Assembly (NCBI RefSeq): GCF_019890615.1
Contig: NZ_JAINVZ010000007.1
Location: 186,001-250,000 of the forward strand
DNA length: 64,000 nucleotides
Origin: Streptantibioticus parmotrematis
GTDB lineage: Bacteria; Actinomycetota; Actinomycetes; Streptomycetales; Streptomycetaceae
Reading direction: 5' to 3'
Part shown: one piece after another, positions 1-64,000 of the stretch
Layout of the letters: each line of letters begins with the position of its first letter
How positions within the stretch are numbered: the stretch's first letter is position 1
Position numbers and translations under genes: made by a program
The notes under the pieces: model-generated
Database searches by the model: none
The model's input: the letters and a program-made list of their open reading frames with translations, nothing else
Told to the model about the DNA's origin: nothing

Positions 1-3000
1 CGGCTTCCGGATGCTGTCGCAGACCGACGGACTCGGCGACCGGACGTCCTACGGATACGACACCCGGGGATTCCTCTACACCGAGACGGACCCGGACGGA
101 GACACCACCGTCACCGGGCACGACGTGCGGGGCAACGAGGTCTCCCGCACGACGTGCCAGGACCAGGCCGCCCAGGAGTGTTCGACGACCTACACCACCT
201 ACCTGCCCGACGACACCACCGCGCAACTGACACCCAACGCGCAGAACGACCTGGTGGCCACGGTCCGCGACGGACGCTCGGCATCCGCCACCGACACCAC
301 CTACCTGACCTCGTACTCCTACGACGCGGCCGGCAACAAGACCGGAGTGACGACGCCACCGGTCGCCGGATTCCCCAACGGCCGTATCACCAGGATCAGT
401 TACACCGACGGCATGAGCGTCGCCGCGGCCGACGGCGGGTACGCCCCCAAGGGCCTGCCCTACAGGACGGTCTCCCCGAGCGGGGCGACCACCACCATCA
501 CGTACTTCAAGGACGGCGACGTCGCCTCCGTCACCAACCCCGACGGGCTGGTGACCCGCTACACCTACGACAACCTCGGACGCGTCCTGACTAAGACGGA
601 CACGTCCGACAGCTACCCCAGCGGACTGACGACCAGCTACACCTACGACGGCGACTCGCAGGTGCTCACCGAGACCGACCCGGCCATCACCAACCGCGTG
701 ACCGGTGCGGTGCACCAGGCGCGGACGACCACCGCCTACGACCCTGACGGCATGGTCTTGTCCCAGACGGTCGACGACCTGTCCGGTGGTGACGCCTCCC
801 GCAAGGTGGCCAACACCTATGACGTCTATGACCAGTTGGCCTCCACCGAGGATGCCGCCGGCGACACCACCACGTACACCTACGACGCCTACGGCAACAA
901 GGCGACCGAGCAGGACCCCGACGGCAACACCCTGGCCTACACCTACGACCCGAACGGCGACCTGCTCACCCAGACCCTCAAGGCCTACACCGGGGACCCC
1001 GTCAACCCGTCGGCGGCCAAGGACCTCGTGGAGACCTCACGTGCCTACGACCCGGCCGGACGGCTCCAGTCCGAGACCGACGCGATGGGCGACACGACGT
1101 CGTACACCTACACCGACAACGGGCTGAAGGCGACCGTCACCCGGACCGACTCCACCGGCAAGAACAGCTACGTGCAGGAGTCGGACAGCTACGACGCGGC
1201 GGGCAACCTGGTCAAGCAGGTGACCAACAACGGCGCGACGGCCACCACGTCCACCTACGACGCGGCGGACCGGGACACCTCGACCACCGTCGACCCCACG
1301 GGCGTGGACCGCACCACCACCCTCGCCTACACCCCCGACGACCACATCGCCACCAGCACCATCACCGACGCCACCGGGGCGACGACCACCACGAGCACCA
1401 CCTACGACCCGATGGGCAACGAGACCAGCACCTCGGTGGACCAGGACGGATCGGGCCACCCGAACGTGTGGTGGCCACTGAACCAGACCTCGGGCAGCAC
1501 GGTCACCGACGAGTCCGGGTCCGGGAACACCGGCGTGGTGAGCAGCGGCGTCACGTGGCAGGACAACGCGGCCGTCCTGTCCGGCAGCCAGTCCCAGGAC
1601 ATCGCGACCAACGGCCACGCGCTCGACACCGCGTCCTCCTACACCACCACCGCCTGGGTCAACCTGGCAGCGGCCGGGGCCGCGAACGACCAGACCGTCG
1701 CGTCTGCCTTCGGCAACAACGCCACCTCCTTCTCCCTCGGCTACCGCGCTGCCAGCAAGGCATGGGTGGTGAACCTCGCCGCCTCCGACACCGTCGGCGC
1801 CAGCGGCACTCAGATCACCGCGGGCACCAACACCGCGACCACCGGTACCTGGACCCAGGTCGCCTACACCTTCGACGCCTCCACCGGTACGGGGACGCTC
1901 TACGTCAACGGCTCGGCGGCAGCCAGCGGCATTAACACCACCCCCTGGGACGCTCCGCACCAACTGGCCGTCGGCCTGGGCTGGTACAACGGGCAGGGAA
2001 CCAACCCGCTCAACGGGGAAGTCTCCGACGTCCAGGCGTACCAGCGCCCCCTGTCGGCCTCCGACATCCAGTCCCTGTACTCGGCCGGCCGCACCGGCGG
2101 CACGACCGCGTCGTCCACCAGCGCCACCACCAAGTGGACGCTCGACCAACGCGGCCTCCCGACGCAGATGACCGACCCGGACGGCAACGTCACCAACTAC
2201 ACCTACGACGAGGCCGGCAACCTGGTCGTCACCAGCTCCCCGGCCGTCGAGGCCGAGAGCGACGGTGGCCCGCAAAGCATGGTGCACCCGGTGACCACGG
2301 TCGGCTACGACGCCTTCGGGGACCAGACCGAGACCGAGGATCCCGACGGCAACGTCACCACCACCGCGTACGACGCCGACGGCCGCAAGGCGAGCCAGAC
2401 CCTGCCGTCCTACACACCGCCCGGCTCGTCCACCGCGATCGCCGATGCCACCACGTCCTGGACCTACGACGGCGACGGCAACGTCACCAAGAGCACCGAC
2501 CCGCTCCAGAACTCGACGTCCTACCTCTACGACCAGCTGGGCGACACCGCCCAGACCACCGACCCGTCGGGCGGCGTGACCCACACCGTCTACGACGCCA
2601 ACGGCGAGGCGTTGGCGGTGACCGACCCGGTCGGGGCGCAGACCCAGGCCACCTACGACTACCTCGGCCGTCCGCTCACCTCGACGTCCCTGGAGCGCTA
2701 CCCCAGCACCGCCGCGTACACCACGACCAACTCCTACACGGCCTCACCCGTCAACCCGGGTGGTGCCTTCCTCGCGTCGAGCACCAGCCCGGACGGGACC
2801 AGCACGTCGTACGGCTACGACAACGTCGGCGAGAAGACCGAGTCGACCGACGGCGCCGGGAACACCACGCGCTACACCTACGACCTCCAGGGCCGGCCGA
2901 CCGGCACGACGCTGCCGGACGGCACGTCCCGCACGGTCGCCTACGACCAGCTGGGCGACCCCGTGGAGGTCACCTCCCTGGACACCGACGGCAGCACGGT

Positions 3001-6000
3001 GCTGTCCTCCCAGTCGGCGACCTACGACGCCGACGGCAACCTGATGTCGGCCACGGATCCGGACACCCACACCACCACCTACACCAGGAACGCTCTGGGC
3101 GAGGTCGTGAGCGAGGTGCAGCCGGTCGACGCGTCCCACTCGATCACCACGTCGTTCGGCTACGACGCGTCGGGCAACGGAACCCGGTACACCGACGGCC
3201 GCGGCAACGCCACGTACTACACGTACAACTCCTGGAACCTGCCCGAGTCCACCATCGAGCCGTCGGTGAGCACGTCGACCTACAGCTACACCTCGGCGGC
3301 CGACTCGACGTTCACCACGACCTACGACGCCGACGGACGGGCGGTCGGCCAGACGCAGCCCGGCGGCGTGACCGTCACCACCGGCTACGACAAGCTCGGC
3401 GACGTCACCTCGCAAACAGGCAGCGGTGCCGAAGCGGCCACTGCGGACCGTTCGTTCACCTACGACGCGGACAGCCGTATGCTCACCGCGGCCACGGCGG
3501 CGATCGGCAGCACCACACCCGCGACCAACGAGAACTTCGGCTACGACGACCGCGGCGACCTGCTCAGCATGGGGGGATCGGCGGGCACCAGCTCGTTCTC
3601 GTACAACGGCGACGGGCTGCCGACATCCGTCACGGATGCCGCCGGCACCACGAGTTACGGCTACGACGGGGACGACAGGCTGGCCACGCTCAGCGACCCG
3701 GCCACCGGAACCCAGCTGACGTACGGCTACAACTCCCTGTCCCAGCCGACCTCCGTGCAGTACGGCACCAACGGCGACACCCGCACGTACGGCTACGACC
3801 ACCTCGGCAGGCTGACCGGCGACACCCTGAAGACGTCGGCCGGCGCGACCGTGGCCTCCATCGGCTACGGCTACGACGCCAACGGCAACGAGACCAGCAA
3901 GACGACCAGCGGTCTGGCAGGAGCGAGTAACAACACCTATACGTACGACTGGGCGAACCGGCTCACGTCGTGGAACGACGGCACCAACACCACCGACTAC
4001 GCCTACGACGACTCCGGCAACCGGATCCGCGCCGGTTCGAACGTCTACACATACGACGCGCGAGACCAGCTCACCAGCGACGGGCTCAACACCTACACCT
4101 ACAGCGCCCGCGGAACGATCACCAAGCAGGCCTCCACGTCGGCCTCGGACGACTTCACATCCGACGCTTTCGGCCAACAGGTCACCCAGGACGGTCACAC
4201 CTACGTGACCGACGCCCTGGGGCGCGCCATCACCGACACCACCGGTGCCGGCAGCTCGACCACGTTCGCCTACCTCGGCACGGGCAACACCCTCGCCTCG
4301 GACGGCTCCAACACCTACACCTGGACACCCGACGGTTCTCTCGTCGGCATCGGCACGCCGAGCGGTGACCCCACCACCGGAACCCTCGCCTACACCGACC
4401 AGCACGACGACGTCGTCGGCGACTTCTCCGCCGGTGGCACGGCGATGACCGCGTCCACGGGGTACGACCCGCTGGGCGACGTCACGGGCACGACCGGCAC
4501 ACCCGAGGGCAAGCTCGGCTATCAGTCCGGCTGGACCGAGTCCGACAGCGGCAAGGTCAACATGGCGGCGCGCTGGTACAACCCGGCCGTGGGCCAGTTC
4601 ATGGACAAGGACACCGCGTCCCTGAGCCCGATGCCGAACTCGACGGCTGCCAACCCCTTCGCGTACGCCAACGACAACCCGCTCACCGACACGGATCCGA
4701 CCGGTCACTGGTCGATCAGCGGCGCCTGGCACGACGTCACCCACGCGGCGTCCTCCGCCTGGCACGCCGTGACGCACGCGGTCTCCTCGGCTTACCACTA
4801 CGTCGCGGACGCGGTCTCCAGCGCGTGGGACACCGTCACGACCTACGCGGAGAAGGCCTGGGACTACACGACGCGGGCCATCTCCAACGAGATCGACTCC
4901 CTCGACCGGGAAATCGACCGGCTCGACCGGGAGATCGCCGAAGTCAACCAGGAAATCGCCGACGCGGAACGAACCATCAAGGCGCGAGCCGCCCAGGCGG
5001 CACGCAGCGCGGCCTCAGCCATGTCCCACGCTTACCACGGCACGGTGCACGCGGTGGCCACCGCCTACCACGCGGCGGCCAAGGCCGTGAACACCAGCGC
5101 GGTGTTCATCAAGAACCACGCCGCCGCCATCGCGTCGTTCGCCGCGTCCACCGTGGTCTTCGCCGGCTGCGAGGCGGCGATCACGGCAGGCAGCGGCGCA
5201 ACCCTCGCCGTCCCCGGCGCAATGCTGTGCGGCGCGCTCGCCGGTGCCGTGGGTGGCGCCATCGACCAGGGCGCTAAGTGCATGGACGGCCAGAAGGGGG
5301 CCTGCTCGGTCGGCGCCTTCGCCACCTCGGTCGGAGTCGGCGCGGTCGGTGGAGCCATCGGTGGCGGTATCGGAGGCGCGCTCGGCGGCAAGCTGGCCGA
5401 GTCGGCCCTCGGCGACAGCCTGCCGAAGCTGGTGACCAACACACTGGAGGGAGCGGCGGTCGGCGGCACATCAGGCGCCGTGACGGGCGCCGCCGCCTAC
5501 GGGATCACCTGTCCGGAGAGTGGCACGGGGTGCTCCTGGTCGGGAGCGGCCCACGCCACCGCGGGAGGCGCGGTCTCCGGAGCGATCGGCGGAGCGGCGG
5601 GCGGTGCGCTCTCCACCGCGGCGGGGGCGTTGCGGGACGCGTTCTCGGGGTGCGGTGGAACGCACAGCTTCACCGGTGCGACGCCAGTGCTGATGGCCGG
5701 CGGTTCCGTCAAGCCCATCGACCAGGTCAAGGTCGGCGACAAGATTCAGGACAGTGTCCCGGGTCAGAAGGGCACGCAGACACACACCGTCCAGAAGGTC
5801 ATCGTCACCCACACCGACCACGACTTCGTGAAGCTCACGGTGAAGCGGGTCGGCCGCCTGAAGGCGGCCGTGGGCAAGGCGGCCGTCGGACTGGCGGCCA
5901 CCGCCGCCGCGGTGGTCGGCTTCACCCAGCCGGCCATGGCCGCCGATCACCACCCCGCGCCTTCCGGTGTCCACGCGACGGCTTCCTCCGCCGCCCCGAA

Positions 6001-6700
6001 GCGCGCGTCTGGCGCCACCGTCCAAGGCGACACCCTCACCACGACCTTCCACCACCCCTTCTACGACGAGTCCCGCTCGTCCTTCGTCGACGCCCAGCAC
6101 CTCCAGGCAGGCGACCTCCTCCAGACCCCGACCGGCCCGGCCGAGGTCACAGCGCTGCACCTATACCACGCCAACACCACGACGTACGACCTGACCATCG
6201 GTGGGTTGCATACGTACTATGTACTCGCCGGTACCACGCCGATCTTGGTGCACAACACCGATAGCGGTTGCGGATTTACGGATCTCTATCATGGAACGAC
6301 CAAGTCGGCAGCAGCTAATATTAGGGCCAATGGGGTCGATACTAGTTTCTCCTCGCGCCCAATGGACTTCGGCAATGGTTTCTATACGACGAGGGACCCG
6401 CAGCAGGCAGCTGACTGGGCGGCCAGGTTTGGTAAGAATGGCACGGTCCTCCACTTCCGTATTCCGACGAGTCAGCTCGATTCACTGAACTCACTATCGT
6501 TCTCCGAAGGTGATTCCTCCCTTGCGGGATTCGTTCGGGGGTATCGCGGGGGGAGTACCGACACTCCATACGATATGGTGGAGGGTCCTATGCTTATGAA
6601 CCCTGGCAAGTTCATGAAGGGAGCATCACCAGTCTGGGGAGGCAACCAGGTCACGTTCTTCGGTGACACCGGGCCGATGCTCGATGCGGGATTGCAATGA
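1..6700 (+). CDS. RHS/YD-repeat polymorphic toxin, 5'-truncated by window, ADP-ribosyltransferase-like tip
   Basis: The frame is open at the left edge, so the N-terminus is missing (residues numbered from ATG at 11; 2229 aa visible). Tandem YD repeats (YTYDA/GNL type) fill about 1-480 and 710-1510 and build the RHS shell. A LamG/concanavalin-like domain interrupts them at about 487-694. The RHS-core end is seen as 'RWYNPAVGQFMDKD' and 'NPLTDTDPTGHW' (about 1520-1570). An Ala-rich stretch with a coiled coil (about 1630-1665) and Gly-rich hydrophobic segments follows. A HINT autoprocessing domain runs from about 1880 to 'TTPILVHNT' at about 2083. The tip, about 2087-2229, has LYHGT (H2094), DFGNGFYTT (2119 on) and YDMVEGP (E2191), an H-Y-E pattern of DUF3990-like ADP-ribosyltransferases. 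DNA for the tip is visibly less GC-rich than the shell, as expected for an exchangeable toxin cassette. Family assignment is firm; enzymatic activity is inferred. Confidence 0.9.
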   Translation, partial: GFRMLSQTDGLGDRTSYGYDTRGFLYTETDPDGDTTVTGHDVRGNEVSRTTCQDQAAQECSTTYTTYLPDDTTAQLTPNAQNDLVATVRDGRSASATDTTYLTSYSYDAAGNKTGVTTPPVAGFPNGRITRISYTDGMSVAAADGGYAPKGLPYRTVSPSGATTTITYFKDGDVASVTNPDGLVTRYTYDNLGRVLTKTDTSDSYPSGLTTSYTYDGDSQVLTETDPAITNRVTGAVHQARTTTAYDPDGMVLSQTVDDLSGGDASRKVANTYDVYDQLASTEDAAGDTTTYTYDAYGNKATEQDPDGNTLAYTYDPNGDLLTQTLKAYTGDPVNPSAAKDLVETSRAYDPAGRLQSETDAMGDTTSYTYTDNGLKATVTRTDSTGKNSYVQESDSYDAAGNLVKQVTNNGATATTSTYDAADRDTSTTVDPTGVDRTTTLAYTPDDHIATSTITDATGATTTTSTTYDPMGNETSTSVDQDGSGHPNVWWPLNQTSGSTVTDESGSGNTGVVSSGVTWQDNAAVLSGSQSQDIATNGHALDTASSYTTTAWVNLAAAGAANDQTVASAFGNNATSFSLGYRAASKAWVVNLAASDTVGASGTQITAGTNTATTGTWTQVAYTFDASTGTGTLYVNGSAAASGINTTPWDAPHQLAVGLGWYNGQGTNPLNGEVSDVQAYQRPLSASDIQSLYSAGRTGGTTASSTSATTKWTLDQRGLPTQMTDPDGNVTNYTYDEAGNLVVTSSPAVEAESDGGPQSMVHPVTTVGYDAFGDQTETEDPDGNVTTTAYDADGRKASQTLPSYTPPGSSTAIADATTSWTYDGDGNVTKSTDPLQNSTSYLYDQLGDTAQTTDPSGGVTHTVYDANGEALAVTDPVGAQTQATYDYLGRPLTSTSLERYPSTAAYTTTNSYTASPVNPGGAFLASSTSPDGTSTSYGYDNVGEKTESTDGAGNTTRYTYDLQGRPTGTTLPDGTSRTVAYDQLGDPVEVTSLDTDGSTVLSSQSATYDADGNLMSATDPDTHTTTYTRNALGEVVSEVQPVDASHSITTSFGYDASGNGTRYTDGRGNATYYTYNSWNLPESTIEPSVSTSTYSYTSAADSTFTTTYDADGRAVGQTQPGGVTVTTGYDKLGDVTSQTGSGAEAATADRSFTYDADSRMLTAATAAIGSTTPATNENFGYDDRGDLLSMGGSAGTSSFSYNGDGLPTSVTDAAGTTSYGYDGDDRLATLSDPATGTQLTYGYNSLSQPTSVQYGTNGDTRTYGYDHLGRLTGDTLKTSAGATVASIGYGYDANGNETSKTTSGLAGASNNTYTYDWANRLTSWNDGTNTTDYAYDDSGNRIRAGSNVYTYDARDQLTSDGLNTYTYSARGTITKQASTSASDDFTSDAFGQQVTQDGHTYVTDALGRAITDTTGAGSSTTFAYLGTGNTLASDGSNTYTWTPDGSLVGIGTPSGDPTTGTLAYTDQHDDVVGDFSAGGTAMTASTGYDPLGDVTGTTGTPEGKLGYQSGWTESDSGKVNMAARWYNPAVGQFMDKDTASLSPMPNSTAANPFAYANDNPLTDTDPTGHWSISGAWHDVTHAASSAWHAVTHAVSSAYHYVADAVSSAWDTVTTYAEKAWDYTTRAISNEIDSLDREIDRLDREIAEVNQEIADAERTIKARAAQAARSAASAMSHAYHGTVHAVATAYHAAAKAVNTSAVFIKNHAAAIASFAASTVVFAGCEAAITAGSGATLAVPGAMLCGALAGAVGGAIDQGAKCMDGQKGACSVGAFATSVGVGAVGGAIGGGIGGALGGKLAESALGDSLPKLVTNTLEGAAVGGTSGAVTGAAAYGITCPESGTGCSWSGAAHATAGGAVSGAIGGAAGGALSTAAGALRDAFSGCGGTHSFTGATPVLMAGGSVKPIDQVKVGDKIQDSVPGQKGTQTHTVQKVIVTHTDHDFVKLTVKRVGRLKAAVGKAAVGLAATAAAVVGFTQPAMAADHHPAPSGVHATASSAAPKRASGATVQGDTLTTTFHHPFYDESRSSFVDAQHLQAGDLLQTPTGPAEVTALHLYHANTTTYDLTIGGLHTYYVLAGTTPILVHNTDSGCGFTDLYHGTTKSAAANIRANGVDTSFSSRPMDFGNGFYTTRDPQQAADWAARFGKNGTVLHFRIPTSQLDSLNSLSFSEGDSSLAGFVRGYRGGSTDTPYDMVEGPMLMNPGKFMKGASPVWGGNQVTFFGDTGPMLDAGLQ

Positions 6701-6710
6701 GGTGAAAGAT

Positions 6711-7019
6711 ATGACCGAATTTATTGCCAACGTATCCGATGAAGTGGGTGAACTTCTTCGCGAGACTGCGGATGAGATGACGGCCATGTTCGGCATCAGC
6801 AGGGCCGAGGCGGTTGCGCGAATTAATGCCCAATGGGAAGGGCAAGAGTTCCTAGAGCGAAGCGATATTGTTCTCCATGAGGATAGTTACTATTGGTCGC
6901 TCTTTATTTACTACGACGGCGATGTTCCCGACTGGAGTCCCGAAGCCGATCGGTCATCGTGGAGCGTGAAGTCGGCGCCATTGCGAGATTCCGAATTCTG
7001 GACCATCGCCGAAGCATGA
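6711..7019 (+). CDS. Probable immunity protein for the ART-like toxin
   Basis: A 102-aa acidic protein begins 10 nt after the toxin stop; GAGGTG at 6699-6704 is the ribosome site that decides ATG 6711 over the upstream in-frame ATGs at 6663 and 6684. It contains a helical N-terminus (MTEFIANVSDEVGELLRE) and a compact aromatic segment (SYYWSLFIYYDGD). It carries no signal peptide or membrane segment. Position directly behind a polymorphic toxin, small size, acidity and the same lowered GC as the toxin tip all argue for an immunity protein that neutralises the toxin in the cytoplasm. I do not recognise the family by a firm motif, so the role comes from context. Confidence 0.75.
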   Translation: MTEFIANVSDEVGELLRETADEMTAMFGISRAEAVARINAQWEGQEFLERSDIVLHEDSYYWSLFIYYDGDVPDWSPEADRSSWSVKSAPLRDSEFWTIAEA

Positions 7020-7021
7020 AA

Positions 7022-7055
7022 GAAGCCCCACCGGATGCAATTACGGTGGGGCTTC
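7022..7055 (+). terminator. Hairpin terminator after immunity gene
   Basis: A perfect 12-bp stem (7022-7033 with 7044-7055, core GAAGCCCCACCG / CGGTGGGGCTTC) and a 10-nt loop begin 3 nt past the immunity stop. There is no T-run, as is usual in actinomycetes. A sequence-related hairpin follows the second immunity-like gene at 11371-11403. Confidence 0.7.
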
Positions 7056-7101
7056 GGGGTGCTTGACGGCAGTAGTTGACGGCAACGTCAGTGGACAGGT
7101 G
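7056..7101. repeat. Left copy of 46-bp imperfect direct repeat; candidate att site
   Basis: This stretch matches 11405-11450 at 38 of 46 positions, including a shared 10-mer GCAACGTCAG. It contains its own tandem 9-mer TTGACGGCA (7063 and 7076), which looks like integrase arm sites, and it overlaps the last codons of the integrase gene. It may be attL of the integrated element. Alternatively it may be a sequence conserved behind each toxin-immunity cassette. Confidence 0.45.
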
Positions 7102-8398
7102 CTGCACGAACGGGTGGTTCGTCGCCGTGGCCGGGTCGGGCGGCGGGCTGGGCGGGGCTGCGGAGGGCGTTGCCGAGAAGGTCGATGGCGTCGCGCTGGA
7201 GGCGGAGTCGGACGTGGGCGTACACCGTGGCGGTCACTCCGATGTGGGCATGGCCCAGCAGCTCCTTGATCACGACGAGTTCGACGCCCTGCTCCAGGAG
7301 CAGTGTGGCCGCCGAGTGCCGGAGATCATGGAAGCGGATGCGGCGCAGTGCGGCCCGGCGCAATAGCGCGTTGAAGTGCCGGGTGAGCGTGGCGCCCTCG
7401 ATCGGCGAGCCGTCGGGCCGGGTGAAGACGTAGCCGCTCGCCCTCCAGCTGGTCCCCGCCGCCTCGCGTTCCTGTGCCTGCCGGTCTCGGTGCTGTTCGA
7501 GAGAGCGCAGGCACTCGGTGGGCAGGGCGATGCGTCGCTCCGAGCTCTGGGTCTTGGTCGGCAGAGCGGTCAGGCCGCCGCTGTTGGTGCGTTGGAGGGT
7601 GCGGCGGATGCTGGCGGTTCCGCCGGCCAGGTCGAGGTCTTCCCAGCGCAGGCCGAGGAGTTCGCCCTTGCGCAGGCCGGTCGCGCAGGGCGAGTTCGAA
7701 CAGCGCGCTCAGCCGGTGCCCGTGCGTGGCGGTCAGGAGCGCGCGGGCTTCTTCGGCGGTGAGGGGTTCGAAGCGGCGGGGTCGGGGTGTGCCCATACGG
7801 ACGTTGCGGGCGACGTGCGCGGTATCTCTTCCTCGCGGACGGCGTGTTCTAGGGCGGACTTGAGGACGGAGTGGACGTAGGCGAGCGTGAGCGGCGACAG
7901 CCGCTTTCGGCAGCAGTTCCCGGCCGCGCAGCACTGCGGCTGGTCGCGGGCGGCGTCGAGACCGCGTGCGCAGCACTGGCAGGTGGTGCGGAGTTGGTCG
8001 AGCCAGGTGCGGACGTCCTTGGCGAGCTTCTTCTTGCCGAGGCCCGGGATGAGGTAGAGGCGGACGCAGGCGGTGTAGCGGGTGTGGGCGTTCTCCCGGA
8101 GGCGGTGGACGGCGACGGTCTCCAGCCAGTAGGTGAGGAACGCGGCCACGCTGCCCTGCGCTGGGGGGGCTATGCCGCGGTTGCTGGCGGCGACCTTCTC
8201 GGTCAGTAGGGCCAGGGCCTCCTTCCGCGTGGTGCCGTAGACGTGGATGCGCTTGCGGGTGTCGCCTGCGGCGAGGACGTATCCGGCGGCTTCCCAGCGG
8301 CCGTCCTTGCGCTGGTAGACGGTGCCGTCGCCGTTGGCGCGGACCCTGCGCGAACCGGTGCTGTGCGTGGAGGTGGGGTTGGTGTCGGGGGTGGTCAT
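7088..8398 (-). pseudogene. int: Tyrosine recombinase (phage-type integrase), frameshifted twice
   Basis: The N-terminal arm and core-binding regions read well from ATG 8398 (HGDGTVYQRKDGRW-like start, 'GSVAAFLTYWLETVAVHRL') to 'HAVREEEI'. The frame is then lost at about 7830 (net -1). The middle piece 'RNVRMGTPRPRRFEPLTAEEA' reads in another frame to 'LFELALR'. One extra base near 7683 then restores the original frame for 'TGLRKGELLGLRWEDLDLAG' through the C-terminus. All catalytic signatures exist across the pieces: Arg in TGLRKGE, HDLRH, LLGHAHIG and Tyr in TVYAHV. Two compensating single-base changes mean about 50 residues are out of frame, so a functional protein is unlikely unless these are sequencing errors. 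The stop lies inside the candidate att repeat. Confidence 0.85.
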
Positions 8399-8583
8399 CA
8401 GGCTGCCTGTTCGAGTTGGTGGTGGACAAGGGCGTACAGGGCGTGTGCGGGGATGCGGCGGGCGCGGCCGATGGTGAGGGAGGCGAGTTGGCGGGTGCGG
8501 ATGAGGTCGTAGACGGTGGAGCGGCTGATCTTGAGGCGGGCCATGACCTCGGGGACGGTGAGCAGTTCGGTGTCGGCGGTCAC
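8398..8583 (-). CDS. xis: Excisionase-type helix-turn-helix protein
   Basis: A 61-aa protein with GTG start; its stop overlaps the integrase start (ATGA at 8396-8399) and its start overlaps the rep stop. The sequence 'LTVPEVMARLKISRSTVYDLI' followed by 'RRIPAHALYALV' is the MerR/excisionase-like winged HTH that bends att DNA and directs integrase towards excision. The full normal length is present. Confidence 0.85.
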   Translation of the reverse strand: MTADTELLTVPEVMARLKISRSTVYDLIRTRQLASLTIGRARRIPAHALYALVHHQLEQAA

Positions 8584-10250
8584 GTGGTCACCTCACTGTG
8601 GGCAGGGGCGGTCAGCGGGGCGGTGGAGTGACCGGCCAGGTCACCAGAGCGTTGCGCCTTCCGGGAGCGGGTCGGTTGTTCGAGGCGGGAGTTCCGTGCA
8701 GCGGCGAGGAGGTCTGCGAGGTGGGCGAGTTCGGGCAGGAGGCCGGTTCCGGCGTACTGCCACTGCGAGATCACCAGGGTCGTGACCGTGTCGACGCGTC
8801 GCCCGCTCTCTGTGTGCCGATCGCTGGGGTGGCCGGCATTGGGGTCGGTGTGACCGGCGGGCAGGTCAGCGCGGTCAGTGCGGTCGCTGTGCTGGTCAGT
8901 GACTGGCTGGCCCACGCCAGCCTGCTCTTGGGCGTCGTCTTGGCGGGTGCGCCAGGCGGTGCGTTCGGCGCGGAGCTGGGTGAGGGTGGTGGAGTAGTGG
9001 CGGGTGCGGGTGGAGAAGTGGCCTCGGAAGCCGAGCGTGTGGGCCCACTGCCGCAGGCGGAGGTGGGCGTGCTCAGGGCGGACACCGAGGTGCCAGGCGG
9101 TGCGGATCATGCGGCGGGCGTGGTCGGTGAGGTCGTGCTGGGCGAGTTCGGCCAGGAAGCGCAGTCGGCGGTCGAGGGTGCCGGTGGTGGTCTCGGCTCC
9201 CTTGGTGGCGTACTTGGCGATGTAGGCGGCGACGTGCCGGTCGGTGACGGGAGCACTGTCGGTGAAGTCGGTGCTGCGGATCGCGCGGACGTCGATCTGC
9301 CGCCCGAACCGGAACACCGCGAACTCCGACGGCTGTACCCCATCGGTCGCCCCGGTGCCGAGGAGACGTTGAGGTTGAACACGGGTCCGCTTCGCAGCGG
9401 CGCGGACGGCGTGGTCGAGGAGCCCAGTGGTGGCCCAGTCGGGCGGGGCGCTGTTGGGGCCGGTGGGTCCGTCGATGCGGATGACGGTGTGGAAGTGGAT
9501 CTGGCCGCGCTTCTGGTACTCAGCGACCTTGGCGTACGACAGGGTCGCGTGGTGGCGCAGGGTGCGCTGGGTCAGTCCGGCGGCGTGGGCGATCTCGCGG
9601 CGCAGATGGGTGGTGAATCGGGCCCACAGGGCGGGGGCGTGGGCGTTCCACAGAACCGCCCCGGTGTAGTCGTACCTTCCCGGGTTCAGCGGCGTCCCGA
9701 GCAGCGGGTCGCCGTCGCTGTGCCGGGCTCCGCACGCGCACGGAGACGCGCCGGGTTGGTTGTGGACGGGGCCGAAGCCGGGGGCGGTCAGGGTCGCGAA
9801 GACGCGCGGGTGGCTGGCGACGCTGGTCGGAACCGTCTTGCCGCCGCGCAGTCCGGCGGCGATGAGCTGGTAGGTGTCGTACCGGTAGACATTCGAGCAG
9901 GAGCGGCAGCGGGTGGCGCGGCGGTTGCCGCAGCGCAGCAGGAGTTCGCCGGCCGGGAGGTGGCGGGTGTCGAGGTGGTCGAGGATCTGGCCGGTGGCGG
10001 CATTGAGGCGGGTGCGGTGTCCGGTCATCCGGATCGGGCGGGCGCAGCCGCCGAGTGAGCCGATCTGCCGGGCCAGGGGTGCGAGGTGTCCGGCGGCGGC
10101 GAGCTTGGCCAGCTTGGCGGTCAGCCGCGCCCGGCGTTCCAGTGCCGAGCCCCTGTTCACGGACATGTCGGCGCTGCTGGTGAGCGACGGTGCCGCGAAC
10201 GCTGCGCTGGCGGGAGTGGCGGTGGTGGGGAGTTGGAGCTGTGCGGGCAT
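8580..10250 (-). CDS. Rolling-circle replication initiator (RepSA-like)
   Basis: A 556-aa protein of the actinomycete integrative-element initiator family. A Cys-rich knuckle lies near residues 105-122 (LLRCGNRRATRCRSCSN). A HUH motif sits in 'GQIHFHTVIRID' (two His around one hydrophobic residue), and a likely nicking Tyr in 'AAYIAKYATKG'. These features are those of single-strand nickases that start rolling-circle replication of the excised circle. The acidic, low-complexity part (about 440-500) and a basic C-terminal tail follow. The gene is intact although int is broken, so the element may retain autonomous replication capacity but not integration. Confidence 0.85.
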   Translation of the reverse strand: MPAQLQLPTTATPASAAFAAPSLTSSADMSVNRGSALERRARLTAKLAKLAAAGHLAPLARQIGSLGGCARPIRMTGHRTRLNAATGQILDHLDTRHLPAGELLLRCGNRRATRCRSCSNVYRYDTYQLIAAGLRGGKTVPTSVASHPRVFATLTAPGFGPVHNQPGASPCACGARHSDGDPLLGTPLNPGRYDYTGAVLWNAHAPALWARFTTHLRREIAHAAGLTQRTLRHHATLSYAKVAEYQKRGQIHFHTVIRIDGPTGPNSAPPDWATTGLLDHAVRAAAKRTRVQPQRLLGTGATDGVQPSEFAVFRFGRQIDVRAIRSTDFTDSAPVTDRHVAAYIAKYATKGAETTTGTLDRRLRFLAELAQHDLTDHARRMIRTAWHLGVRPEHAHLRLRQWAHTLGFRGHFSTRTRHYSTTLTQLRAERTAWRTRQDDAQEQAGVGQPVTDQHSDRTDRADLPAGHTDPNAGHPSDRHTESGRRVDTVTTLVISQWQYAGTGLLPELAHLADLLAAARNSRLEQPTRSRKAQRSGDLAGHSTAPLTAPAHSEVTT

Positions 10251-10559
10251 GAGGACAGACCTCCGGCAGGAGTCGGGAGAAGAGGAGTGGCGGCTGAGGG
10301 GCGACCCGGGTGGTCAGCGCGCAGGGGCACGGCGCGCCTGGCAGCGGGCGCGGATGGTGGGCCGGGGACGTCTGGCCTGGTCAGCGGTGGTGTTCACCAG
10401 CGGTGCGTGAAGGTAGCATCGCTTCAAGCGCGCATTCAAGTGCATCCCTCCTCATCTGTTTCGGTGGCCGGTGGGGACGCGAGTACTGTGGCCCCGGTCT
10501 TCCGTTTTGGACGGGCCGGACTTCGGTGATAGTGGCGCGGAGAGAGCGGGTGACCTGCG
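10251..10559. promoter_or_regulatory. Divergent rep/GntR intergenic region
   Basis: This 309-nt region contains no convincing gene. It must hold the promoters for rep (minus) and the GntR gene (plus). Two direct TTCAAG hexamers 12 nt apart (10423 and 10435) within CGCTTCAAGCGCGCATTCAA are the clearest operator-like feature. Confidence 0.4.
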
Positions 10560-10982
10560 GTGACTGTGGGACGGCGGGGGCGTAGACCGGCGGGCAGCGC
10601 GGTGCTTCTGACCTTTGAGGTCATCGCCGAGGCCCTGCGGGAGCGCATCCGCTCGGGCGGGCTGAAGCCGGGTGACGCGTTGCCGACGCAGGCCGTGTTG
10701 ATGGCGGAGTTCGGGGCCTCCAGCCTGTCCGTGCAGAAGGCCATGGCCCTCCTGAAGCGGGACGGCTACGCGATCTCCCGCCCCGGCAAGGGAGCCTTCG
10801 TCGCCCACCCCGACGCCGACGGCGACTCAGGTGACGGGGCGACGGGGGACGCGCCCGTCGGCGGGACGGCGGGACGCGTTGAGGCGCTGGAGCTGGCACT
10901 GGCCGAGGCGCTTGATCAGCTCACCAGCCTGCGTGCCCGCGTCGAAGCACTTGAAGCGGGCGGGACCGAGCGAGGCCGCTGA
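10560..10982 (+). CDS. GntR-family regulator of the integrative element
   Basis: A 140-aa protein with GTG start. Residues about 15-80 form a GntR winged helix-turn-helix ('IAEALRERIRSGGLKPGDALPTQ', 'FGASSLSVQKAMALLKRDGY', 'ISRPGKGAFVA'). The usual effector domain is absent; an acidic Gly/Asp linker and a short C-terminal coiled coil (VEALELALAEALDQL) replace it, so it probably dimerises through the coiled coil. KorSA-type repressors of pSAM2 have a similar job next to rep, and this gene is divergent from rep, so control of replication is the likely role. Confidence 0.8.
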   Translation: MTVGRRGRRPAGSAVLLTFEVIAEALRERIRSGGLKPGDALPTQAVLMAEFGASSLSVQKAMALLKRDGYAISRPGKGAFVAHPDADGDSGDGATGDAPVGGTAGRVEALELALAEALDQLTSLRARVEALEAGGTERGR

Positions 10983-11029
10983 CCCGTCGGCCCCTGGATG
11001 TTCAGGGCCGGGGGGGGTGTGCGTCCAGA

Positions 11030-11110
11030 TTTTCTCTACGAGGTTCTAGAAAGCCAGGTCACATGCTGGACATCGGGGGAATCGCATCGATGCTGCGGGG
11101 CTACGAGTGA
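11030..11110 (+). pseudogene. Possible toxin C-terminal tail (fragment)
   Basis: One frame reads '...PGHMLDIGGIASMLRGYE' and stops at 11108-11110, 9 nt before the GTG of the next small gene. This is the spacing seen between toxin and immunity genes. No start or upstream domain exists, because the integrative element's end lies immediately upstream. It is a short fragment and could be chance. Confidence 0.35.
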
Positions 11111-11119
11111 GGGGTAGGA

Positions 11120-11362
11120 GTGGATATTGAGCTGTTGATGGAGCGCCTTGGAAAGTCTGGCGTTACCATGATTCTCAAAGTGGATCACGAGAGGATGCAG
11201 GCCGAGGAGAACCCCTGGACGCTGGTAATGTCCGGCCCAGGCTTGGGCGAGAGTAGTCTTATCCGCACGGATGCGTCGAGCCTCAAGGATTGTCTTGATT
11301 ATGGCCTTCGAGAGCTGCGCTCCCATCCAGGAGAATGGGATTGGGTCGACCAATATAATTAG
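11120..11362 (+). CDS. Small orphan immunity-like protein
   Basis: An 80-aa acidic protein with GTG start, preceded by a GGGGTAGGA ribosome site. It contains 'WTLVMSGPGLGESSLIRTDASSLKDCLDYGLRE' and ends in 'HPGEWDWVDQYN'. It resembles small immunity proteins of polymorphic toxin arrays, has low GC for this window, and is followed by a hairpin closely related to the one behind the first immunity gene. The family is not recognised with certainty. Confidence 0.6.
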   Translation: MDIELLMERLGKSGVTMILKVDHERMQAEENPWTLVMSGPGLGESSLIRTDASSLKDCLDYGLRELRSHPGEWDWVDQYN

Positions 11363-11370
11363 GAATCACC

Positions 11371-11403
11371 GTGGCCCCGCCGGATGCGTTCCGGTGGGGC
11401 CAC
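11371..11403 (+). terminator. Hairpin terminator, sister of the 7022 hairpin
   Basis: A 13-bp stem (11371-11383 with 11391-11403, one G-T pair) and 7-nt loop, 8 nt past the stop of the small gene. The sequence around the loop (CCGGATGC) is shared with the hairpin at 7022-7055. Confidence 0.65.
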
Positions 11404-11404
11404 T

Positions 11405-11450
11405 GGGGTGTCTGGCGGCAGTAGGTGACCGCAACGTCAGCGGATGGGTG
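11405..11450. repeat. Right copy of 46-bp imperfect direct repeat; candidate att site
   Basis: Matches 7056-7101 at 38 of 46 positions in the same orientation and with the same spacing behind a related hairpin. The preceding hairpins are alike too, so either this is attR or both copies descend from duplicated cassette ends. Confidence 0.45.
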
Positions 11451-11776
11451 TCGTACAAAGGGGCGAACGGCGACCTGAAACTCATGATGGACAATAACCC
11501 TGGACTCGGGCCGCCGCTCCGTGGTAAGCAGATTTTTGCAGACGCGATGGCCCACTCCGGCGATCGTGTGAAGTCTGTACAGGGGTACTGGCGCTATAGC
11601 GAAAATTTGGCAGCCCTCAACGGCGCCGCCTCCAGCGGTGGGGGGTTTGGGGGATGCGCGAGAGGTACGTGGACCGGCGAGCTGCTGACTTCGGGTTCAC
11701 CCGAGTAAAGATTGTTCAGGCAGGCGAGGGTGTTGATGGATGTAAGGTCGTATCGGCTCTGTTCGGGCGAGAGTGA
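11447..11776 (+). pseudogene. Frameshifted orphan toxin C-terminal domain
   Basis: One frame gives 'GANGDLKLMMDNNPGLGPPL', 'IFADAMAHSGDRVKSVQGYW' and 'ENLAALNG', then degrades in a G-rich stretch near 11640-11660. A second frame, entered at about 11674, gives 'RAADFGFTRVKIVQAGEG' and 'CKVVSALFGRE', stopping at 11774. Joining them as TWTG-RAADFGF makes a plausible toxin tip. It lacks a start, a HINT domain and an RHS shell, and sits 6 nt before a small gene. I read it as a displaced, decayed toxin cassette; the biochemical class is not recognised. Confidence 0.6.
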
Positions 11777-11782
11777 TGTCGA

Positions 11783-12016
11783 ATGAGTAGCGCACGCATG
11801 GTCCTTTTGGGGAAGGCTAAAGAGCAGGATTGTCCACCGCTGGTCGCGATTCGGAAAATCAGAGAAGCGGGACTGTTCGAGGTCGGCAGGGAGTTCAATA
11901 TCGCTGTTGACTTGAAGACGGTGTACGGGCTGACCCCCCAACAGCTGCATGACGTCGTCGGGTGGTTCAGAGGCGTAGTTTCGGACGAAGACCTTGAGGA
12001 GACATTTCCAGAATGA
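11783..12016 (+). CDS. Probable immunity protein paired with decayed toxin cassette
   Basis: A 77-aa protein with ATG start and a GAGAG ribosome site, 6 nt after the decayed toxin tail. It contains 'VAIRKIREAGLFEVGREFNI' and 'YGLTPQQLHDVVGWFRGVVSDEDLEETFPE'. It is small, acidic at its C-terminus and soluble. The pairing with the fragment upstream suggests an immunity gene kept after its toxin decayed, which would protect against kin that still deliver the toxin. Confidence 0.6.
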   Translation: MSSARMVLLGKAKEQDCPPLVAIRKIREAGLFEVGREFNIAVDLKTVYGLTPQQLHDVVGWFRGVVSDEDLEETFPE

Positions 12017-12372
12017 TCGACGTCCTTGAGCCTGGTATCGACGCTTGTGCTTCGGGTTCGAATCGCCGCCCTCGCCTGCGCCTGCAGCCTAAGGTGTAGA
12101 CGTCGCGGGGAGGCCGACGCTCGGGGTTGGCCCGCGATGCGGGGATGCGGGACTGAGGTCCTGGAAACCTTCCTGCGCAGGAAGGTGACGTGCGAGAGCC
12201 GTGGCCTCCGGTCCTCCTCAGCTGTCACCCATGACAGCTGAGGAGGACCGGAGACCACGGCGGCCCGGGCCCGCGCGGACGGGCCGTTCACCCCCTGGGC
12301 GCCCTGTGCGCGCCAGTGCGGTCCGTCCCTCGGTCCGGCTCACCTCCGGACCGGTGCGGGCCCGGGCCCGTT
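12017..12372. other. Intergenic region with two strong inverted repeats
   Basis: There is no convincing gene between the last immunity-like gene (plus) and the 3' end of the beta-glucosidase gene (minus). The region holds a perfect 20-bp palindrome at 12167-12186 (core CCTTCCTGCGCAGGAAGG) and a very long hairpin at 12199-12260. A GGGTTCGAATC stretch near 12052 resembles a tRNA T-arm but no tRNA body is present. Confidence 0.6.
12199..12260. terminator. Long bidirectional terminator hairpin
   Basis: The arms at 12199-12227 and 12232-12260 pair over 29 bp with one mismatch around a 4-nt loop; the inner 21 bp are perfect. It lies where plus-strand cassette genes and the minus-strand sugar operon converge, so it can stop transcription in both directions. 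Confidence 0.75.
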
Positions 12373-13767
12373 TCAGGCCGCCCGGCGTACGCGCCTGCGG
12401 TGGGCGGCGATGATCTCCGCGTAGCGCCGGCCGCTGCCCTTGACCGTGCGCGCCTGCGTCGCGTAGTCCACGTGCACCAGACCGAAGCGCTTGTCGTAGC
12501 CGTACGCCCACTCGAAGTTGTCCAGCAGCGACCACGCGAAGTAGCCGTCCAGCGGCACCCCCTTGCGCACCGCCCGCGCGCACGCCGCCACATGGGCGTC
12601 GAGGTACGCCGCGCGTTCGGGGTCGGCGACCTGGCCCTCGGGCCCCACGGTGTCCGGGTAGGCCGATCCGTTCTCGGTGATCAGGATGCGCCGGGCGCCG
12701 TACTCCCGGGTCATCCGCAGCAGCATCCGCTCCAGGCCGTCCGGCCTGACCTCCCAGTCCATCCCGGTGCGCGGCACACCGGGCAGGTAGACCTGGCGGG
12801 CGCGCGGCGGCGGGCCGGTGGGATCGTCGGCGACGACGTGGCGGAAGTAGTAGTTGAGGCCCAGCCAGTCCAGCGGCGCCGCGATCGCCTCCAAATCGCC
12901 TGCCTGGATGGGGAGTTCGACGCCGTAGAGGTCGACCATGTCCTGCGGGTAGCCCCGGCCGTGCAGCGGGTCCAGCCACCAGCGGTTGGTGTGGCCGTCC
13001 GCGCGCACCGCCGCGGCGCGGTCCGCCTCGCGGTCGGTCGCCGGTTCGCACGGGCTGAGGTTGTTGACGATGCCGATCCGCGCGCCCGGCACCTCGGCGC
13101 GCAGCGCGGCGACCGCCCTCGCGTGCCCGAGGTGCAGGTGGTATGAGGCGCGCACGGCCGCGGTGACGTCGCGCAGGCCCGGTGCCATCCGGCCTTCCAG
13201 GTGGCCGATCCACGCCGAGCACAGCGGCTCGTTGAGCGTCGCCCACTCCCGCACCCGGTCGCCCAGCGCCCGGCCCACCACGCTCGCGTACTCACCGAGG
13301 TGCTCGGCGGTCTCCCGGTGCGGCCAGCCGCCGCGATCCTGGAGGGCCTGCGGCAGGTCCCAGTGGTAGAGCGTGGCGTACGGCGTGATGCCCGCTTCCA
13401 GCAGCCCGTCCACCAAGCGGTCGTAGAAGTCGAGCCCGGCCCGGTTGACGGCGCCGGTGCCCTGGGGCAGGACGCGGGGCCAGGCGATGGAGAAACGGTA
13501 GGCGGTGATGCCCAGTTCCTTGAGCAACGCGATGTCCTGCGGCCAGCGGTGGTAGTGGTCGCAGGCGACGTCACCGGTGTCGCCGCGGTCGATCGCCCCC
13601 GGCACCCGGCAGAAGGTGTCCCAGATGGACGGCGCCCGGCCGTCCTCGTCGTGCGCGCCCTCGATCTGGTACGCGGAGGTGGCGGCGCCCCACTGGAACC
13701 CGGCGGGGAAGGCGGTCAGGTCGTCCAAGCCGTAGCCGTACTCGTCTGTCGCAACTGCCTTTGTCAC
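12373..13767 (-). CDS. GH1 beta-glucosidase
   Basis: A 464-aa cytoplasmic family 1 glycoside hydrolase of standard length. The family signature '[19 protein letters not shown]' is at 20-38, the acid/base Glu180 lies in TLNEP and the nucleophile Glu365 in ITENG. '[16 protein letters not shown]' near 415-430 completes the aglycone side. It hydrolyses cellobiose or other beta-glucosides after import. It is the last gene of the operon, 79 nt past the second permease, and there is no signal peptide, which fits intracellular hydrolysis. Confidence 0.95.
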
Positions 13768-13846
13768 AACTGCCTTTCCTTGAGGGGTTGTCGGGGACGG
13801 GTCGCCGGGTGGCCCACGCCGTCGGTGACGCGGGCGCGCGGGCCGG

Positions 13847-14812
13847 TCACTTCACCGCCCCGGCCGTCAGCCCCGCCACGAGGTAGCGCTGGAGCAGCAG
13901 GAACCCGGCGACCACGGGGACGCTCACCACGAGGGAGGCGGCCATCACCTGGTTCCAGTAGACGTCGTTCTGCGTGGCATAACCCTCCAGACCCACCGCG
14001 AGGGTGCGGGTGGTGTCGTTGGTCATCACCGAGGCGAACAGCACCTCGCCCCACGCGGTCATGAACGCGTACACGCCGACTGCCACGATGCCCGGCACCG
14101 CCGCCGGGATCACCACGCGGAACAGCGCGCCCAGCGGCCCGCACCCATCGGTGAGCGCGGCCTCGTCCAGGTCGCGGGGGATGGAGTCGAAGTACCCGGC
14201 GAGCATCCAGATGGAGAACGGCAGCGAGAACGTGAGATACGTGAGGATCAGCCCGCCCCTGCTGCCGTACAGGGCGATGCCGGTGGCATTGCCGATGTTG
14301 ACGTAGAGCAGGAACAGCGGCAGCAGGAAGAGGATGCCGGGGAACATCTGCGTGGACAGCACCGTGATGGTGAACAGACGCCGGCCGCGGAACCGGTAGC
14401 GGCTGACCGCGTACGCGGCGAAGATCGCCACCGCCACCGAGCAGAGCATCGAACTGCCGCTCACGAGGAGGGAGTTGACGAAGTAGCGGGCGAGCGGAAC
14501 GGTGTGCCAGATGTCCACGTAGGGGCGCAGGGTGAGCGCGTGCGGTATCCAGTCGAAGCGGCCCTGCACCTCGCCCAGCGACTTCAGCGAGGAACTGAGC
14601 ATCACGTAGACCGGCACCAGCGCGAACGCGGTGAGCGCGGTGAGCACCACCCGGCGCGTCCAGACGAAGGCACGCGGCGCCGCCATGGGCGACCTCGGCC
14701 GGGCGGACCTCGACGACCTCGCCCGCCCGGCCCGCTCCTCGCCGGATCTCGTCCGCCCGGCCCGCGACGAATTCGGCGGGCCGCTCATCGGCGGCCTGGA
14801 AACCTCAGCCAT
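13847..14812 (-). CDS. Sugar ABC transporter permease (MalG/CebG type)
   Basis: A 321-aa inner-membrane protein with about six transmembrane helices after a basic, disordered N-terminus (about 1-45, rich in Arg/Ser/Pro). The cytoplasmic coupling motif '[20 protein letters not shown]' is the EAA loop that contacts the ATPase. Its start overlaps the upstream permease by 8 nt. No ATPase gene is in the operon; as with other Streptomyces CUT1 importers, a shared MsiK-type ATPase encoded elsewhere is expected. Confidence 0.92.
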
Positions 14813-15785
14813 CGGTGTCCCTCCCGCGCGTCGCGACCAGGTAGCCCGCCGTCACCAGCAGCAGGAACAGCAGCAGCAGGACGGACATCGCCGAGCCCGA
14901 GCCGAAGTTCCAGTTGACGAACGACGACTGGTAGATGTGGATGGAGACCAGGTCGGCGGCGGGCGGCGCGGAGCCGCCGAACAACACGTACGGCGTGTTG
15001 AAGTCGTTGAACGTCCACAGGAACAGCACGAGCACCAGCACCTGGTTGACCGGGCGCAGCGACGGCAGTGTGATGCGGCGGACGCGCTGCCAGATCCCGG
15101 CGCCGTCCATCGCCGCCGCCTCGTACAGCTCACGTGGGATGTTCTGCAGCCCTGCGGTCAGGCACAGGAACGCGAACGGCCAGTTGCGCCACACCGACAC
15201 CGTCAGCAGCGCGACGAAGCTGTGCGGGCCGATCAGCCAGAACGGCCGGCCGGACGTCAGGTGCAGCTGGTCGTGGAGCACGTGGTTCACCAGGCCGTTG
15301 TCCTGCTGGAACATGAACGCCCAGGTGATCACGGCGGCGTACACCGGCAGCGCGTACGGTACGAGGAACACCCCGCGCAGCAGTCCGCGCCCGCGGAACG
15401 GGTCCTGGGTCAGGACCGCCGCCGCCGTGCCCAGCAGCCACGACAATCCCACCGACAGTACGGTGAACGCGCACGTCACCCAGAACGAGTGCAGCAGCGC
15501 CGAGCCGATCGCGGCGTGGAAGTCCACCGCCACGCGGTAGTTGCCCAGGCCCGTCCAGGGCGCCGAGCCCCAGTCGCGGATGAAGAACTGGGTGAGCTGC
15601 TTGAAGCTCATCACGACCCCGACCACCATCGGGATCAGGTGCACCAGCAGTTCCAGCACCAGCGCGGGCACCAGCAGCAGGTACGGCAGCGCGCCGCGCC
15701 GGGGCCGCAGCCGGGAGCGCAGGGTGCCGCGCGGGGGCCGGTCCGCCGTGCCGCCGGGCGGACGCCTCTCCAGGATCGCCGTCAT
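14805..15785 (-). CDS. Sugar ABC transporter permease (MalF/CebF type)
   Basis: A 326-aa inner-membrane permease with about six helices; a basic leader of about 30 residues (RPPGGTADRPPRGTLRSR) precedes the first helix (LPYLLLVPALVLELLVHLIP). The EAA coupling loop is 'YEAAAMDGAGIWQRVRRITL'. It forms the heterodimeric channel with the 13847-14812 product and receives substrate from the lipoprotein encoded just upstream (15-nt gap). Confidence 0.92.
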   Translation of the reverse strand: MTAILERRPPGGTADRPPRGTLRSRLRPRRGALPYLLLVPALVLELLVHLIPMVVGVVMSFKQLTQFFIRDWGSAPWTGLGNYRVAVDFHAAIGSALLHSFWVTCAFTVLSVGLSWLLGTAAAVLTQDPFRGRGLLRGVFLVPYALPVYAAVITWAFMFQQDNGLVNHVLHDQLHLTSGRPFWLIGPHSFVALLTVSVWRNWPFAFLCLTAGLQNIPRELYEAAAMDGAGIWQRVRRITLPSLRPVNQVLVLVLFLWTFNDFNTPYVLFGGSAPPAADLVSIHIYQSSFVNWNFGSGSAMSVLLLLFLLLVTAGYLVATRGRDTDG

Positions 15786-15800
15786 CGACTTGACGCCCTG

Positions 15801-17126
15801 TCAGCTCTGCGGCATCTGCTGCTGGGCCTTGGCCAGTTCGGCCTTCACCGTGGCGTCGGTGACCGGTTTGCCCGCCGCGGCGTCCGCGAACAGGTCCTTC
15901 ATCGCGGTGCCCACCAGCGTCTCGAACTGGCTCTCGTTCGGCACCTGCGGCATCGGAGCGGCGGAGTTCGCGAGAACCTGACGGAGCGTCTGCTGCTCGG
16001 GGGCGGAGAACGCGGCGTCGCTCTGCGCGGCGGTCACCGGAGGCACCGAGCCGTAGGCCGAGTTGAGGATCTGCTGCTCGGGCACGCTCGTCATGAAGTT
16101 CACGAACTTCAGCGCGCCGGAGCGGTTGTGGGTGTTGGCGAAGACCGCCATGTTGATGCCGGCCACCATCGAGTCGGTCTTCGCCGTGCCCGTGGGATTC
16201 GCGGTCTGGAACGGCACGGGGGCCACGCCGTAGGCGGACGCGTCCATGCCGTGCGCCTTCAGCGAACTGCCCGCCGCCTGCCACAGCAGCATGGCGGCCT
16301 TGCCGGTGGCGAAGTCCGTCACCGACTGGTTGGCGGAGTACTCGGCGTCGCCGGGGGCCACGATGTGGTCGGCGGCCATGAAGTCGATGTACTGCTTGAC
16401 CGCGGCGACCGCCTGCGGCGTGGTGAACTGCGGCTTGCCGGAGGAGTCGAAGAAGTCCGCGCCGTGCTGCTCGCCGAGGACGAAGGCGTGGTGGGCGTTC
16501 TCCGCGAGGCTGGAGCCCTCCTCGGCCAGGCCGTAATGGCCGTCGCCGGTGAGCTTCTTCCCGTCGGCCACCAGTTGGTCCCAGGTGGTGGGCGGCGCGG
16601 AGATGCCCGCCTGCTGGAAAAGCTTCTTGTTGTAGTAGAGCGCGTACGACAGGGAGTAGAGCGGGACCGCCGCCGGGTCCTTGCCCGCGGCGCCGGTCGC
16701 GGCCAGCGCGGACGCGGTGAACTTGTCCTTGCCGCCGACCGCCGCGAAGTTGCTCGCGTTGAACGGCAGCAGCGCGCCGGTGGCCTGGAGCGAGGCCGAC
16801 CAGGTGTTGCCGATGTTGAGCACGTCGGGGCCCTGGCCGGAGGAGGTGGCCGCGAGGATCCGGTTGAGCAGGTCGGACCAGGGGATGACCTCCAGCTTGA
16901 CCTTGATGCCGGTCTGCTTCGTGAACTTGGCCAGCTCGGGCCCGAGCACCTTCTGGTCGACGCCGATGTTGGCGCCCTGGTTGCTCGCCCAGTACGTGAG
17001 CGTCTTCGGGCTGGAGTCGTCACCGCCGCCCGTGGTGTTGCCGCCTCCGCAGGCGGTGGCGGTCGCGGCGAGGGCGAGGACGGCTGCGGTGGCGCTGAGC
17101 GTGCGGGAGGCCTTGAGGATCGGCAC
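15801..17126 (-). CDS. Sugar-binding lipoprotein of ABC importer (CUT1)
   Basis: A 441-aa extracytoplasmic solute-binding protein. A signal peptide with a lipobox ending at Cys26 (ATATACGGG) is followed by a Gly/Ser-rich spacer. The mature part has the family pattern of MalE-like proteins (LTYWASNQG, 'IKVKLEVIPWSDLLNRI', 'GKAAMLLWQAAGS'). It is the first gene of the minus-strand operon, transcribed from the promoter region shared with the ROK regulator. The sugar is inferred to be a beta-glucoside from the GH1 partner. Confidence 0.93.
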   Translation of the reverse strand: MPILKASRTLSATAAVLALAATATACGGGNTTGGGDDSSPKTLTYWASNQGANIGVDQKVLGPELAKFTKQTGIKVKLEVIPWSDLLNRILAATSSGQGPDVLNIGNTWSASLQATGALLPFNASNFAAVGGKDKFTASALAATGAAGKDPAAVPLYSLSYALYYNKKLFQQAGISAPPTTWDQLVADGKKLTGDGHYGLAEEGSSLAENAHHAFVLGEQHGADFFDSSGKPQFTTPQAVAAVKQYIDFMAADHIVAPGDAEYSANQSVTDFATGKAAMLLWQAAGSSLKAHGMDASAYGVAPVPFQTANPTGTAKTDSMVAGINMAVFANTHNRSGALKFVNFMTSVPEQQILNSAYGSVPPVTAAQSDAAFSAPEQQTLRQVLANSAAPMPQVPNESQFETLVGTAMKDLFADAAAGKPVTDATVKAELAKAQQQMPQS

Positions 17127-17207
17127 GGCGGACCCCTCTCTGGGGGGCGGACACGGCGGGTTCGTAAGGCGCGTGGGCTCAGTGGTCGCGTTCGGGAAGT
17201 GAACGCC

Positions 17208-17246
17208 TTCACGCCTTAATTCAAGTCGTGATTTAAACTGCGTGAA
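17208..17246. promoter_or_regulatory. Operator-like inverted repeat in sugar operon/ROK divergent promoter
   Basis: TTCACGC (17208-17214) and GCGTGAA (17240-17246) are perfect inverted copies flanking an AT-rich core with TTAATTCAAG and GATTTAAAC. It is the most AT-rich spot of the 197-nt divergent gap and is the natural binding site for the ROK repressor encoded next door. Confidence 0.6.
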
Positions 17247-17323
17247 AACCCGGCGTCAAGACTTCGCGCACCGATAGGTTTCCGTCCAGGACAGGCCCCT
17301 TGGCGGGCGCGGAGGGGAGCGGC

Positions 17324-18604
17324 ATGGCGGACAACCAGCGAACGGTGCGCGACCTGCGCCGCGCCAACCGAGCGGCGCTGCTGCGCCACCTGTGGTTCGA
17401 AGGCCCGCTCAGCCGCCAGGAGTTGGCACGCGACACCGGACTGAGCGCCGGGTCCATCAGCAACGTGGTGGGCGAACTCCTCGCCGACGGGCTGGTGGAG
17501 GAGGCCGGCGCGGTCGGCTCGGACGGCGGCCGCCCGCGCATCCTGCTGCGCGTCGCCGCCGACCCGGCCCGGGTGATCGGCGTGGACATCGGCGAGACCC
17601 GGGTGCGCGTCGAGCTGTTCGACCTGCTCATGGGCGAACTCGCGGTCACCGCACCCGCGTTGTCCGACAGCGGCCACGACGTGGGCCACGTCGTGCGGCT
17701 CGTCCTCGACGGCATCGCCACGGTGCTGGCCGAGACCGGCACCGACCCCTCCCGGGTGCTCGGGGTCGGCATCGGCGTGCCCGGCGTCGTCGAGCAGGGC
17801 GCCTCACCCGACGACGCGGTGGTGCACGGCCAGACCATCGGCTGGGACGCCGTGCCCCTGGCCCGCCTGCTGCGCGCCGGGACCGACCTTCCGCTGCACG
17901 TCGACAACGGCGCCAAGACGCTGGGCCAGGCGGAGATGTGGTTCGGCGCCGGACGCGGCGTGCGCAACGCGGTCATCGCGCTGATCGGCTCGGGCGTCGG
18001 CGCCTGCGTCGTCACCGACGGACGCCCGTACCGGGGTGCGACCTCCAGCGCGGGGGAGTGGGGACACACCACGATGCGGGTCGGCGGGGCGCGCTGCCGG
18101 TGCGGCGCGCCGGGGTGCCTGGAGGCGTACGTGGGCGCGGAGGCCATCGTCAGGCGCTGGGGCGGCGCGCCCGCGCACGCCTCCGAGGAGACCGCCCTCG
18201 CCGCGCTGCTGGAACGCGCCGACGACGACCCGGCCGCCCGCGCGGTGCTGGACGAGACGGCCGAGTACCTCGGCGCGGGCATCGCCGACCTCGTCAACCT
18301 CTTCAACCCCGAACGCATCGTGCTGGGCGGCTGGGCGGGCCTGATGCTCGGCCCGCGCCTGCTGTCCCGGGTGCGCGAGCACGCCGCCGCCTACGCGCTG
18401 AGGCAGCCCGGCGAACGGGTCGCGATCACCCTGGGGCGGCTCGGCGCCGAGGCGGTCACCGTGGGCGCGGCGACGTTGCCGCTGGCGCGCTTCCTGGACG
18501 ACGGGGGAAGCGCCGACCGGGCGCCGTCCACGGGAACCGACGCGGTGGTGCCGGGCGTTCAGACGGACAGGGAGGCACGCGCCCTGGCGCGCCGCGCCCG
18601 TTGA
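17324..18604 (+). CDS. ROK-family transcriptional repressor of the beta-glucoside operon
   Basis: A 426-aa protein. ATG 17324 is chosen for its GGAGGGG ribosome site at 17311; an in-frame ATG at 17300 lacks one. An N-terminal winged HTH (LRRANRAALLRHLWFEGPLS, 'ELARDTGLSAGSISNVVGEL') precedes the ROK sugar-kinase-like domain (VIGVDIGETRVRVELFD). The ROK zinc motif 'CRCGAPGCLEAY' is intact. Divergent orientation relative to the binding protein gene and the shared operator-like repeat suggest that it represses both and is released by the imported sugar or its phosphate. Confidence 0.9.
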   Translation: MADNQRTVRDLRRANRAALLRHLWFEGPLSRQELARDTGLSAGSISNVVGELLADGLVEEAGAVGSDGGRPRILLRVAADPARVIGVDIGETRVRVELFDLLMGELAVTAPALSDSGHDVGHVVRLVLDGIATVLAETGTDPSRVLGVGIGVPGVVEQGASPDDAVVHGQTIGWDAVPLARLLRAGTDLPLHVDNGAKTLGQAEMWFGAGRGVRNAVIALIGSGVGACVVTDGRPYRGATSSAGEWGHTTMRVGGARCRCGAPGCLEAYVGAEAIVRRWGGAPAHASEETALAALLERADDDPAARAVLDETAEYLGAGIADLVNLFNPERIVLGGWAGLMLGPRLLSRVREHAAAYALRQPGERVAITLGRLGAEAVTVGAATLPLARFLDDGGSADRAPSTGTDAVVPGVQTDREARALARRAR

Positions 18605-18665
18605 CGCGACGATCGCCGGGATCGCCGCCCGCCCGTTCCGCCGTCACCGCCGAGGAGCACCGCTC

Positions 18666-19481
18666 GTGACACTCCAGCAGCAGATCGTGGGCAACGCCAT
18701 GCAGATGGCGGTCTGTAGTCTGCAACCGGGCCAGACCGTGTACTGCGAGGCGGGGAAGTTCCTGTTCAAGACCTCCAACGTGACGATGGAGACCCGTCTT
18801 TCCGGCCCGGGCGCCCAGCGCGACGGCGGCGCGGGAGGCGGCGGCGGGGGCATGGGCGGTCTGCTGCGGCAGGCGATGGGCACCGCGATGCAGGTCGGCC
18901 AGCGGGTCCTGGCGGGCGAGTCGCTGGCGTTCCAGTACTTCACCTCGACCGGCGGCGAGGGCACGGTCGGCTTCGCGGGCGTGCTGCCCGGCGAGATGCG
19001 CGCCCTGGAACTGGACGGTACGCACGCCTGGTTCGCGGAGAAGGACGCGTTCGTGGCCGCCGAGTCCACGGTCGAGTTCGGCATCGCCTTCGCGGGCGCC
19101 CGGCAGGGCATGAGCGGCGGCGAGGGCTTCGTCCTGGAGAAGTTCACCGGCCGGGGCACGGTGATCATCGCGGGCGCGGGCAACTTCATCGACCTCAACC
19201 CGGCGGAGTTCGGCGGCCGCATCGAGGTCGACACCGGTTGCATCGTCGCGTTCGAGGAAGGCGTACGGTACGGGGTGCAGCGCATCGGCGGCCTCAACCG
19301 CCAGGGCATCATGAACGCGGTCTTCGGCGGCGAGGGCCTGTCGCTGGCCACGCTGGAGGGTGACGGCCGGGTGATCCTCCAGTCGATGACGCTGGAGGGC
19401 CTCGCCAACGCGCTGAAGAAGGCGGAGGGCGGCGACAAGCAGGGCCCGACCGGCGGCCTGTTCTCCACCAACGTCGGCTGA
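18666..19481 (+). CDS. AIM24/TIGR00266-family protein
   Basis: A 271-aa protein with GTG start behind GAGGAG. It has the beta-rich AIM24 fold sequence (MQMAVCSLQPGQTVYCEAG, 'GGEGTVGFAGVLPGEMRALEL', 'TGRGTVIIAGAGNFIDLN') interrupted by a Gly-rich loop (about 54-63). There is no signal peptide. The family is widespread, of unknown biochemical function, and named for a mitochondrial biogenesis protein. It stands alone between the sugar and inositol regions. Confidence 0.88.
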   Translation: MTLQQQIVGNAMQMAVCSLQPGQTVYCEAGKFLFKTSNVTMETRLSGPGAQRDGGAGGGGGGMGGLLRQAMGTAMQVGQRVLAGESLAFQYFTSTGGEGTVGFAGVLPGEMRALELDGTHAWFAEKDAFVAAESTVEFGIAFAGARQGMSGGEGFVLEKFTGRGTVIIAGAGNFIDLNPAEFGGRIEVDTGCIVAFEEGVRYGVQRIGGLNRQGIMNAVFGGEGLSLATLEGDGRVILQSMTLEGLANALKKAEGGDKQGPTGGLFSTNVG

Positions 19482-19642
19482 ACGTCTCTTCTCGACAAGC
19501 GAGTCGACCGCCATCCGGTGATCGCACCGGCATCCTCCGCGTCCCACGAGCACTCCCGTACCGCAAGCCGCACCACATCGTTCCCACCGGCCGAAGCGAC
19601 CAAGCGGGGCGGGCCCGCCCGCGAGAGGATGGCGAAAGCACC

Positions 19643-20266
19643 GTGTACCGCTGGGAGATCACCCGGGCCGCGCTGGCGCAGCGGATCGTGGCCGTGGTCC
19701 GCGCGGACAGCTACGACGAGGCGGCGGCCACCGCCGACACCTTGCTGTCGGCGGGCCTGACCACCCTGGAGATATCCCTCACCACGCCCTTCGCCCTGGA
19801 AGTCGTCACCACCATGGCCCGTGAGGTGGGCGACGACGCGGTGATCGGCGCGGGCACGGTGCTGGACGCGGCGTCGGCGCGGATGGCCATCGACGCCGGG
19901 GCGCGCTACCTCGCCGCACCCCACCTGGACGCCGAGACCGTCGCCACCGCGCACCGCTACGGCGTCCCGGTCTTCCCCGGCGCCGCCACGGCGGGCGAGA
20001 TCGTGCGCGCGCTGGAACTCGGGGCGGACGCCATCGCCGTCTTCCCGGCGTCCGCCGTCACCCCCGACTGGCTGCGCGACGTCAGGGCCGCCCTGCCGCA
20101 GGCGCCGCTCATCCCCACCTGCGGGGTCACCGACCGGACCGCCCCGCAGTGGCTCGCGGCCGGCGCGGTCGCCTGCGCCATGGGGGCCGAACTCACCGAC
20201 GGCGACCGCGACACCGTGCTCAAGCGCGTCGCCGATCTGTTGACGCGGCTGCCCGAAGCCGTCTGA
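19643..20266 (+). CDS. KDPG/KHG aldolase-like protein lacking the Schiff-base lysine
   Basis: A 207-aa TIM-barrel protein of the Eda family, with GTG start. The conserved Glu is present (E43 in TLEISL), as are 'VIGAGTVLD' and the phosphate-binding end 'GAVACAMGAEL'. The family motif with the catalytic Lys (usually xKxFPA) reads 'DAIAVFPAS', with Ala132 where Lys is expected, and the PTGG loop reads PTCG. Classical class I aldolase chemistry would therefore be lost, or another lysine must substitute. Its position beside iolG suggests a role in sugar-acid or inositol metabolism, but this is inference. Confidence 0.8.
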   Translation: MYRWEITRAALAQRIVAVVRADSYDEAAATADTLLSAGLTTLEISLTTPFALEVVTTMAREVGDDAVIGAGTVLDAASARMAIDAGARYLAAPHLDAETVATAHRYGVPVFPGAATAGEIVRALELGADAIAVFPASAVTPDWLRDVRAALPQAPLIPTCGVTDRTAPQWLAAGAVACAMGAELTDGDRDTVLKRVADLLTRLPEAV

Positions 20267-20359
20267 CCCGGCCGCCCGAAGCCGCGTGACCAGCCCGTCC
20301 GGCGTCGCCTGATCCGCCTGCCCGACGCCGCCGGACCGGCTGCCCGGCGCCGCCCGGCG

Positions 20360-21367
20360 TCAGACGTGTTCGGCGATCTCCGCCACCTGTACCGGGCGGT
20401 GCTCACGACGCGAGACCTCGCACGCCTCCGCCACCAGGAGGGCCTTCAGCGCTTCGCCGCCCTCGCAGGGGTTGCCGGTCGCGCCCTTCACCACGTCCAC
20501 GAACGTGCGCAGTTCGGCCCGGTACGCCGGTGCGAAGCGCTCCAGGAAACCGCCCCACGGGTGCGCGGGGGCGGGCGCGCCGTCCGGCTCGGTCGAGGTC
20601 AGCGGCGTGCGGGCGTCCACGCCCACCGCCAACTGGTCGTCCTCGCCCGCCAGTTCCATGCGTACGTCGTAGCCCGCGCCGTTGTAGCGCGTCGCCGTGG
20701 CGGTCGCGAGCGTGCCGTCGTCCAGGGTCAGCAGCGCGGCCGCGGTGTCCACGTCGCCCGACGCCGCGAAGAAGTCCGCGCCGCCGTTGGAGCCGGTCGC
20801 GTAGACCTCCGCGACCTCGCGTCCGGTGACCCAGCGCAGGATGTCGAAGTCGTGGATCAGGCAGTCCCGGTACAGCCCGCCGGACAGCGGCACGTACGCG
20901 GCCGGGGGCGGCTCGGGGTCGGAGGTGATCGCGCGCACGGTGTGCAGGCGGCCCAGCTTGCCCGCCCGCACCGCCTCGCGCGCCGCGCGGTAGCCCGCGT
21001 CGAAACGGCGCTGGAAGCCGATCTGCAACACGCTGCCCGCCGCCTCGACCTCGCGCAGCGCGGCCACCGTGCCGGGCAGGTCGGTGGCGATGGGCTTCTC
21101 GCAGAACGCGGGCAGCCCGGCGCGGGCGGCCCGCCCGATCAGCTCGGCGTGCGCGGCCGTGGCCGAGGTGATGACCACCGCGTCCACGCCCGCGCCGAAG
21201 ACGGCGTCCACGGAGCCCGCGTCGACGGCGCCCAGGCTCGCCGCGAGGTCCGCGGAGCGGGCCGGGTCGGCGTCGGCGACCAGCAGTTCCGCGACATCCT
21301 CGTGGTCCCGCAACGCCTTGGCGTGAAAGGCGCCGATCCGGCCTGCGCCGACAAGTCCGATGCGCAT
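20360..21367 (-). CDS. iolG: Inositol 2-dehydrogenase
   Basis: A 335-aa Gfo/Idh/MocA oxidoreductase; ATG 21367 begins exactly at the Rossmann fold (MRIGLVGAGRIGAFHAKAL). The EKP motif (K91) and the catalytic block 'CLIHDFDILRW' (H172, D173, D175) are intact. It oxidises myo-inositol to scyllo-inosose with NAD, the first step of the pathway. It lies downstream of iolE with a 152-nt gap that contains direct repeats of TGACGGGTTC, so it may have its own promoter. Confidence 0.92.
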   Translation of the reverse strand: MRIGLVGAGRIGAFHAKALRDHEDVAELLVADADPARSADLAASLGAVDAGSVDAVFGAGVDAVVITSATAAHAELIGRAARAGLPAFCEKPIATDLPGTVAALREVEAAGSVLQIGFQRRFDAGYRAAREAVRAGKLGRLHTVRAITSDPEPPPAAYVPLSGGLYRDCLIHDFDILRWVTGREVAEVYATGSNGGADFFAASGDVDTAAALLTLDDGTLATATATRYNGAGYDVRMELAGEDDQLAVGVDARTPLTSTEPDGAPAPAHPWGGFLERFAPAYRAELRTFVDVVKGATGNPCEGGEALKALLVAEACEVSRREHRPVQVAEIAEHV

Positions 21368-21519
21368 GTGCTCGCTGTCCTCTCTGGTGACGGTCTGTGC
21401 TGACGGGTTCCCGTGTGACGGGTTCGTTTGACGACTTTTCAGGTATCGGTTGCGTACGACGGGTCTTCGGGTGACGGACTTGCACGGCAGCGGTGCGTGC
21501 CCCGGGGCGCCCGGAACGG

Positions 21520-22440
21520 CTAGGCGCCGCAGCCGCGCAGGAAGCGCCGGGTGCGCCGGGCGATGGGCAGCGGCCGGTCGGGAGCGCAGGGGTACATGTC
21601 CTGCTCGACGATGGCGAACAGGTCCACGCCGAGCTTCTGCGCGGCCCGCAGCACCGGCGGCAACTCGGGTACGCCGAGCGGCGGTTCGCACATCACGCCG
21701 CGCCGCACCGCCGGGCCGAACGGCACCTCGTGCGCCACCACGTCGGCCAGGATCGCGGGGTCGACCTGCTTCAGGTGCAGGTAGCCGATGCGTTCCCCGT
21801 AGGTCTCGATCAGCTTGACGTTGTCGCCGCCGCAGTACGCGTAGTGGCCGGTGTCCAGGCACAGGCTCACCAGGTCCGCGTCGGTGGAGTCCAGGAAGCG
21901 GACCACGTGCTCCTCGGTGTCCACGTGGGTGTCGGCGTGCGGATGGACGACCACCCGCAGCCCGTATCGCTCGCGCACCTCGCGGGCGAGACGTTCGGTG
22001 CCGGTGGCCAGATCGCGCCACTGCGCGCTGGTCAGCTCCCGGGGCTCCAGCTCCCGCGCGGTCTTGTCGTCGCGCCAGAACGCCGGGATGACGACCAGGT
22101 GCCCCGCGCCCATCGCCTGGGCGAGCGCGGCGACCTCGCCGACGTGCGCCCAGGTGGCGTCCCAGACGTCGGGGCCGCGGTGCAGCGCGGTGAAGACCGT
22201 TCCCGCCGAGACCTGGAGGTGACGCTGCGTCAATTCGTCGCGCAGCCGGGACGGTTCGGTGGGCAGGTAGCCGTACGGGCCCAGCTCGATCCACTCGTAG
22301 CCCGCCTCGCTCACCTCGTCCAGGAAGCGGGCCCAGGGCACCTGCACAGGGTCGTCGGGGAACCACACGCCCCAGGAGTCGGGCGCGGAGCCGACCCGGA
22401 TGCGGTCCAGGACCGGTGCGGTGGTGCGGTCGGCGCTCAT
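21520..22440 (-). CDS. iolE: Inosose dehydratase-type TIM-barrel enzyme
   Basis: A 306-aa sugar-phosphate isomerase/epimerase-like protein. It opens with '[15 protein letters not shown]', characteristic of inosose dehydratases, and carries metal ligands in '[17 protein letters not shown]', [14 protein letters not shown] and IVEQD. The reaction is dehydration of scyllo-inosose to the trihydroxycyclohexanedione used by IolD. Its start overlaps the ATPase stop (22437-22440), so it is translated with the importer operon. Confidence 0.88.
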
Positions 22441-23393
22441 GCGGTGTGCTCCTCACGGGTCTCGTCCGGACCGCCGGTGCCATCGGCTTCGTCGGCGGCT
22501 TCGGCTTCGGCTTGGGCTTCAGGGGCGGCGTCCGGGTCCTTCGGCAGCTCGTCCGTGTCGACGCCGCGTACCTGCGCCAACTCGTGCTTGAGAGCCGCCA
22601 GTTCGGCGCCGCCCGCCATGTGGTGGGTGAGCTGGTCGAGGGCGATCTCGTCGCGGGCGGCGCTCAGCTCGACGGTGCCGAGCCGCAGCACGGTGAAGTG
22701 GTCGCCGACCATGTAGGCGTGGTGCGGATTGTGGGTGATGAAGATGACGCCGAGCCCGCGTTCGCGTGCCGCCGCGATGTACTTCAGCACGACGCCGGAC
22801 TGCTTGACGCCGAGTGCCGCGGTCGGCTCGTCCAGGATCAGCGCCCGGGCGCCGAAGTGCACCGCGCGGGCGATCGCCACGGACTGCCGCTGGCCGCCGG
22901 ACAGGGAGCCGATGGGCTGCTCCAGGTCGTCCAGCACGATGCCCATCGCGCGCAGTTCCCCGTCGCACACGCGCTTCATCCGGGCGATGTCGAGTCTGCG
23001 TACCGGCCAGGGACCGCGGGTGAGTTCAGAGCCCAGGAAGAAGTTGCGCCACACCGGCATCAGCGGCACGGTCGCCAGGTCCTGGTAGACGGTGGCGATG
23101 CCCCGGCCGAGCGCCTCGCGCGGATTGTTCAGCCGCACCGGAGCGCCGTCGATCAGGTACTCGCCCTCGGTGTGCTGGTGCAGCCCCGAGACCACCTTGA
23201 TCAGGGTGGACTTGCCGGCGCCGTTGTCACCGAGGACACACGTCACGGTGGACGGCCGGACCACCAGGTCCACGCCGTGCAGCGCGCGCACGTTGCCGTA
23301 CGACTTGCCGACGCCCCTCAGCTCCACGAGGGGCGGCGCGGCGGAGGATCCCACGAGTTCGGGGGCGCAGAAGGCGGGGGTGGTGTCGGACAT
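22437..23393 (-). CDS. Inositol/ribose-type ABC transporter ATP-binding protein
   Basis: A 318-aa single-domain ATPase (half the length of RbsA-type double ATPases). Walker [10 protein letters not shown] is at 55-63, the signature LSGGQ at 164-168, Walker B ALILDEPT at 184-191 and the H-loop in IFITHN. An acidic Ala/Glu/Asp-rich tail (about 275-318) replaces a second domain. It powers the adjacent permease on the cytoplasmic face. Single-domain CUT2 ATPases of this kind are common in actinomycetes. Confidence 0.93.
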
Positions 23394-23399
23394 CGTGCC

Positions 23400-24458
23400 T
23401 CACCTCCGGGTCGCCTGGCGGCGTACCCACAGATTGACCAGCGTCGCCGCGAGCAGCATCACGCCGAGGAAGAACTTGAACCAGTCGGGGTTCCAGTTGG
23501 CATAGACGATGCCCTGGGTGACCATCCCGAAGATGAACGCGCCGATCACCGCGCCGACCGCCGACCCGTACCCGCCGGTGAGCAGGCAGCCACCGATGAC
23601 GGCCGCGATGATGTAGAGGAACTCGTTGCCGACGCCCTCGCCCGACTGCACGGTGTCGAACGAGAACAGCTGGTTCATGCCGACGAACCAGGCGGCGAAT
23701 CCCACCGACATGAACAGCGCGATCTTGGTGAGGCCGACCGGCACGCCCACCGAGCGGGCGCTGTCGCGATTGCCACCGACCGCGAAGATCCAGTTGCCGA
23801 ACTTGGTGCGCAGCAGCACCCAGGTGGCGATCGCGGCGAACCCCAGCCACCAGAACACCGTGACCTTCACCTGCACGCCGTCGATGCCGACGCTGGAGGC
23901 GAAGACCGCCTTCGCCTGCCCGAAGCCGTCCATGTCGCTGATGGAGTCGGTGGCGACGTTGCCGGTGAGCAGCTTGGTGACGGCCAGGTTGAGGCCCTGG
24001 AGCATCAGGAACGTGCCGAGGGTGACCAGGAAGCTGGGCAGCCCGGTGCGCATCAGCAGGAAGCCGTTGAGCGCGCCGATGCCCAGCGACACGGCGAGCG
24101 CCACCAGCACCCCGACCCACACGTTCTGGGTGAGCTGCCAGCTGACCATGGACGCGGTGAGCGCCGAGGTGATCACCGCGACACCGGCCGACAGGTCGAA
24201 CTCGCCACCGATCATCAGCAGCGCCACCGGCAGCGCGACGATGCCGATGGTGGAGCTCTGGTAGAGCACGGTCGCCAGCGAGTCCATCTGCCGGAACGGC
24301 GGCGCGACCGCGAAGAAGAACAGGTACACGGCCAACGCACCGATGAGTGCGCCCACTTCGGGCCTGGCCAGCACCCGGCGCGGCAGCGAGCGCCGCGTGG
24401 TGCGGGCGCCGGGCGCCGTCGCGGGGGCCTTACCGGGCGGGACGGCGGTCTCGGTCAT
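23400..24458 (-). CDS. Inositol/ribose-type ABC transporter permease
   Basis: A 352-aa membrane protein with about 9-10 helices and a Pro/Ala-rich cytoplasmic N-terminus. The CUT2 signature 'GGCLLTGGYGSAVGAVIG' is near residue 300. ATG 24458 is supported by position: the binding-protein gene ends at 24464, 5 nt away. Together with the ATPase and lipoprotein it makes a complete CUT2 importer, and its place between iolE and the divergent iolC operon points to inositol. Confidence 0.92.
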   Translation of the reverse strand: MTETAVPPGKAPATAPGARTTRRSLPRRVLARPEVGALIGALAVYLFFFAVAPPFRQMDSLATVLYQSSTIGIVALPVALLMIGGEFDLSAGVAVITSALTASMVSWQLTQNVWVGVLVALAVSLGIGALNGFLLMRTGLPSFLVTLGTFLMLQGLNLAVTKLLTGNVATDSISDMDGFGQAKAVFASSVGIDGVQVKVTVFWWLGFAAIATWVLLRTKFGNWIFAVGGNRDSARSVGVPVGLTKIALFMSVGFAAWFVGMNQLFSFDTVQSGEGVGNEFLYIIAAVIGGCLLTGGYGSAVGAVIGAFIFGMVTQGIVYANWNPDWFKFFLGVMLLAATLVNLWVRRQATRR

Positions 24459-24463
24459 CGCGA

Positions 24464-25474
24464 TCACCGGGTCCCGTCGGCGGCGAACTTCGCGACGCTC
24501 GCCACGTTGCTCTTGTCCACGAAGGCCGGACCGGTCAGCACCGCCTGACCGCCACCGCTGGTGTCGCCGTTGTACTTGTAGAGCCACAGGCCGTCGATGG
24601 CGAGATAGCCCTGAAGGTACGGCTGCTGGTCCACCGCGAGTTGGATCGAGCCGTCCTTGATGGCGTTCACCAGATCGGAGTTGAGGTCGAAGGTGGCGAT
24701 CCTCGCCTTGCTGCCCGCGTCCGACTCGGCCTGCACGGCGGTCAGCGCGAAGGGCGCGCCCAGCGTCACGATCTCGTCGATCGAGTGGTCCTGCTGGAGC
24801 TTGGCGGTGAGGGTGGACTTCACCGACGGCATGTCGGTGCCGTTGACGTAGAGGATGTCGGTGCGGCCGTGGAAGGTCTTCTTCAGACCGGCGCAGCGGT
24901 CCTCCAGCGACACGTTGCCCTGCTCGTGGATGACGCACAGCACGTGCTTGGCGCCGGACTGGTCAAGTTTGTCGCCGAGTTCCTGACCGGCGATGCCGTC
25001 GTCCTGGCCGAAGTACTCCAGCAGCCCCTGCGACTTCCAGTCCTCGATGCCCGCGTTGAGGCCGACGACCGGGATGCCCGCCTTCTCCGCCTGGGTCACC
25101 ACGCCCTTCATCGCGTCCGGCTTGGCGAGGGTGACGGCTATGCCGGCGACCTTCTGGTCGATGGCGTTCTGCACGAGGTTGGCCTGGTTGGCGGCGTTGG
25201 GGTCGGCCGAGTAGACGAGATCGACGTTGTCCTTGGCGGCGGCCGCCTGCGCGCCCTTGCGCACCAGGTCCCAGAAGGTGTCGCCGGGCCCGGCGTGGGT
25301 GACCATGGCGATCTTGATGCGCGGGGTGTTCGCGTGCCCGGCGGCCAGCGCGTCGGCCGCCTCCTGGGCCCGCTTGCCGCCATGGGCGCTGGCGCAGCCG
25401 GACAGGGCCAGCAGTCCGGCCGCGCAGGCGGCGACGACGGCGACGGCCCTGCGCCTTCTGGTTGTGGGTTCCAT
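24464..25474 (-). CDS. Inositol/ribose-type substrate-binding lipoprotein
   Basis: A 336-aa periplasmic-binding-protein type 1 with signal peptide and lipobox LSGC (Cys27). The mature part follows the RbsB pattern: 'IKIAMVTHAGPGDTFWDLV', 'QNAIDQKVAGIAVTLA', 'GIPVVGLNAGIEDWKSQGL', 'IATFDLNSDLVNAIKDGS'. It is the first gene of the minus-strand unit and is read from the promoter region facing iolC. Substrate assigned by context. Confidence 0.92.
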   Translation of the reverse strand: MEPTTRRRRAVAVVAACAAGLLALSGCASAHGGKRAQEAADALAAGHANTPRIKIAMVTHAGPGDTFWDLVRKGAQAAAAKDNVDLVYSADPNAANQANLVQNAIDQKVAGIAVTLAKPDAMKGVVTQAEKAGIPVVGLNAGIEDWKSQGLLEYFGQDDGIAGQELGDKLDQSGAKHVLCVIHEQGNVSLEDRCAGLKKTFHGRTDILYVNGTDMPSVKSTLTAKLQQDHSIDEIVTLGAPFALTAVQAESDAGSKARIATFDLNSDLVNAIKDGSIQLAVDQQPYLQGYLAIDGLWLYKYNGDTSGGGQAVLTGPAFVDKSNVASVAKFAADGTR

Positions 25475-25813
25475 CGGTCCTGTACCTCACACTGCGAAGA
25501 GACGGGCGGGGGCGGGGGTCGGGGACGGGGGAGTGGCGGACGGGCGGAGTGCGAAACGGCGGTCGGCGGGTCGGCCGCCGGTCCGGAGCCAACCGGCTGG
25601 CCGCGGTGGTGTCAAGACTTTGTTATGACATTCGTTCATCTCGACGTAACGGCGCAGCAACGGCGTCCGGGGCTGTCGGGTCCTGACGTTCGAATGTAAG
25701 GACAAAGCGTTGACATGGCTCCGCGGCGCGGGCTAGACCAGAGGCGCGACGCGACCGCACCGGTGGCGCGGCGCGAGCACCCGTGCCGACCGCGGACCAC
25801 GAGGAGCGTGGGC
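25475..25813. promoter_or_regulatory. Divergent inositol promoter with inverted 17-bp operator pair
   Basis: This 339-nt gap separates the importer operon (minus) from iolC (plus). CTTTGTTATGACATTCG (25618-25634) and CGAATGTAAGGACAAAG (25691-25707) are inverted copies matching at 14 of 17 positions, 56 nt apart. One faces each operon, an arrangement suited to a dimeric repressor that could loop the DNA. TTGACA at 25709 lies directly beside the right copy. The remaining sequence is G/C-rich with no recognisable gene. Confidence 0.7.
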
Positions 25814-26839
25814 ATGACGCAGCCGTACGACCTGATCACCATGGGACGGATCGGGGTGGACATCTATCCCCTCCAGACCGGGGTACCGCTGGCCGAGGTC
25901 GAGACGTTCGGGAAGTTCCTCGGCGGGTCGGCCACCAACGTCGCCGTCGCCGCCGCCCGCCTCGGCCGCCGCACCGCGGTGATCAGCCGCACCGGACGCG
26001 ATCCGTTCGGCGACTACCTGCACCGGGCGCTGGCGGACTTCCGGGTGGACGACCGCTGGGTGACCGCCGTCGACGGCCTGCCGACCCCCGTCACCTTCTG
26101 CGAGATCTTCCCACCGGACGACTTCCCGCTCTACTTCTACCGCCTCCCCAAGGCCCCCGACCTGGAGATCCACGCCGACGACCTCGACCTCGCCGCCGTC
26201 GCCGCCGCCCGCGTCTTCTGGATGACCGGCACCGGCCTGTGCGCCGAACCCAGCCGCACCGCCACCCTGACGGCGTTGCGCGCCAGAAGCGCGGCCGCGA
26301 GCAGCGAAGAGGCCCGGGGTGCGGGTGCCGGGAGCGCGACAGCGGGCAGCGAGGGGACCGGCGCCGCCGGGCCCGCCGTGACCGTCTTCGACCTCGACTG
26401 GCGGCCGATGTTCTGGAAGGACCCCGACGAGGCCCGCCCGCACTACGCGGAGGCCCTGCGGCACGCCACCGTGGCCGTCGGCAACCTCGACGAGTGCGAG
26501 ATCGCCACCGGCGTACGCGAACCCCAGGCCTGCGCCGAGGCGTTGCTGACCGCGGGCGTGCGACTCGCCGTCGTCAAGCAGGGCCCCAAGGGCGTGCTGG
26601 CGCTGCGCGCGAACGGTGAACGCGCCGAGGTCGCGCCGTTCGCGGTCGACGTCGTCAACGGCCTCGGTGCGGGCGACGCGTTCGGCGGGGCGCTCTGCCA
26701 CGGCCTGCTCGCCGGCTGGGACCTGGAACGCACCACGCGGTACGCCAACGCCGCGGGCGCCATCGTCGCCTCCCGGCTCGCGTGTTCCTCGGCGATGCCC
26801 AAGGACGCGGAGGTGGCCGCCCTGCTCGCGGGCGGCTGA
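25814..26839 (+). CDS. iolC: 5-dehydro-2-deoxygluconokinase
   Basis: A 341-aa PfkB-family kinase. ATG 25814 is chosen because of GAGGAG at 25801; the in-frame ATG at 25715 has a non-homologous leader. 'DLITMGRIGVDIYPLQ' at 6-21, 'FLGGSATNVAVAAARLG' and the anion hole with catalytic D288 in 'NGLGAGDAFGGAL' are all present. An Ala/Gly/Ser-rich insert (about 160-185) is unusual. It phosphorylates 5-dehydro-2-deoxy-D-gluconate in inositol breakdown and heads the plus-strand operon. Confidence 0.92.
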   Translation: MTQPYDLITMGRIGVDIYPLQTGVPLAEVETFGKFLGGSATNVAVAAARLGRRTAVISRTGRDPFGDYLHRALADFRVDDRWVTAVDGLPTPVTFCEIFPPDDFPLYFYRLPKAPDLEIHADDLDLAAVAAARVFWMTGTGLCAEPSRTATLTALRARSAAASSEEARGAGAGSATAGSEGTGAAGPAVTVFDLDWRPMFWKDPDEARPHYAEALRHATVAVGNLDECEIATGVREPQACAEALLTAGVRLAVVKQGPKGVLALRANGERAEVAPFAVDVVNGLGAGDAFGGALCHGLLAGWDLERTTRYANAAGAIVASRLACSSAMPKDAEVAALLAGG

Positions 26840-26921
26840 CCCGGCCCCGCCCGTCTTCCGCAACGACGTCGCGGGTGCCGCGTTCCCGGCGCCCGCGATC
26901 CCGCCCGAAAAGAGAGCCCCC

Positions 26922-27800
26922 TTGCCCCTCAGCATCAGCGACCTCACCACGGTCCGCGCCCGGCATCCCGAGGCCGTCGCGGAAGCCGCCGCCCGCCGCG
27001 CCCGCCGCCCCCTGATCGGGGAGAGCGGACGCCTGATGATCGTCGCCGCCGACCATCCGGCGCGCGGCGCGCTCGCGGTGGGGGACCGCGCCCTCGCCAT
27101 GGCCAACCGCTTCGACCTGCTGGAGCGGCTGTGCGTCGCGCTGTCGAGACCGGGCGTGGACGGCGTGCTGGGCACCGCGGACGTCCTGGAGGATCTGCTG
27201 CTGCTCGGCGCCCTGGAGGGCAAGGTCGTCATGGGCTCGATGAACCGCGGCGGCCTGGCGGGCGCCGCCTTCGAACTGGACGACCGCTTCACCGGGCACC
27301 GGGCGCGCGACCTCGCCCGGATGCGCTTCGACGCGGGCAAGCTGCTGCTGCGCGTGGACTACGGAGACCCCGGATCGCTGACCACGCTGGAGACCGCGGC
27401 CCGGGCGGTCGACGCGATGGCGAAGCGACGGCTGCCGGTCTTCGTCGAGCCGTTCATCTCCCGCCGCACCGGCGGCCGGGTCGGCAACGACCTGAGCGCC
27501 GAGGCCGTCACCCGTTCCCTCGCCATAGCGTCGGGACTCGGCGGCACCTCCGCGTACACCTGGCTGAAGGTGCCGGTCACCGAGGACGTGGACGACATGG
27601 CCGCCGTGCTGGAGACCTCCACACTGCCCGTCGTGCTGCTCGGCGGGGAGGTCGGCGGCGACCAGGAGGGCGCGTACGAGAAGTGGCGCAAGGCGCTGCG
27701 GCTGCCGACCGTCCAGGGCATGGTCGTCGGCCGCTCGCTGCTCTACCCGGCGCACGGCACGGTCGCCCAGGCCGTCGACACCGCCGTGGGACTGCTGTGA
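26922..27800 (+). CDS. Class I aldolase-like (Cgl0159-type) inositol protein
   Basis: A 292-aa TIM-barrel protein. TTG 26922 (MPLSISDLTTVRARHPEAV) is the preferred start although the upstream purine tract GAAAAGAGAG is only a modest ribosome site; the first ATG lies at 27036, inside the conserved LMIVAADHPARGAL segment. The motifs 'VVMGSMNRGGLAGAAFELDD' and AYTWLKVPV place a Lys on a late strand, as in DeoC/LacD-type Schiff-base aldolases. In actinomycete inositol clusters this family stands where IolJ would, so cleavage of the 6-phosphate to triose phosphate and malonate semialdehyde is the inferred role. Confidence 0.8.
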   Translation: MPLSISDLTTVRARHPEAVAEAAARRARRPLIGESGRLMIVAADHPARGALAVGDRALAMANRFDLLERLCVALSRPGVDGVLGTADVLEDLLLLGALEGKVVMGSMNRGGLAGAAFELDDRFTGHRARDLARMRFDAGKLLLRVDYGDPGSLTTLETAARAVDAMAKRRLPVFVEPFISRRTGGRVGNDLSAEAVTRSLAIASGLGGTSAYTWLKVPVTEDVDDMAAVLETSTLPVVLLGGEVGGDQEGAYEKWRKALRLPTVQGMVVGRSLLYPAHGTVAQAVDTAVGLL

Positions 27801-27829
27801 ACGCCCGCGAGCCCGGGCAGGCTGACGCC

Positions 27830-28837
27830 ATGAGCGACCCGACCGGCACGACCGACCCGACCGGCACGACCGACCCCGTGGCTACGCCCGGCCCGACCGG
27901 CGCCCGCTTCCACCTGCCCGCGGGCAGCGCCGCGTCCGGACCGTACGCCGTGGACATCGGTCCGGAACGCGCGGGATGGACGTACTGCTCCCTGCGGGTG
28001 CTCCACCTCCCGCCCGGTGGGATCCACGAGTTCGCCACCGGCGACAGCGAGTGGATCGTGCTCCCGCTCGCCGGGGGCTGCGAGGTCGCCGTCGACGGCC
28101 ACACCTTCCAACTGTTCGGCAGGGAGAGCGTGTTCAGCGGCGTCAGCGACTTCGCCTACCTGCCGCGCGACGCCCGCGCCCGGATCACCTCGCGCGACGG
28201 CGGGCGGTTCGCCCTCACCGGGGCACGCTGCGAGCGCGCGCTGCCCGCCCGGTACGTGCCCGCCGACGCGGTCCCGGTCGAACTGCGCGGTGGCGGCATG
28301 TGCTCGCGCCAGGTGAACAACTTCGCCGCCGCCGACGTCTTCCCGTGCGACCGCCTCATCGCCGTCGAGGTCCTCACCCCGGGCGGCAACTGGTCGTCCT
28401 ACCCGCCGCACAAGCACGACGAGCACGTCCCCGGACGCGAGTCGCGACTGGAGGAGATCTACTACTTCGAGATCGCCCCCGCCCGGACCCCGGACGCCCC
28501 CGCCCGGACCCCGGCCGCAGACGGCCCCGGCACGCCCGGCCTCGGCTACCACCGGGTCACGCCCTCGGGACACGGCCGCGGCACCGACGTGCTCGCCGAG
28601 GTGCGCGACGGCGACACCGTGCTCATCCCGGACGGCTGGCACGGCCCGTCCATCGCCGCGCCCGGCCACGACATGTACTACCTCAACGTGATGGCGGGCC
28701 CCGACCCCGACCGCGCCTGGCTGATCAGCGACCACCCGGACCACGCCTGGATCCGCGATACCTGGCCCGCCCAGGGCACCGATCCCCGGCTCCCGCTCGG
28801 CACGTTCGGCACACCACCCTCAGGAGGCGCGCGATGA
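27830..28837 (+). CDS. iolB: 5-deoxy-glucuronate isomerase
   Basis: A 335-aa bicupin isomerase. Starts at ATG 27830 or, with translational coupling (GTGA), at GTG 27797; neither has a strong ribosome site. 'ERAGWTYCSLRVLHLPPGG' and 'GDSEWIVLPLAGGCEVAVDG' open the first cupin. The metal-binding 'HKHDEHVPGRESRLEEIYYF' lies near residues 194-213, with a later 'MYYLNVMAGPDPDRAW'. A Pro/Ala/Thr-rich repeat insertion (APARTPD / APARTPA) follows it, and the N-terminus repeats DPTGTT twice from an 18-bp DNA duplication. It isomerises 5-deoxy-glucuronate to 5-dehydro-2-deoxygluconate. Confidence 0.92.
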   Translation: MSDPTGTTDPTGTTDPVATPGPTGARFHLPAGSAASGPYAVDIGPERAGWTYCSLRVLHLPPGGIHEFATGDSEWIVLPLAGGCEVAVDGHTFQLFGRESVFSGVSDFAYLPRDARARITSRDGGRFALTGARCERALPARYVPADAVPVELRGGGMCSRQVNNFAAADVFPCDRLIAVEVLTPGGNWSSYPPHKHDEHVPGRESRLEEIYYFEIAPARTPDAPARTPAADGPGTPGLGYHRVTPSGHGRGTDVLAEVRDGDTVLIPDGWHGPSIAAPGHDMYYLNVMAGPDPDRAWLISDHPDHAWIRDTWPAQGTDPRLPLGTFGTPPSGGAR

Positions 28838-30702
28838 CCACCCGACGGCTCACGGTCGCCCAGGCGCTCGTCGAGTTCCTGGCCCACCAGTACACCGAAC
28901 GCGACGGCGTGCGGCGCCGGTCGATCGCCGCGTGCTGGGGCATCTTCGGCCACGGCAACGTCGCCGGGATCGGCCAGGCGCTGCTGGAGACCGGGCCCGG
29001 CGCCATGCCGTACCTCCAGGGCCGCAACGAACAGGCCATGGTGCACGCCGCCGTCGGCTACGCCCGGCAGTGCGACCGGCTGTCCGCGCACGCCGTCACC
29101 ACCTCCATCGGCCCCGGCGCCACCAACCTGGTCACCGGTGCCGCGCTCGCCACCGTCAACCGGCTGCCGGTGCTGCTGCTGCCCGGCGACACCTTCGCCA
29201 CCCGCCCCGCCGACCCCGTGCTCCAGCAGCTCGAAGCCCCCGGCGCGGGCGACGTCAGCGTCAACGACGCGCTGCGGCCGGTCAGCCGGTGGTTCGACCG
29301 GGTCACCCGGCCCGAGGCGCTGGTCCCGGCCGCGTTGCAGGCCGTACGGGTGCTCACCGACCCGGTGGAGACCGGCGCCGTCACCCTCGCCCTGCCGCAG
29401 GACGTACAGGCCCAAGGCTTCGACTGGCCCGAGGAGTTCTTCGCCGACCGCGTCTGGCGGGTGCGCCGCCCGGCGCCCGACCCGGCCGAACTCGCCGACG
29501 CCGCCCGCGCGATCCGCACCGCCCGCCGCCCGCTGATCGTCGCGGGCGGCGGAGTCCACCACAGCGAGGCCGAGGAGTCGCTGCGCCGCCTCGCCGAGGC
29601 CACCGGCATCCCGGTCGCCTCCACCCAGGCGGGCAAGGGCTCGCTGCGCCACGACCACCCGGCCGACGTCGGCGGCATCGGCCACACCGGCACCGCCGTC
29701 GCCGACGAACTCGCCCGCACCGCCGACCTGGTGATCGGCGTCGGCACCCGGTACACCGACTTCACCACCGCCTCCGGCACCCTGTTCGCGGCCCTGGGCG
29801 TGCGTTTCGTGAACCTCAACGTCACGCCCGCCGACGCCCGCAAGCAGTGCGGCCTGCCGCTGGTCGCCGACGCCCGCACCGGCCTGGACGCGCTGGCCGG
29901 AGCCCTCGCCGGATTCCGCGTCGAGCCCAGCTACGAGGCCGAGTACGGTGCGGGCAAGGCGAGTTGGGAACGCGTCGTGGCCGCCGCCCTCGAAGCGCCC
30001 GACCCGGACGCCCGCCCCACCCAGGCCCAGGTCGTCGGCGCGCTGGACACGGTGGTCGGCGACGAGGACGTCGTGATCAACGCGGCCGGCTCCCTCCCGG
30101 GCGACCTGCACAAGCTCTGGCGCGCCCGCTCCCGCAGGCAGTACCACCTGGAGTACGGCTACTCCTGCATGGGCTACGAGATCCCCGCCGCGATCGGCGT
30201 GAAGCTCGCCGCGCCCGACCGCCCGGTGTGGGCGCTGGTCGGCGACGGCACGTACCTGATGATGCCCACCGAGATCGTCACCGCCGTCCAGGAAGGCGTC
30301 GCCGTCAAGCTGCTGCTGCTCCAGAACCACGGCTACGCCTCCATCGGCGGCCTGTCCGAGCAGACCGGCGGCGAGCGCTTCGGCACCGCCTACCGCTTCC
30401 GCGCCACGGACGGCACCTACACCGGCGACCCGCTCCCGGTCGACCTGGCCGCCAACGCCGCCAGCCTCGGCATGGACGTCCTGCGCGCCACCACCGTCCG
30501 CGAACTGACCGCGGCCCTCACCACCGCCCGCGCCGCCGACCGCCCGACCTGCGTGTACGTCGAGACCGCGCCCGGCGGCGGCGTACCGGACGCGCAGGCG
30601 TGGTGGGACGTGCCGGTCGCCGAGGCCGCCACCCGCCCGGCCGCGATCACCGCCCGGCAGGAGTACGAGCGGGGAGTCGCCGAGCGCCGCCACCACCTGT
30701 GA
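28834..30702 (+). CDS. iolD: Trihydroxycyclohexane-1,2-dione hydrolase
   Basis: A 622-aa thiamine-diphosphate enzyme, ATG overlapping the iolB stop, with AGGAGG 5' of it. The activating Glu66 is in 'YLQGRNEQAMVHAA', and the cofactor motif starts at G470 in 'VGDGTYLMMPTEIV' and ends at LLLQNHGYASIG. The three-domain length is typical. It opens the cyclohexanedione ring to 5-deoxy-glucuronate. The methylmalonate-semialdehyde dehydrogenase (iolA) usual in this pathway is absent from the window. Confidence 0.94.
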   Translation: MTTRRLTVAQALVEFLAHQYTERDGVRRRSIAACWGIFGHGNVAGIGQALLETGPGAMPYLQGRNEQAMVHAAVGYARQCDRLSAHAVTTSIGPGATNLVTGAALATVNRLPVLLLPGDTFATRPADPVLQQLEAPGAGDVSVNDALRPVSRWFDRVTRPEALVPAALQAVRVLTDPVETGAVTLALPQDVQAQGFDWPEEFFADRVWRVRRPAPDPAELADAARAIRTARRPLIVAGGGVHHSEAEESLRRLAEATGIPVASTQAGKGSLRHDHPADVGGIGHTGTAVADELARTADLVIGVGTRYTDFTTASGTLFAALGVRFVNLNVTPADARKQCGLPLVADARTGLDALAGALAGFRVEPSYEAEYGAGKASWERVVAAALEAPDPDARPTQAQVVGALDTVVGDEDVVINAAGSLPGDLHKLWRARSRRQYHLEYGYSCMGYEIPAAIGVKLAAPDRPVWALVGDGTYLMMPTEIVTAVQEGVAVKLLLLQNHGYASIGGLSEQTGGERFGTAYRFRATDGTYTGDPLPVDLAANAASLGMDVLRATTVRELTAALTTARAADRPTCVYVETAPGGGVPDAQAWWDVPVAEAATRPAAITARQEYERGVAERRHHL

Positions 30703-30756
30703 GGCCGGGGCGCCCCTGCGAAGGGCGCGGCGCGCCGCCTCCGCTCCCCGAAAACC

Positions 30757-30772
30757 GATTGTCTGGACAATC
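30757..30772. promoter_or_regulatory. 16-bp palindromic operator abutting the GntR start codon
   Basis: GATTGTCTGGACAATC is an exact palindrome of 7-bp arms around TG, ending 2 nt before ATG 30775. The TTGTC-TG-GACAA pattern matches the general form of HutC/DasR-subfamily GntR operators. Its position implies tight autorepression, and either a leaderless transcript or a start downstream at GTG 30820. Confidence 0.7.
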
Positions 30773-30774
30773 TG

Positions 30775-31575
30775 ATGTCAGAGGTTCCTGTCCTCCCTGC
30801 CGGGGGCTACGCTCGCCCCGTGCCCCAGCCCCCGTCCGCAAGCCTCGACCTGCACGTGGACCGCTCCAGCCCCGTGCCGCTCTACTACCAGCTCGCCCAG
30901 CAGCTGGAGAGCGCCATCGAGCAGGGCCGCCTCGCGCCCGGCACCCTGCTGGGCAACGAGATCGACCTCGCCTCCCGGCTGGGCCTGTCCCGCCCCACGG
31001 TCCGGCAGGCCATCCAGTCCCTGGTCGACAAGGGACTGCTGGTGCGCCGCCGGGGCGTCGGCACGCAGGTCGTGCACAGCCAGGTCAAGCGCCCGCTGGA
31101 GCTGTCCAGCCTCTACGACGACCTCCAGGCGGCCGGCCAGAGCCCCGCGACCCGGGTGCTGCGCAACGAGACCGAGCCCGCGTCGGCGGAGGTCGCCGCC
31201 GCGCTGGGTGTCGCCGAGGGCGCCGAGGTCGCCGTCGTCGAACGGCTGCGGCTCACCCACGGCGACCCGATGGCCCACCTGCGCAACCACCTGCCGCTCG
31301 GCCTGCTGGAGCTGGACGGCGCCCGGCTGGAGACCACCGGCCTGTACCGCCTGATGCGCGGCGCGGGCGTCACACTGCACAGCGCCCACCAGACCGTCGG
31401 CGCCCGCACCGCGACCGCGCAGGAGGGCGAACTGCTGGCGGAGCCGGAGGGCAGCGCCCTGCTGACGATGCGCCGCACCACCTACGACGACACCGGCCGC
31501 CCGGTCGAGTACGGCTCGCACATCTACCGCGCCTCCCGCTACGCCTTCGACTTCCAGCTGCTCGTCCGGCCCTGA
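30775..31575 (+). CDS. GntR-family (HutC-type) regulator
   Basis: A 266-aa regulator. The N-terminal winged HTH ('PLYYQLAQQLESAIEQGRLA', 'LASRLGLSRPTVRQAIQSLV', 'GLLVRRRGVGTQVV') is followed by a UTRA-type ligand-binding domain (about 105-266, ending 'HIYRASRYAFDFQLLV'). ATG 30775 sits 2 nt after a perfect operator and has no ribosome site; GTG 30820 is an alternative start. It lies 72 nt past iolD and probably senses an inositol intermediate or the sugar handled by the next kinase. Confidence 0.88.
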   Translation: MSEVPVLPAGGYARPVPQPPSASLDLHVDRSSPVPLYYQLAQQLESAIEQGRLAPGTLLGNEIDLASRLGLSRPTVRQAIQSLVDKGLLVRRRGVGTQVVHSQVKRPLELSSLYDDLQAAGQSPATRVLRNETEPASAEVAAALGVAEGAEVAVVERLRLTHGDPMAHLRNHLPLGLLELDGARLETTGLYRLMRGAGVTLHSAHQTVGARTATAQEGELLAEPEGSALLTMRRTTYDDTGRPVEYGSHIYRASRYAFDFQLLVRP

Positions 31576-31609
31576 CCCGAGGGAGGCCCGAGGCCCCCTG
31601 TCGTATATT

Positions 31610-31659
31610 GGGCGGCTGGACCCCCCGACCCGTATGGGGCGGCTGGACCCCCGACCCGG
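31610..31659 (+). repeat. Tandem repeat upstream of ROK kinase
   Basis: Two imperfect copies of GGCGGCTGGACCCCCGACCC, each preceded by CGTAT, lie back to back between the GntR and ROK genes (starting near 31603 and 31631). They may be regulator half-sites or a simple duplication. Confidence 0.5.
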
Positions 31660-31668
31660 AGAACCCCC

Positions 31669-32823
31669 TTGAGCGCCTACCGCGAACGCGTCCACCGCAC
31701 GGGCGCGGCGCGATCGACCGTCCTGCGCACCGTCGGCCGCCGGGAGCGCCGCTCCCACCTGACCGCCCCGCGGGTGCCCACCGTCGGCATCGACATCGGC
31801 GGCACCAAGGTCATGGCGGGCGTGGTCGACCCGGACGGGCACATCCTGGAGCAGCTGCGCACCGAGACGCCGGACAAGTCCAAGAGCCCCAAGGTGGTCG
31901 AGGACACCATCGTCGAACTCGTCCTGGATCTGTCGGAACGCCACGACGTGCACGCCGTCGGCATCGGCGCCGCGGGCTGGGTGGACGCCGACCGCTCCCG
32001 GGTGCTGTTCGCCCCGCACCTGTCGTGGCGCGACGAACCGCTGCGCGACCGCCTCTCCGAGCGGCTGCTCGTCCCGGTCATGGTCGACAACGACGCCAAC
32101 ACCGCGGCGTGGGCCGAGTGGCGGTTCGGCGCCGGGCGCGGCGAGGACCACCTCGTCATGATCACCCTCGGCACCGGCATCGGCGGCGCGATCCTGGAGG
32201 ACGGCCAGGTCAAGCGCGGCCGCTGGGGGGTGGCGGGGGAGTTCGGCCACATGCAGGTCGTCCCCGGCGGCCACCGCTGCGCCTGCGGCAACCGCGGCTG
32301 CTGGGAGCAGTACAGCTCGGGCAACGCGCTGGTGCGCGAGGCCCGCGAGCTGGCCGCCGCCGAGTCGCCGGTCGCCTACGGGCTCATCGACCGGGTCGGC
32401 GGCCAGGTCGGCGACATCACCGGGCCGCTGATCACCGAGCTGGCGCGGTCGGGCGACGCGATGTGCGTCGAGCTGTTCCAGGACATCGGCCACTGGCTCG
32501 GCGTCGGCATCGCCAACCTCGCCGCCGCGCTCGACCCCTCCTGCTTCGTCATCGGCGGCGGTGTCTCGGCCGCCGACGACCTGCTGATCACCCCGGCCCG
32601 CGACGCGTTCCGCCGCACGCTGACCGGCCGCGGCTACCGTCCCGAGGCCAGGATCGTCCGCGCCGAGCTGGGCCCCGAGGCGGGCATGGTGGGCGCGGCG
32701 GACCTGGCCCGGCTGGTCGCCCGCCGCTTCCGGCGCACCAACCGGCGCCGCGTCGAGCGTTTCGAACGCGGCCCCTTCCAGACGCTGCTGACCCCGCGCG
32801 GGCGGGCGGAGGACGAACGATGA
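31669..32823 (+). CDS. ROK-family sugar kinase (glucokinase-like)
   Basis: A 384-aa protein with TTG start behind GGAGAA. A 35-residue basic leader precedes 'TVGIDIGGTKVMAGVV' (phosphate 1 loop). The zinc-binding ROK motif 'HRCACGNRGCWEQYSSG' and ITLGTGIGGAI are intact, and there is no DNA-binding domain, so it is an enzyme rather than a repressor. It phosphorylates glucose or a related sugar in the cytoplasm. The C-terminal 35 residues are strongly basic (FRRTNRRRVERFERG). Confidence 0.88.
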   Translation: MSAYRERVHRTGAARSTVLRTVGRRERRSHLTAPRVPTVGIDIGGTKVMAGVVDPDGHILEQLRTETPDKSKSPKVVEDTIVELVLDLSERHDVHAVGIGAAGWVDADRSRVLFAPHLSWRDEPLRDRLSERLLVPVMVDNDANTAAWAEWRFGAGRGEDHLVMITLGTGIGGAILEDGQVKRGRWGVAGEFGHMQVVPGGHRCACGNRGCWEQYSSGNALVREARELAAAESPVAYGLIDRVGGQVGDITGPLITELARSGDAMCVELFQDIGHWLGVGIANLAAALDPSCFVIGGGVSAADDLLITPARDAFRRTLTGRGYRPEARIVRAELGPEAGMVGAADLARLVARRFRRTNRRRVERFERGPFQTLLTPRGRAEDER

Positions 32824-33392
32824 GCACCGAAGCGCGGGAGGACGACGCCCCCGCCGTCCCGCGGACCCCCGAGCCGCCGCGCCGACGGCACCGCTGGGTC
32901 AAGCCGGTCGTCGTCTCCCTGCTGATCGCGATCCCCGCCGGGTACGGAGCGGTGGCCGCCGTGCAGAGCCGCGACACCGACGGCGACAAGCAGATCAGGG
33001 CCGAGATGGCCGGGCTCGTCGACAGCTGGCCCAGCCACCTGCAACGCAGCATCTACCAGGTCCCCGTGCCGTACAGCGCGACCCACGTCGCGTACTACGA
33101 GGGGAACTCCTGGAAGACCAGCTCGCTGTACGTCCGCTTCACCACGACCGGCGGCGGCCTCGACACGTTCCTGGCCCAGCTCGGCACCGGCCGCACCGAC
33201 CTCAGGTCCGGCCACGTCACGATCCCCGCGGACCAGGCCAAGCGCGTCGGCTGGACGTTCCCGGCCGGCCACGCCTGGTCGGGCGTCACCCTCCCGCAGC
33301 CCGGCAAGGCCCCCACCCACGCCGTCACCGTCGACCTGGACGACCCGGACGCCCCGGTGGTGTACGTGGTCTCGACGACGACGTTCGGCTGA
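32820..33392 (+). CDS. Single-pass membrane protein, function unknown
   Basis: A 190-aa protein whose ATG overlaps the kinase stop (ATGA). A Pro/Arg-rich cytoplasmic N-terminus precedes one transmembrane segment at about 28-48 (PVVVSLLIAIPAGYGAVAAV). An extracytoplasmic beta-rich domain follows (YSATHVAYYEGNSWKTSSLY, TIPADQAKRVGWTF). I do not recognise a family with certainty. Translational coupling suggests co-production with the kinase. Confidence 0.75.
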   Translation: MSTEAREDDAPAVPRTPEPPRRRHRWVKPVVVSLLIAIPAGYGAVAAVQSRDTDGDKQIRAEMAGLVDSWPSHLQRSIYQVPVPYSATHVAYYEGNSWKTSSLYVRFTTTGGGLDTFLAQLGTGRTDLRSGHVTIPADQAKRVGWTFPAGHAWSGVTLPQPGKAPTHAVTVDLDDPDAPVVYVVSTTTFG

Positions 33393-33405
33393 CGCCACCG
33401 GACGG

Positions 33406-34131
33406 TCAGCGGAACCCCGCCGCGATCCGCCCGAGCACGTCGGCGGTCCGCCGCGGGGCGGCCAGCATGGTGTCGTGGCCGCAGGGCAGGTCGTGGGTCT
33501 CCCAGCCGTCGGTTACGGCACGGCGGTGGAAGGGCGCCAGGCTGTCGAGAGCCGGCGCGGTGTGCCGGACGTACGCCTTGCGGAGGCCGTCGAGCGCGTC
33601 GGGCACGAAGTGGACGGCGTCGGTCTGGCAGCGCAGCGGGAAGTCGGTCAGCCGCGGTCCGGCCCACCGCCGCAGGTCCGGGTCGGTGACACCCCACTGG
33701 TCGAGGAACGCGGGGCCCGCCGGAACCCGCCAGCCGTCCCCCGTGGCGTCGGCGATCTCCCGGTAGCGGGCGGCCACCGACGGCGGCTCCACGTCCAGCA
33801 GCGACTGCCCCGGGTCGGCCAGGAAGGCGGCGAGGAACACGACGCCCGCCAGCCGCTCCGCGCAGCGCTCGGCCACCGGTCCGGCCAGGATCCCCGCGTA
33901 ACTGTGCAGGACCAGGTGGACGTCGCGCAGGTCCTCGAACCACAGCAGGTCGGTGAGGTCGTCGACGTGGGTCGCGACGCCGACGTCCGGGGTCAGCGAC
34001 CGGCGGCGCTCGCCCTGGCCGGTCAGGGTCGGCGTGAACACCTCGTGCCCGGCGCCGGTGAGCCGCTGCCGCACGGCCCGCCAGCACCACGCGCCGTGCA
34101 TGGCCCCGTGCACGAGGACGAACGTCGCCAT
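33406..34131 (-). CDS. Alpha/beta hydrolase
   Basis: A 241-aa single-domain hydrolase. It starts with the oxyanion-hole motif FVLVHGAMHGAW. The nucleophile elbow is LHSYAG (Ser near residue 97), and the late His lies in PCGHDTM near the C-terminus. The sequence resembles plant-type salicylate/hydroxynitrile-lyase-like esterases common in actinomycetes. The substrate is unknown. It is transcribed towards the preceding membrane-protein gene. Confidence 0.88.
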   Translation of the reverse strand: MATFVLVHGAMHGAWCWRAVRQRLTGAGHEVFTPTLTGQGERRRSLTPDVGVATHVDDLTDLLWFEDLRDVHLVLHSYAGILAGPVAERCAERLAGVVFLAAFLADPGQSLLDVEPPSVAARYREIADATGDGWRVPAGPAFLDQWGVTDPDLRRWAGPRLTDFPLRCQTDAVHFVPDALDGLRKAYVRHTAPALDSLAPFHRRAVTDGWETHDLPCGHDTMLAAPRRTADVLGRIAAGFR

Positions 34132-34168
34132 GGCGCCCGCGCCGCCCCTGTCCGGCCCGCCCGGACCG

Positions 34169-35617
34169 TCAGCCGCCGTTGACGTTGGTGGCGATACGGT
34201 CGCCGATCTCCTTGTCGATGTTGCGCCAGTACTGCAGGGCGCGGTCCAGCACCGGCCGGCTCACTCCGTCCTTGAGGTGGCCGGTGACGTTGGCGACCAG
34301 GCGCGCGCGGGCCTCGTCGTCCAGCACGTGGCGCACCATCGTCCCCGGCTGCCCGAAGTCGTCGTCCTCCCGGTGCAGCGTGTAGGCCTCGCGGACCATC
34401 TCGCCCGCGGTCCGCCAGCCCGTGATGTCCCCGTACGCCTCGGGCGACGCCGCGGGGCCGCCGTAGGAGTTGGGGGCGTAGGGCCGGGCGGTCCGGTTCG
34501 GCTCGAAGCGCATCGGGCCGTCCTTGGCGTACGAGTACACCGGGACGTGCGGCCGGTTGGGCGGCAGTTGCGCGTAGTTGGGGCCGATCCGGTAGCGGTG
34601 GGTGTCGGGGTAGGAGAAGAGCCGGCCGAGCAGCATCTTGTCCGGCGACGGGCCGATGCCCGGCACCATGCTGGAGGGCTCGAACGCGGCCTGCTCGATG
34701 TGGACGAAGAAGTCCTCGGGGTTGCGGTCCAGCGTCATCCGCCCGACCTCGATCAGCGGGTAGTCGCCGTGCGGCCACACCTTGGTCAGGTCGAAGGGGT
34801 TGAAGCGGTAGTCCGGCGCGTCGTCGAACGGCATGACCTGCACGTACAGCGTCCAGGACGGCGGCTCGCCGCGGTCGATGGCCTGCCACAGGTCCTCGCG
34901 GTGGACGTCCGGGTTCCAGCCCGCCAGCTCGGCCGCCTCGTCGTCGGTGAGGTGGTCGATGCCCTGGTCGGTCTTGAAGTGGTACTTGATCCAGAACTTC
35001 TCGCCGCCCGCGTTGACCCACATGTACGTGTGCGAGCCGTAGCCGTTCATGTGGCGGTACGACTTCGGGATGCCGCGGTCGCCCATCAGCCAGGCGACCT
35101 GATGGGCGGACTCCGGGGAGAGCGTCCAGAAGTCCCACTGCATGTCGTGGTCGCGCAGCCCGTTGTCGGGGCGGCGCTTCTGCGAGCGGATGAAGTCCTG
35201 GAACTTGATGGTGTCCCTGACGAAGAAGACCGGCGTGTTGTTGCCGACCAGGTCGTAGTTGCCGTGTTCGGTGTAGAACTTCAGCGCGAAGCCGCGCGGG
35301 TCACGCCAGGTGTCCGGGCTGCCCTGCTCGCCCGCGACCGTCGAGAAGCGGGCCAGCATGTCGGTGCGCTTGCCCGGCTGGAAGAGGTCGGCCTTGGTGA
35401 ACTCGCTGACGTCGTTGGTGACCTGGAAGAAGCCGTACGCGCCGCTGCCCTTGGCGTGCACGACCCGCTCGGGGACCCGCTCGCGGTTGAACTGGGCCAT
35501 CTTCTCGATGAGGTAGTGATCCTGGAGCAGGATCGGTCCGTCCGCACCGACGGTCAGCGAGTGTTCGTCGCTCTCGACCGGGATGCCGGCGTTGTTCGTG
35601 GTGTGCGGAGTGCTCAT
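34169..35617 (-). CDS. katA: Small-subunit monofunctional haem catalase
   Basis: A 482-aa clade 3 catalase. ATG 35617 ([14 protein letters not shown]) has GGGAGGG upstream; the longer frame to 35704 adds an unrelated leader. The distal His54 ([12 protein letters not shown]), Asn127 ([10 protein letters not shown]) and proximal Tyr336 ([14 protein letters not shown]) are all present. It disproportionates hydrogen peroxide in the cytoplasm. No adjacent Fur or OxyR gene is seen. Confidence 0.96.
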
Positions 35618-35804
35618 CGGGCACCCTCCCCGATCTGGTGTGATTTGTGTCGTTACGTACAGTAAGCAGTGAACCTCTGCCGCCTTCGATCGGCAACACG
35701 GCAACGCCTACCCGGCGCGGCCCGGCCGACCCTCCATGCGGCGGTCCGGTGGAGGCTCCCAACCCCCGTCCGTGCGACGTGGCGGGATGTGGGAGCGTGA
35801 TCGG

Positions 35805-37115
35805 GTGAGTGAGACGACGGCACAGACCCTTCAATACCGCTGCGACGGGCAGGAACACGCTCCGGTCCTGGTCCTGGGACCCGCCCTCGGCACCACATGG
35901 CACATGTGGGACCGGCAGGTGCCCGAGCTGGCCGGGCAGTGGCGGGTCGTCCGCTTCGACCTGCCGGGGCACGGCGGTGCCCCCGCGGAGCCGTCCTCGT
36001 CCGTGGGCGAGCTGGCGGACCGGCTGCTCGCCACGCTCGACGAGCTGGGCGTCGACCGGTTCGGCTACGCGGGCTGCTCGCTGGGCGGCGCCATCGGCGT
36101 CGAACTGGCGCTGCGCCACCCGCACCGGGTCGCCTCGCTGGCCCTGGTCTCCGCCTCCGCCCGTTTCGACACCCCCGACGCCTGGCGGCAGCGCGGCGTC
36201 GTGGTGCGCTCCGGCGGGCTCGGGCAGATCGCCATGACCACCCCCGAGCAGTGGTTCACCCCCGGCTTCCGCGCCGCGCAGGCGGGCATCGTCGAGTGGT
36301 CCGTGCAGATGGTCCGCACCACCGACGCGGACTGCTACATCGCCGCCTGCGAGGCGCTGGCCAGCTACGACGTACGCGCCGAACTGGGCCGGATCGCGGT
36401 GCCGACGCTGGTCGTGGCCGGCGCCGAGGACCCCAGCACGCCGCCGGCGGACGCCCGCGCGCTGGTCGCCGCGATCCACGACGCCCGGCTCGCCGTGGTG
36501 CCCGGTGCCTCCCACCTGGCCCCGGTCGAACAGCCGAGGGCGGTCACCGACCTGGTCGTGCGGCACTTCACCGCCGCCTGGTCCGAGCGCCTCCTGATGC
36601 CCGGGCCCGTCGCACCGCCACCGCGCACCGCCCCCGAGGCGGGCCCGGCGCACGCCGCGCCGCCCGCCACCGGGGCGCACACGCTGCCCCCGGACGCGCC
36701 CCCGGTGCCCGCCGCCCCCGCGCCCGTCGGCCGCCCGGATCCGTACGAGGACGGCATGCGGATCCGCCGCGAGGTGCTGGGCGACGCCCACGTGGACCGG
36801 GCGACGGCCGCCACCGACGACCTGACCGGCGACTTCCAGGAGTTCATCACCCGCTACGCCTGGGGCGAGGTGTGGAACCGCCCCGGACTGGACCGCAGAA
36901 CCCGCAGCGTGATCACCCTGACCGCGCTGGTGGCCGGCGGTCACCTCAAGGAGCTGGCGTTCCACGTGCGCGCGGCGCTGCGCAACGGTCTCGCCCCCGC
37001 CGAGATCGGCGAGGTCCTCCTCCAGACCGCCGTCTACTGCGGCGTGCCCGCCGCCAACTCGGCGTTCGCGGTGGCCCAGCGGGTCATCGCGGAGGAGACG
37101 AAGCTGCCGGGCTGA
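35805..37115 (+). CDS. pcaL: PcaD-PcaC fusion: 3-oxoadipate enol-lactonase / 4-carboxymuconolactone decarboxylase
   Basis: A 436-aa fusion with GTG start preceded by GGGAG. Residues 1-260 are an alpha/beta hydrolase (Ser92 in AGCSLGG, Asp in GAEDPSTPP, His in GASHLAPVEQP). A Pro/Ala-rich linker (about 268-305) leads to a CMD domain (about 310-436: 'FQEFITRYAWGEVWNRPGLD', 'GHLKELAFHVRAALRNG'). It would carry out two successive steps of the protocatechuate branch. Other pca genes are missing from the window, so it is an orphan here. Confidence 0.92.
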   Translation: MSETTAQTLQYRCDGQEHAPVLVLGPALGTTWHMWDRQVPELAGQWRVVRFDLPGHGGAPAEPSSSVGELADRLLATLDELGVDRFGYAGCSLGGAIGVELALRHPHRVASLALVSASARFDTPDAWRQRGVVVRSGGLGQIAMTTPEQWFTPGFRAAQAGIVEWSVQMVRTTDADCYIAACEALASYDVRAELGRIAVPTLVVAGAEDPSTPPADARALVAAIHDARLAVVPGASHLAPVEQPRAVTDLVVRHFTAAWSERLLMPGPVAPPPRTAPEAGPAHAAPPATGAHTLPPDAPPVPAAPAPVGRPDPYEDGMRIRREVLGDAHVDRATAATDDLTGDFQEFITRYAWGEVWNRPGLDRRTRSVITLTALVAGGHLKELAFHVRAALRNGLAPAEIGEVLLQTAVYCGVPAANSAFAVAQRVIAEETKLPG

Positions 37116-37226
37116 CCGGCCGCCGGGCCGTCGTGACCAGGGCCCGGGCACCGGGCCGGGCGCCAGGGTGGTTGGCCGGGTACCGGGATCGCGCCGCACT
37201 GCCGGGCGGCCCGGCCCGGTGCCATC

Positions 37227-37880
37227 ATGGCCCGTATGAAGATGATCAAAAAGGGTCACGCCTGTGTCCGTCTGGAGAAGGACGGCCGCGCGCTCGTCGT
37301 CGACCCGGGCGCGTTCACCGAACAGGACGCGGCGGCCGGCGCGGACGCGATCCTCGTCACCCACGAGCACCTCGACCACTTCGACGAGGGCAGGCTGCGC
37401 GCCGCGCTCGACGCCAACCCCGAGGCCAGGATCTGGACCCTGCGCAGCGTCGCCGACCGGATCGCAGCCGCCTTCCCCGGCCGGGTGACCACCGTCGGCC
37501 ACGGCGACACGTTCACCGCCGCGGGGTTCGACGTCCAGGTCCACGGCGAGCTGCACGCCGTCATCCACCCCGACATCCCCCGCATCACCAACGTCGGCTT
37601 CCTGGTGGACGGTTCGGTCTTCCACCCCGGTGACGCGCTGACCGTGCCCGACCAGTCCGTCGAGACGCTGCTGCTGCCGGTGCACGCGCCGTGGAACAAG
37701 TTCTCCGAGGTCGCCGACTACGTGCGCGCCGTCTCCCCGGCCCGCGCCTACGCCGTGCACGACGGGCTGCTCAACGACCTCGGCCTGTCGGTCTACGCCC
37801 GCAACCTCGGTCCCGGCGGGGTGACCACCGGCGCCGAGTACGCGCGGCTGCTGCCGGGCGAGAGCGTGCGGCTGGCCTGA
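37227..37880 (+). CDS. Metallo-beta-lactamase-fold hydrolase (UlaG-like)
   Basis: A 217-aa protein. ATG 37227 or 37236 can start it; both precede 'MIKKGHACVRLEKDGRALVV'. The metal motif is VTHEHLDHFD (45-53), followed by later ligands GELHAV, FHPGDAL and AVHDG. It resembles the small UlaG-like lactonase/hydrolase family. The substrate is unknown. A pair of 30-bp tandem repeats follows it. Confidence 0.88.
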   Translation: MARMKMIKKGHACVRLEKDGRALVVDPGAFTEQDAAAGADAILVTHEHLDHFDEGRLRAALDANPEARIWTLRSVADRIAAAFPGRVTTVGHGDTFTAAGFDVQVHGELHAVIHPDIPRITNVGFLVDGSVFHPGDALTVPDQSVETLLLPVHAPWNKFSEVADYVRAVSPARAYAVHDGLLNDLGLSVYARNLGPGGVTTGAEYARLLPGESVRLA

Positions 37881-37910
37881 CCGGCGGCGGGCGTGGCCGA
37901 TGACGGGCGG

Positions 37911-37968
37911 AAGGCGGCGGGCGTTGTCGGCGGCGGAGGGAAGGCGGCGGGCGTTGTCGGTGGCGGGC
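37911..37968 (+). repeat. 30-bp-period tandem duplication
   Basis: GAAGGCGGCGGGCGTTGTCG occurs at 37911 and 37941 with matching flanks. It forms most of the gap before the exonuclease III gene; no function is evident. Confidence 0.75.
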
Positions 37969-37983
37969 GGTAGATTGCCTGGC

Positions 37984-38775
37984 ATGGCACTGCGCATCGC
38001 GACCTGGAACGTCAACTCGATCACCGCCCGGCTGCCGAGGCTGCTGGCCTGGCTGGAGAAGTCCGGCACGGACGTGCTGTGCCTCCAGGAGCTCAAGTGC
38101 GCCGAGGCGTCCTTCCCGTACGAGCCGCTGCGCGAGCTGGGCTACGAGGCCGCGGTCAACGCCTCCGGCCGGTGGAACGGCGTGGCCGTGCTCTCCCGGG
38201 TCGGCCTCGCCGACGTCACGACGGGCCTGCCCGGCCAGCCCGGCTACCCGGACGGTGAGGCACCGGAGGCCCGGGCGCTCGCCGCGACCTGCGGCCCGGC
38301 CCGGGTCTGGTCGGTCTACGTGCCCAACGGCCGCGAGGTCGGCCACGACCACTACGCGTACAAGCTGCGCTGGCTCCAGGTGCTGCGCGACGCGGTCGTC
38401 GAGGACGCGGCGGGCGAGCGGCCGTTCGCCGTGCTCGGCGACTACAACATCGCGCCCACCGACGACGACGTGTGGGACCGCGCCCGCTTCGAGGGCCTGA
38501 CCCACGTCACCGAGCCGGAACGGGCCGCGCTCGCCGCGCTGCGGGACGCGGGCCTGAGCGACGTGGTGCCGCGCCCGCTCAAGTACGACCAGCCGTTCAC
38601 CTACTGGGACTACCGCGAGCTGTGCTTCCCCAAGAACCGCGGCATGCGCATCGACCTGGTCTACGGCAACCAGCCGTTCGCCAATGCCGCCACCGACGCG
38701 TTCGTGGACCGCGAGGAGCGCAAGGGCAAGGGCGCCTCCGACCACGCGCCGGTCGTGGTGGACCTGGAGGTCTGA
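37984..38775 (+). CDS. xth: Exodeoxyribonuclease III
   Basis: A 263-aa AP endonuclease/3'-5' exonuclease. ATG 37984 gives the canonical N-terminus MALRIATWNVNSI with Asn10. The metal ligand Glu36 is in LQELKCAE. 'GDYNIAPTDDDVWD' (near 149-162) and the terminal SDHAPVVV complete the active site. It repairs abasic sites. The gene is monocistronic here. Confidence 0.94.
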   Translation: MALRIATWNVNSITARLPRLLAWLEKSGTDVLCLQELKCAEASFPYEPLRELGYEAAVNASGRWNGVAVLSRVGLADVTTGLPGQPGYPDGEAPEARALAATCGPARVWSVYVPNGREVGHDHYAYKLRWLQVLRDAVVEDAAGERPFAVLGDYNIAPTDDDVWDRARFEGLTHVTEPERAALAALRDAGLSDVVPRPLKYDQPFTYWDYRELCFPKNRGMRIDLVYGNQPFANAATDAFVDREERKGKGASDHAPVVVDLEV

Positions 38776-38899
38776 CACCCGGCTGCCACACGGGCCACCG
38801 TCACACGGCCCGCCGCTTTACGGGCTGTACGCGGCCCGGCCGCACGGCAGGCAAGGTGTCGGCGCCGCGGGGCGGACGAGCCGCGTAGGCTCGCCGGTC

Positions 38900-39256
38900 A
38901 TGAGCACCAGCGCCGTCCCGCCCTTCGCCCTGCACGTCGCCGACGCCGAGCTGGCGCCGGACCCGCTCGACCCGGAGCAGATCGTCTCCGGCACCCCCGA
39001 GGTCACGAGCGCGGTGCTGTGGCGTACGCCGGACGGCGCCGTGGAGCACGGCATCTGGCAGATCACCCCGGGCGTGGTGACCGACACCGAGGCGGACGAG
39101 CTGTTCACCGTGGTCTCGGGCAGCGCCGTGGTCGCCTTCGAGGACGGCCGGGTGATCGAGGTCGGCCCCGGTGACGTCTGCGTGCTGCGCGAGGGCGACC
39201 GCACGACCTGGACGGTGCGCGAGACGCTGCGCAAGGTCTACACGGTCCGCGGCTGA
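38900..39256 (+). CDS. Small cupin protein
   Basis: A 118-aa single cupin of the DUF861 type. ATG 38900 is preferred over the longer frame. 'WRTPDGAVEHGIWQITPGVV' and 'ADELFTVVSGSAVVAFEDGR' then 'VGPGDVCVLREGDRTTWTV' form the two cupin motifs. The usual His ligands are partly replaced, so metal binding is uncertain. Function unknown. Confidence 0.85.
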   Translation: MSTSAVPPFALHVADAELAPDPLDPEQIVSGTPEVTSAVLWRTPDGAVEHGIWQITPGVVTDTEADELFTVVSGSAVVAFEDGRVIEVGPGDVCVLREGDRTTWTVRETLRKVYTVRG

Positions 39257-39374
39257 CCCACCGCGACGGTCCGCGGCTGACCCGTCGCGCCACGCGGTCG
39301 TCGGGCGGGGGCGTTCCGGCCGATCGCCGCGTCGCGGGGTCCCGCGCACCGGATCGGTGCCAGGATGGGCGGAT

Positions 39375-39845
39375 ATGGGGATCTCGTTCATCGACAACTG
39401 GCGCGCACGGCACGGCTCGGCCCGCGGAGTGTCCGTGACGAGACCGCGCGCGGACGACCGCGACGGCCTCGCGGAGCTGCTCGCCGAGTGCGAGGCGCTG
39501 CGCTCCCTCGCGTACGACAGCGGTCTCGAACTCGACGATTCGGCCGACTCGTTGGCCGCTCTCGACCAGGTGATGCCGCGCTGGCGCGACGACCCGGAGC
39601 GGATGGCCCGGCTGGGCAACGACGCCGGGCTCTACCTCGGCACCGTGGTGGTACATACCGTGCCGGGAGCGCGCTGGCGGGTGCGGCCCGACGGGCAGCC
39701 GGTGGTGCGCCTGGCGTCCGGCCGGGAGTTCGACGTGGTGCGCGCGGGCCGCGCCTGGGCGGACGGCGGCACCCCCGAACTCGCCCAGACGTACGCGGAA
39801 GTGGCCGAGGGGCACGGGAGCGAGCGCCCCGCACCCCTCGGCTGA
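39375..39845 (+). CDS. DUF6278-like conserved hypothetical protein
   Basis: A 156-aa soluble acidic protein, ATG 39375. It contains 'DDSADSLAALDQVMPRWRDD', 'LGNDAGLYLGTVVVHTVPGA' and 'FDVVRAGRAWADGG'. These fit a family of unknown function seen in Streptomyces. It has no signal peptide or membrane helix. Confidence 0.75.
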   Translation: MGISFIDNWRARHGSARGVSVTRPRADDRDGLAELLAECEALRSLAYDSGLELDDSADSLAALDQVMPRWRDDPERMARLGNDAGLYLGTVVVHTVPGARWRVRPDGQPVVRLASGREFDVVRAGRAWADGGTPELAQTYAEVAEGHGSERPAPLG

Positions 39846-39904
39846 CGAGCGGACGAGTCGACGGGCGGACGAGCCGCCGCGCTGGCGCGCCCGCTCCGCC
39901 CCGC

Positions 39905-41656
39905 CTACCTCCCGCAGCCGCCGGGCACGAGGCTGCCGCGGTCCGAGGTGATCCAGCCGTGCGCCGCCCGCAGCGCACGCGTCCAGCACGAGCCGTCGTC
40001 CGTGGTGCCGTGGTAGCGCTCGGTCGAGGTGCCGTCCGCGGTCTGCACCACGCCGTTCTTCTTGGCCAGTTCACCGGTGGCCGTCAGGCGGTCGTCGGTG
40101 GTGGCCGTCGTCCGCCACGGGCCGTACGCGCCCTCACGCACGCTGTCGGTCAGCACCCGCCCTTGCGTCACGGTGGCGGACAGCGCGTAGTTGTTGTCGT
40201 CCACCAGGGACGCCACGTCGCTGTCCACGTCGATCGGGTACGACCAGGTGCTCCGCTCGGCGCGCTGCGTGCCCGCGCCCCGCGTGGTGACCGTGGTGGT
40301 GCCCGCGTCGCGCTGGCGGACCCGCTGGGACTGGCCGGTCGCCGAGACCACGTCGTCGTTGCTGTAGCTGTACGCCTGCCGGACGGTGGTGGTCACGCGG
40401 CCGTGCGAGGTGTCGACGTACCCGCTGATCGACCAGTCGCGGTGCGTGCCGACCGCCACGTCGGTGCCGCCGTCTCCCTGCTTGGTCTCCTTCGTGGTCA
40501 CCGTCGGCGTCGCCGCCAGGGTGTCGGAGGTGACCGCGCCCGAGGTGTGCGCCCGGCCGTGGTCGGTGCCGAGGAAGAGCGAACCGCCCACCGTCCACGT
40601 GTCGTCGGCGCCGTACGGGGTGAGCGTGAGGGTGTGCGCGCGGCCGTCCGCCAGCACGCCCGCGAACGGCGTCAGGTCCAGGTCGTAGGCGAGCGTGCGG
40701 AACTGGTCGATGGCGGGAACGGGCCGCCACAGCGTGGGCACGATGCCGCCCGAGTAGACCACCGGGTACGGCTGCGCCAGTCCGGCGGGACGGCCGTCCA
40801 CGCTGACCAGCACCTCGCGGTACGGGCCGCCGCCGCACAGGTAGTCCGGCGCGGTCGCCGCCAGGTCGTCCGGCACGTCGTCGAACCACTGCTCGTCGCA
40901 GCCGCCGCCGCGCGCGTACAACTCCAGCCTGGCGCTGGTCAGATCACGCGGGAAGGTCAGTGACTTGGACGCCGACTGCCCCTTGCCCAGCTGGAACCAG
41001 GGCTGCGCGCCGGGCGTGGTGTCGGAGACCGGCAGCACCTGGTCGGCGGTGCGGGCCGCCGGGTGGCGGGTGTCGGCCAGGTAGTAGGTGAAGGTGATCC
41101 GCATGTGGAAGACGCCGGTGTACGTGCTGTTGACAACGTTGCCCAGCTCGACCTGGAGCTGCTGCGGGTGGCGCAGCAGCGGGGTGAACTCGGTGATGTC
41201 CTTGTCCACGTTCCAGCTGATGCCCTTGTCGTCCGGCTCGGGCGTGCTGGTGCGGAAGATCTCCGCGCCGCCCAGCCAGACCCCGGCCAGCCGGTCGTAC
41301 TGCCGCCCCTTGATGCTGCCGGACCAGTTCATGACCACCTTGGTCCACGGTCCCGCGCAGGCCGCGGGCGGGGTGACGGTGGTGGCGTAGGGCGGGTCGC
41401 TGATGGTGTTGCCGAAGTCGTGCCGCAGGACCGTCACCGTGCAGTGCCGGGTGGCCGGGCGGCTGACCGGGGGCGCCGCGCTGACCGGGTCCTGGTAGTT
41501 CACCTCGGGCCCCGAGGCCGGGGCGGCGGGGCTCGTGCCGGAGGCTGCCGGGGCCGCCGCGAGGGCGGGGGCCGTGGCGCCTCCGAGGGCCAGGACCGCG
41601 GCTGCGGCCAGTGTGACGAGGCCGCGTGATCGCCGTATCCAGTGGTGCCGTGTCAT
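39905..41656 (-). CDS. Secreted PNGase-A-like glycoamidase
   Basis: A 583-aa secreted protein. It has a Sec signal peptide with cleavage near residue 33 (ALGGATAPALAAAP). The mature part begins with 'TRHCTVTVLRHDFGNTISDP', then 'VVMNWSGSIKGRQYDRLAGV' and 'DKDITEFTPLL', the pattern of plant/fungal peptide-N4-(N-acetyl-glucosaminyl)asparagine amidase A. It would release N-glycans from extracellular glycoproteins. It is monocistronic with a long Thr/Asp-rich beta C-terminus. Activity is inferred from family resemblance. Confidence 0.82.
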   Translation of the reverse strand: MTRHHWIRRSRGLVTLAAAAVLALGGATAPALAAAPAASGTSPAAPASGPEVNYQDPVSAAPPVSRPATRHCTVTVLRHDFGNTISDPPYATTVTPPAACAGPWTKVVMNWSGSIKGRQYDRLAGVWLGGAEIFRTSTPEPDDKGISWNVDKDITEFTPLLRHPQQLQVELGNVVNSTYTGVFHMRITFTYYLADTRHPAARTADQVLPVSDTTPGAQPWFQLGKGQSASKSLTFPRDLTSARLELYARGGGCDEQWFDDVPDDLAATAPDYLCGGGPYREVLVSVDGRPAGLAQPYPVVYSGGIVPTLWRPVPAIDQFRTLAYDLDLTPFAGVLADGRAHTLTLTPYGADDTWTVGGSLFLGTDHGRAHTSGAVTSDTLAATPTVTTKETKQGDGGTDVAVGTHRDWSISGYVDTSHGRVTTTVRQAYSYSNDDVVSATGQSQRVRQRDAGTTTVTTRGAGTQRAERSTWSYPIDVDSDVASLVDDNNYALSATVTQGRVLTDSVREGAYGPWRTTATTDDRLTATGELAKKNGVVQTADGTSTERYHGTTDDGSCWTRALRAAHGWITSDRGSLVPGGCGR

Positions 41657-41845
41657 CCGTTCCCCTCTTCAGATCATCGTCTGATCAAGGTTTCTGATCA
41701 TCGGTCGGCTGTACGGTGCCGTAATCCCGAATCCCGGACAAGACCCGGTTCACGGCCACCGACGGCCCCGCGTGCGCGGGATTGGGCCCGCGGGCGGGCA
41801 TCATGGCGGAACAGGTCACGAACTGTCGCAGACCGGGAGATACAC

Positions 41846-42109
41846 ATGGAATCTCTGGAAAAACTCCCCAACATCGGTGCGATCCTCGCCGACCGGCTGC
41901 GGGGTGCCGGGGTGAGCGACGCGGAAGAGCTGCGGCGCCTCGGTGCCGCGGCCGCCTTCGCCAAGATCAGCGGGGAACTGCCGGAGGACGCGCGCAGCCA
42001 CACGCTCTTCGCCCTCGAAGGTGCCATCCGCGGCACCCGGTGGACCTCCATCCCGCAGGACGAACGCGCCACGCTCGCGTCACGGGTCTTCGACCGCGGG
42101 GAGATCTGA
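41846..42109 (+). CDS. TfoX C-terminal-domain protein
   Basis: An 87-aa protein, ATG 41846. It has a helix-hairpin-helix-like start (LEKLPNIGAILADRLRGAGV) followed by 'SDAEELRRLGAAAAFAKISG' and 'SHTLFALEGAIRGTRW', as in the TfoX/Sxy C-terminal domain. No N-terminal TfoX domain is present. Stand-alone forms are frequent in actinomycetes; function unknown, possibly nucleic-acid binding. Confidence 0.88.
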   Translation: MESLEKLPNIGAILADRLRGAGVSDAEELRRLGAAAAFAKISGELPEDARSHTLFALEGAIRGTRWTSIPQDERATLASRVFDRGEI

Positions 42110-42297
42110 GGGTCACTCGCGGGGACGGCGGGTTGGCCCGGGCGGTGTGACCGCGTCGGGTCCGGCTCGCGGACGCCGCCCCGCGGCCTCTGCCGTTACC
42201 GTCGGTAGTGGCAATCCGCCCCACCCGCGCCGACCACTCGGCCCATACGGACCACCCCGGTGCGGCGGACCGCGTGACCTGGCGGGATCATGACCCC

Positions 42298-43065
42298 ATG
42301 GCAGTACTGGTCGCGGTCGGCGCGTTCCTCATGACGGTGGTGGGCGGCGTGGTCGCCCACCGGATCGGCGACCGGCGCCACCTGGTCCTCGGCCTCGCCG
42401 CGGGGCTGATGCTCGGCGTGGTCGGCTTCGACCTGCTGCCGGAGTCGCTGGACGCGCAGCCGCGCGAGGTCTTCGGCGTGCCCGCCGCGCTGCTGATGTT
42501 CGTCGTGGGATTCCTCGGCATCCACGTGGTCGAGCGCTCGGTCGCCATCCACCGCGCCCACGAGGGCGAGTACGCGGCGCATTCCCACGGCCACGCGCAG
42601 GCCCACGGCCACCAGCACGGCGGCGGGTCCCAGGGCCTGGGCCTGGCCGCCGCGTCCGCGCTGGTCGGGCACAGCGTGATGGACGGCTTCGCCATCGGCG
42701 CCGCCTTCCAGGCCGGATCGACGGTCGGCACGGTGGTGGCCATCGCCGTGATCGCGCACGACTTCGCCGACGGCTTCAACACGTACACGATCACCCGGCT
42801 GTACGGGAACGCCCGCCGCCGGGCCTTCGCTCTGCTGGCCTGCGACGCGGTGGCGCCGGTCGCGGGCGCGGCGATCACGCTGGCGTTCACCATCCCGCAG
42901 GGCGTGCTCGGCCTCTACCTGGGCTTCTTCGCGGGATTCCTGTTCTACCTGGCGACCTCCGACATCCTGCCCGAGGCGCACAGCCCGCACCCGTCGCTGT
43001 CGACCCTGCTGTGCACGGTGGCCGGGACCGGCTTCATGTGGCTGGTCATCGGCCTGGCGGCCTGA
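42298..43065 (+). CDS. ZIP-family divalent metal transporter
   Basis: A 255-aa membrane protein with about eight helices. ATG 42298 begins at the first helix. A His-rich cytoplasmic loop (about 95-110, HSHGHAQAHGHQHGGG) and the metal-site helices 'GHSVMDGFAIGAAF' (124-137) and 'AHDFADGFNTYTI' (153 on) are typical. It probably imports zinc or another divalent cation. No metal regulator is adjacent. Confidence 0.92.
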   Translation: MAVLVAVGAFLMTVVGGVVAHRIGDRRHLVLGLAAGLMLGVVGFDLLPESLDAQPREVFGVPAALLMFVVGFLGIHVVERSVAIHRAHEGEYAAHSHGHAQAHGHQHGGGSQGLGLAAASALVGHSVMDGFAIGAAFQAGSTVGTVVAIAVIAHDFADGFNTYTITRLYGNARRRAFALLACDAVAPVAGAAITLAFTIPQGVLGLYLGFFAGFLFYLATSDILPEAHSPHPSLSTLLCTVAGTGFMWLVIGLAA

Positions 43066-43210
43066 GCCCGCCGGTACCCGGCCGCCGTGCCGCGCGCCTG
43101 CGGTCGTACGAGACATTCGTCGCATTTTCCGGTCGGGGCTGTCCGGGACGCGGGTCGTTTTGCTACCACGGAAGGAGCAATCACTCCCGCGCCCACCCGG
43201 AAGCACCGCC

Positions 43211-43450
43211 ATGACCGAGCAGCTGCACGCCTTCGACATCGACCTGACCCGCGAGGAAGCGCGCCGCCAGGCCGAGGTCGTCGCCGCACTCGGCGACACC
43301 TGGGACCCGGCCGCCGTCCTCGACGGCGAGCGCGAGGCGTACCGGATGCTCTACTCCTCGCTGGACGAGGAGCAGCTCGCCGTCTACCGGCAGCTGGAGG
43401 CGGCCGGTGTACTGCCCCCGCTGGAGGAGTACGGGCATGCTGCCGATTGA
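43211..43450 (+). CDS. DUF6400-like small acidic protein
   Basis: A 79-aa protein, ATG 43211. 'FDIDLTREEARRQAEVVAAL', 'GDTWDPAAVLDGEREAYRML' and 'EEQLAVYRQLEAAGVLP' form a helical, acidic protein seen throughout Streptomyces. It overlaps the next gene by 14 nt, so both are likely co-translated. Function unknown. Confidence 0.8.
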   Translation: MTEQLHAFDIDLTREEARRQAEVVAALGDTWDPAAVLDGEREAYRMLYSSLDEEQLAVYRQLEAAGVLPPLEEYGHAAD

Positions 43451-43655
43451 CCCCAGCGCCGACCTGGGCCGCCGCGCCTGGGTGCCCTGCCCGGGCTGCG
43501 CCGACCACCAGGACTGCGGGACCTGCGACGCGGGCCGCACCTGCGCCGAGCACTGGCGCTACCTGCTGTCCAACAAGGGCCGCACCCTGCACCTCCAGTG
43601 CCCGAACTGCGCCCACCTGTGGAGCCACGACTCAGGCTTCGGCGCGACCGCGTAG
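43437..43655 (+). CDS. Cys-rich zinc-ribbon-like small protein
   Basis: A 72-aa protein starting inside the previous gene (ATG 43437). CPGC, 'CGTCDAGRTC' and 'CPNCAHLWSHD' provide eight Cys in pairs, as in zinc-binding proteins. It probably folds around zinc. Function unknown; co-expression with the preceding gene is likely. Confidence 0.8.
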   Translation: MLPIDPSADLGRRAWVPCPGCADHQDCGTCDAGRTCAEHWRYLLSNKGRTLHLQCPNCAHLWSHDSGFGATA

Positions 43656-43679
43656 ACCCGCGCCCCTGGGTGAGCACGC

Positions 43680-43797
43680 AGGGGCGCGGGGAACTGCGCG
43701 ACCAGCCGGCCACCGGCCCGCGGCCGACGAGACCACCGACGAAGGCCGTCGCCCGACCTCGGGCCCGCTGTGGCTGGTCGCGAAGTTCCCCGCGGTT
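43680..43797. repeat. Streptomyces-type palindromic repeat
   Basis: GGGGCGCGGGGAACTGCGCG at the left is answered by GGCTGGTCGCGAAGTTCCCC at the right, forming a large imperfect hairpin with a G/C-rich loop. The loop carries a 28-bp block (43716-43743) repeated exactly at 49095-49122. This kind of repeat is dispersed in Streptomyces genomes and may act as a terminator here. Confidence 0.75.
43716..43743 (+). repeat. 28-bp direct repeat, left copy
   Basis: The block begins GCCCGCGGCCGACGAGACC and is identical to 49095-49122 in the same orientation. Together the two copies bracket the transposase/XRE/radical-SAM island. Confidence 0.85.
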
Positions 43798-43836
43798 CTG
43801 GTCTAACGGTCCACCCCGAGTGAGTCCTTCCACTCA

Positions 43837-44745
43837 CTAGTGTTCTGAGTCGTTAATTCGTGTGCAGTATGCGGCTAGGGTGTCGAGGACTTCGTCGGCG
43901 GTCTTCGTCCAGACGAACGGCTTGGGGTTCCTGTTCCACTCGTTGATCCAGTCGCGGATGTCCCGTTCCAGTTCGATGACGCTGCGGTGGGCCGAGCGGC
44001 GGAGTTTGCGGCAGGTCAGCTCCGCGAACCAGCGCTCGACGAGGTTGAGCCAGGACGTCGAGGTGGGAGTGAAGTGCAGATGGAAGCGGGAGTGCCGAAG
44101 CAGCCACTTGGTTTTGTGGGTGGCGTAGTTGTCCAGGACCAGGTGGAGTTCGAGGTGCTTCGGAACGGCTGCGTCGATGACCTTCAGGAAGCGGAGGAAC
44201 TCCTGGTGGCGGTGGCGGCGGTAGTGCTGGGCTATGACCGAGCCAGAGGTGATGTCCAGAGCGGCGAACAGGCTGGTCGTGCCGTGCCGGACGTAGTCGT
44301 GCGTCATCTTCGCCGGCGTGGTCGGCGCCATCGGCAGCACCGGCTGGGTACGGTCCAGGGCCTGTATCTGCGACTTCTCGTCCACCGCCAGGACCAGGGC
44401 GTTCTCCGGCGGGGACAGGTAAATACCCACCACGTCGCGGACCTTGGTCACGAACTGCGGGTCAGTCGACAGCTTCCAGGTCTCCACGATGTGCGGCTTG
44501 AGGCCGAACGCCCGTCAGATCCGCGAGACCGCCGACTGCGACATGGCCGCCGCCTCGGCCATCGAACGCGTCGACCAGTGCGAATCGCCCGTCGGCGGCG
44601 CCTGGCCGAGCGTCCTGGCGACCAGTGCTTCGACCTGCTCGTCCGTGATCTTCCGCGGTGCCCCCGAACGCGGCCGGTCCACCAGGCCCTCCAGCCGGTC
44701 CGCGGCGAACCGGGACCAGTTAGAGACTTTGCGCGGAATGGGAGA
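43837..44745 (-). pseudogene. IS630-family transposase, nonsense-mutated and 5'-truncated
   Basis: The catalytic half is intact: [10 protein letters not shown] (first Asp), '[16 protein letters not shown]' (second) and '[14 protein letters not shown]' (Glu) form the DDE triad, with TAG stop at 43837. Upstream, 'DRLEGLVDRPRSGAPRKITD' and SQSAVSRI are the helix-turn-helix part, but an in-frame TGA at 44515-44517 replaces the Trp expected before RAFGLKPH. The N-terminal residues before 'NWSRFAADRL' do not look like the family. The copy is therefore dead; the right terminus near 43838 (TAGTGTTCTGAGTC) looks like an IS end. Confidence 0.88.
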
Positions 44746-44753
44746 TCGATCCG

Positions 44754-45257
44754 CTACCCCCTGAAGCTGCGCCGCGAACCGTCGTCGTCCAACGCTAGCT
44801 GTGCAGCATCCATGAATGAAGATAGACATGCGCGGATTTCTGTGCGGGCATCGAATACCCATGTCCTAGGAGTTTCAAATTCCGCCTCTGCCCTCTCTCG
44901 CACTGCTATTCGAAAGTCCACGCATGCGCTCATTAGGCGGTCGGCTGGTAATTTCACGGGCAATGGGCCAGCGAAAACCACTTCAGTCCAGGAAGACCTA
45001 ATGTCTATGAGCAGCAAATGCAGTTCGTCGTCCTGACCGGCTTCGTCGTCAAGGTATTCCCAGTCAAGTAGAGCGCCCACAGAAGAGACGTACTTCTTAT
45101 ACTTGGCTTCTCGCGGCTCACGCCGAGACCTTCGATGTTCCGCACGTGCAGCAATTTTGGCACCGGTCCTTTGTGCGCGCCCAGATGCTAATGCAGCACC
45201 AATTGTTCCCAGAGAGCCCGCCAGTGCGCCGCACACGGCTGCTAATCCTGCGTCCAT
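44754..45257 (-). CDS. Hypothetical membrane-anchored protein, possibly truncated
   Basis: A 167-aa protein overlapping the XRE gene by 16 nt. The N-terminus has a short hydrophobic segment (LAAVCGALAGSLGTIGAALA), then a basic stretch (RAEHRRSRREPREAKYKKY) and an acidic soluble part. The 3' end runs into the transposase remnant, so the original C-terminus may have been lost. No family recognised. It is the last gene of the XRE operon. Confidence 0.65.
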   Translation of the reverse strand: MDAGLAAVCGALAGSLGTIGAALASGRAQRTGAKIAARAEHRRSRREPREAKYKKYVSSVGALLDWEYLDDEAGQDDELHLLLIDIRSSWTEVVFAGPLPVKLPADRLMSACVDFRIAVRERAEAEFETPRTWVFDARTEIRACLSSFMDAAQLALDDDGSRRSFRG

Positions 45258-46168
45258 GGTGCGTGATTATACAGCCCCGTACCCGCCACCTTCCCGGTGG
45301 CCGGTGCGGGGCTTTCTGCGTTTGAGCCCACGGCATCAATGGCTGCTGTGATGAGCGAGCGGGCTCCCGCTCCGTAGGCGGCAACTTCCTTCAAGTTCCC
45401 AAACGCCTTGAGGTACAGCGCAACGTCACTGGGCTGAGTTTCCTTAATGGCCGCTGACAGGGTTTCCACGTGGACTCGCTGACGGTCAAAGATGGTGAAT
45501 GTTTCCAGCGGCCACGCGTCCCGGGGTGCCGTGAACGGAATGATGCCCAGCGAGATTGACGGAAGCGCCATGACCGACAGCAGATGACCTAGCTGAGCGG
45601 CCATGACTTCGGCGCTGCCAATCTGGTACCGCAACACCGATTCTTCAACCAGCACCGCGAATCGGTGGTCACCTTCGCGGATGACGTGCGATCGGGCCAT
45701 GCGTGCTGCCACAGCGTCCGACACATCGTCTGGCGTACCGCGAAACTGTGCAATGGAAGTCAGCAATGCGGTTGCATAGCCAGGAGTCTGGAAGAAGCCG
45801 GGCACCACGTTGGAACAGTAGACGTGAAATTGCCGGGTCTGTTCGTAGAGAGGGGCGCCGGATTCCTGTAGCCGCCTCAGCCCTGTCCGCTGTAGCCGCT
45901 TCCACTGGACGTACATGGAATCTGCCTGCCGGTTGGCGGCAATCAAGTCATCAGCTTGTTCCGACGCGCCGCACGCTGTGCACCAAGCCCTTATGTCTGC
46001 GTCGCTCGGTGGAGTTTTGGCGTGCTCAATGCGCGATGACTTGGACTCGCTCCACCCGCACCGGACAGCCAACTCACGCCCCGTGATTCCTGCGTCAAGC
46101 CTCATTTCCCGCAACCGACCGGCTACGGCTTCCCTGGCTTCTTGGGCTTTGGACGAAGGAGATGACAT
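45242..46168 (-). CDS. XRE-family regulator with DUF5753 domain
   Basis: A 308-aa protein. The N-terminal HTH ('AVAGRLREMRLDAGITGREL', 'CGWSESKSSRIEHAKTPPSD') is followed by the DUF5753 effector domain ('EQTRQFHVYCSNVVPGFFQT', 'LVEESVLRYQIG', 'LGIIPFTAPRDAWPL'). This architecture is the multi-copy WhiJ-like class of Streptomyces, usually paired with DUF397 or DUF6879 proteins. It is preceded by the DUF6879 gene (21-nt gap). It probably binds the TTGCAC/GTGCAA sites upstream of the operon. Confidence 0.92.
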   Translation of the reverse strand: MSSPSSKAQEAREAVAGRLREMRLDAGITGRELAVRCGWSESKSSRIEHAKTPPSDADIRAWCTACGASEQADDLIAANRQADSMYVQWKRLQRTGLRRLQESGAPLYEQTRQFHVYCSNVVPGFFQTPGYATALLTSIAQFRGTPDDVSDAVAARMARSHVIREGDHRFAVLVEESVLRYQIGSAEVMAAQLGHLLSVMALPSISLGIIPFTAPRDAWPLETFTIFDRQRVHVETLSAAIKETQPSDVALYLKAFGNLKEVAAYGAGARSLITAAIDAVGSNAESPAPATGKVAGTGLYNHAPWTQD

Positions 46169-46189
46169 AAGTTGGCTGTCCGGTTGCGC

Positions 46190-46705
46190 TCAGATGGTGT
46201 ATTTGCTGTGTGGGGTGGCTCGCTGCCAGATGGTCTCAAATGCCGAAGCGCAGAGTTTTAGCGTCTCGGCATCAGTGTTGAGTTCGTCTATGACATGACT
46301 TCCATCCCCCGCGAAGTGATGCACGCGGAGTAGGTTGCCATCGAAGAGCCAGAAGTCACTTGCGGGCACCAGGAATCCCGTTGCCTGACTCCGTGGAAGC
46401 CATCGGACTTCTTCCCCGGCGGCAACGTTGCCTTGTGTCGCGTCGTACTCCCAGCGGATGTATTCGCTGACAGGCTCCGACACCACACGCGCCCGCCGAA
46501 TGACCACGCCCCGGGCAACAGCGTCCGCAATGGTTTGGTGGAACGGGTGCCACCACGATTCGCGGTCATTCCAGTCAACGCGCTCACCGCGCTGCCATGC
46601 TTCTAGCCGGGGATTGGTGCCGTAGTCATCCCGCATCTCCAAATGAACGGCAGATTCGCGGGTGTTGGCCAGTAGCTCACTGAACGGCGGAACGCTCGAC
46701 TGCAT
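46190..46705 (-). CDS. DUF6879-family protein
   Basis: A 171-aa protein with GTG/ATG start at 46705, overlapping the upstream small gene. It carries the family features 'HLEMRDDYGTNPRLEAWQRG', 'WHPFHQTIADAVARGVVIRR', 'SEYIRWEYDATQGNVAAGEE' and 'FWLFDGNLLRVHHFAGDG'. The family accompanies XRE-DUF5753 regulators and is thought to act in antisigma-like or partner regulation. It is soluble. Confidence 0.88.
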   Translation of the reverse strand: MQSSVPPFSELLANTRESAVHLEMRDDYGTNPRLEAWQRGERVDWNDRESWWHPFHQTIADAVARGVVIRRARVVSEPVSEYIRWEYDATQGNVAAGEEVRWLPRSQATGFLVPASDFWLFDGNLLRVHHFAGDGSHVIDELNTDAETLKLCASAFETIWQRATPHSKYTI

Positions 46706-46931
46706 CGCACGCTTTCCGGATCATCGGCACCATGCGCGCCGGAATCCTGATGACTTCTTCGCTGTCCGGGATCGATCCGTTGGCCGGAGTATTCGCCTCA
46801 CAGGCCGTGCGGAGTTCAGGACTGGCCTTCCAGCCCTGCAATACCAGTTCTCCCACCTCTTCGTCGGCCCAGACGGTGGGGCAGTGGTCGTGATCGGTGT
46901 TCGGGTCAATCCCGACGAACCGTAGCGCCAT
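46677..46931 (-). CDS. Small conserved protein of XRE/DUF6879 operon
   Basis: An 84-aa protein, ATG 46931 (MALRFVGIDPNTDHDHCPTV). It overlaps the DUF6879 start by 29 nt, so translation is coupled. 'VGELVLQGWKASPELRTACE' and 'EEVIRIPARMVPMIRKACD' resemble a family found at the head of such operons. It is the first gene after the divergent promoter. Function unknown. Confidence 0.8.
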   Translation of the reverse strand: MALRFVGIDPNTDHDHCPTVWADEEVGELVLQGWKASPELRTACEANTPANGSIPDSEEVIRIPARMVPMIRKACDAVERSAVQ

Positions 46932-47120
46932 GTCAGCCTCATTCCGTGCGTGGTTTGCCTGAACTTGCACAGCCATCCTCCCGCTACAGCGTGGACAGTC
47001 AAGACCGCCTGCCATGGATCGGCGTGCAAGTTCGTGCAAACCTGTGGAGCGTGGCCCGTTCCCGGTCGTTGACTGCTCATCCGACGACGGATGACAGGGA
47101 AGCGATGTAGGGGGTTGGAC
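46932..47120. promoter_or_regulatory. Divergent promoter with GAACTTGCAC inverted repeat
   Basis: GAACTTGCAC (46961-46970) is repeated inverted and exact as GTGCAAGTTC (47024-47033), and a second GTGCAA begins at 47034. Both operons, XRE (minus) and radical SAM (plus), start from this 189-nt gap. The paired sites suggest autoregulation by the XRE protein and joint control of the two operons. Confidence 0.7.
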
Positions 47121-47321
47121 GTGAGCGGGACGAAGACCTACCCGGGCGATCCGGTTGAACTGCCGTTGCGGCAGGACCAGTTGGAGCCGACGCCCGTTGA
47201 GGGCTGCCTCGGGTGTACGGAACTTGCCAACGTGCGTGACCGTGCCCGCGCTGGTGGTGACATGACCACCGTGACCGACTGCAACGTCTACATGCGGCGG
47301 CACCCGGAAGGCCACCAGTGA
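47121..47321 (+). CDS. Small protein of radical-SAM operon
   Basis: A 66-aa protein with GTG start behind GGGGGTTGG. The sequence 'VSGTKTYPGDPVELPLRQDQ' and 'EGCLGCTELANVRDRARAGG' ends in 'TDCNVYMRRHPEGHQ'. Three Cys and the absence of a membrane segment leave metal binding or a modified peptide as options. It overlaps the next gene by 4 nt (GTGA). Confidence 0.7.
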   Translation: MSGTKTYPGDPVELPLRQDQLEPTPVEGCLGCTELANVRDRARAGGDMTTVTDCNVYMRRHPEGHQ

Positions 47322-47548
47322 GCACGCGCGCTGTCTATCGGTTCGTGAACCACACCATCGGACACGAACCAGCGGGCGGGGTTACCGCTGAGCTGTTCTG
47401 CATGACTGCCGACTGTGGAGCGTCTTCCGGTCTCCAGGGTGAGCCTGTAGCAGCGCAGACGTGGGCGCTGAACCACACCGGCCGGACCGGGCATGACCTC
47501 TTCCGCCGAGAGTTCACCGACCATGCGCGGGTGACCCGGGACGGGTAG
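47318..47548 (+). CDS. DUF7848-like small protein
   Basis: A 76-aa protein with GTG start overlapping the preceding stop. 'YRFVNHTIGHEPAGGVTAEL', 'FCMTADCGASSGLQGEP' and 'WALNHTGRTGHDLFRREFT' give a two-Cys/three-His pattern typical of a small zinc-binding domain. Similar proteins recur next to XRE/DUF6879 operons in Streptomyces. Function unknown. Confidence 0.75.
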   Translation: MSTRAVYRFVNHTIGHEPAGGVTAELFCMTADCGASSGLQGEPVAAQTWALNHTGRTGHDLFRREFTDHARVTRDG

Positions 47549-47580
47549 GCCGTCCCGGAAGCGTCCACCGACTAGTTTTT

Positions 47581-47627
47581 CGTCCCCGGCGGATGAGCTT
47601 GAACCACTGGGATTCCCGCCGGGGACG
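47581..47627 (+). terminator. Hairpin between DUF7848-like gene and radical SAM gene
   Basis: A perfect 12-bp stem CGTCCCCGGCGG (47581) / CCGCCGGGGACG (47616) with a 23-nt loop. It lies 39 nt before the radical SAM GTG, so it may attenuate or terminate the first two genes and reduce expression of the enzyme. Confidence 0.65.
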
Positions 47628-47665
47628 GGAAGGCAAGTAACCACCACAGAGTTGGGAGTCTGAGG

Positions 47666-48574
47666 GTGAATGCTGCCCAAAACGCTTTGAAATTCGCGTG
47701 GTTAGAGGTCACGGGACTGTGTAACGAGTTCTGCGATCACTGCTACGCGGACTCGTCACCGAAGGGAACGCACGGCACCATGACCGTGCAGGACTGGGCG
47801 CGGGTGATCGACCAGCTTTCGGGCATGGGCGCGCTTGATGTCCAGTTCATCGGCGGAGAGCCGACGCTGTACCTGCACCTTCCGGAGCTGATCCGGTACG
47901 CGCACGGTTCCGGGTTGTCCGTAGAGGTCTTCTCGAACATGACCCACATTCGCCCGGAGCTGTGGGAGACGTTCACTGAATGCGGAGTCAAACTCGCCAC
48001 GTCGTACTACTCGGACACGGCCGAGGAACACGACAGCGTGACCAGGCTCCGGGGTTCGCACAAGAAGACTCGGGCGAACGTTGAGAAGGCGCTCAGCCTC
48101 AATATCCCGCTTCGCGGCGGGGTGGTGGCCGTGCAGGAAGGTCAGCGGGTACAAGAGGCTGCACGGGACCTTTCCGCGCTGGGAGTCGGCACCGTTGGCG
48201 GAGACCGGACCCGGGCATTCGGCCGTGCGAGCAAGGGCGCTGCCCCGACCATCGGTGACCTGTGCGGGCACTGCGCACACGAGAAATGCGCCATCGGGCC
48301 GACCGGTGACGTGTGGCCGTGCGTGCTGGGCCGGTTCCTCACCATCGGTAACGTGGTGGACGCGCCCCTTTCCGAAATCTGGGGAGGAGCGGCCATGGCC
48401 GAAGTGCTGGCCGACATCACGGCCGTGCACGGGGAAGGGGCGCAGTCCTGCACGCCCCCGCAATTCCTTCCCATGTGCGGACCGTGCGGGCCCTGCGTCC
48501 CGTCCGTGGGGCACTGCGACCCGAGAGAGGCGGACGCCGGGACGGGTCCGGCTACGATCGGTGCACCCGCTTAA
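47666..48574 (+). CDS. Radical SAM/SPASM-type enzyme
   Basis: A 302-aa protein with GTG start. The SAM-cluster motif is CNEFCDHC (C19, C23, C26) followed by 'VQFIGGEPTLYLHLPELIRY' (the GGEP SAM-contact). The C-terminal third has extra Cys sets ('DLCGHCAHEKCAIGP', VWPC, 'MCGPCGPCVPSVGHC') able to hold auxiliary clusters as in SPASM peptide maturases. Nothing in the window is an obvious RiPP precursor, but two small genes lie directly upstream. The substrate is unknown; it could modify a peptide or protein encoded nearby. Confidence 0.88.
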   Translation: MNAAQNALKFAWLEVTGLCNEFCDHCYADSSPKGTHGTMTVQDWARVIDQLSGMGALDVQFIGGEPTLYLHLPELIRYAHGSGLSVEVFSNMTHIRPELWETFTECGVKLATSYYSDTAEEHDSVTRLRGSHKKTRANVEKALSLNIPLRGGVVAVQEGQRVQEAARDLSALGVGTVGGDRTRAFGRASKGAAPTIGDLCGHCAHEKCAIGPTGDVWPCVLGRFLTIGNVVDAPLSEIWGGAAMAEVLADITAVHGEGAQSCTPPQFLPMCGPCGPCVPSVGHCDPREADAGTGPATIGAPA

Positions 48575-48600
48575 CCGCTGAGATCACCAGGAGTTCACCA

Positions 48601-48948
48601 ATGGAAGATCACGGGGACGACTTCGGCCGGTGGGACGCAGACGGGAACGCCAACGCCATACAGCGGACCGAAGAGGACTGGGCCAGGACCGCGGGCTATA
48701 TCCGGCACGCCGCGAACAAGGTCGGGCCGACGCTGCCCCTGTGCCTTCCTGGTGAACCTGACGAGTGCGGCCGGAGTGCGCAACAGCACGTCTTGGCGTG
48801 GTCGGCTCACCTCAAGGCCGTGGCCCATCACCTGATCGAACAGTCAGCGCCCAGTGAGGCACGGGCGGCACACGTGGCCGGACCGCTCTACCAGCGCCGC
48901 CTAACTGAGCTTCGGTCCCAAAGCGCTCCCGTGCACGCTCAGCGCTGA
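48601..48948 (+). CDS. Hypothetical protein of radical-SAM operon
   Basis: A 115-aa acidic soluble protein, ATG 48601 with AGGAG. It contains 'DADGNANAIQRTEEDWARTA' and 'HVLAWSAHLKAVAHHLIEQS'. It lies 26 nt past the radical SAM gene, so co-transcription is likely. No family recognised. It precedes the island's right boundary. Confidence 0.7.
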   Translation: MEDHGDDFGRWDADGNANAIQRTEEDWARTAGYIRHAANKVGPTLPLCLPGEPDECGRSAQQHVLAWSAHLKAVAHHLIEQSAPSEARAAHVAGPLYQRRLTELRSQSAPVHAQR

Positions 48949-49094
48949 CCAGCACACCACCAGCGGCCCCGTCCGTGCGTCGTACCCCCGTGGCGCATGG
49001 GCGGGGCCTCTCGCTGCCTGACCAGGGGTTTCCTCAGGGGTCAGACGGAACCGGTGGCGGTCAGCTAGTCTGTGGACCCTTAAGCCGCACACTC

Positions 49095-49122
49095 GCCCGC
49101 GGCCGACGAGACCACCGACGAA
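49095..49122 (+). repeat. 28-bp direct repeat, right copy
   Basis: Identical to 43716-43743; it lacks the rest of the palindromic repeat present there. It forms the right edge of the low-GC island, 16 nt before the P450 stop. Confidence 0.85.
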
Positions 49123-49138
49123 GCGGCGAAGCCCGCCC

Positions 49139-52100
49139 TCAGCCCGCCGCGTACACGTCCTCGACGTAACGGCCTTGCGCGACAAGGGAGTCGAGCCACG
49201 CGGCGGGGTCCCCGCCGTCCGTCGCGCACTCCGCGTGCACCTGGGTGAACGCCTTCCGCACGCCGGGCGCCAGCCGGGTCGCGTCGCCGCAGACGTAGAC
49301 CACCGCGCCCGCCTCCAGCAACTCCCACACCTCGCGCGCCTCCGCGGCGACGCGGTGCTGGACGTAGCGCCGCCCGTCGCGCGGCGCGTGCGAGAACGCC
49401 GGGCGCAGGCCGACCGCGCCGGTCTCCTCGGCCGCCCGCAGCTCGTCGCCGTGCAGCAGGTCGACGTCCGGGTGGTCGCAGCCGAAGTACAGCAGCGCGG
49501 GCGGCAGTTGGCTTCCGGCGGCGCGCAGCGCGACCCGGTCGGCGACGGCACCGCGGAACGGCGCGAGACCGGTCCCCGCCGCCACCATGATCGCCGGGAC
49601 GTCGGTCCTGACGCGGAACGCCTCGCGGCACGGCGCCACCCTCGCGAACACCGTGTCGCCCGCGCGCACCCGGTTCAGCCACGCGGACCCGGCGCCCTCG
49701 TACGTCCCTTCGCCCGACCGGTGCGGTGCCCGCAGCAGCGACACCATGAGGTCGACGTGGCGGGGCGAGCCGGCGGGGGAGGAGGAGACCGAGTAGTGAC
49801 GCGGCCGCAGCGCGGGCAGCAGTTCCAGCACCGTCGGCCAGTCCAGGGCGCCGACGAGCGCCGGGTGCCGCTCGATCAGGTCCAGCACGCTGTCCGGCCC
49901 CGGCTGACGCTCCTTCAGGGCGAGCCGCTCCGGCGGGCACGGGTTGTGGTCGGCCAGTACGGCGATCTGCTCGGCGGTCGCCGGTGCCGTCAACTCCAGG
50001 TGATGCGTGAGGAGTTCGCGTACCGACAGCGGACGGTCCACCGGCAGCGCGCCGCGTGACGGGCGGTGCGCGTGGACGGAGAGCACCGCGTCCGGGTCGG
50101 CGCCGAGCAGGCGCGCGGCCCGCTCCACGCCGTCCGGGTCGTTGACCGGCAGGACGGCCAGGTGGTCGCCGGTGCGATACGTGACACCCTCGGGCAGCGC
50201 GAGCCGGACGAACCGCTTCGAGCGGCCCAACGGGTGTGCCATGTCGACCAGTTCACGACTCTCGACGACCGTCATCGGAACGACCTCGTGCCGTCGCGCC
50301 AGCGCGTCGAGCGGTCCGCCGGACAGGACGGCGACCGTGTGCGGGGGACCGGAGACCGACTCGCCCGTGGTCCCCGCGTTGTCGCGGTCCCCGTACCGGG
50401 CCAGCAGCGCGTGCCGCAGGGCCGTGGCGAACCGCCGCACCCCGCCCGCCAGGTCGCCGCCCGCGTCCGCCTCGCCCCTGGGCAGTAGCCGTTCGCCGCC
50501 GAGGGCCGCCAGGCGGTCGTCGACGAGCGTGGGCACGCGCTGGTAGGTGGCGGCCCAGTTGCGGTCGCCGACGCCCAGCACCGCGTACCGCACGCCGTCC
50601 GCCGCTGCGTGCTCGCCCTCCAGCCAGGAGACGAACGCTGCCGCGTCGTCCGTGGGCCGCCCGTTGTAGGAGGCGGCGACGATGACGACGGGGGAGGTGC
50701 GCGGCAGCGTGCCGTCCGCGTACGCGTCGAGCGGTGCCACGCTCACCTCGCACCCCAACTCCGTTCCCAGGTCGGCGAGTTGTCCGGCGAGCTCCCGGCA
50801 GGAGCCGAGGTTGGAGCCGTGCAGGACGGTCAGCTCGGTCCCCGGCACGACGCGCGTCGCCAGGGCTGTGGCCTCGTCGGGCACGGATACGGAATCAGCA
50901 GGCCCCGAAGCGGTCGCGCGCTCGGTGCGGCGGGCGAGCTCCAGGGTGAAGCCCTCCGGCTTGAAGGTGAGCGTCTCGCGGATGAGCAGCTGGTAGCCGG
51001 TGTGGTCGAGGAAGCGGTAGCGGTGGATCAGCAGCCCCAGCAGCATCACCGCCTCGTGCAGCGCGAACTGCCGCCCGATGCAGGCCCGTTCACCCGTGCC
51101 GAACGGCTTGAAGGCGTGCGGGGGCAGCGCCGCCTCCCGCTCCGGCGCGAAGCGGTCCGGGTCGAACAGCTCGACGTTGTCGCCCCACACCGGGTCGCGG
51201 TGCAGCATCGGCGTCAGCACGAACGCGGTGTCCCCGGCGCGCATCGTCAGCCTGCCGCCGCCCAGTTCGGTGTCCGCCCTGGCCGTGCGCCCGAAGACGG
51301 CCGCCGTCGGCCACAGCCGCAGCGCCTCGCACAGCACCTGCCGTACGTACGTCAGCCGCCCCACGTCCTCGAACGCGGGCTCCGGGTCGGCCGCGTCGCC
51401 CCACAGCGCGTCCACCTCGTCCCGTGCCCGGCGCAGCACCGCCGGGTTCTTCAGCAGGTGGTACAGCGCGAAGGACAGCGCGCCCGACGTCGTCTCGTGG
51501 CCCGCGATGAGGAAGGTGATGACCTGGTTGCGGATGTTGGCCGGATCCAGCGTCTCGCCGGAGACCCGGTGCGGTGCCTGGAGCATCAGCCCCAGCAGGT
51601 CGTCGGTGCCCGTCTCGCCGCTCGCCCGCCGGGCGTCGATCACCTCGTCCACCACCCCGGCCAGGTAGTCGGCGTCCGCGCGGAACGCCGCGTCCTGCGC
51701 CGGGTGGTCCAGTCCGTCGTCCGGGCGGCGGGCCAGCAGACCCTGGGTGTGCGCGAGGCAGCGCACCATCGCCGCGACGAACGGGTGCTCCTCGTCGCGC
51801 CCGAACGAGCCGAAGTCGTAGCCGAATCCGGCCAGCCCGATGGTGTCCAGCGTCATCCGCGTCATGTCCTCGGCCACCTCGACCGGGCGGCCGTCCGCCA
51901 GTGCCGCGTCCCACGAGGCGATCAGGCGCCGGGCGACCCGTAGCATCGTCGGGTGGTAGGTGCGCAGGGAACCCATCGCGAAGGCGGGCAGCAGGATGTC
52001 GTGCGCCTTCGCCCAGTTCGGTTCGTCGTTGTACGCGGTGAACAGCCCGTCCCCGGCGAACTCCCTGACGTGTTCGAGCGCCGGGCCGACCGCCTTGGCG

Positions 52101-52297
52101 AACCGCTCCTCGTCGGCGAGTTCGGTCACCAGGTCCAGCGAGCAGGCGAAGAGCGCGTCGCGTTCGCCGTACCGCCGCACGAACAGCGGCCCGTGCTCCC
52201 TGGCCAGGTCCATCGTGCGCTGGAGCGGACGTGTCCCCAGGCCGTCACGGGTCATGTCGGCCACCGGGATCGCGGTCCGGTCGGCACTGCGCGTCAT
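49139..52297 (-). CDS. Self-sufficient P450/NADPH-reductase fusion (CYP102 type)
   Basis: A 1052-aa protein. ATG 52297 has GGAGGGAG upstream. The P450 part has the I-helix AGHETTS (265-271), ExxR EALR (324-327) and haem Cys406 in 'FKPFGTGERACIGRQF'. A linker leads to a flavodoxin-like FMN domain (TVLHGSNLGSC at 490-500), then the FAD motif RHYSVSSS (833-840) and NADPH-binding GTGLAPFRG (908-916). It should hydroxylate fatty acids or similar substrates without separate redox partners, as P450 BM3 does. It is divergent from a PAS-LuxR gene only 29 nt away. Confidence 0.95.
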   Translation of the reverse strand: MTRSADRTAIPVADMTRDGLGTRPLQRTMDLAREHGPLFVRRYGERDALFACSLDLVTELADEERFAKAVGPALEHVREFAGDGLFTAYNDEPNWAKAHDILLPAFAMGSLRTYHPTMLRVARRLIASWDAALADGRPVEVAEDMTRMTLDTIGLAGFGYDFGSFGRDEEHPFVAAMVRCLAHTQGLLARRPDDGLDHPAQDAAFRADADYLAGVVDEVIDARRASGETGTDDLLGLMLQAPHRVSGETLDPANIRNQVITFLIAGHETTSGALSFALYHLLKNPAVLRRARDEVDALWGDAADPEPAFEDVGRLTYVRQVLCEALRLWPTAAVFGRTARADTELGGGRLTMRAGDTAFVLTPMLHRDPVWGDNVELFDPDRFAPEREAALPPHAFKPFGTGERACIGRQFALHEAVMLLGLLIHRYRFLDHTGYQLLIRETLTFKPEGFTLELARRTERATASGPADSVSVPDEATALATRVVPGTELTVLHGSNLGSCRELAGQLADLGTELGCEVSVAPLDAYADGTLPRTSPVVIVAASYNGRPTDDAAAFVSWLEGEHAAADGVRYAVLGVGDRNWAATYQRVPTLVDDRLAALGGERLLPRGEADAGGDLAGGVRRFATALRHALLARYGDRDNAGTTGESVSGPPHTVAVLSGGPLDALARRHEVVPMTVVESRELVDMAHPLGRSKRFVRLALPEGVTYRTGDHLAVLPVNDPDGVERAARLLGADPDAVLSVHAHRPSRGALPVDRPLSVRELLTHHLELTAPATAEQIAVLADHNPCPPERLALKERQPGPDSVLDLIERHPALVGALDWPTVLELLPALRPRHYSVSSSPAGSPRHVDLMVSLLRAPHRSGEGTYEGAGSAWLNRVRAGDTVFARVAPCREAFRVRTDVPAIMVAAGTGLAPFRGAVADRVALRAAGSQLPPALLYFGCDHPDVDLLHGDELRAAEETGAVGLRPAFSHAPRDGRRYVQHRVAAEAREVWELLEAGAVVYVCGDATRLAPGVRKAFTQVHAECATDGGDPAAWLDSLVAQGRYVEDVYAAG

Positions 52298-52326
52298 GGG
52301 GGCTCCCTCCCTGGGACGGCGTGCTG

Positions 52327-53163
52327 ATGGGTGACCAGCGATCCGCCGTCCCTTCCACGATGGCGAACACCGGAAGCGGCCAGGACCCGGCGACTGCACG
52401 TTCGTGTAGTGGGCGGACGCCGCCGGGGGCTGGACAGGACCCGTGCGATGTGGCGGGCGGGCCGGTGACCGGGGCGGCGGGCCCGACGGGGGACGACGCG
52501 GGCGGGTCGGCGGCGCACTGGCGGCGGGAGGCGGCCGCCTGGCACAACCGCTTCATCATGCTGCTCGACCGCTCGCCGGTGCCGATCGCGATCGCCGACA
52601 CCGAGGGCGTGATCTCGGGCGTCAATCCGCCGTTCGCCGCCTTGTGGGGACTGCGGCCGGGGCAGTTGCGCGAGCGCAGGCTGCTGGACCTGTTCGACCC
52701 GCAGGACCACGACCGGCTGCGACGGCTGGCCGAGGCGCTGCGCACCGGCCGCCGTTCCCGCTACCACCTGCCGGTGCGCTGGCAGGGCACCGGCGGCACG
52801 CCCGGCACCGGTCAGCTCACCGTCGAGCCGGTCGGCGGTGACACGCAGAACGCCCCGGCGCTGCTGGTGACGCTGCGCGAGGAGGAGCCGCCCCGCGCGT
52901 TACCCGGTCCGCCGCCCGGCATGGACCTGGGTGAACGGGAGGCGGAGGTGGTGGCGCTGGTGGCCTCCGGTGCCACGACGGCCGCGATCGCCCGCGAACT
53001 GGACCTCACCGTGGACGGCGTCAACTACCACCTGGGCAGGCTCTCGCGCAGACTCCAGGCGCCCAACCGGGCCGCCCTGGTCGCCCGCGCCTACGTCCTC
53101 GGCCTGCTGGACCCGGCCAGCTGGCCACCCCGCGCGCGGGCGCACGAGCCGGAACGGGACTGA
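52327..53163 (+). CDS. PAS-LuxR transcriptional regulator
   Basis: A protein of up to 278 aa. A PAS domain lies at about 70-180 (RFIMLLDRSPVPIAIADTEG, 'NPPFAALWGLRPGQLRERRL'). A C-terminal LuxR HTH follows ('LGEREAEVVALVASGATTAA', 'ELDLTVDGVNYHLGRLSRRL'). The start is uncertain: ATG 52327, ATG 52360 and GTG codons near 52450 are in frame; a start at 52327 leaves only 29 nt to the P450 start, so a later start is plausible. It probably controls the divergent P450 gene, perhaps sensing its substrate through PAS. Confidence 0.85.
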   Translation: MGDQRSAVPSTMANTGSGQDPATARSCSGRTPPGAGQDPCDVAGGPVTGAAGPTGDDAGGSAAHWRREAAAWHNRFIMLLDRSPVPIAIADTEGVISGVNPPFAALWGLRPGQLRERRLLDLFDPQDHDRLRRLAEALRTGRRSRYHLPVRWQGTGGTPGTGQLTVEPVGGDTQNAPALLVTLREEEPPRALPGPPPGMDLGEREAEVVALVASGATTAAIARELDLTVDGVNYHLGRLSRRLQAPNRAALVARAYVLGLLDPASWPPRARAHEPERD

Positions 53164-53255
53164 GGGGGCGCGGGGGGAAGGGGGCGGCCCCCCGAAAGAC
53201 GGCGGACGCGTTCCCCACGCGCCCGCCGCCTCCGACACGCGGTCGGCCCGTCCGC

Positions 53256-53810
53256 TCAGCCCAGCAGCGCGATGATCGCGTCCGTGGTGTCCGTCTCGCC
53301 GAGGCGGGGGAGGATCTTCTCGACGCTGACCCGGTGGGTCTCCGGGTCGAGGTCGGTCACCGCGTCGGTCGCGACGGTGACGTTGTAGCCGTGCTCGTAC
53401 GCGGAGCGCGCGGTGGACTCCACGCCGATGCTGGTCGCGATGCCCGCGACGACCACCTGGGTCACCTCGCGCCCGCGCAGCTCCTCGTCGAGGGCGGTGT
53501 GGTGGAACGCGCCCCAGGTCTGCTTGGTCACGGTGATGTCGTCCGGCTGCTGGTCCAGCTCCGGCACCAGCTCCGCCCAGTCGGCCGGGGGCTGACCGCC
53601 GGAGTGCGCGCGCTCGGTGCGGCCGGGGGCGCCCCCGGTCACGTTGACCAGCACGACCGGCAGCCCGGCCTTGCGGAACGCGGCGGCGAGCCGCGCGCCG
53701 TTGCCCACGACCTGCGCGGCGGGCAGCGGCTGGACCGGGGCGCCGGCGATGCCCTTCTGGAGGTCCACGAGGACGAGCGCGGTACGGGGGTCGAGTCGCG
53801 TAGCGGGCAT
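53256..53810 (-). CDS. Isochorismatase-family hydrolase
   Basis: A 184-aa alpha/beta protein. Asp16 (LVDLQKG) and Lys96 (VTKQTWGAF) are intact. The third family position, usually Cys in cysteine-hydrolase members, is Gly129 in 'AGIATSIGVESTARSA', as in isochorismatases proper, which use no nucleophilic Cys. It may cleave a vinyl ether or act on a related small molecule. It follows the MarR gene in the same direction (84-nt gap). Confidence 0.9.
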   Translation of the reverse strand: MPATRLDPRTALVLVDLQKGIAGAPVQPLPAAQVVGNGARLAAAFRKAGLPVVLVNVTGGAPGRTERAHSGGQPPADWAELVPELDQQPDDITVTKQTWGAFHHTALDEELRGREVTQVVVAGIATSIGVESTARSAYEHGYNVTVATDAVTDLDPETHRVSVEKILPRLGETDTTDAIIALLG

Positions 53811-53894
53811 GGGTGCCGCCTTCTTTCTTTCCTGGGTGGTTCGAGCCTGGGTGGTTCCGGCCCGGGGCGTCCGGGCCCGGGTGGTCCGGGGGTG

Positions 53895-54359
53895 TCAGGA
53901 CTGGGCCAGTCGCCTCAGCAGGGCGACGGCGTCGGCCAGGGCGCGCTGCTGCGCCTCGGTCAGCTCGGTCTCGATGGCCTCGGTCAGCCAGCCGCGCTTG
54001 GCGTCCCGCACCGAGGCGACGCACCGGGCGCCCGCCTCGGTGAGCGACACGACGACCTGACGGCCGTCGCCGGGGTCGGGACGGCGCTCGACCAGCCCTT
54101 GTTCCTCCAGCGCGGCGACGGTCAGGCGCATCGACTGGGGCCGCACGTGCTCCGCCCGGGCCAGCGCGGCCGTGGTGGCGTCACCCTCCGCGAGGCGGCC
54201 CAGCACGATGCGCTGCGAGGGCGTGAGCCCGCCGTGCGGCGCGGCGGCCCGCATACGCCGGCTGAGCTGCGCGACGACGGTCGCGAGCTCGACGGCGGTG
54301 CGTGAGTGATCCGGTCCTGGCACCCCGGCACCGTAAGCGATCGACAGGTGGACTGCCAA
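53895..54359 (-). CDS. MarR-family regulator
   Basis: A 154-aa regulator. ATG 54359 or GTG 54323 can start it. The winged HTH is 'GGLTPSQRIVLGRLAEGDAT', 'LARAEHVRPQSMRLTVAALE', 'GLVERRPDPGDGRQVVVSLT' with flanking dimerisation helices. It probably controls the downstream isochorismatase-like gene and, being divergent, could also affect the pyrimidine operon. Confidence 0.9.
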   Translation of the reverse strand: MAVHLSIAYGAGVPGPDHSRTAVELATVVAQLSRRMRAAAPHGGLTPSQRIVLGRLAEGDATTAALARAEHVRPQSMRLTVAALEEQGLVERRPDPGDGRQVVVSLTEAGARCVASVRDAKRGWLTEAIETELTEAQQRALADAVALLRRLAQS

Positions 54360-54554
54360 GTCGGCCTTGCAAGCCAGCCTGCCGATCCGGCCGCCATCAG
54401 CGCCCTCCGGTGAGGGCGACCGGACGAAACGTGATCGTCTTCGTTGAGTAACGACCTACGTATTGCCACAGTGGGTGATGCGCTCTTACCGTCTTTCCCT
54501 CGGCGGGTTCTACGTGCGTAGACCCCGCTTGACGTCGCGTCAGAGGAGCTGGTC
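54360..54554. promoter_or_regulatory. Promoter region of the pyrimidine-degradation operon
   Basis: It contains an exact 14-bp palindrome TCTACGTGCGTAGA (54509-54522), with another CTACGTA at about 54449, and an AGAGGAGCTGGTC ribosome site before ATG 54555. A TTGACG box lies just behind the palindrome. The palindrome is the best operator candidate. Confidence 0.6.
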
Positions 54555-55397
54555 ATGGCCACAGTCGTACGCGCCGCACTCGTCCAGGCCGCCTGGACCG
54601 GTGACACCGAATCGATGATCGCCAAGCACGAGGAACACGCCCGTGCGGCGGCCGCGCAGGGCGCGAAGATCATCGGATTCCAGGAGGTCTTCAACGCCCC
54701 GTACTTCTGCCAGGTGCAGGAGCCGGAGCACTACCGCTGGGCCGAGCCGGTCCCGGACGGCCCCACCGTCCAGCGCATGCGGGCGCTGGCCCGGGAGACC
54801 GGCATGGTGATCGTCGTCCCGGTCTTCGAGATCGAGCAGTCCGGCTTCTACTACAACACCGCCGCCGTCATCGACGCCGACGGCACCGTGCTCGGCACCT
54901 ACCGCAAGCACCACATCCCGCAGGTCAAGGGCTTCTGGGAGAAGTACTACTTCAAGCCCGGCAACCTCGGCTGGCCGGTCTTCGACACGGCCGTCGGCAA
55001 GGTCGGCGTCTACATCTGCTACGACCGGCACTTCCCCGAGGGCTGGCGCGCGCTCGGCCTGGCCGGGGCGCAGATCGTCTACAACCCGTCCGCCACCTCG
55101 CGCGGCCTGTCCGCCTACCTGTGGCAGCTGGAGCAGCCCGCGGCGGCCGTCGCCAACGAGTACTTCGTCGCCGCCATCAACCGCGTCGGCCGGGAGGAGT
55201 ACGGCGACAACGACTTCTACGGCACCTCCTACTTCGTCGACCCGCGCGGGCAGTTCGTCGGGGAGCCGGCCAGCGACACCAAGGAGGAGCTGGTCGTGCG
55301 CGACCTCGACCTCGGGCTGATCGACGAGGTCAGGCAGCAGTGGGCGTTCTACCGGGACCGCCGCCCCGACGCCTACGGCGACCTCGTGGAGCCCTGA
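54555..55397 (+). CDS. Beta-ureidopropionase (nitrilase superfamily)
   Basis: A 280-aa carbon-nitrogen hydrolase. The Glu44-Lys118-Cys155 triad is in FQEVFNAPYF, RKHHIPQ and YICYDRHFPEGW. It decarbamoylates N-carbamoyl-beta-alanine (or -beta-aminoisobutyrate) to the beta-amino acid, ammonia and CO2, the third step of reductive pyrimidine breakdown. It heads the operon with aminotransferase and dihydropyrimidinase, which supports this over N-carbamoylputrescine amidase, the closest alternative. Confidence 0.88.
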   Translation: MATVVRAALVQAAWTGDTESMIAKHEEHARAAAAQGAKIIGFQEVFNAPYFCQVQEPEHYRWAEPVPDGPTVQRMRALARETGMVIVVPVFEIEQSGFYYNTAAVIDADGTVLGTYRKHHIPQVKGFWEKYYFKPGNLGWPVFDTAVGKVGVYICYDRHFPEGWRALGLAGAQIVYNPSATSRGLSAYLWQLEQPAAAVANEYFVAAINRVGREEYGDNDFYGTSYFVDPRGQFVGEPASDTKEELVVRDLDLGLIDEVRQQWAFYRDRRPDAYGDLVEP

Positions 55398-55402
55398 TCG
55401 TT

Positions 55403-56737
55403 ATGGCAGCCATGACCGACCCCACGCACTCCGCGCTCCTCGCCCGCCATCGCGCCGTCATGCCGGACTGGCTGGCCACCTACTACCGGGAGCCCCTCGA
55501 GATCACCCACGGCGAGGGCCGCCGGGTCTGGGACGCCGAGGGACGCGAGTACCTCGACTTCTTCGGCGGCATCCTCACCACCATGACCGCGCACGCGCTG
55601 CCCGAGGTCACCAAGGCGGTCAGCGAGCAGGCGGGCCGCATCCTGCACAGCTCGACCCTCTACCTCAGCCGCACCGCCGTCGAACTCGCCGAGCGCATCG
55701 CCGCGTTGTCCGGCATCCCCGACGCCCGGGTCTTCTTCACCACCTCCGGCACCGAGGCCAACGACACGGCGCTGCTGCTCGCCACCACCTTCCGCCGCTC
55801 CAACCAGATCGTGGCGCTGCGCAACAGCTACCACGGCCGCTCCTTCACCTCGATCGGCATCACCGGCAACTCCTCCTGGTCGCCCACGAGCCTGTCGCCC
55901 CTCCAGACCCTGTACGTGCACGGCGGCATCCGCAGCCGGGGCCCGTTCGCCCACCTGACGGACGCCCAGTTCGTCGCGGCCTGCGTCGAGGACCTGCGCG
56001 ACGTGCTCGGGCAGGCCAACGGCACCGTCGCCGCGCTGATCGCCGAACCGGTGCAGGGCGTCGGCGGGTTCACCTCGCCGCCGGACGGGCTGCTCGCCGC
56101 GTTCCGCGAGGTGCTGGCCGAACGCGGCATCCTGTGGATCACGGACGAGGTGCAGACCGGCTGGGGGCGCACCGGCGACCACTTCTGGGGCTGGCAGGCA
56201 CACGCGCAGGCCGGCCCGCCGGACATCCTGACCTTCGCCAAGGGCATCGGCAACGGCCTGTCCATGGGCGGTGTCGTCGCCCGCGCCGAGGTGATGAACT
56301 GCCTGGACGCCAACTCCCTCTCCACCTTCGGCGGCAGCCCCGTCACCACCGCGGGCGCGCTCGCCAACCTCACCTACCTCGTCGACCACGACCTCCAGGG
56401 CAACGCCCGGCGCGTCGGCGGACTGCTGCTCGCCAGGCTCCAGTCGATCGCCGCGGCCAGCCCGGTCGTGCGCGAGGTGCGCGGGCGCGGGCTGATGATC
56501 GGCGTCGAGCTGGTCGAACCCGGCACCGACGAGCCGTCGCCCGCGATCGCCACCGCGGTCCTGGAAGCCGCCCGCGAAGGCGGCCTGCTCATCGGCAAGG
56601 GCGGCCGCGCGGGCAACGTCCTGCGGATCGCGCCGCCCCTGACGCTCACCGTCGCCGAGGCCGAACGCGGCGCCGCCGTCCTGCAGAGCGCGCTGAGCGA
56701 GGCCCACGCCGCCACCACGGAAGGACAGCGCGCATGA
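55403..56737 (+). CDS. Class III aminotransferase (beta-alanine/AGXT2-like)
   Basis: A 444-aa PLP enzyme. ATG 55403 is 5 nt past the previous stop. Lys280 in LTFAKGIGNG binds PLP, with Asp248 in WITDEVQTGWGRTG and the phosphate-binding 'FTTSGTEANDTALL'. It should transfer the amino group of beta-alanine or beta-aminoisobutyrate to a keto acid. It is translationally coupled to the dihydropyrimidinase gene (ATGA). Confidence 0.9.
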   Translation: MAAMTDPTHSALLARHRAVMPDWLATYYREPLEITHGEGRRVWDAEGREYLDFFGGILTTMTAHALPEVTKAVSEQAGRILHSSTLYLSRTAVELAERIAALSGIPDARVFFTTSGTEANDTALLLATTFRRSNQIVALRNSYHGRSFTSIGITGNSSWSPTSLSPLQTLYVHGGIRSRGPFAHLTDAQFVAACVEDLRDVLGQANGTVAALIAEPVQGVGGFTSPPDGLLAAFREVLAERGILWITDEVQTGWGRTGDHFWGWQAHAQAGPPDILTFAKGIGNGLSMGGVVARAEVMNCLDANSLSTFGGSPVTTAGALANLTYLVDHDLQGNARRVGGLLLARLQSIAAASPVVREVRGRGLMIGVELVEPGTDEPSPAIATAVLEAAREGGLLIGKGGRAGNVLRIAPPLTLTVAEAERGAAVLQSALSEAHAATTEGQRA

Positions 56738-58134
56738 CCAGCACCCTCATCCGCGGCGGCCTGGTCGTCACCGCCGCCGAGGAGACCCACGCCGACGTCC
56801 TGGTCGACCACGGCCGCGTCGTCGCCCTGTTCGCCCGCGACACCGGGACCGACCTCACGCCCAGCGCCGACCGGGTCATCGACGCCACCGGCAAGTACGT
56901 CATCCCGGGCGGCGTCGACGCCCACACCCACATGGAGATGCCGTTCGGCGGCACCTACGCCTCCGACACCTTCGAGACCGGCACCCGCGCCGCCGCCTGG
57001 GGCGGCACCACCACCATCGTGGACTTCGCCATCCAGGGCGTCGGCAAGTCGCTGCGCGAAGGACTCGACGCCTGGCACGCCAAGGCCGACGGACGCTGCG
57101 CCGTCGACTACGGCTTCCACATGATCCTCGCGGACGTCAACGACCGCACGCTCAAGGAGATGGACACCCTCGTGGAGGAGGGCGTCACCTCCTTCAAGCT
57201 CTTCATGGCCTACCCCGGCGTCTTCTACAGCGACGACGGCAAGATCCTGCGCGCCATGCAACGCGCCGCCGTCAACGGCGGGTTGATCATGATGCACGCG
57301 GAGAACGGCATCGCCATCGACGTCCTCGTCGAACAGGCGCTGGCCGCCGGAAAGACCGACCCCCGCTACCACGGCGAGGTCCGCAAGGCGCTGCTGGAGG
57401 CCGAGGCCACCCACCGCGCCATCCAGCTCTCCCGGGTCGCCGGTTCCCCGCTGTACGTCGTCCACGTCTCGGCCACCGAGGCGGTCGAGGAGCTGGCCCG
57501 CGCCCGCGACCTCGGCCTGAACGTCTTCGGCGAGACCTGCCCGCAGTACCTGTTCCTGTCCACCGACAACCTCGCCGAGCCCGACTTCGAGGGCGCCAAG
57601 TACGTCTGCTCCACGCCGCTGCGCCCGGTCGAGCACCAGGCGGCGCTGTGGCGGGGCCTGCGCACCAACGACCTGTCCGTGGTCTCCACCGACCACTGCC
57701 CGTTCTGCTTCACCGGGCAGAAGGACCTGGGCCGCGGCGACTTCTCCCGTATCCCCAACGGCCTGCCCGGCGTGGAGAACCGGATGGACCTGCTCCACCA
57801 GGCCGTGGTCGACGGCCACATCACCCGCCGCCGCTGGATCGAGCTGGCCTGCGCCACGCCCGCCCGGATGTTCGGGCTGCACCCGCGCAAGGGCACCATC
57901 GCGCCGGGCGCCGACGCCGACATCGTCGTCTACGACCCGCGCACCGAACAGGTCATCTCCGCCGAGACCCACCACATGAACGTCGACTACTCGGCGTACG
58001 AGGGCCGCCGGATCACCGGCCGGGTGGAGACCGTCCTGTCGCGCGGTGAACTCGTCATCGAGGGACGGGAGTTCGTCGGCCGCGCGGGCCACGGCCAGTA
58101 CCAGCCGCGCGGCACCTGTCAGTACCTGCTCTGA
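56734..58134 (+). CDS. hydA: Dihydropyrimidinase/hydantoinase
   Basis: A 466-aa amidohydrolase. Metal ligands His64 and His66 (DAHTHMEMPFGG), carboxylated Lys155 (FKLFMAYPG), His188 (MMHAENG), His244 (VVHVSA) and Asp320 (STDHCPF) are complete. It hydrolyses dihydropyrimidines (or hydantoins) to N-carbamoyl-beta-amino acids, feeding the upstream ureidopropionase. The start overlaps the aminotransferase stop. Confidence 0.94.
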   Translation: MTSTLIRGGLVVTAAEETHADVLVDHGRVVALFARDTGTDLTPSADRVIDATGKYVIPGGVDAHTHMEMPFGGTYASDTFETGTRAAAWGGTTTIVDFAIQGVGKSLREGLDAWHAKADGRCAVDYGFHMILADVNDRTLKEMDTLVEEGVTSFKLFMAYPGVFYSDDGKILRAMQRAAVNGGLIMMHAENGIAIDVLVEQALAAGKTDPRYHGEVRKALLEAEATHRAIQLSRVAGSPLYVVHVSATEAVEELARARDLGLNVFGETCPQYLFLSTDNLAEPDFEGAKYVCSTPLRPVEHQAALWRGLRTNDLSVVSTDHCPFCFTGQKDLGRGDFSRIPNGLPGVENRMDLLHQAVVDGHITRRRWIELACATPARMFGLHPRKGTIAPGADADIVVYDPRTEQVISAETHHMNVDYSAYEGRRITGRVETVLSRGELVIEGREFVGRAGHGQYQPRGTCQYLL

Positions 58135-58220
58135 CCACCGGGTCGCCGCCGCCCCGCGTGATCACGGGGTGGCGGCGAACGGCCGAACCGCTTTCAGGAA
58201 TCAGAAAGTAGGGCCGACAG

Positions 58221-59240
58221 ATGGACTTCGGACTCGTCCTGCAGACCGATCCGCCCGCCTCCGCCGTCGTCGGACTCATGCGCCGCGCCGAACGCAACGG
58301 CTTCCGCTACGGCTGGACCTTCGACTCCGCCGTGCTGTGGCAGGAACCCTTCGTCATCTACAGCCGCATCCTGGAACACACCGACCACCTCGTCGTCGGC
58401 CCGATGGTCACCAACCCCGGCACCCGCACCTGGGAGGTGACCGCCTCCACCTTCGCCACCCTCAACGACATGTACGGCAACCGCACCGTCTGCGGCATCG
58501 GCCGCGGCGACTCCGCGATGCGCGTCGCGGGCCGCAAGCCCAACACCCTCGCACGGCTGGGCGAGGCGATCGGCGTCATCCGGGACCTGGCCGAGGGCCG
58601 CCAGGCGGAGGTCGACGGCAACCGGGTGCGCCTGCCGTGGGTCAGGGACGGCCGACTGCCGGTCTGGATGGCCGCGTACGGGCCCAAAGCCCTCGCGCTC
58701 GCCGGGCGCGAGGCGGACGGCTTCATCCTCCAGCTCGCCGACCCCTTCCTCACCGAGTGGATGGTCAAGGCGGTGCGCTCCGCGGCCGAGGAGGCCGGGC
58801 GCGACCCGGGCGAGGTGACGATCTGCGTGGCCGCGCCCGCGTACGTCACCGACGGGAGCGACGCGGGGCTGGCGCACGCCCGCGAGCAGTGCCGGTGGTT
58901 CGGCGGGATGGTCGGCAACCACGTCGCCGACCTGGTCGGCCGCTACGGCGAGCACTCCGGCATGGTCCCCGACGAGCTGACCGCGTACGTCAAGGACCGG
59001 CAGGGGTACGACTACGCGCACCACGGGCGGGCGGGCAACCCCGACACCGCGTTCGTGCCGGACGCCGTGGTCGACCGCTTCTGCCTGATCGGCCCGCCCG
59101 AGGCACACGTCGAGAAGTTGCGGGCGCTGCGGGAGCTGGGCGTCGACCAGTTCGCGGTGTACGCCATGCACGACGCCCGCGAGGCGGTCGTCGACGCCTA
59201 CGGCGAACACGTCATCCCGGCGCTGGGGCAGGGCAGATGA
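58221..59240 (+). CDS. F420-dependent LLM-class oxidoreductase
   Basis: A 339-aa luciferase-like barrel of the TIGR03842 type, preceded by a GGGCCG spacer rather than a strong ribosome site. 'MDFGLVLQTDPPASAVVGLM', 'IGRGDSAMRVAGRKPNTLAR' and 'LPVWMAAYGPKALALAGREA' are characteristic of deazaflavin-dependent members. In this operon it may reduce the pyrimidine ring, replacing dihydropyrimidine dehydrogenase, for which no gene is present. That is inference from context. Confidence 0.88.
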   Translation: MDFGLVLQTDPPASAVVGLMRRAERNGFRYGWTFDSAVLWQEPFVIYSRILEHTDHLVVGPMVTNPGTRTWEVTASTFATLNDMYGNRTVCGIGRGDSAMRVAGRKPNTLARLGEAIGVIRDLAEGRQAEVDGNRVRLPWVRDGRLPVWMAAYGPKALALAGREADGFILQLADPFLTEWMVKAVRSAAEEAGRDPGEVTICVAAPAYVTDGSDAGLAHAREQCRWFGGMVGNHVADLVGRYGEHSGMVPDELTAYVKDRQGYDYAHHGRAGNPDTAFVPDAVVDRFCLIGPPEAHVEKLRALRELGVDQFAVYAMHDAREAVVDAYGEHVIPALGQGR

Positions 59241-60784
59241 CCACGGGGGCGGCGCTCCCGCCCGCCGCCGCCGACGGGCCGCTGGAGCTGTCCGCGGGCG
59301 AGGTGCCCGACGACGGCCGCTTCGCCAACGCCGACCTGCGCCCGGTGCCGGTCGCTGAACGCCACTGGACGACCTACAACTTCACCGCGCTGTGGGTCGG
59401 CATGGCCCACAACATCCCGTCCTGGACGCTGGCTTCGGGCCTGGTCGCGCTCGGCATGGACTGGAAGCAGTCGGTGCTGACCATCGCGCTGGCCAACCTG
59501 ATCGTGCTGGTGCCGATGCTGCTGACCGGGCACGCCGGGCCCAAGTACGGCATACCCTTCCCCGTGCTGGCCCGGGCGTCGTTCGGGCTGCGCGGGGCGA
59601 ACCTGCCGGCGCTGGTGCGGGCCGCCGTGGCCTGCGCGTGGTTCGGCATCCAGACCTGGATCGGCGGCGAGGGCATCTTCTTCCTGGCCGGCAAGCTCTT
59701 CGGCCACGGCTGGGCGAACGCCTCCGCCGTCGGCGGCTACCCGTGGACGCAGTGGCTGTCGTTCGGTGTCTTCTGGCTGATCGAACTCGCCATCATCGCC
59801 CGGGGGATGGAGACGCTGCGGCGCTTCGAGAACTGGGCCGCGCCCTTCGTCCTCGTCGGCGCGATCGCGCTGCTGATCTGGATCACCGTCAAGGCGGGCG
59901 GCCTCGGCCCGCTGCTCGACCAGCCGTCGAAGCTCGGCTGGGGCCACCGCTTCTGGCCGGTCTTCTTCCCCTCCCTGATGGGCATGATCGGCTTCTGGTC
60001 CACGCTGTCGCTCAACATCCCCGACTTCACCCGCTTCGGCGCGGGCCAACGGGCCCAGGTGCGCGGGCAGTCGCTGGGCCTGCCGACCACGATGACCGCG
60101 TTCGCGCTGCTGTCGGTCCTGGTCACCTCCGGATCGCAGGCGGTCTACGGCAAGCCGGTGTGGGACCCGATCCAGCTCGCCTCCCACCTGTCGAACGCGA
60201 TGGGCGTGCTGTTCGCGCTGCTGACCGTGCTGATCGCCACCATCAGCTGCAACCTCGCGGCCAACGTCGTCTCGCCCGCCTACGACCTGTCCAACCTCGC
60301 GCCGCGCGTCTTCACCTTCCGGGGCGGCGCGCTGCTGACCGGCGTGGTGGGCGTCGTCATCTTCCCCTGGAAGCTGATCTCCTCGCCGCAGGTCTACATC
60401 TACACCTGGCTCGGCGTGGTCGGCGGCCTGCTCGGCACGGTCGCGGGCGTCCTGATCGCCGACTACTGGATCGTCCGCCGCACCCGCCTCGACCTCGCGG
60501 GCCTCTACCGCCCGGACGGCCCCTACTGGTACCGGGCGGGCTGGAACTGGCGGGCGGTGACCGCGTTCGCCGTCGGCGGCCTGCTGGCGGTCGGCGGCTC
60601 GTACTCGGCCCCCGGCACCGGCCCGTTCCCGGCCCACGGCATGATCCCGTTCCTCAAGCCCCTGGCCGACTACGGCTGGGCGGTGGGTCTCGCCTCGGCG
60701 CTGCTGCTGTACGCGGGACTCATGCGGGCCCTCCCGCCCGGCCGCCGGGCCGACGTGATCCGGGCGCCGGGCCCGACCGGGTGA
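59237..60784 (+). CDS. NCS1-family nucleobase:cation symporter
   Basis: A 515-aa membrane protein with about 12 helices, ATG overlapping the previous stop. '[20 protein letters not shown]', '[20 protein letters not shown]' and '[20 protein letters not shown]' are NCS1 signatures. Within this operon it most likely imports uracil, dihydropyrimidine or hydantoin. It completes an uptake-to-beta-alanine pathway encoded in one unit. Confidence 0.92.
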
Positions 60785-60818
60785 CGCGGCGGGACACGGC
60801 GTCTGGCACCGTGGAGGC

Positions 60819-62240
60819 GTGGACAGGGATCTTGCGGACGTGATCGTGATCGGGGCCGGGCCCAACGGGCTGACCGCCGCGGTGGAGCTGGCCCGGGCGG
60901 GGCTCGGCGTCGAGGTGTACGAGGCGGCCGACGCGGTGGGCGGCGGAGCCCGCACCGAGGAGCTGACCCTGCCCGGCTTCCGGCACGACCCCTGCTCCAC
61001 CGCGCACCCCTTCGGCGCCGGTTCTCCCGTCTTCAACAGCCTGCCGCTGCGCGAACACGGCCTGGAATGGGCGCACGCCGAGCTGCCGATGGCCCACCCG
61101 TTCCCGGACGGCACCGCCGCCGTACTGGCCCGCGACGTCGGTGAGACCGCCGCCTCGCTCGGACCGCGGGACGCGGGCGCGTACCGCAGGCTCGTGGAGC
61201 CGTTCACCGGGCGCTGGGACGCGCTGGCGGGCGACGTGCTGCGCCCGCAGTGGGCGGGGCTGCCGCGCCATCCGCTGCTGTTCGCCCGCTTCGGGGCGGT
61301 CGGCGGCCTGCCGGTCGCGCTCCTCGCGCGGCGCTTCCGTCACGAGCGGGCGCGCGGCCTGCTCGCCGGCGCCGCCGCCCACCTGGTCGGCCCGATGACC
61401 GGACCGGTCACCGCGGGCGGCGCGCTGACCTTCCTGCTCGCCGGGCACGACGGCGGCTGGCCGTTCGCCCGCGGCGGCTCGCAGGCCATCTCCGACGCGC
61501 TCGCGAGCCTGCTGCGCGTCCACGGCGGCGTCATCCGCACCGGCGTCACGGTCACCACGCTCGCCGACCTGCCGCCCGCCCGCGCCTACGTCTTCGACAC
61601 CTCGCCCACCGCGCTCGCCCGGATCGCCGGCCTCGACCGCGCCTACCGGGGCTTCCGTTACGGGCCCGCCACGTTCAAGGTCGACTACGCGCTGGACGGT
61701 CCGGTGCCGTGGACCGCGCCGCAGGCCCGCCGCGCCGGGACCGTCCACCTCGGGCCGTCCTACGGCGAGATCGGCGCGGCGATGCGGGCGGTGACCCGGG
61801 GACGCGAGCCCGAGGTGCCGTTCGTGCTGACCGCGCAGCCCACGCTCGCCGACCCGAGCCGCGCACCGGAGGGCAAGCACGTCTTCTACGCCTACTGCCA
61901 CGTGCCCAACGGCTGGCGCGGCGACGCCACCGCCGCGATCGAGGCACAGATCGAGCGCTTCGCCCCCGGCTTCACTGACCGTGTCCTGGCCCGCGCCGTC
62001 AGCGGCCCGGCCCGACTCGCCGCCCGCAACGCCAACTACGTGGGCGGCGACGCCCTGTGCGGCTCGACGGCCGGACTGCGCGCGGTGATCCGCCCCGCGC
62101 TGCGCAGGGTGCCGTACGCGACGAGCGACCCCGCGGTCTTCCTGTGCTCGCAGGCCACCCCGCCGGGGCCCGGAGTGCACGGGATGTGCGGGCACCACGC
62201 GGCGAGGGCGGTACTCAGGGCGCTGGAGCGGGCGCGCTGA
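60819..62240 (+). CDS. FAD-dependent oxidoreductase (phytoene-desaturase-like)
   Basis: A 473-aa protein with GTG start. The dinucleotide motif is '[20 protein letters not shown]' near the N-terminus, with '[17 protein letters not shown]' following, and a C-terminal '[15 protein letters not shown]' that closes the FAD fold. It resembles amine-oxidase/phytoene-desaturase-like proteins; there is no carotenoid cluster nearby. It is probably co-directional with, but separate from, the pyrimidine operon (34-nt gap). Confidence 0.87.
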
Positions 62241-62393
62241 CGCCGTGGGACCCGCGCCCCGCGGCGCGACCGTATTGTCCTTCTTGGGGGCGTCTTGCGG
62301 TGCTCCTGGCGCGGTTCTAGCCATACCCGTGACCTACCCGTCAGTAGTGTCCTCGGGCGTCCGCGCCGTCAGACCTCAGAAAGGGTGCCCGCC

Positions 62394-62894
62394 ATGGTGA
62401 CCGGCGACCGTTCTGCCCACGTCCCCGGAACCGGCCTGGACACGCTCGACCTCGGGACGCTCGACCTGGGCTCCGTGGAGCCGGCCGAGTTCGCCCGCAT
62501 CGTCAAGGCGACCCCGGCCCGGCAGACCGCCCGGATCATGGCGGGCCCCCACCGCAGGCGCGTGCTGGACGAGTTGTTCCGGCGGATGGAGACGCTCTTC
62601 CGGCCGGACGCGGCGGGCGACCGCGAGGCGCTGGTGCGCTGGCGGATCACCGGCGAGGGCGGCGCGGTCGACACGTACGAGACGCACATCGCGCACCGCC
62701 GTTGCGTCGTGACCGCGCACGCCACCGACCGCACGCCCCGGCTGACCCTGACCATGGCCGCGCCGGAACTGCTCCGGCTCGCCTCCGGCAACGCCTCCGG
62801 GCCCGCGCTGTACCTGGTGCGCAGGCTGAAGGCGCAGGGCGACCTACGGCTCGCGGGCGGGCTGATGCACTACTTCGACCTGCCGAGGCCGTGA
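62394..62894 (+). CDS. SCP2 sterol-carrier-like protein
   Basis: A 166-aa protein, ATG 62394. It contains 'EFARIVKATPARQTARIMAG', 'FRRMETLFRPDAAGDREALV', 'WRITGEGGAVDTYETHI' and 'ASGPALYLVRRLKAQGDLRL', the fold of SCP2 sterol-binding proteins, which bind lipids in a hydrophobic tunnel. The N-terminus repeats DTLDLGTLDLGS. A 14-bp duplication (AGGCCGTGAACCGG) covers its stop. Lipid ligand unknown. Confidence 0.85.
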   Translation: MVTGDRSAHVPGTGLDTLDLGTLDLGSVEPAEFARIVKATPARQTARIMAGPHRRRVLDELFRRMETLFRPDAAGDREALVRWRITGEGGAVDTYETHIAHRRCVVTAHATDRTPRLTLTMAAPELLRLASGNASGPALYLVRRLKAQGDLRLAGGLMHYFDLPRP

Positions 62895-63023
62895 ACCGGT
62901 TCGCCCCGCGAAGGCCGTGAACCGGCGGCGCGCGTCCGGCACTCGAGACGCGCCGCCGCGGATCGTTTGCGGCGCGGACGGCCGGGACAGGTCCCTCCTG
63001 GCCCGACCGCGAGAGGACTGCCC

Positions 63024-64000
63024 GTGTTCACCACCCGTCCCACCCTCCAGGGCACGTTCGGCATGGTCTCCTCCACCCACTGGCTGGCCTCCCAGTCCGC
63101 CGTGGCCGTGCTGGAGGACGACGGCAACGCCTTCGACGCGGCGGTCGCGGCGGCCTTCACCCTGCACGTCGTCGAGCCGCACCTGAACGGGCCCGCGGGC
63201 GAGGTGCCGATCATCCTCGCCCCGGCGGGCGGCCCGGTGCGGGTGCTGTGCGGCCAGGGCCCGGCGCCTGCCGCCGCCACCATCGCGCACTACACCGGCC
63301 TCGGCCTCGAACTCGTCCCCGGCACCGGCCCGTTGGCGGCCACCGTGCCTGGCGCGTTCGACGCCTGGCTCCTCCTGCTGCGCGACCACGGCACCAAGTC
63401 GCTGGAAGACGTGCTGAAGTACGCCATCGGCTACGCCGACCACGGCCATCCGGCGGTCGAACGGATCGGCGCCACCGTCGAGGCGGTGCGCGAGCTGTTC
63501 ACCACCGAGTGGACGACGTCGGCCGAGCTGTACCTGCCGGGCGGCCGGGCCCCGGCGCCGGGCGCCCTGCTGCGCAACCCCGCCCTCGCCCGCACCTGGC
63601 GCCGCGTCATCGCCGAGTCCGACGCCGCGGGCGGCAGCCGCGAGAACCGCCTCGACGCCGCCCGGGCGGTCTGGCGGGAGGGCTTCGTCGCCGAGGCGCT
63701 CGCCGCCTGGGTGGCCCGGCCCGCCATGGACACCTCCGGCGAACGCCACGCGGGCGTCCTGACCGGCGACGACCTGGCCGCCTGGTCCGCGCGGTACGAG
63801 GACCCGGTCACGTACGACTGGAACGGCTGGACCGTCGCCAAGGCGGGCCCGTGGAGTCAGGGCCCGGTCTTCCTCCAGCAACTCGCCCTGCTGCCCGAGG
63901 AGTTGGGGGCGGGCGAACTGCCCTACGGCAGCGGCGCCTTCGTGCACACCGTGGTCGAGGGTGCCAAGCTCGCGTTCGCCGACCGCGAGGCGTGGTACGG
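63024..64000 (+). CDS. Gamma-glutamyltransferase-family protein, 3'-truncated by window
   Basis: The frame from GTG 63024 (GAGAGGA ribosome site) stays open to the window end: 325 residues visible of the roughly 550-600 usual in the family. 'VAVLEDDGNAFDAAVAAAFT', 'VVEPHLNGPAGEVPIIL', 'LAATVPGAFDAWLLLLRDHG' and 'YGSGAFVHTVVEGAKLAFAD' match the N-terminal half of gamma-glutamyltransferase/acylase enzymes. The catalytic Thr and the autocleavage site lie beyond the edge. No signal peptide is visible. Confidence 0.88.
   Translation, partial: MFTTRPTLQGTFGMVSSTHWLASQSAVAVLEDDGNAFDAAVAAAFTLHVVEPHLNGPAGEVPIILAPAGGPVRVLCGQGPAPAAATIAHYTGLGLELVPGTGPLAATVPGAFDAWLLLLRDHGTKSLEDVLKYAIGYADHGHPAVERIGATVEAVRELFTTEWTTSAELYLPGGRAPAPGALLRNPALARTWRRVIAESDAAGGSRENRLDAARAVWREGFVAEALAAWVARPAMDTSGERHAGVLTGDDLAAWSARYEDPVTYDWNGWTVAKAGPWSQGPVFLQQLALLPEELGAGELPYGSGAFVHTVVEGAKLAFADREAWY

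Follow-up and report, generated by a model that had tools for sequence, protein, structure and literature searches.

In the KDPG aldolase of Escherichia coli, Glu45, Arg49, Thr73, Pro94 and Phe135 are described as recognition residues and Lys133 as the catalytic residue (PMC5334617); PMC4915726 assigns Glu45 to the proton shuttle and gives measurements of V20 and T161 relative to the active lysine. The KDPGal aldolase of the same species (2v81, 2v82) is described as having Val at the T161-type site (PMC4915726), and in the engineered K133Q/T161K variant of the KDPG aldolase (1fwr) the natural lysine has been removed and a lysine placed at 161. For Streptomyces coelicolor, PMC7494193 describes no complete Entner-Doudoroff pathway despite three putative KDPG-aldolase genes.

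The gene analysed here lies in a 64,000-nucleotide stretch of DNA from Streptantibioticus parmotrematis (hereafter the window; Table 1), and its translated product contains GADAIAVFPASAV. Family membership is supported by a PF01081 match of 122.8 bits (cut-off 27.8) and a TIGR01182 eda match of 157.2 bits (cut-off 156.05), and the AlphaFold2 model (alignment of 63 sequences; pLDDT 95.9) has the TIM-barrel fold, with a Z of about 31 to TM0066 of Thermotoga maritima. With regard to the class I features, the proton-shuttling glutamate (E. coli Glu45) is present as Glu43, whereas the imine-forming lysine of the sixth strand is replaced by Ala132, which the model places on strand 131-133. TM0066 is the best natural-enzyme match by sequence and, tied with the Tannerella forsythia structure 8di1 (Z 30.6), also by structure (1vlw_A: Z 30.9, 1.5 Å over 205 residues; 1wa3_A: Z 30.8; 30% identity). 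The two proteins have in common the whole-length fold, the Glu, GAGT, Pro93 and the FP motifs, but TM0066-type chains have Lys, SP and Gly at 160 where the window protein has Ala132, AP and Cys160. The same fold is found in 1fwr (Z 27.7) and in the E. coli KDPGal aldolase (Z 28.1), which, unlike the window protein, is described as a class I pyruvate aldolase that works through a lysine (PMC4915726). The best five phmmer alignments are all to designed nanoparticle or fusion chains with a KDPG-aldolase domain, and each has Lys opposite Ala132. These results bear out the preliminary description, according to which the catalytic lysine is missing, with Ala132 in its place, and Glu43 and the barrel motifs remain. 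With regard to the regulator role that was raised there as another possibility, Pfam and NCBIfam profile searches gave no match to a DNA-binding domain in the window protein.

Table 1. Location of the lysine-less gene, its discussed residues and neighbouring genes in the window.
Feature	Position	Strand	Remarks
ROK-family regulator	17300..18604	+	PF00480, 180.6 bits; upstream of the AIM24 gene, same strand
AIM24-family protein	18666..19481	+	PF01987, 181.4 bits; upstream neighbour, same strand
KDPG/KHG-aldolase homologue without lysine	19643..20266	+	207 aa, GTG start; PF01081, TIGR01182 and model
Arg20	19700..19702	+	retained in 38/38 lysine-less members
Glu43, proton-shuttle glutamate position	19769..19771	+	retained in 117/118 group members
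Thr72	19856..19858	+	retained in 37/38 lysine-less members
Ala132 (GCC), Schiff-base lysine position	20036..20038	+	strand 131-133; inside interval 20029-20070
Cys160	20120..20122	+	among 118, in window and sister proteins only; Gly in 90/90 outside proteins
Lys194, sole lysine of the window protein	20222..20224	+	C-terminal helix 189-206
IolG-like dehydrogenase	20360..21430	-	TIGR04380, 305.1 bits, under the cut-off of 355; convergent neighbour
Cgl0159-like protein, candidate iol-cluster aldolase	27027..27800	+	PF22649, 397 bits, residues 138-391 of ORF 26616-27800; position covers the matched part and the C-terminus, start not fixed

A sequencing or assembly error can be set aside as having a negligible probability. 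The protein of the sister genome (Streptomyces sp. ICBB 8177) is 94% identical and also without the lysine, having Gly (GGC) at 132, and it shares with the window protein Ala117 and Cys160, which are rare elsewhere, so an error is unlikely; moreover, the 38 distinct lysine-less proteins described below come from many assemblies, and these independent genomes already refute it. Cys160 sits in the GG loop, where two Met132 relatives (L088 and L090) have Ala.

Two sets of orthologues were compared. The first, the best 80 of 94 related stretches with one genome per GTDB species, had at residue 132 Lys in 63, Thr in 12, Met in two and Gly, Asn and Arg in one each. The second consisted of 70 orthologues (identity of at least 58%, the next matches being at most 46%) from a sample of 394 genomes belonging to the same family as the window, taken to be the Streptomycetaceae from the named sister; it included window and sister and was split between 34 proteins with Lys and 36 without (Thr 26, Met 3, Arg 3, and Ala, Gly, Gln and Asn one each). 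After both sets were merged and near-identical proteins collapsed, 118 distinct proteins were obtained, 80 with Lys and 38 without (Thr 26, Met 4, Arg 3, Asn 2, Ala, Gly and Gln). Two disrupted-looking orthologues, L063 (Arg at 132, rearranged near residues 155-170) and L067 (lysine-bearing, with a frame change), were left out of the trees. On the 118-protein tree, from which columns 132 and 159 were omitted, at least nine changes between Lys and non-Lys are needed, five of them forced by well-supported branches, and the residue in column 132 changes 13 times; a quick tree of 79 rows from the first set alone needs five Lys/non-Lys changes. The losses are likewise scattered on a careful tree of the first set, which had unsettled bootstrap values and contained one distant, badly trimmed paralogue on a branch of length 10 (absent from the later trees).

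Outside the orthologous group the site was Lys in 90 of the 90 PF01081 proteins examined, so Ala132 is not a matter of chance. This outside set comprised 55 of 65 phylum-wide places (the window itself, fragments and low-scoring matches being excluded) and 35 of 38 family paralogues (E 1e-30), aligned with a profile made from the orthologous group itself. Ten columns are at least 97% fixed in it; within the group the lysine column changes 13 times and the remaining nine change zero to two times. Judged from the outside set, lysine is the ancestral state, and the distribution on the trees shows that it was lost several times within one orthologous group, a recurrence that could not be seen from the single sequence behind the preliminary description. 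One lysine-less member (L113) has Gln43 as well as Gln132, so that both catalytic residues are changed in an otherwise intact frame; a premature stop (TAG) suspected there was rejected, since the protein is slightly shorter and ends at that codon.

The main rival explanation is relaxed constraint, in which the aldolase would be dispensable given a second, lysine-bearing Eda and the window copy would be drifting towards loss. The genome does contain such a protein (L001, G000:C7:111013-111594; PF01081, 36% identical), which keeps its Lys (EDMKFFPAE) and scores 232.1 bits to TIGR01182. Between window and sister the gene has a dN/dS of 0.29, a value based on no more than 12 amino-acid differences; in a comparison of ten neighbouring genes that included it, the others stayed lower (0.012-0.252). 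This, together with Ala in one and Gly in the other at 132, is also compatible with relaxed constraint, and Ala117 and Cys160 have changed as well. The maximum-likelihood omega (GY+F3X4 in IQ-TREE; values without error bars) of the window group of six (A, G, M, K, M and N at 132) was 0.074, exceeding the 0.061 of a mixed group of five (four Lys, one Met), the 0.054, 0.044 and 0.049 of three lysine-bearing clades and the 0.041 of a lysine-less clade of 25 members (T/Y clade, see below); L154 and L086 were excluded from two of the lysine-bearing clades and Thr-bearing L056 from the third. The disrupted look of lysine-less L063 could be read in the same direction, and lysine-bearing L067 has it too. 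However, 0.074 is still strong constraint, the window and sister frames are intact, and the T/Y clade is about as constrained as the lysine-bearing clades. Its pairwise NG86 median (only pairs with dS between 0.08 and 0.8) was 0.183, not below two of the three lysine-bearing clades (0.196, 0.153 and 0.158). Given the similar omega and pairwise values, the lysine-less members are about as constrained as the lysine-bearing ones; purifying selection still acts on them, and they are not simply decaying. Nor does redundancy track the loss: a canonical Eda (E <=1e-75) was present in 59 of 70 genomes, and a close one was missing from 7 of 36 genomes with a lysine-less orthologue against 4 of 34 with a lysine-bearing one, for which reason canonical Eda was rejected as a simple cause. 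On balance we consider relaxed constraint unlikely.

The co-occurrence with canonical Eda in 59 of 70 genomes would also suit a pseudo-subunit that regulates or stabilises the canonical enzyme, either by entering trimers together with it or by sensing its ligand, and the nearest structures belong to an enzyme that we take to be trimeric. This is improbable given that the paralogues are only about 36% identical and that 7 of 36 lysine-less genomes have no close canonical Eda.

The pocket around the missing lysine is largely kept. By our own alignment, E. coli Glu45, Thr73, Pro94, Phe135, V20 and T161 correspond to positions 43, 72, 93, 134, 18 and 159, with Thr72 as the putative equivalent of Thr73. 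Besides Arg20 and Thr72, the 38 lysine-less proteins retain Glu43 and Pro93 (37 each) and Glu119 and Gly161 (38 each); E. coli Arg49 is without a counterpart, the group having Thr47, as do 45 of the 90 outside proteins. Another lysine occupying the site, which the preliminary description had named as part of what would speak against it, is absent from the predicted structure, where the only lysine of the window protein is on the C-terminal helix. A search of all 38 lysine-less members found none with a lysine relocated into the site; Lys194 is present in 37 of them, with further lysines at scattered positions, and none has Lys at 159, the site matched to the lysine placed at 161 in 1fwr. A relocated lysine was therefore rejected as a substitute, only Lys194 being common among these proteins. 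Aldolase activity might persist through class II-like metal assistance or through residual catalysis of a non-covalent kind, which would fit with the retention of most pocket residues besides the lysine, but this is highly improbable, as no lysine is relocated and neither His nor Asp occurs among the nine T/Y-specific columns. Loss of Thr159 was considered as a mark of dead catalysis: 64 proteins have both Lys132 and Thr159, 32 have neither, 16 have only Lys132 and six only Thr159. It was dropped because the association is gone in phylogenetically independent pairs (118-protein set) and the KDPGal aldolase has Val there; the site is variable in the orthologous group too.

All 25 members of the T/Y clade have Thr18, Thr132 and Tyr134. 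The 80 lysine-bearing members mostly have Ile or Val at 18, with Lys at 132 and Phe at 134, and in the outside set Phe134 is found in 90 of 90 and Ile, Val or Leu in all 89 with a residue at position 18. Since three pocket positions gain hydroxyls together, the comparison suggests a site that was rebuilt rather than eroded. Where a name is available, the members are Actinacidiphila or, for some strains, carry a Streptomyces label, and the rebuilt site speaks for a new function in Actinacidiphila and its close relatives; the site is less settled in the two-species lineage of the window, with Ala or Gly at 132 and Cys160.

An AIM24 gene lies upstream of 28 of 38 lysine-less genes, including 23 of 25 T/Y-clade loci, against 5 of 79 lysine-bearing ones, and the order of malE-type transporter genes, ROK, AIM24 and the aldolase-like gene is found in the window and its sister, at most T/Y loci and in a small number of other Streptomyces. 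The AIM24 proteins of window and sister are 99.6% identical, and with a dN/dS of 0.012 their gene is under the tightest constraint of the ten. In the window, 12373-17126 (minus strand), divergent to the ROK gene, carries a GH1 glycosidase gene and three genes for a sugar-type ABC transporter, the type of which was judged from sequence, looking like a putative oligosaccharide-uptake locus. A gene for an AroA-type EPSP synthase (L043:6803-8038, plus strand, 414 bits to TIGR01356; also L033 and others) lies downstream on the same strand at 16 of the 22 T/Y loci whose flank is long enough, as one does for three Lys and one Met orthologues; the only match in the window genome is 39% identical and on another contig.

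A PfkB kinase gene lies upstream of 36 of 79 lysine-bearing genes (one further Lys row, with less than 1 kb upstream, is omitted) against 1 of 38 lysine-less genes, and the best NCBIfam matches of these kinases are KDG/KDGal kinases, under their cut-offs. In the window, the 2.6 kb preceding the aldolase-like gene contain no kinase-like gene on its strand; a 41% identical kinase is on another contig of that genome, as is its best Edd-family match, which is under the cut-off. The window gene thus has neither the adjacent KDG kinase nor the adjacent Edd that would mark an Entner-Doudoroff or hexuronate aldolase by context. The counts fit with a kinase-aldolase pairing that was lost before or with the lysine. 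The kinase is also absent from 43 of 79 lysine-bearing members, and no test of the kinase-lysine association on phylogenetically independent pairs (n=5) was significant, so that kinase absence, strong as the raw count is, was rejected as the cause of lysine loss.

The inositol pathway of T. maritima reportedly ends in a KDPG aldolase, and downstream of the aldolase-like gene the window has a nearly complete classical iol set, with IolC-, IolB- and IolD-type genes above and IolG- and IolE-type genes below the NCBIfam cut-offs. The proposal that the lysine-less protein is linked to these adjacent genes found little support. The gene converges with iolG, which is on the opposite strand; the cluster has its own candidate aldolase in the Cgl0159-like protein, a putative iol aldolase; and among members with sufficient flanking sequence, inositol-type genes occur within 7 kb downstream in 28 of 52 that bear the lysine and 5 of 15 that lack it, and therefore do not track lysine loss. 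The tie to the iol genes is weak, and we found no reason to place the lysine-less protein in that pathway. Work on the T. maritima pathway (Rodionova 2013) is cited in PMC12632266.

Without the lysine no imine can form, so class I aldol cleavage is ruled out chemically, and because no lysine has been relocated while the protein is conserved, a function other than Schiff-base cleavage is likely, in keeping with the new activity that the preliminary description had put forward. Our data show that the lysine was lost, making class I aldolase activity impossible, and suggest that the protein has probably been kept for another, non-covalent role, in which Glu43 would transfer protons or the pocket would bind a ligand; we take these two options together to be the probable outcome. 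The pocket would still bind a keto acid or a 2-keto-3-deoxy sugar acid, with no covalent imine being formed; Glu43 might then transfer protons in tautomerase, epimerase or lyase-like chemistry, or the protein might be a ligand-binding pseudoenzyme. Loss of the lysine may have become possible once the gene had no KDG-kinase-like partner. More tentatively, and as a possibility to which we give less than even weight, these proteins might form a repeatedly evolved, lysine-free enzyme class in the KDPG-aldolase fold, with glutamate-driven non-covalent keto-acid chemistry and a pocket lined by hydroxyls (Thr18, Thr132 and Tyr134) that is fixed in Actinacidiphila and its near relatives.

The fold and the family are known; a natural loss of the lysine that recurs under constraint did not turn up in the open-access literature, where titles and abstract openings gave no natural lysine-less KDPG-aldolase homologue, which does not prove absence. 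Annotation may label such proteins bifunctional KHG/KDPG aldolases despite the missing mechanism-essential residue; the T/Y member L033 scores 154.4 bits to TIGR01182, just under the cut-off. A residue that is universal in 90 outside proteins has been lost repeatedly in one orthologous group with constraint kept. The group is thereby a natural experiment in a class I aldolase turning into something else, and side-by-side comparison is possible between its orthologues with and without the lysine, which share about 70-78% identity with the window protein.
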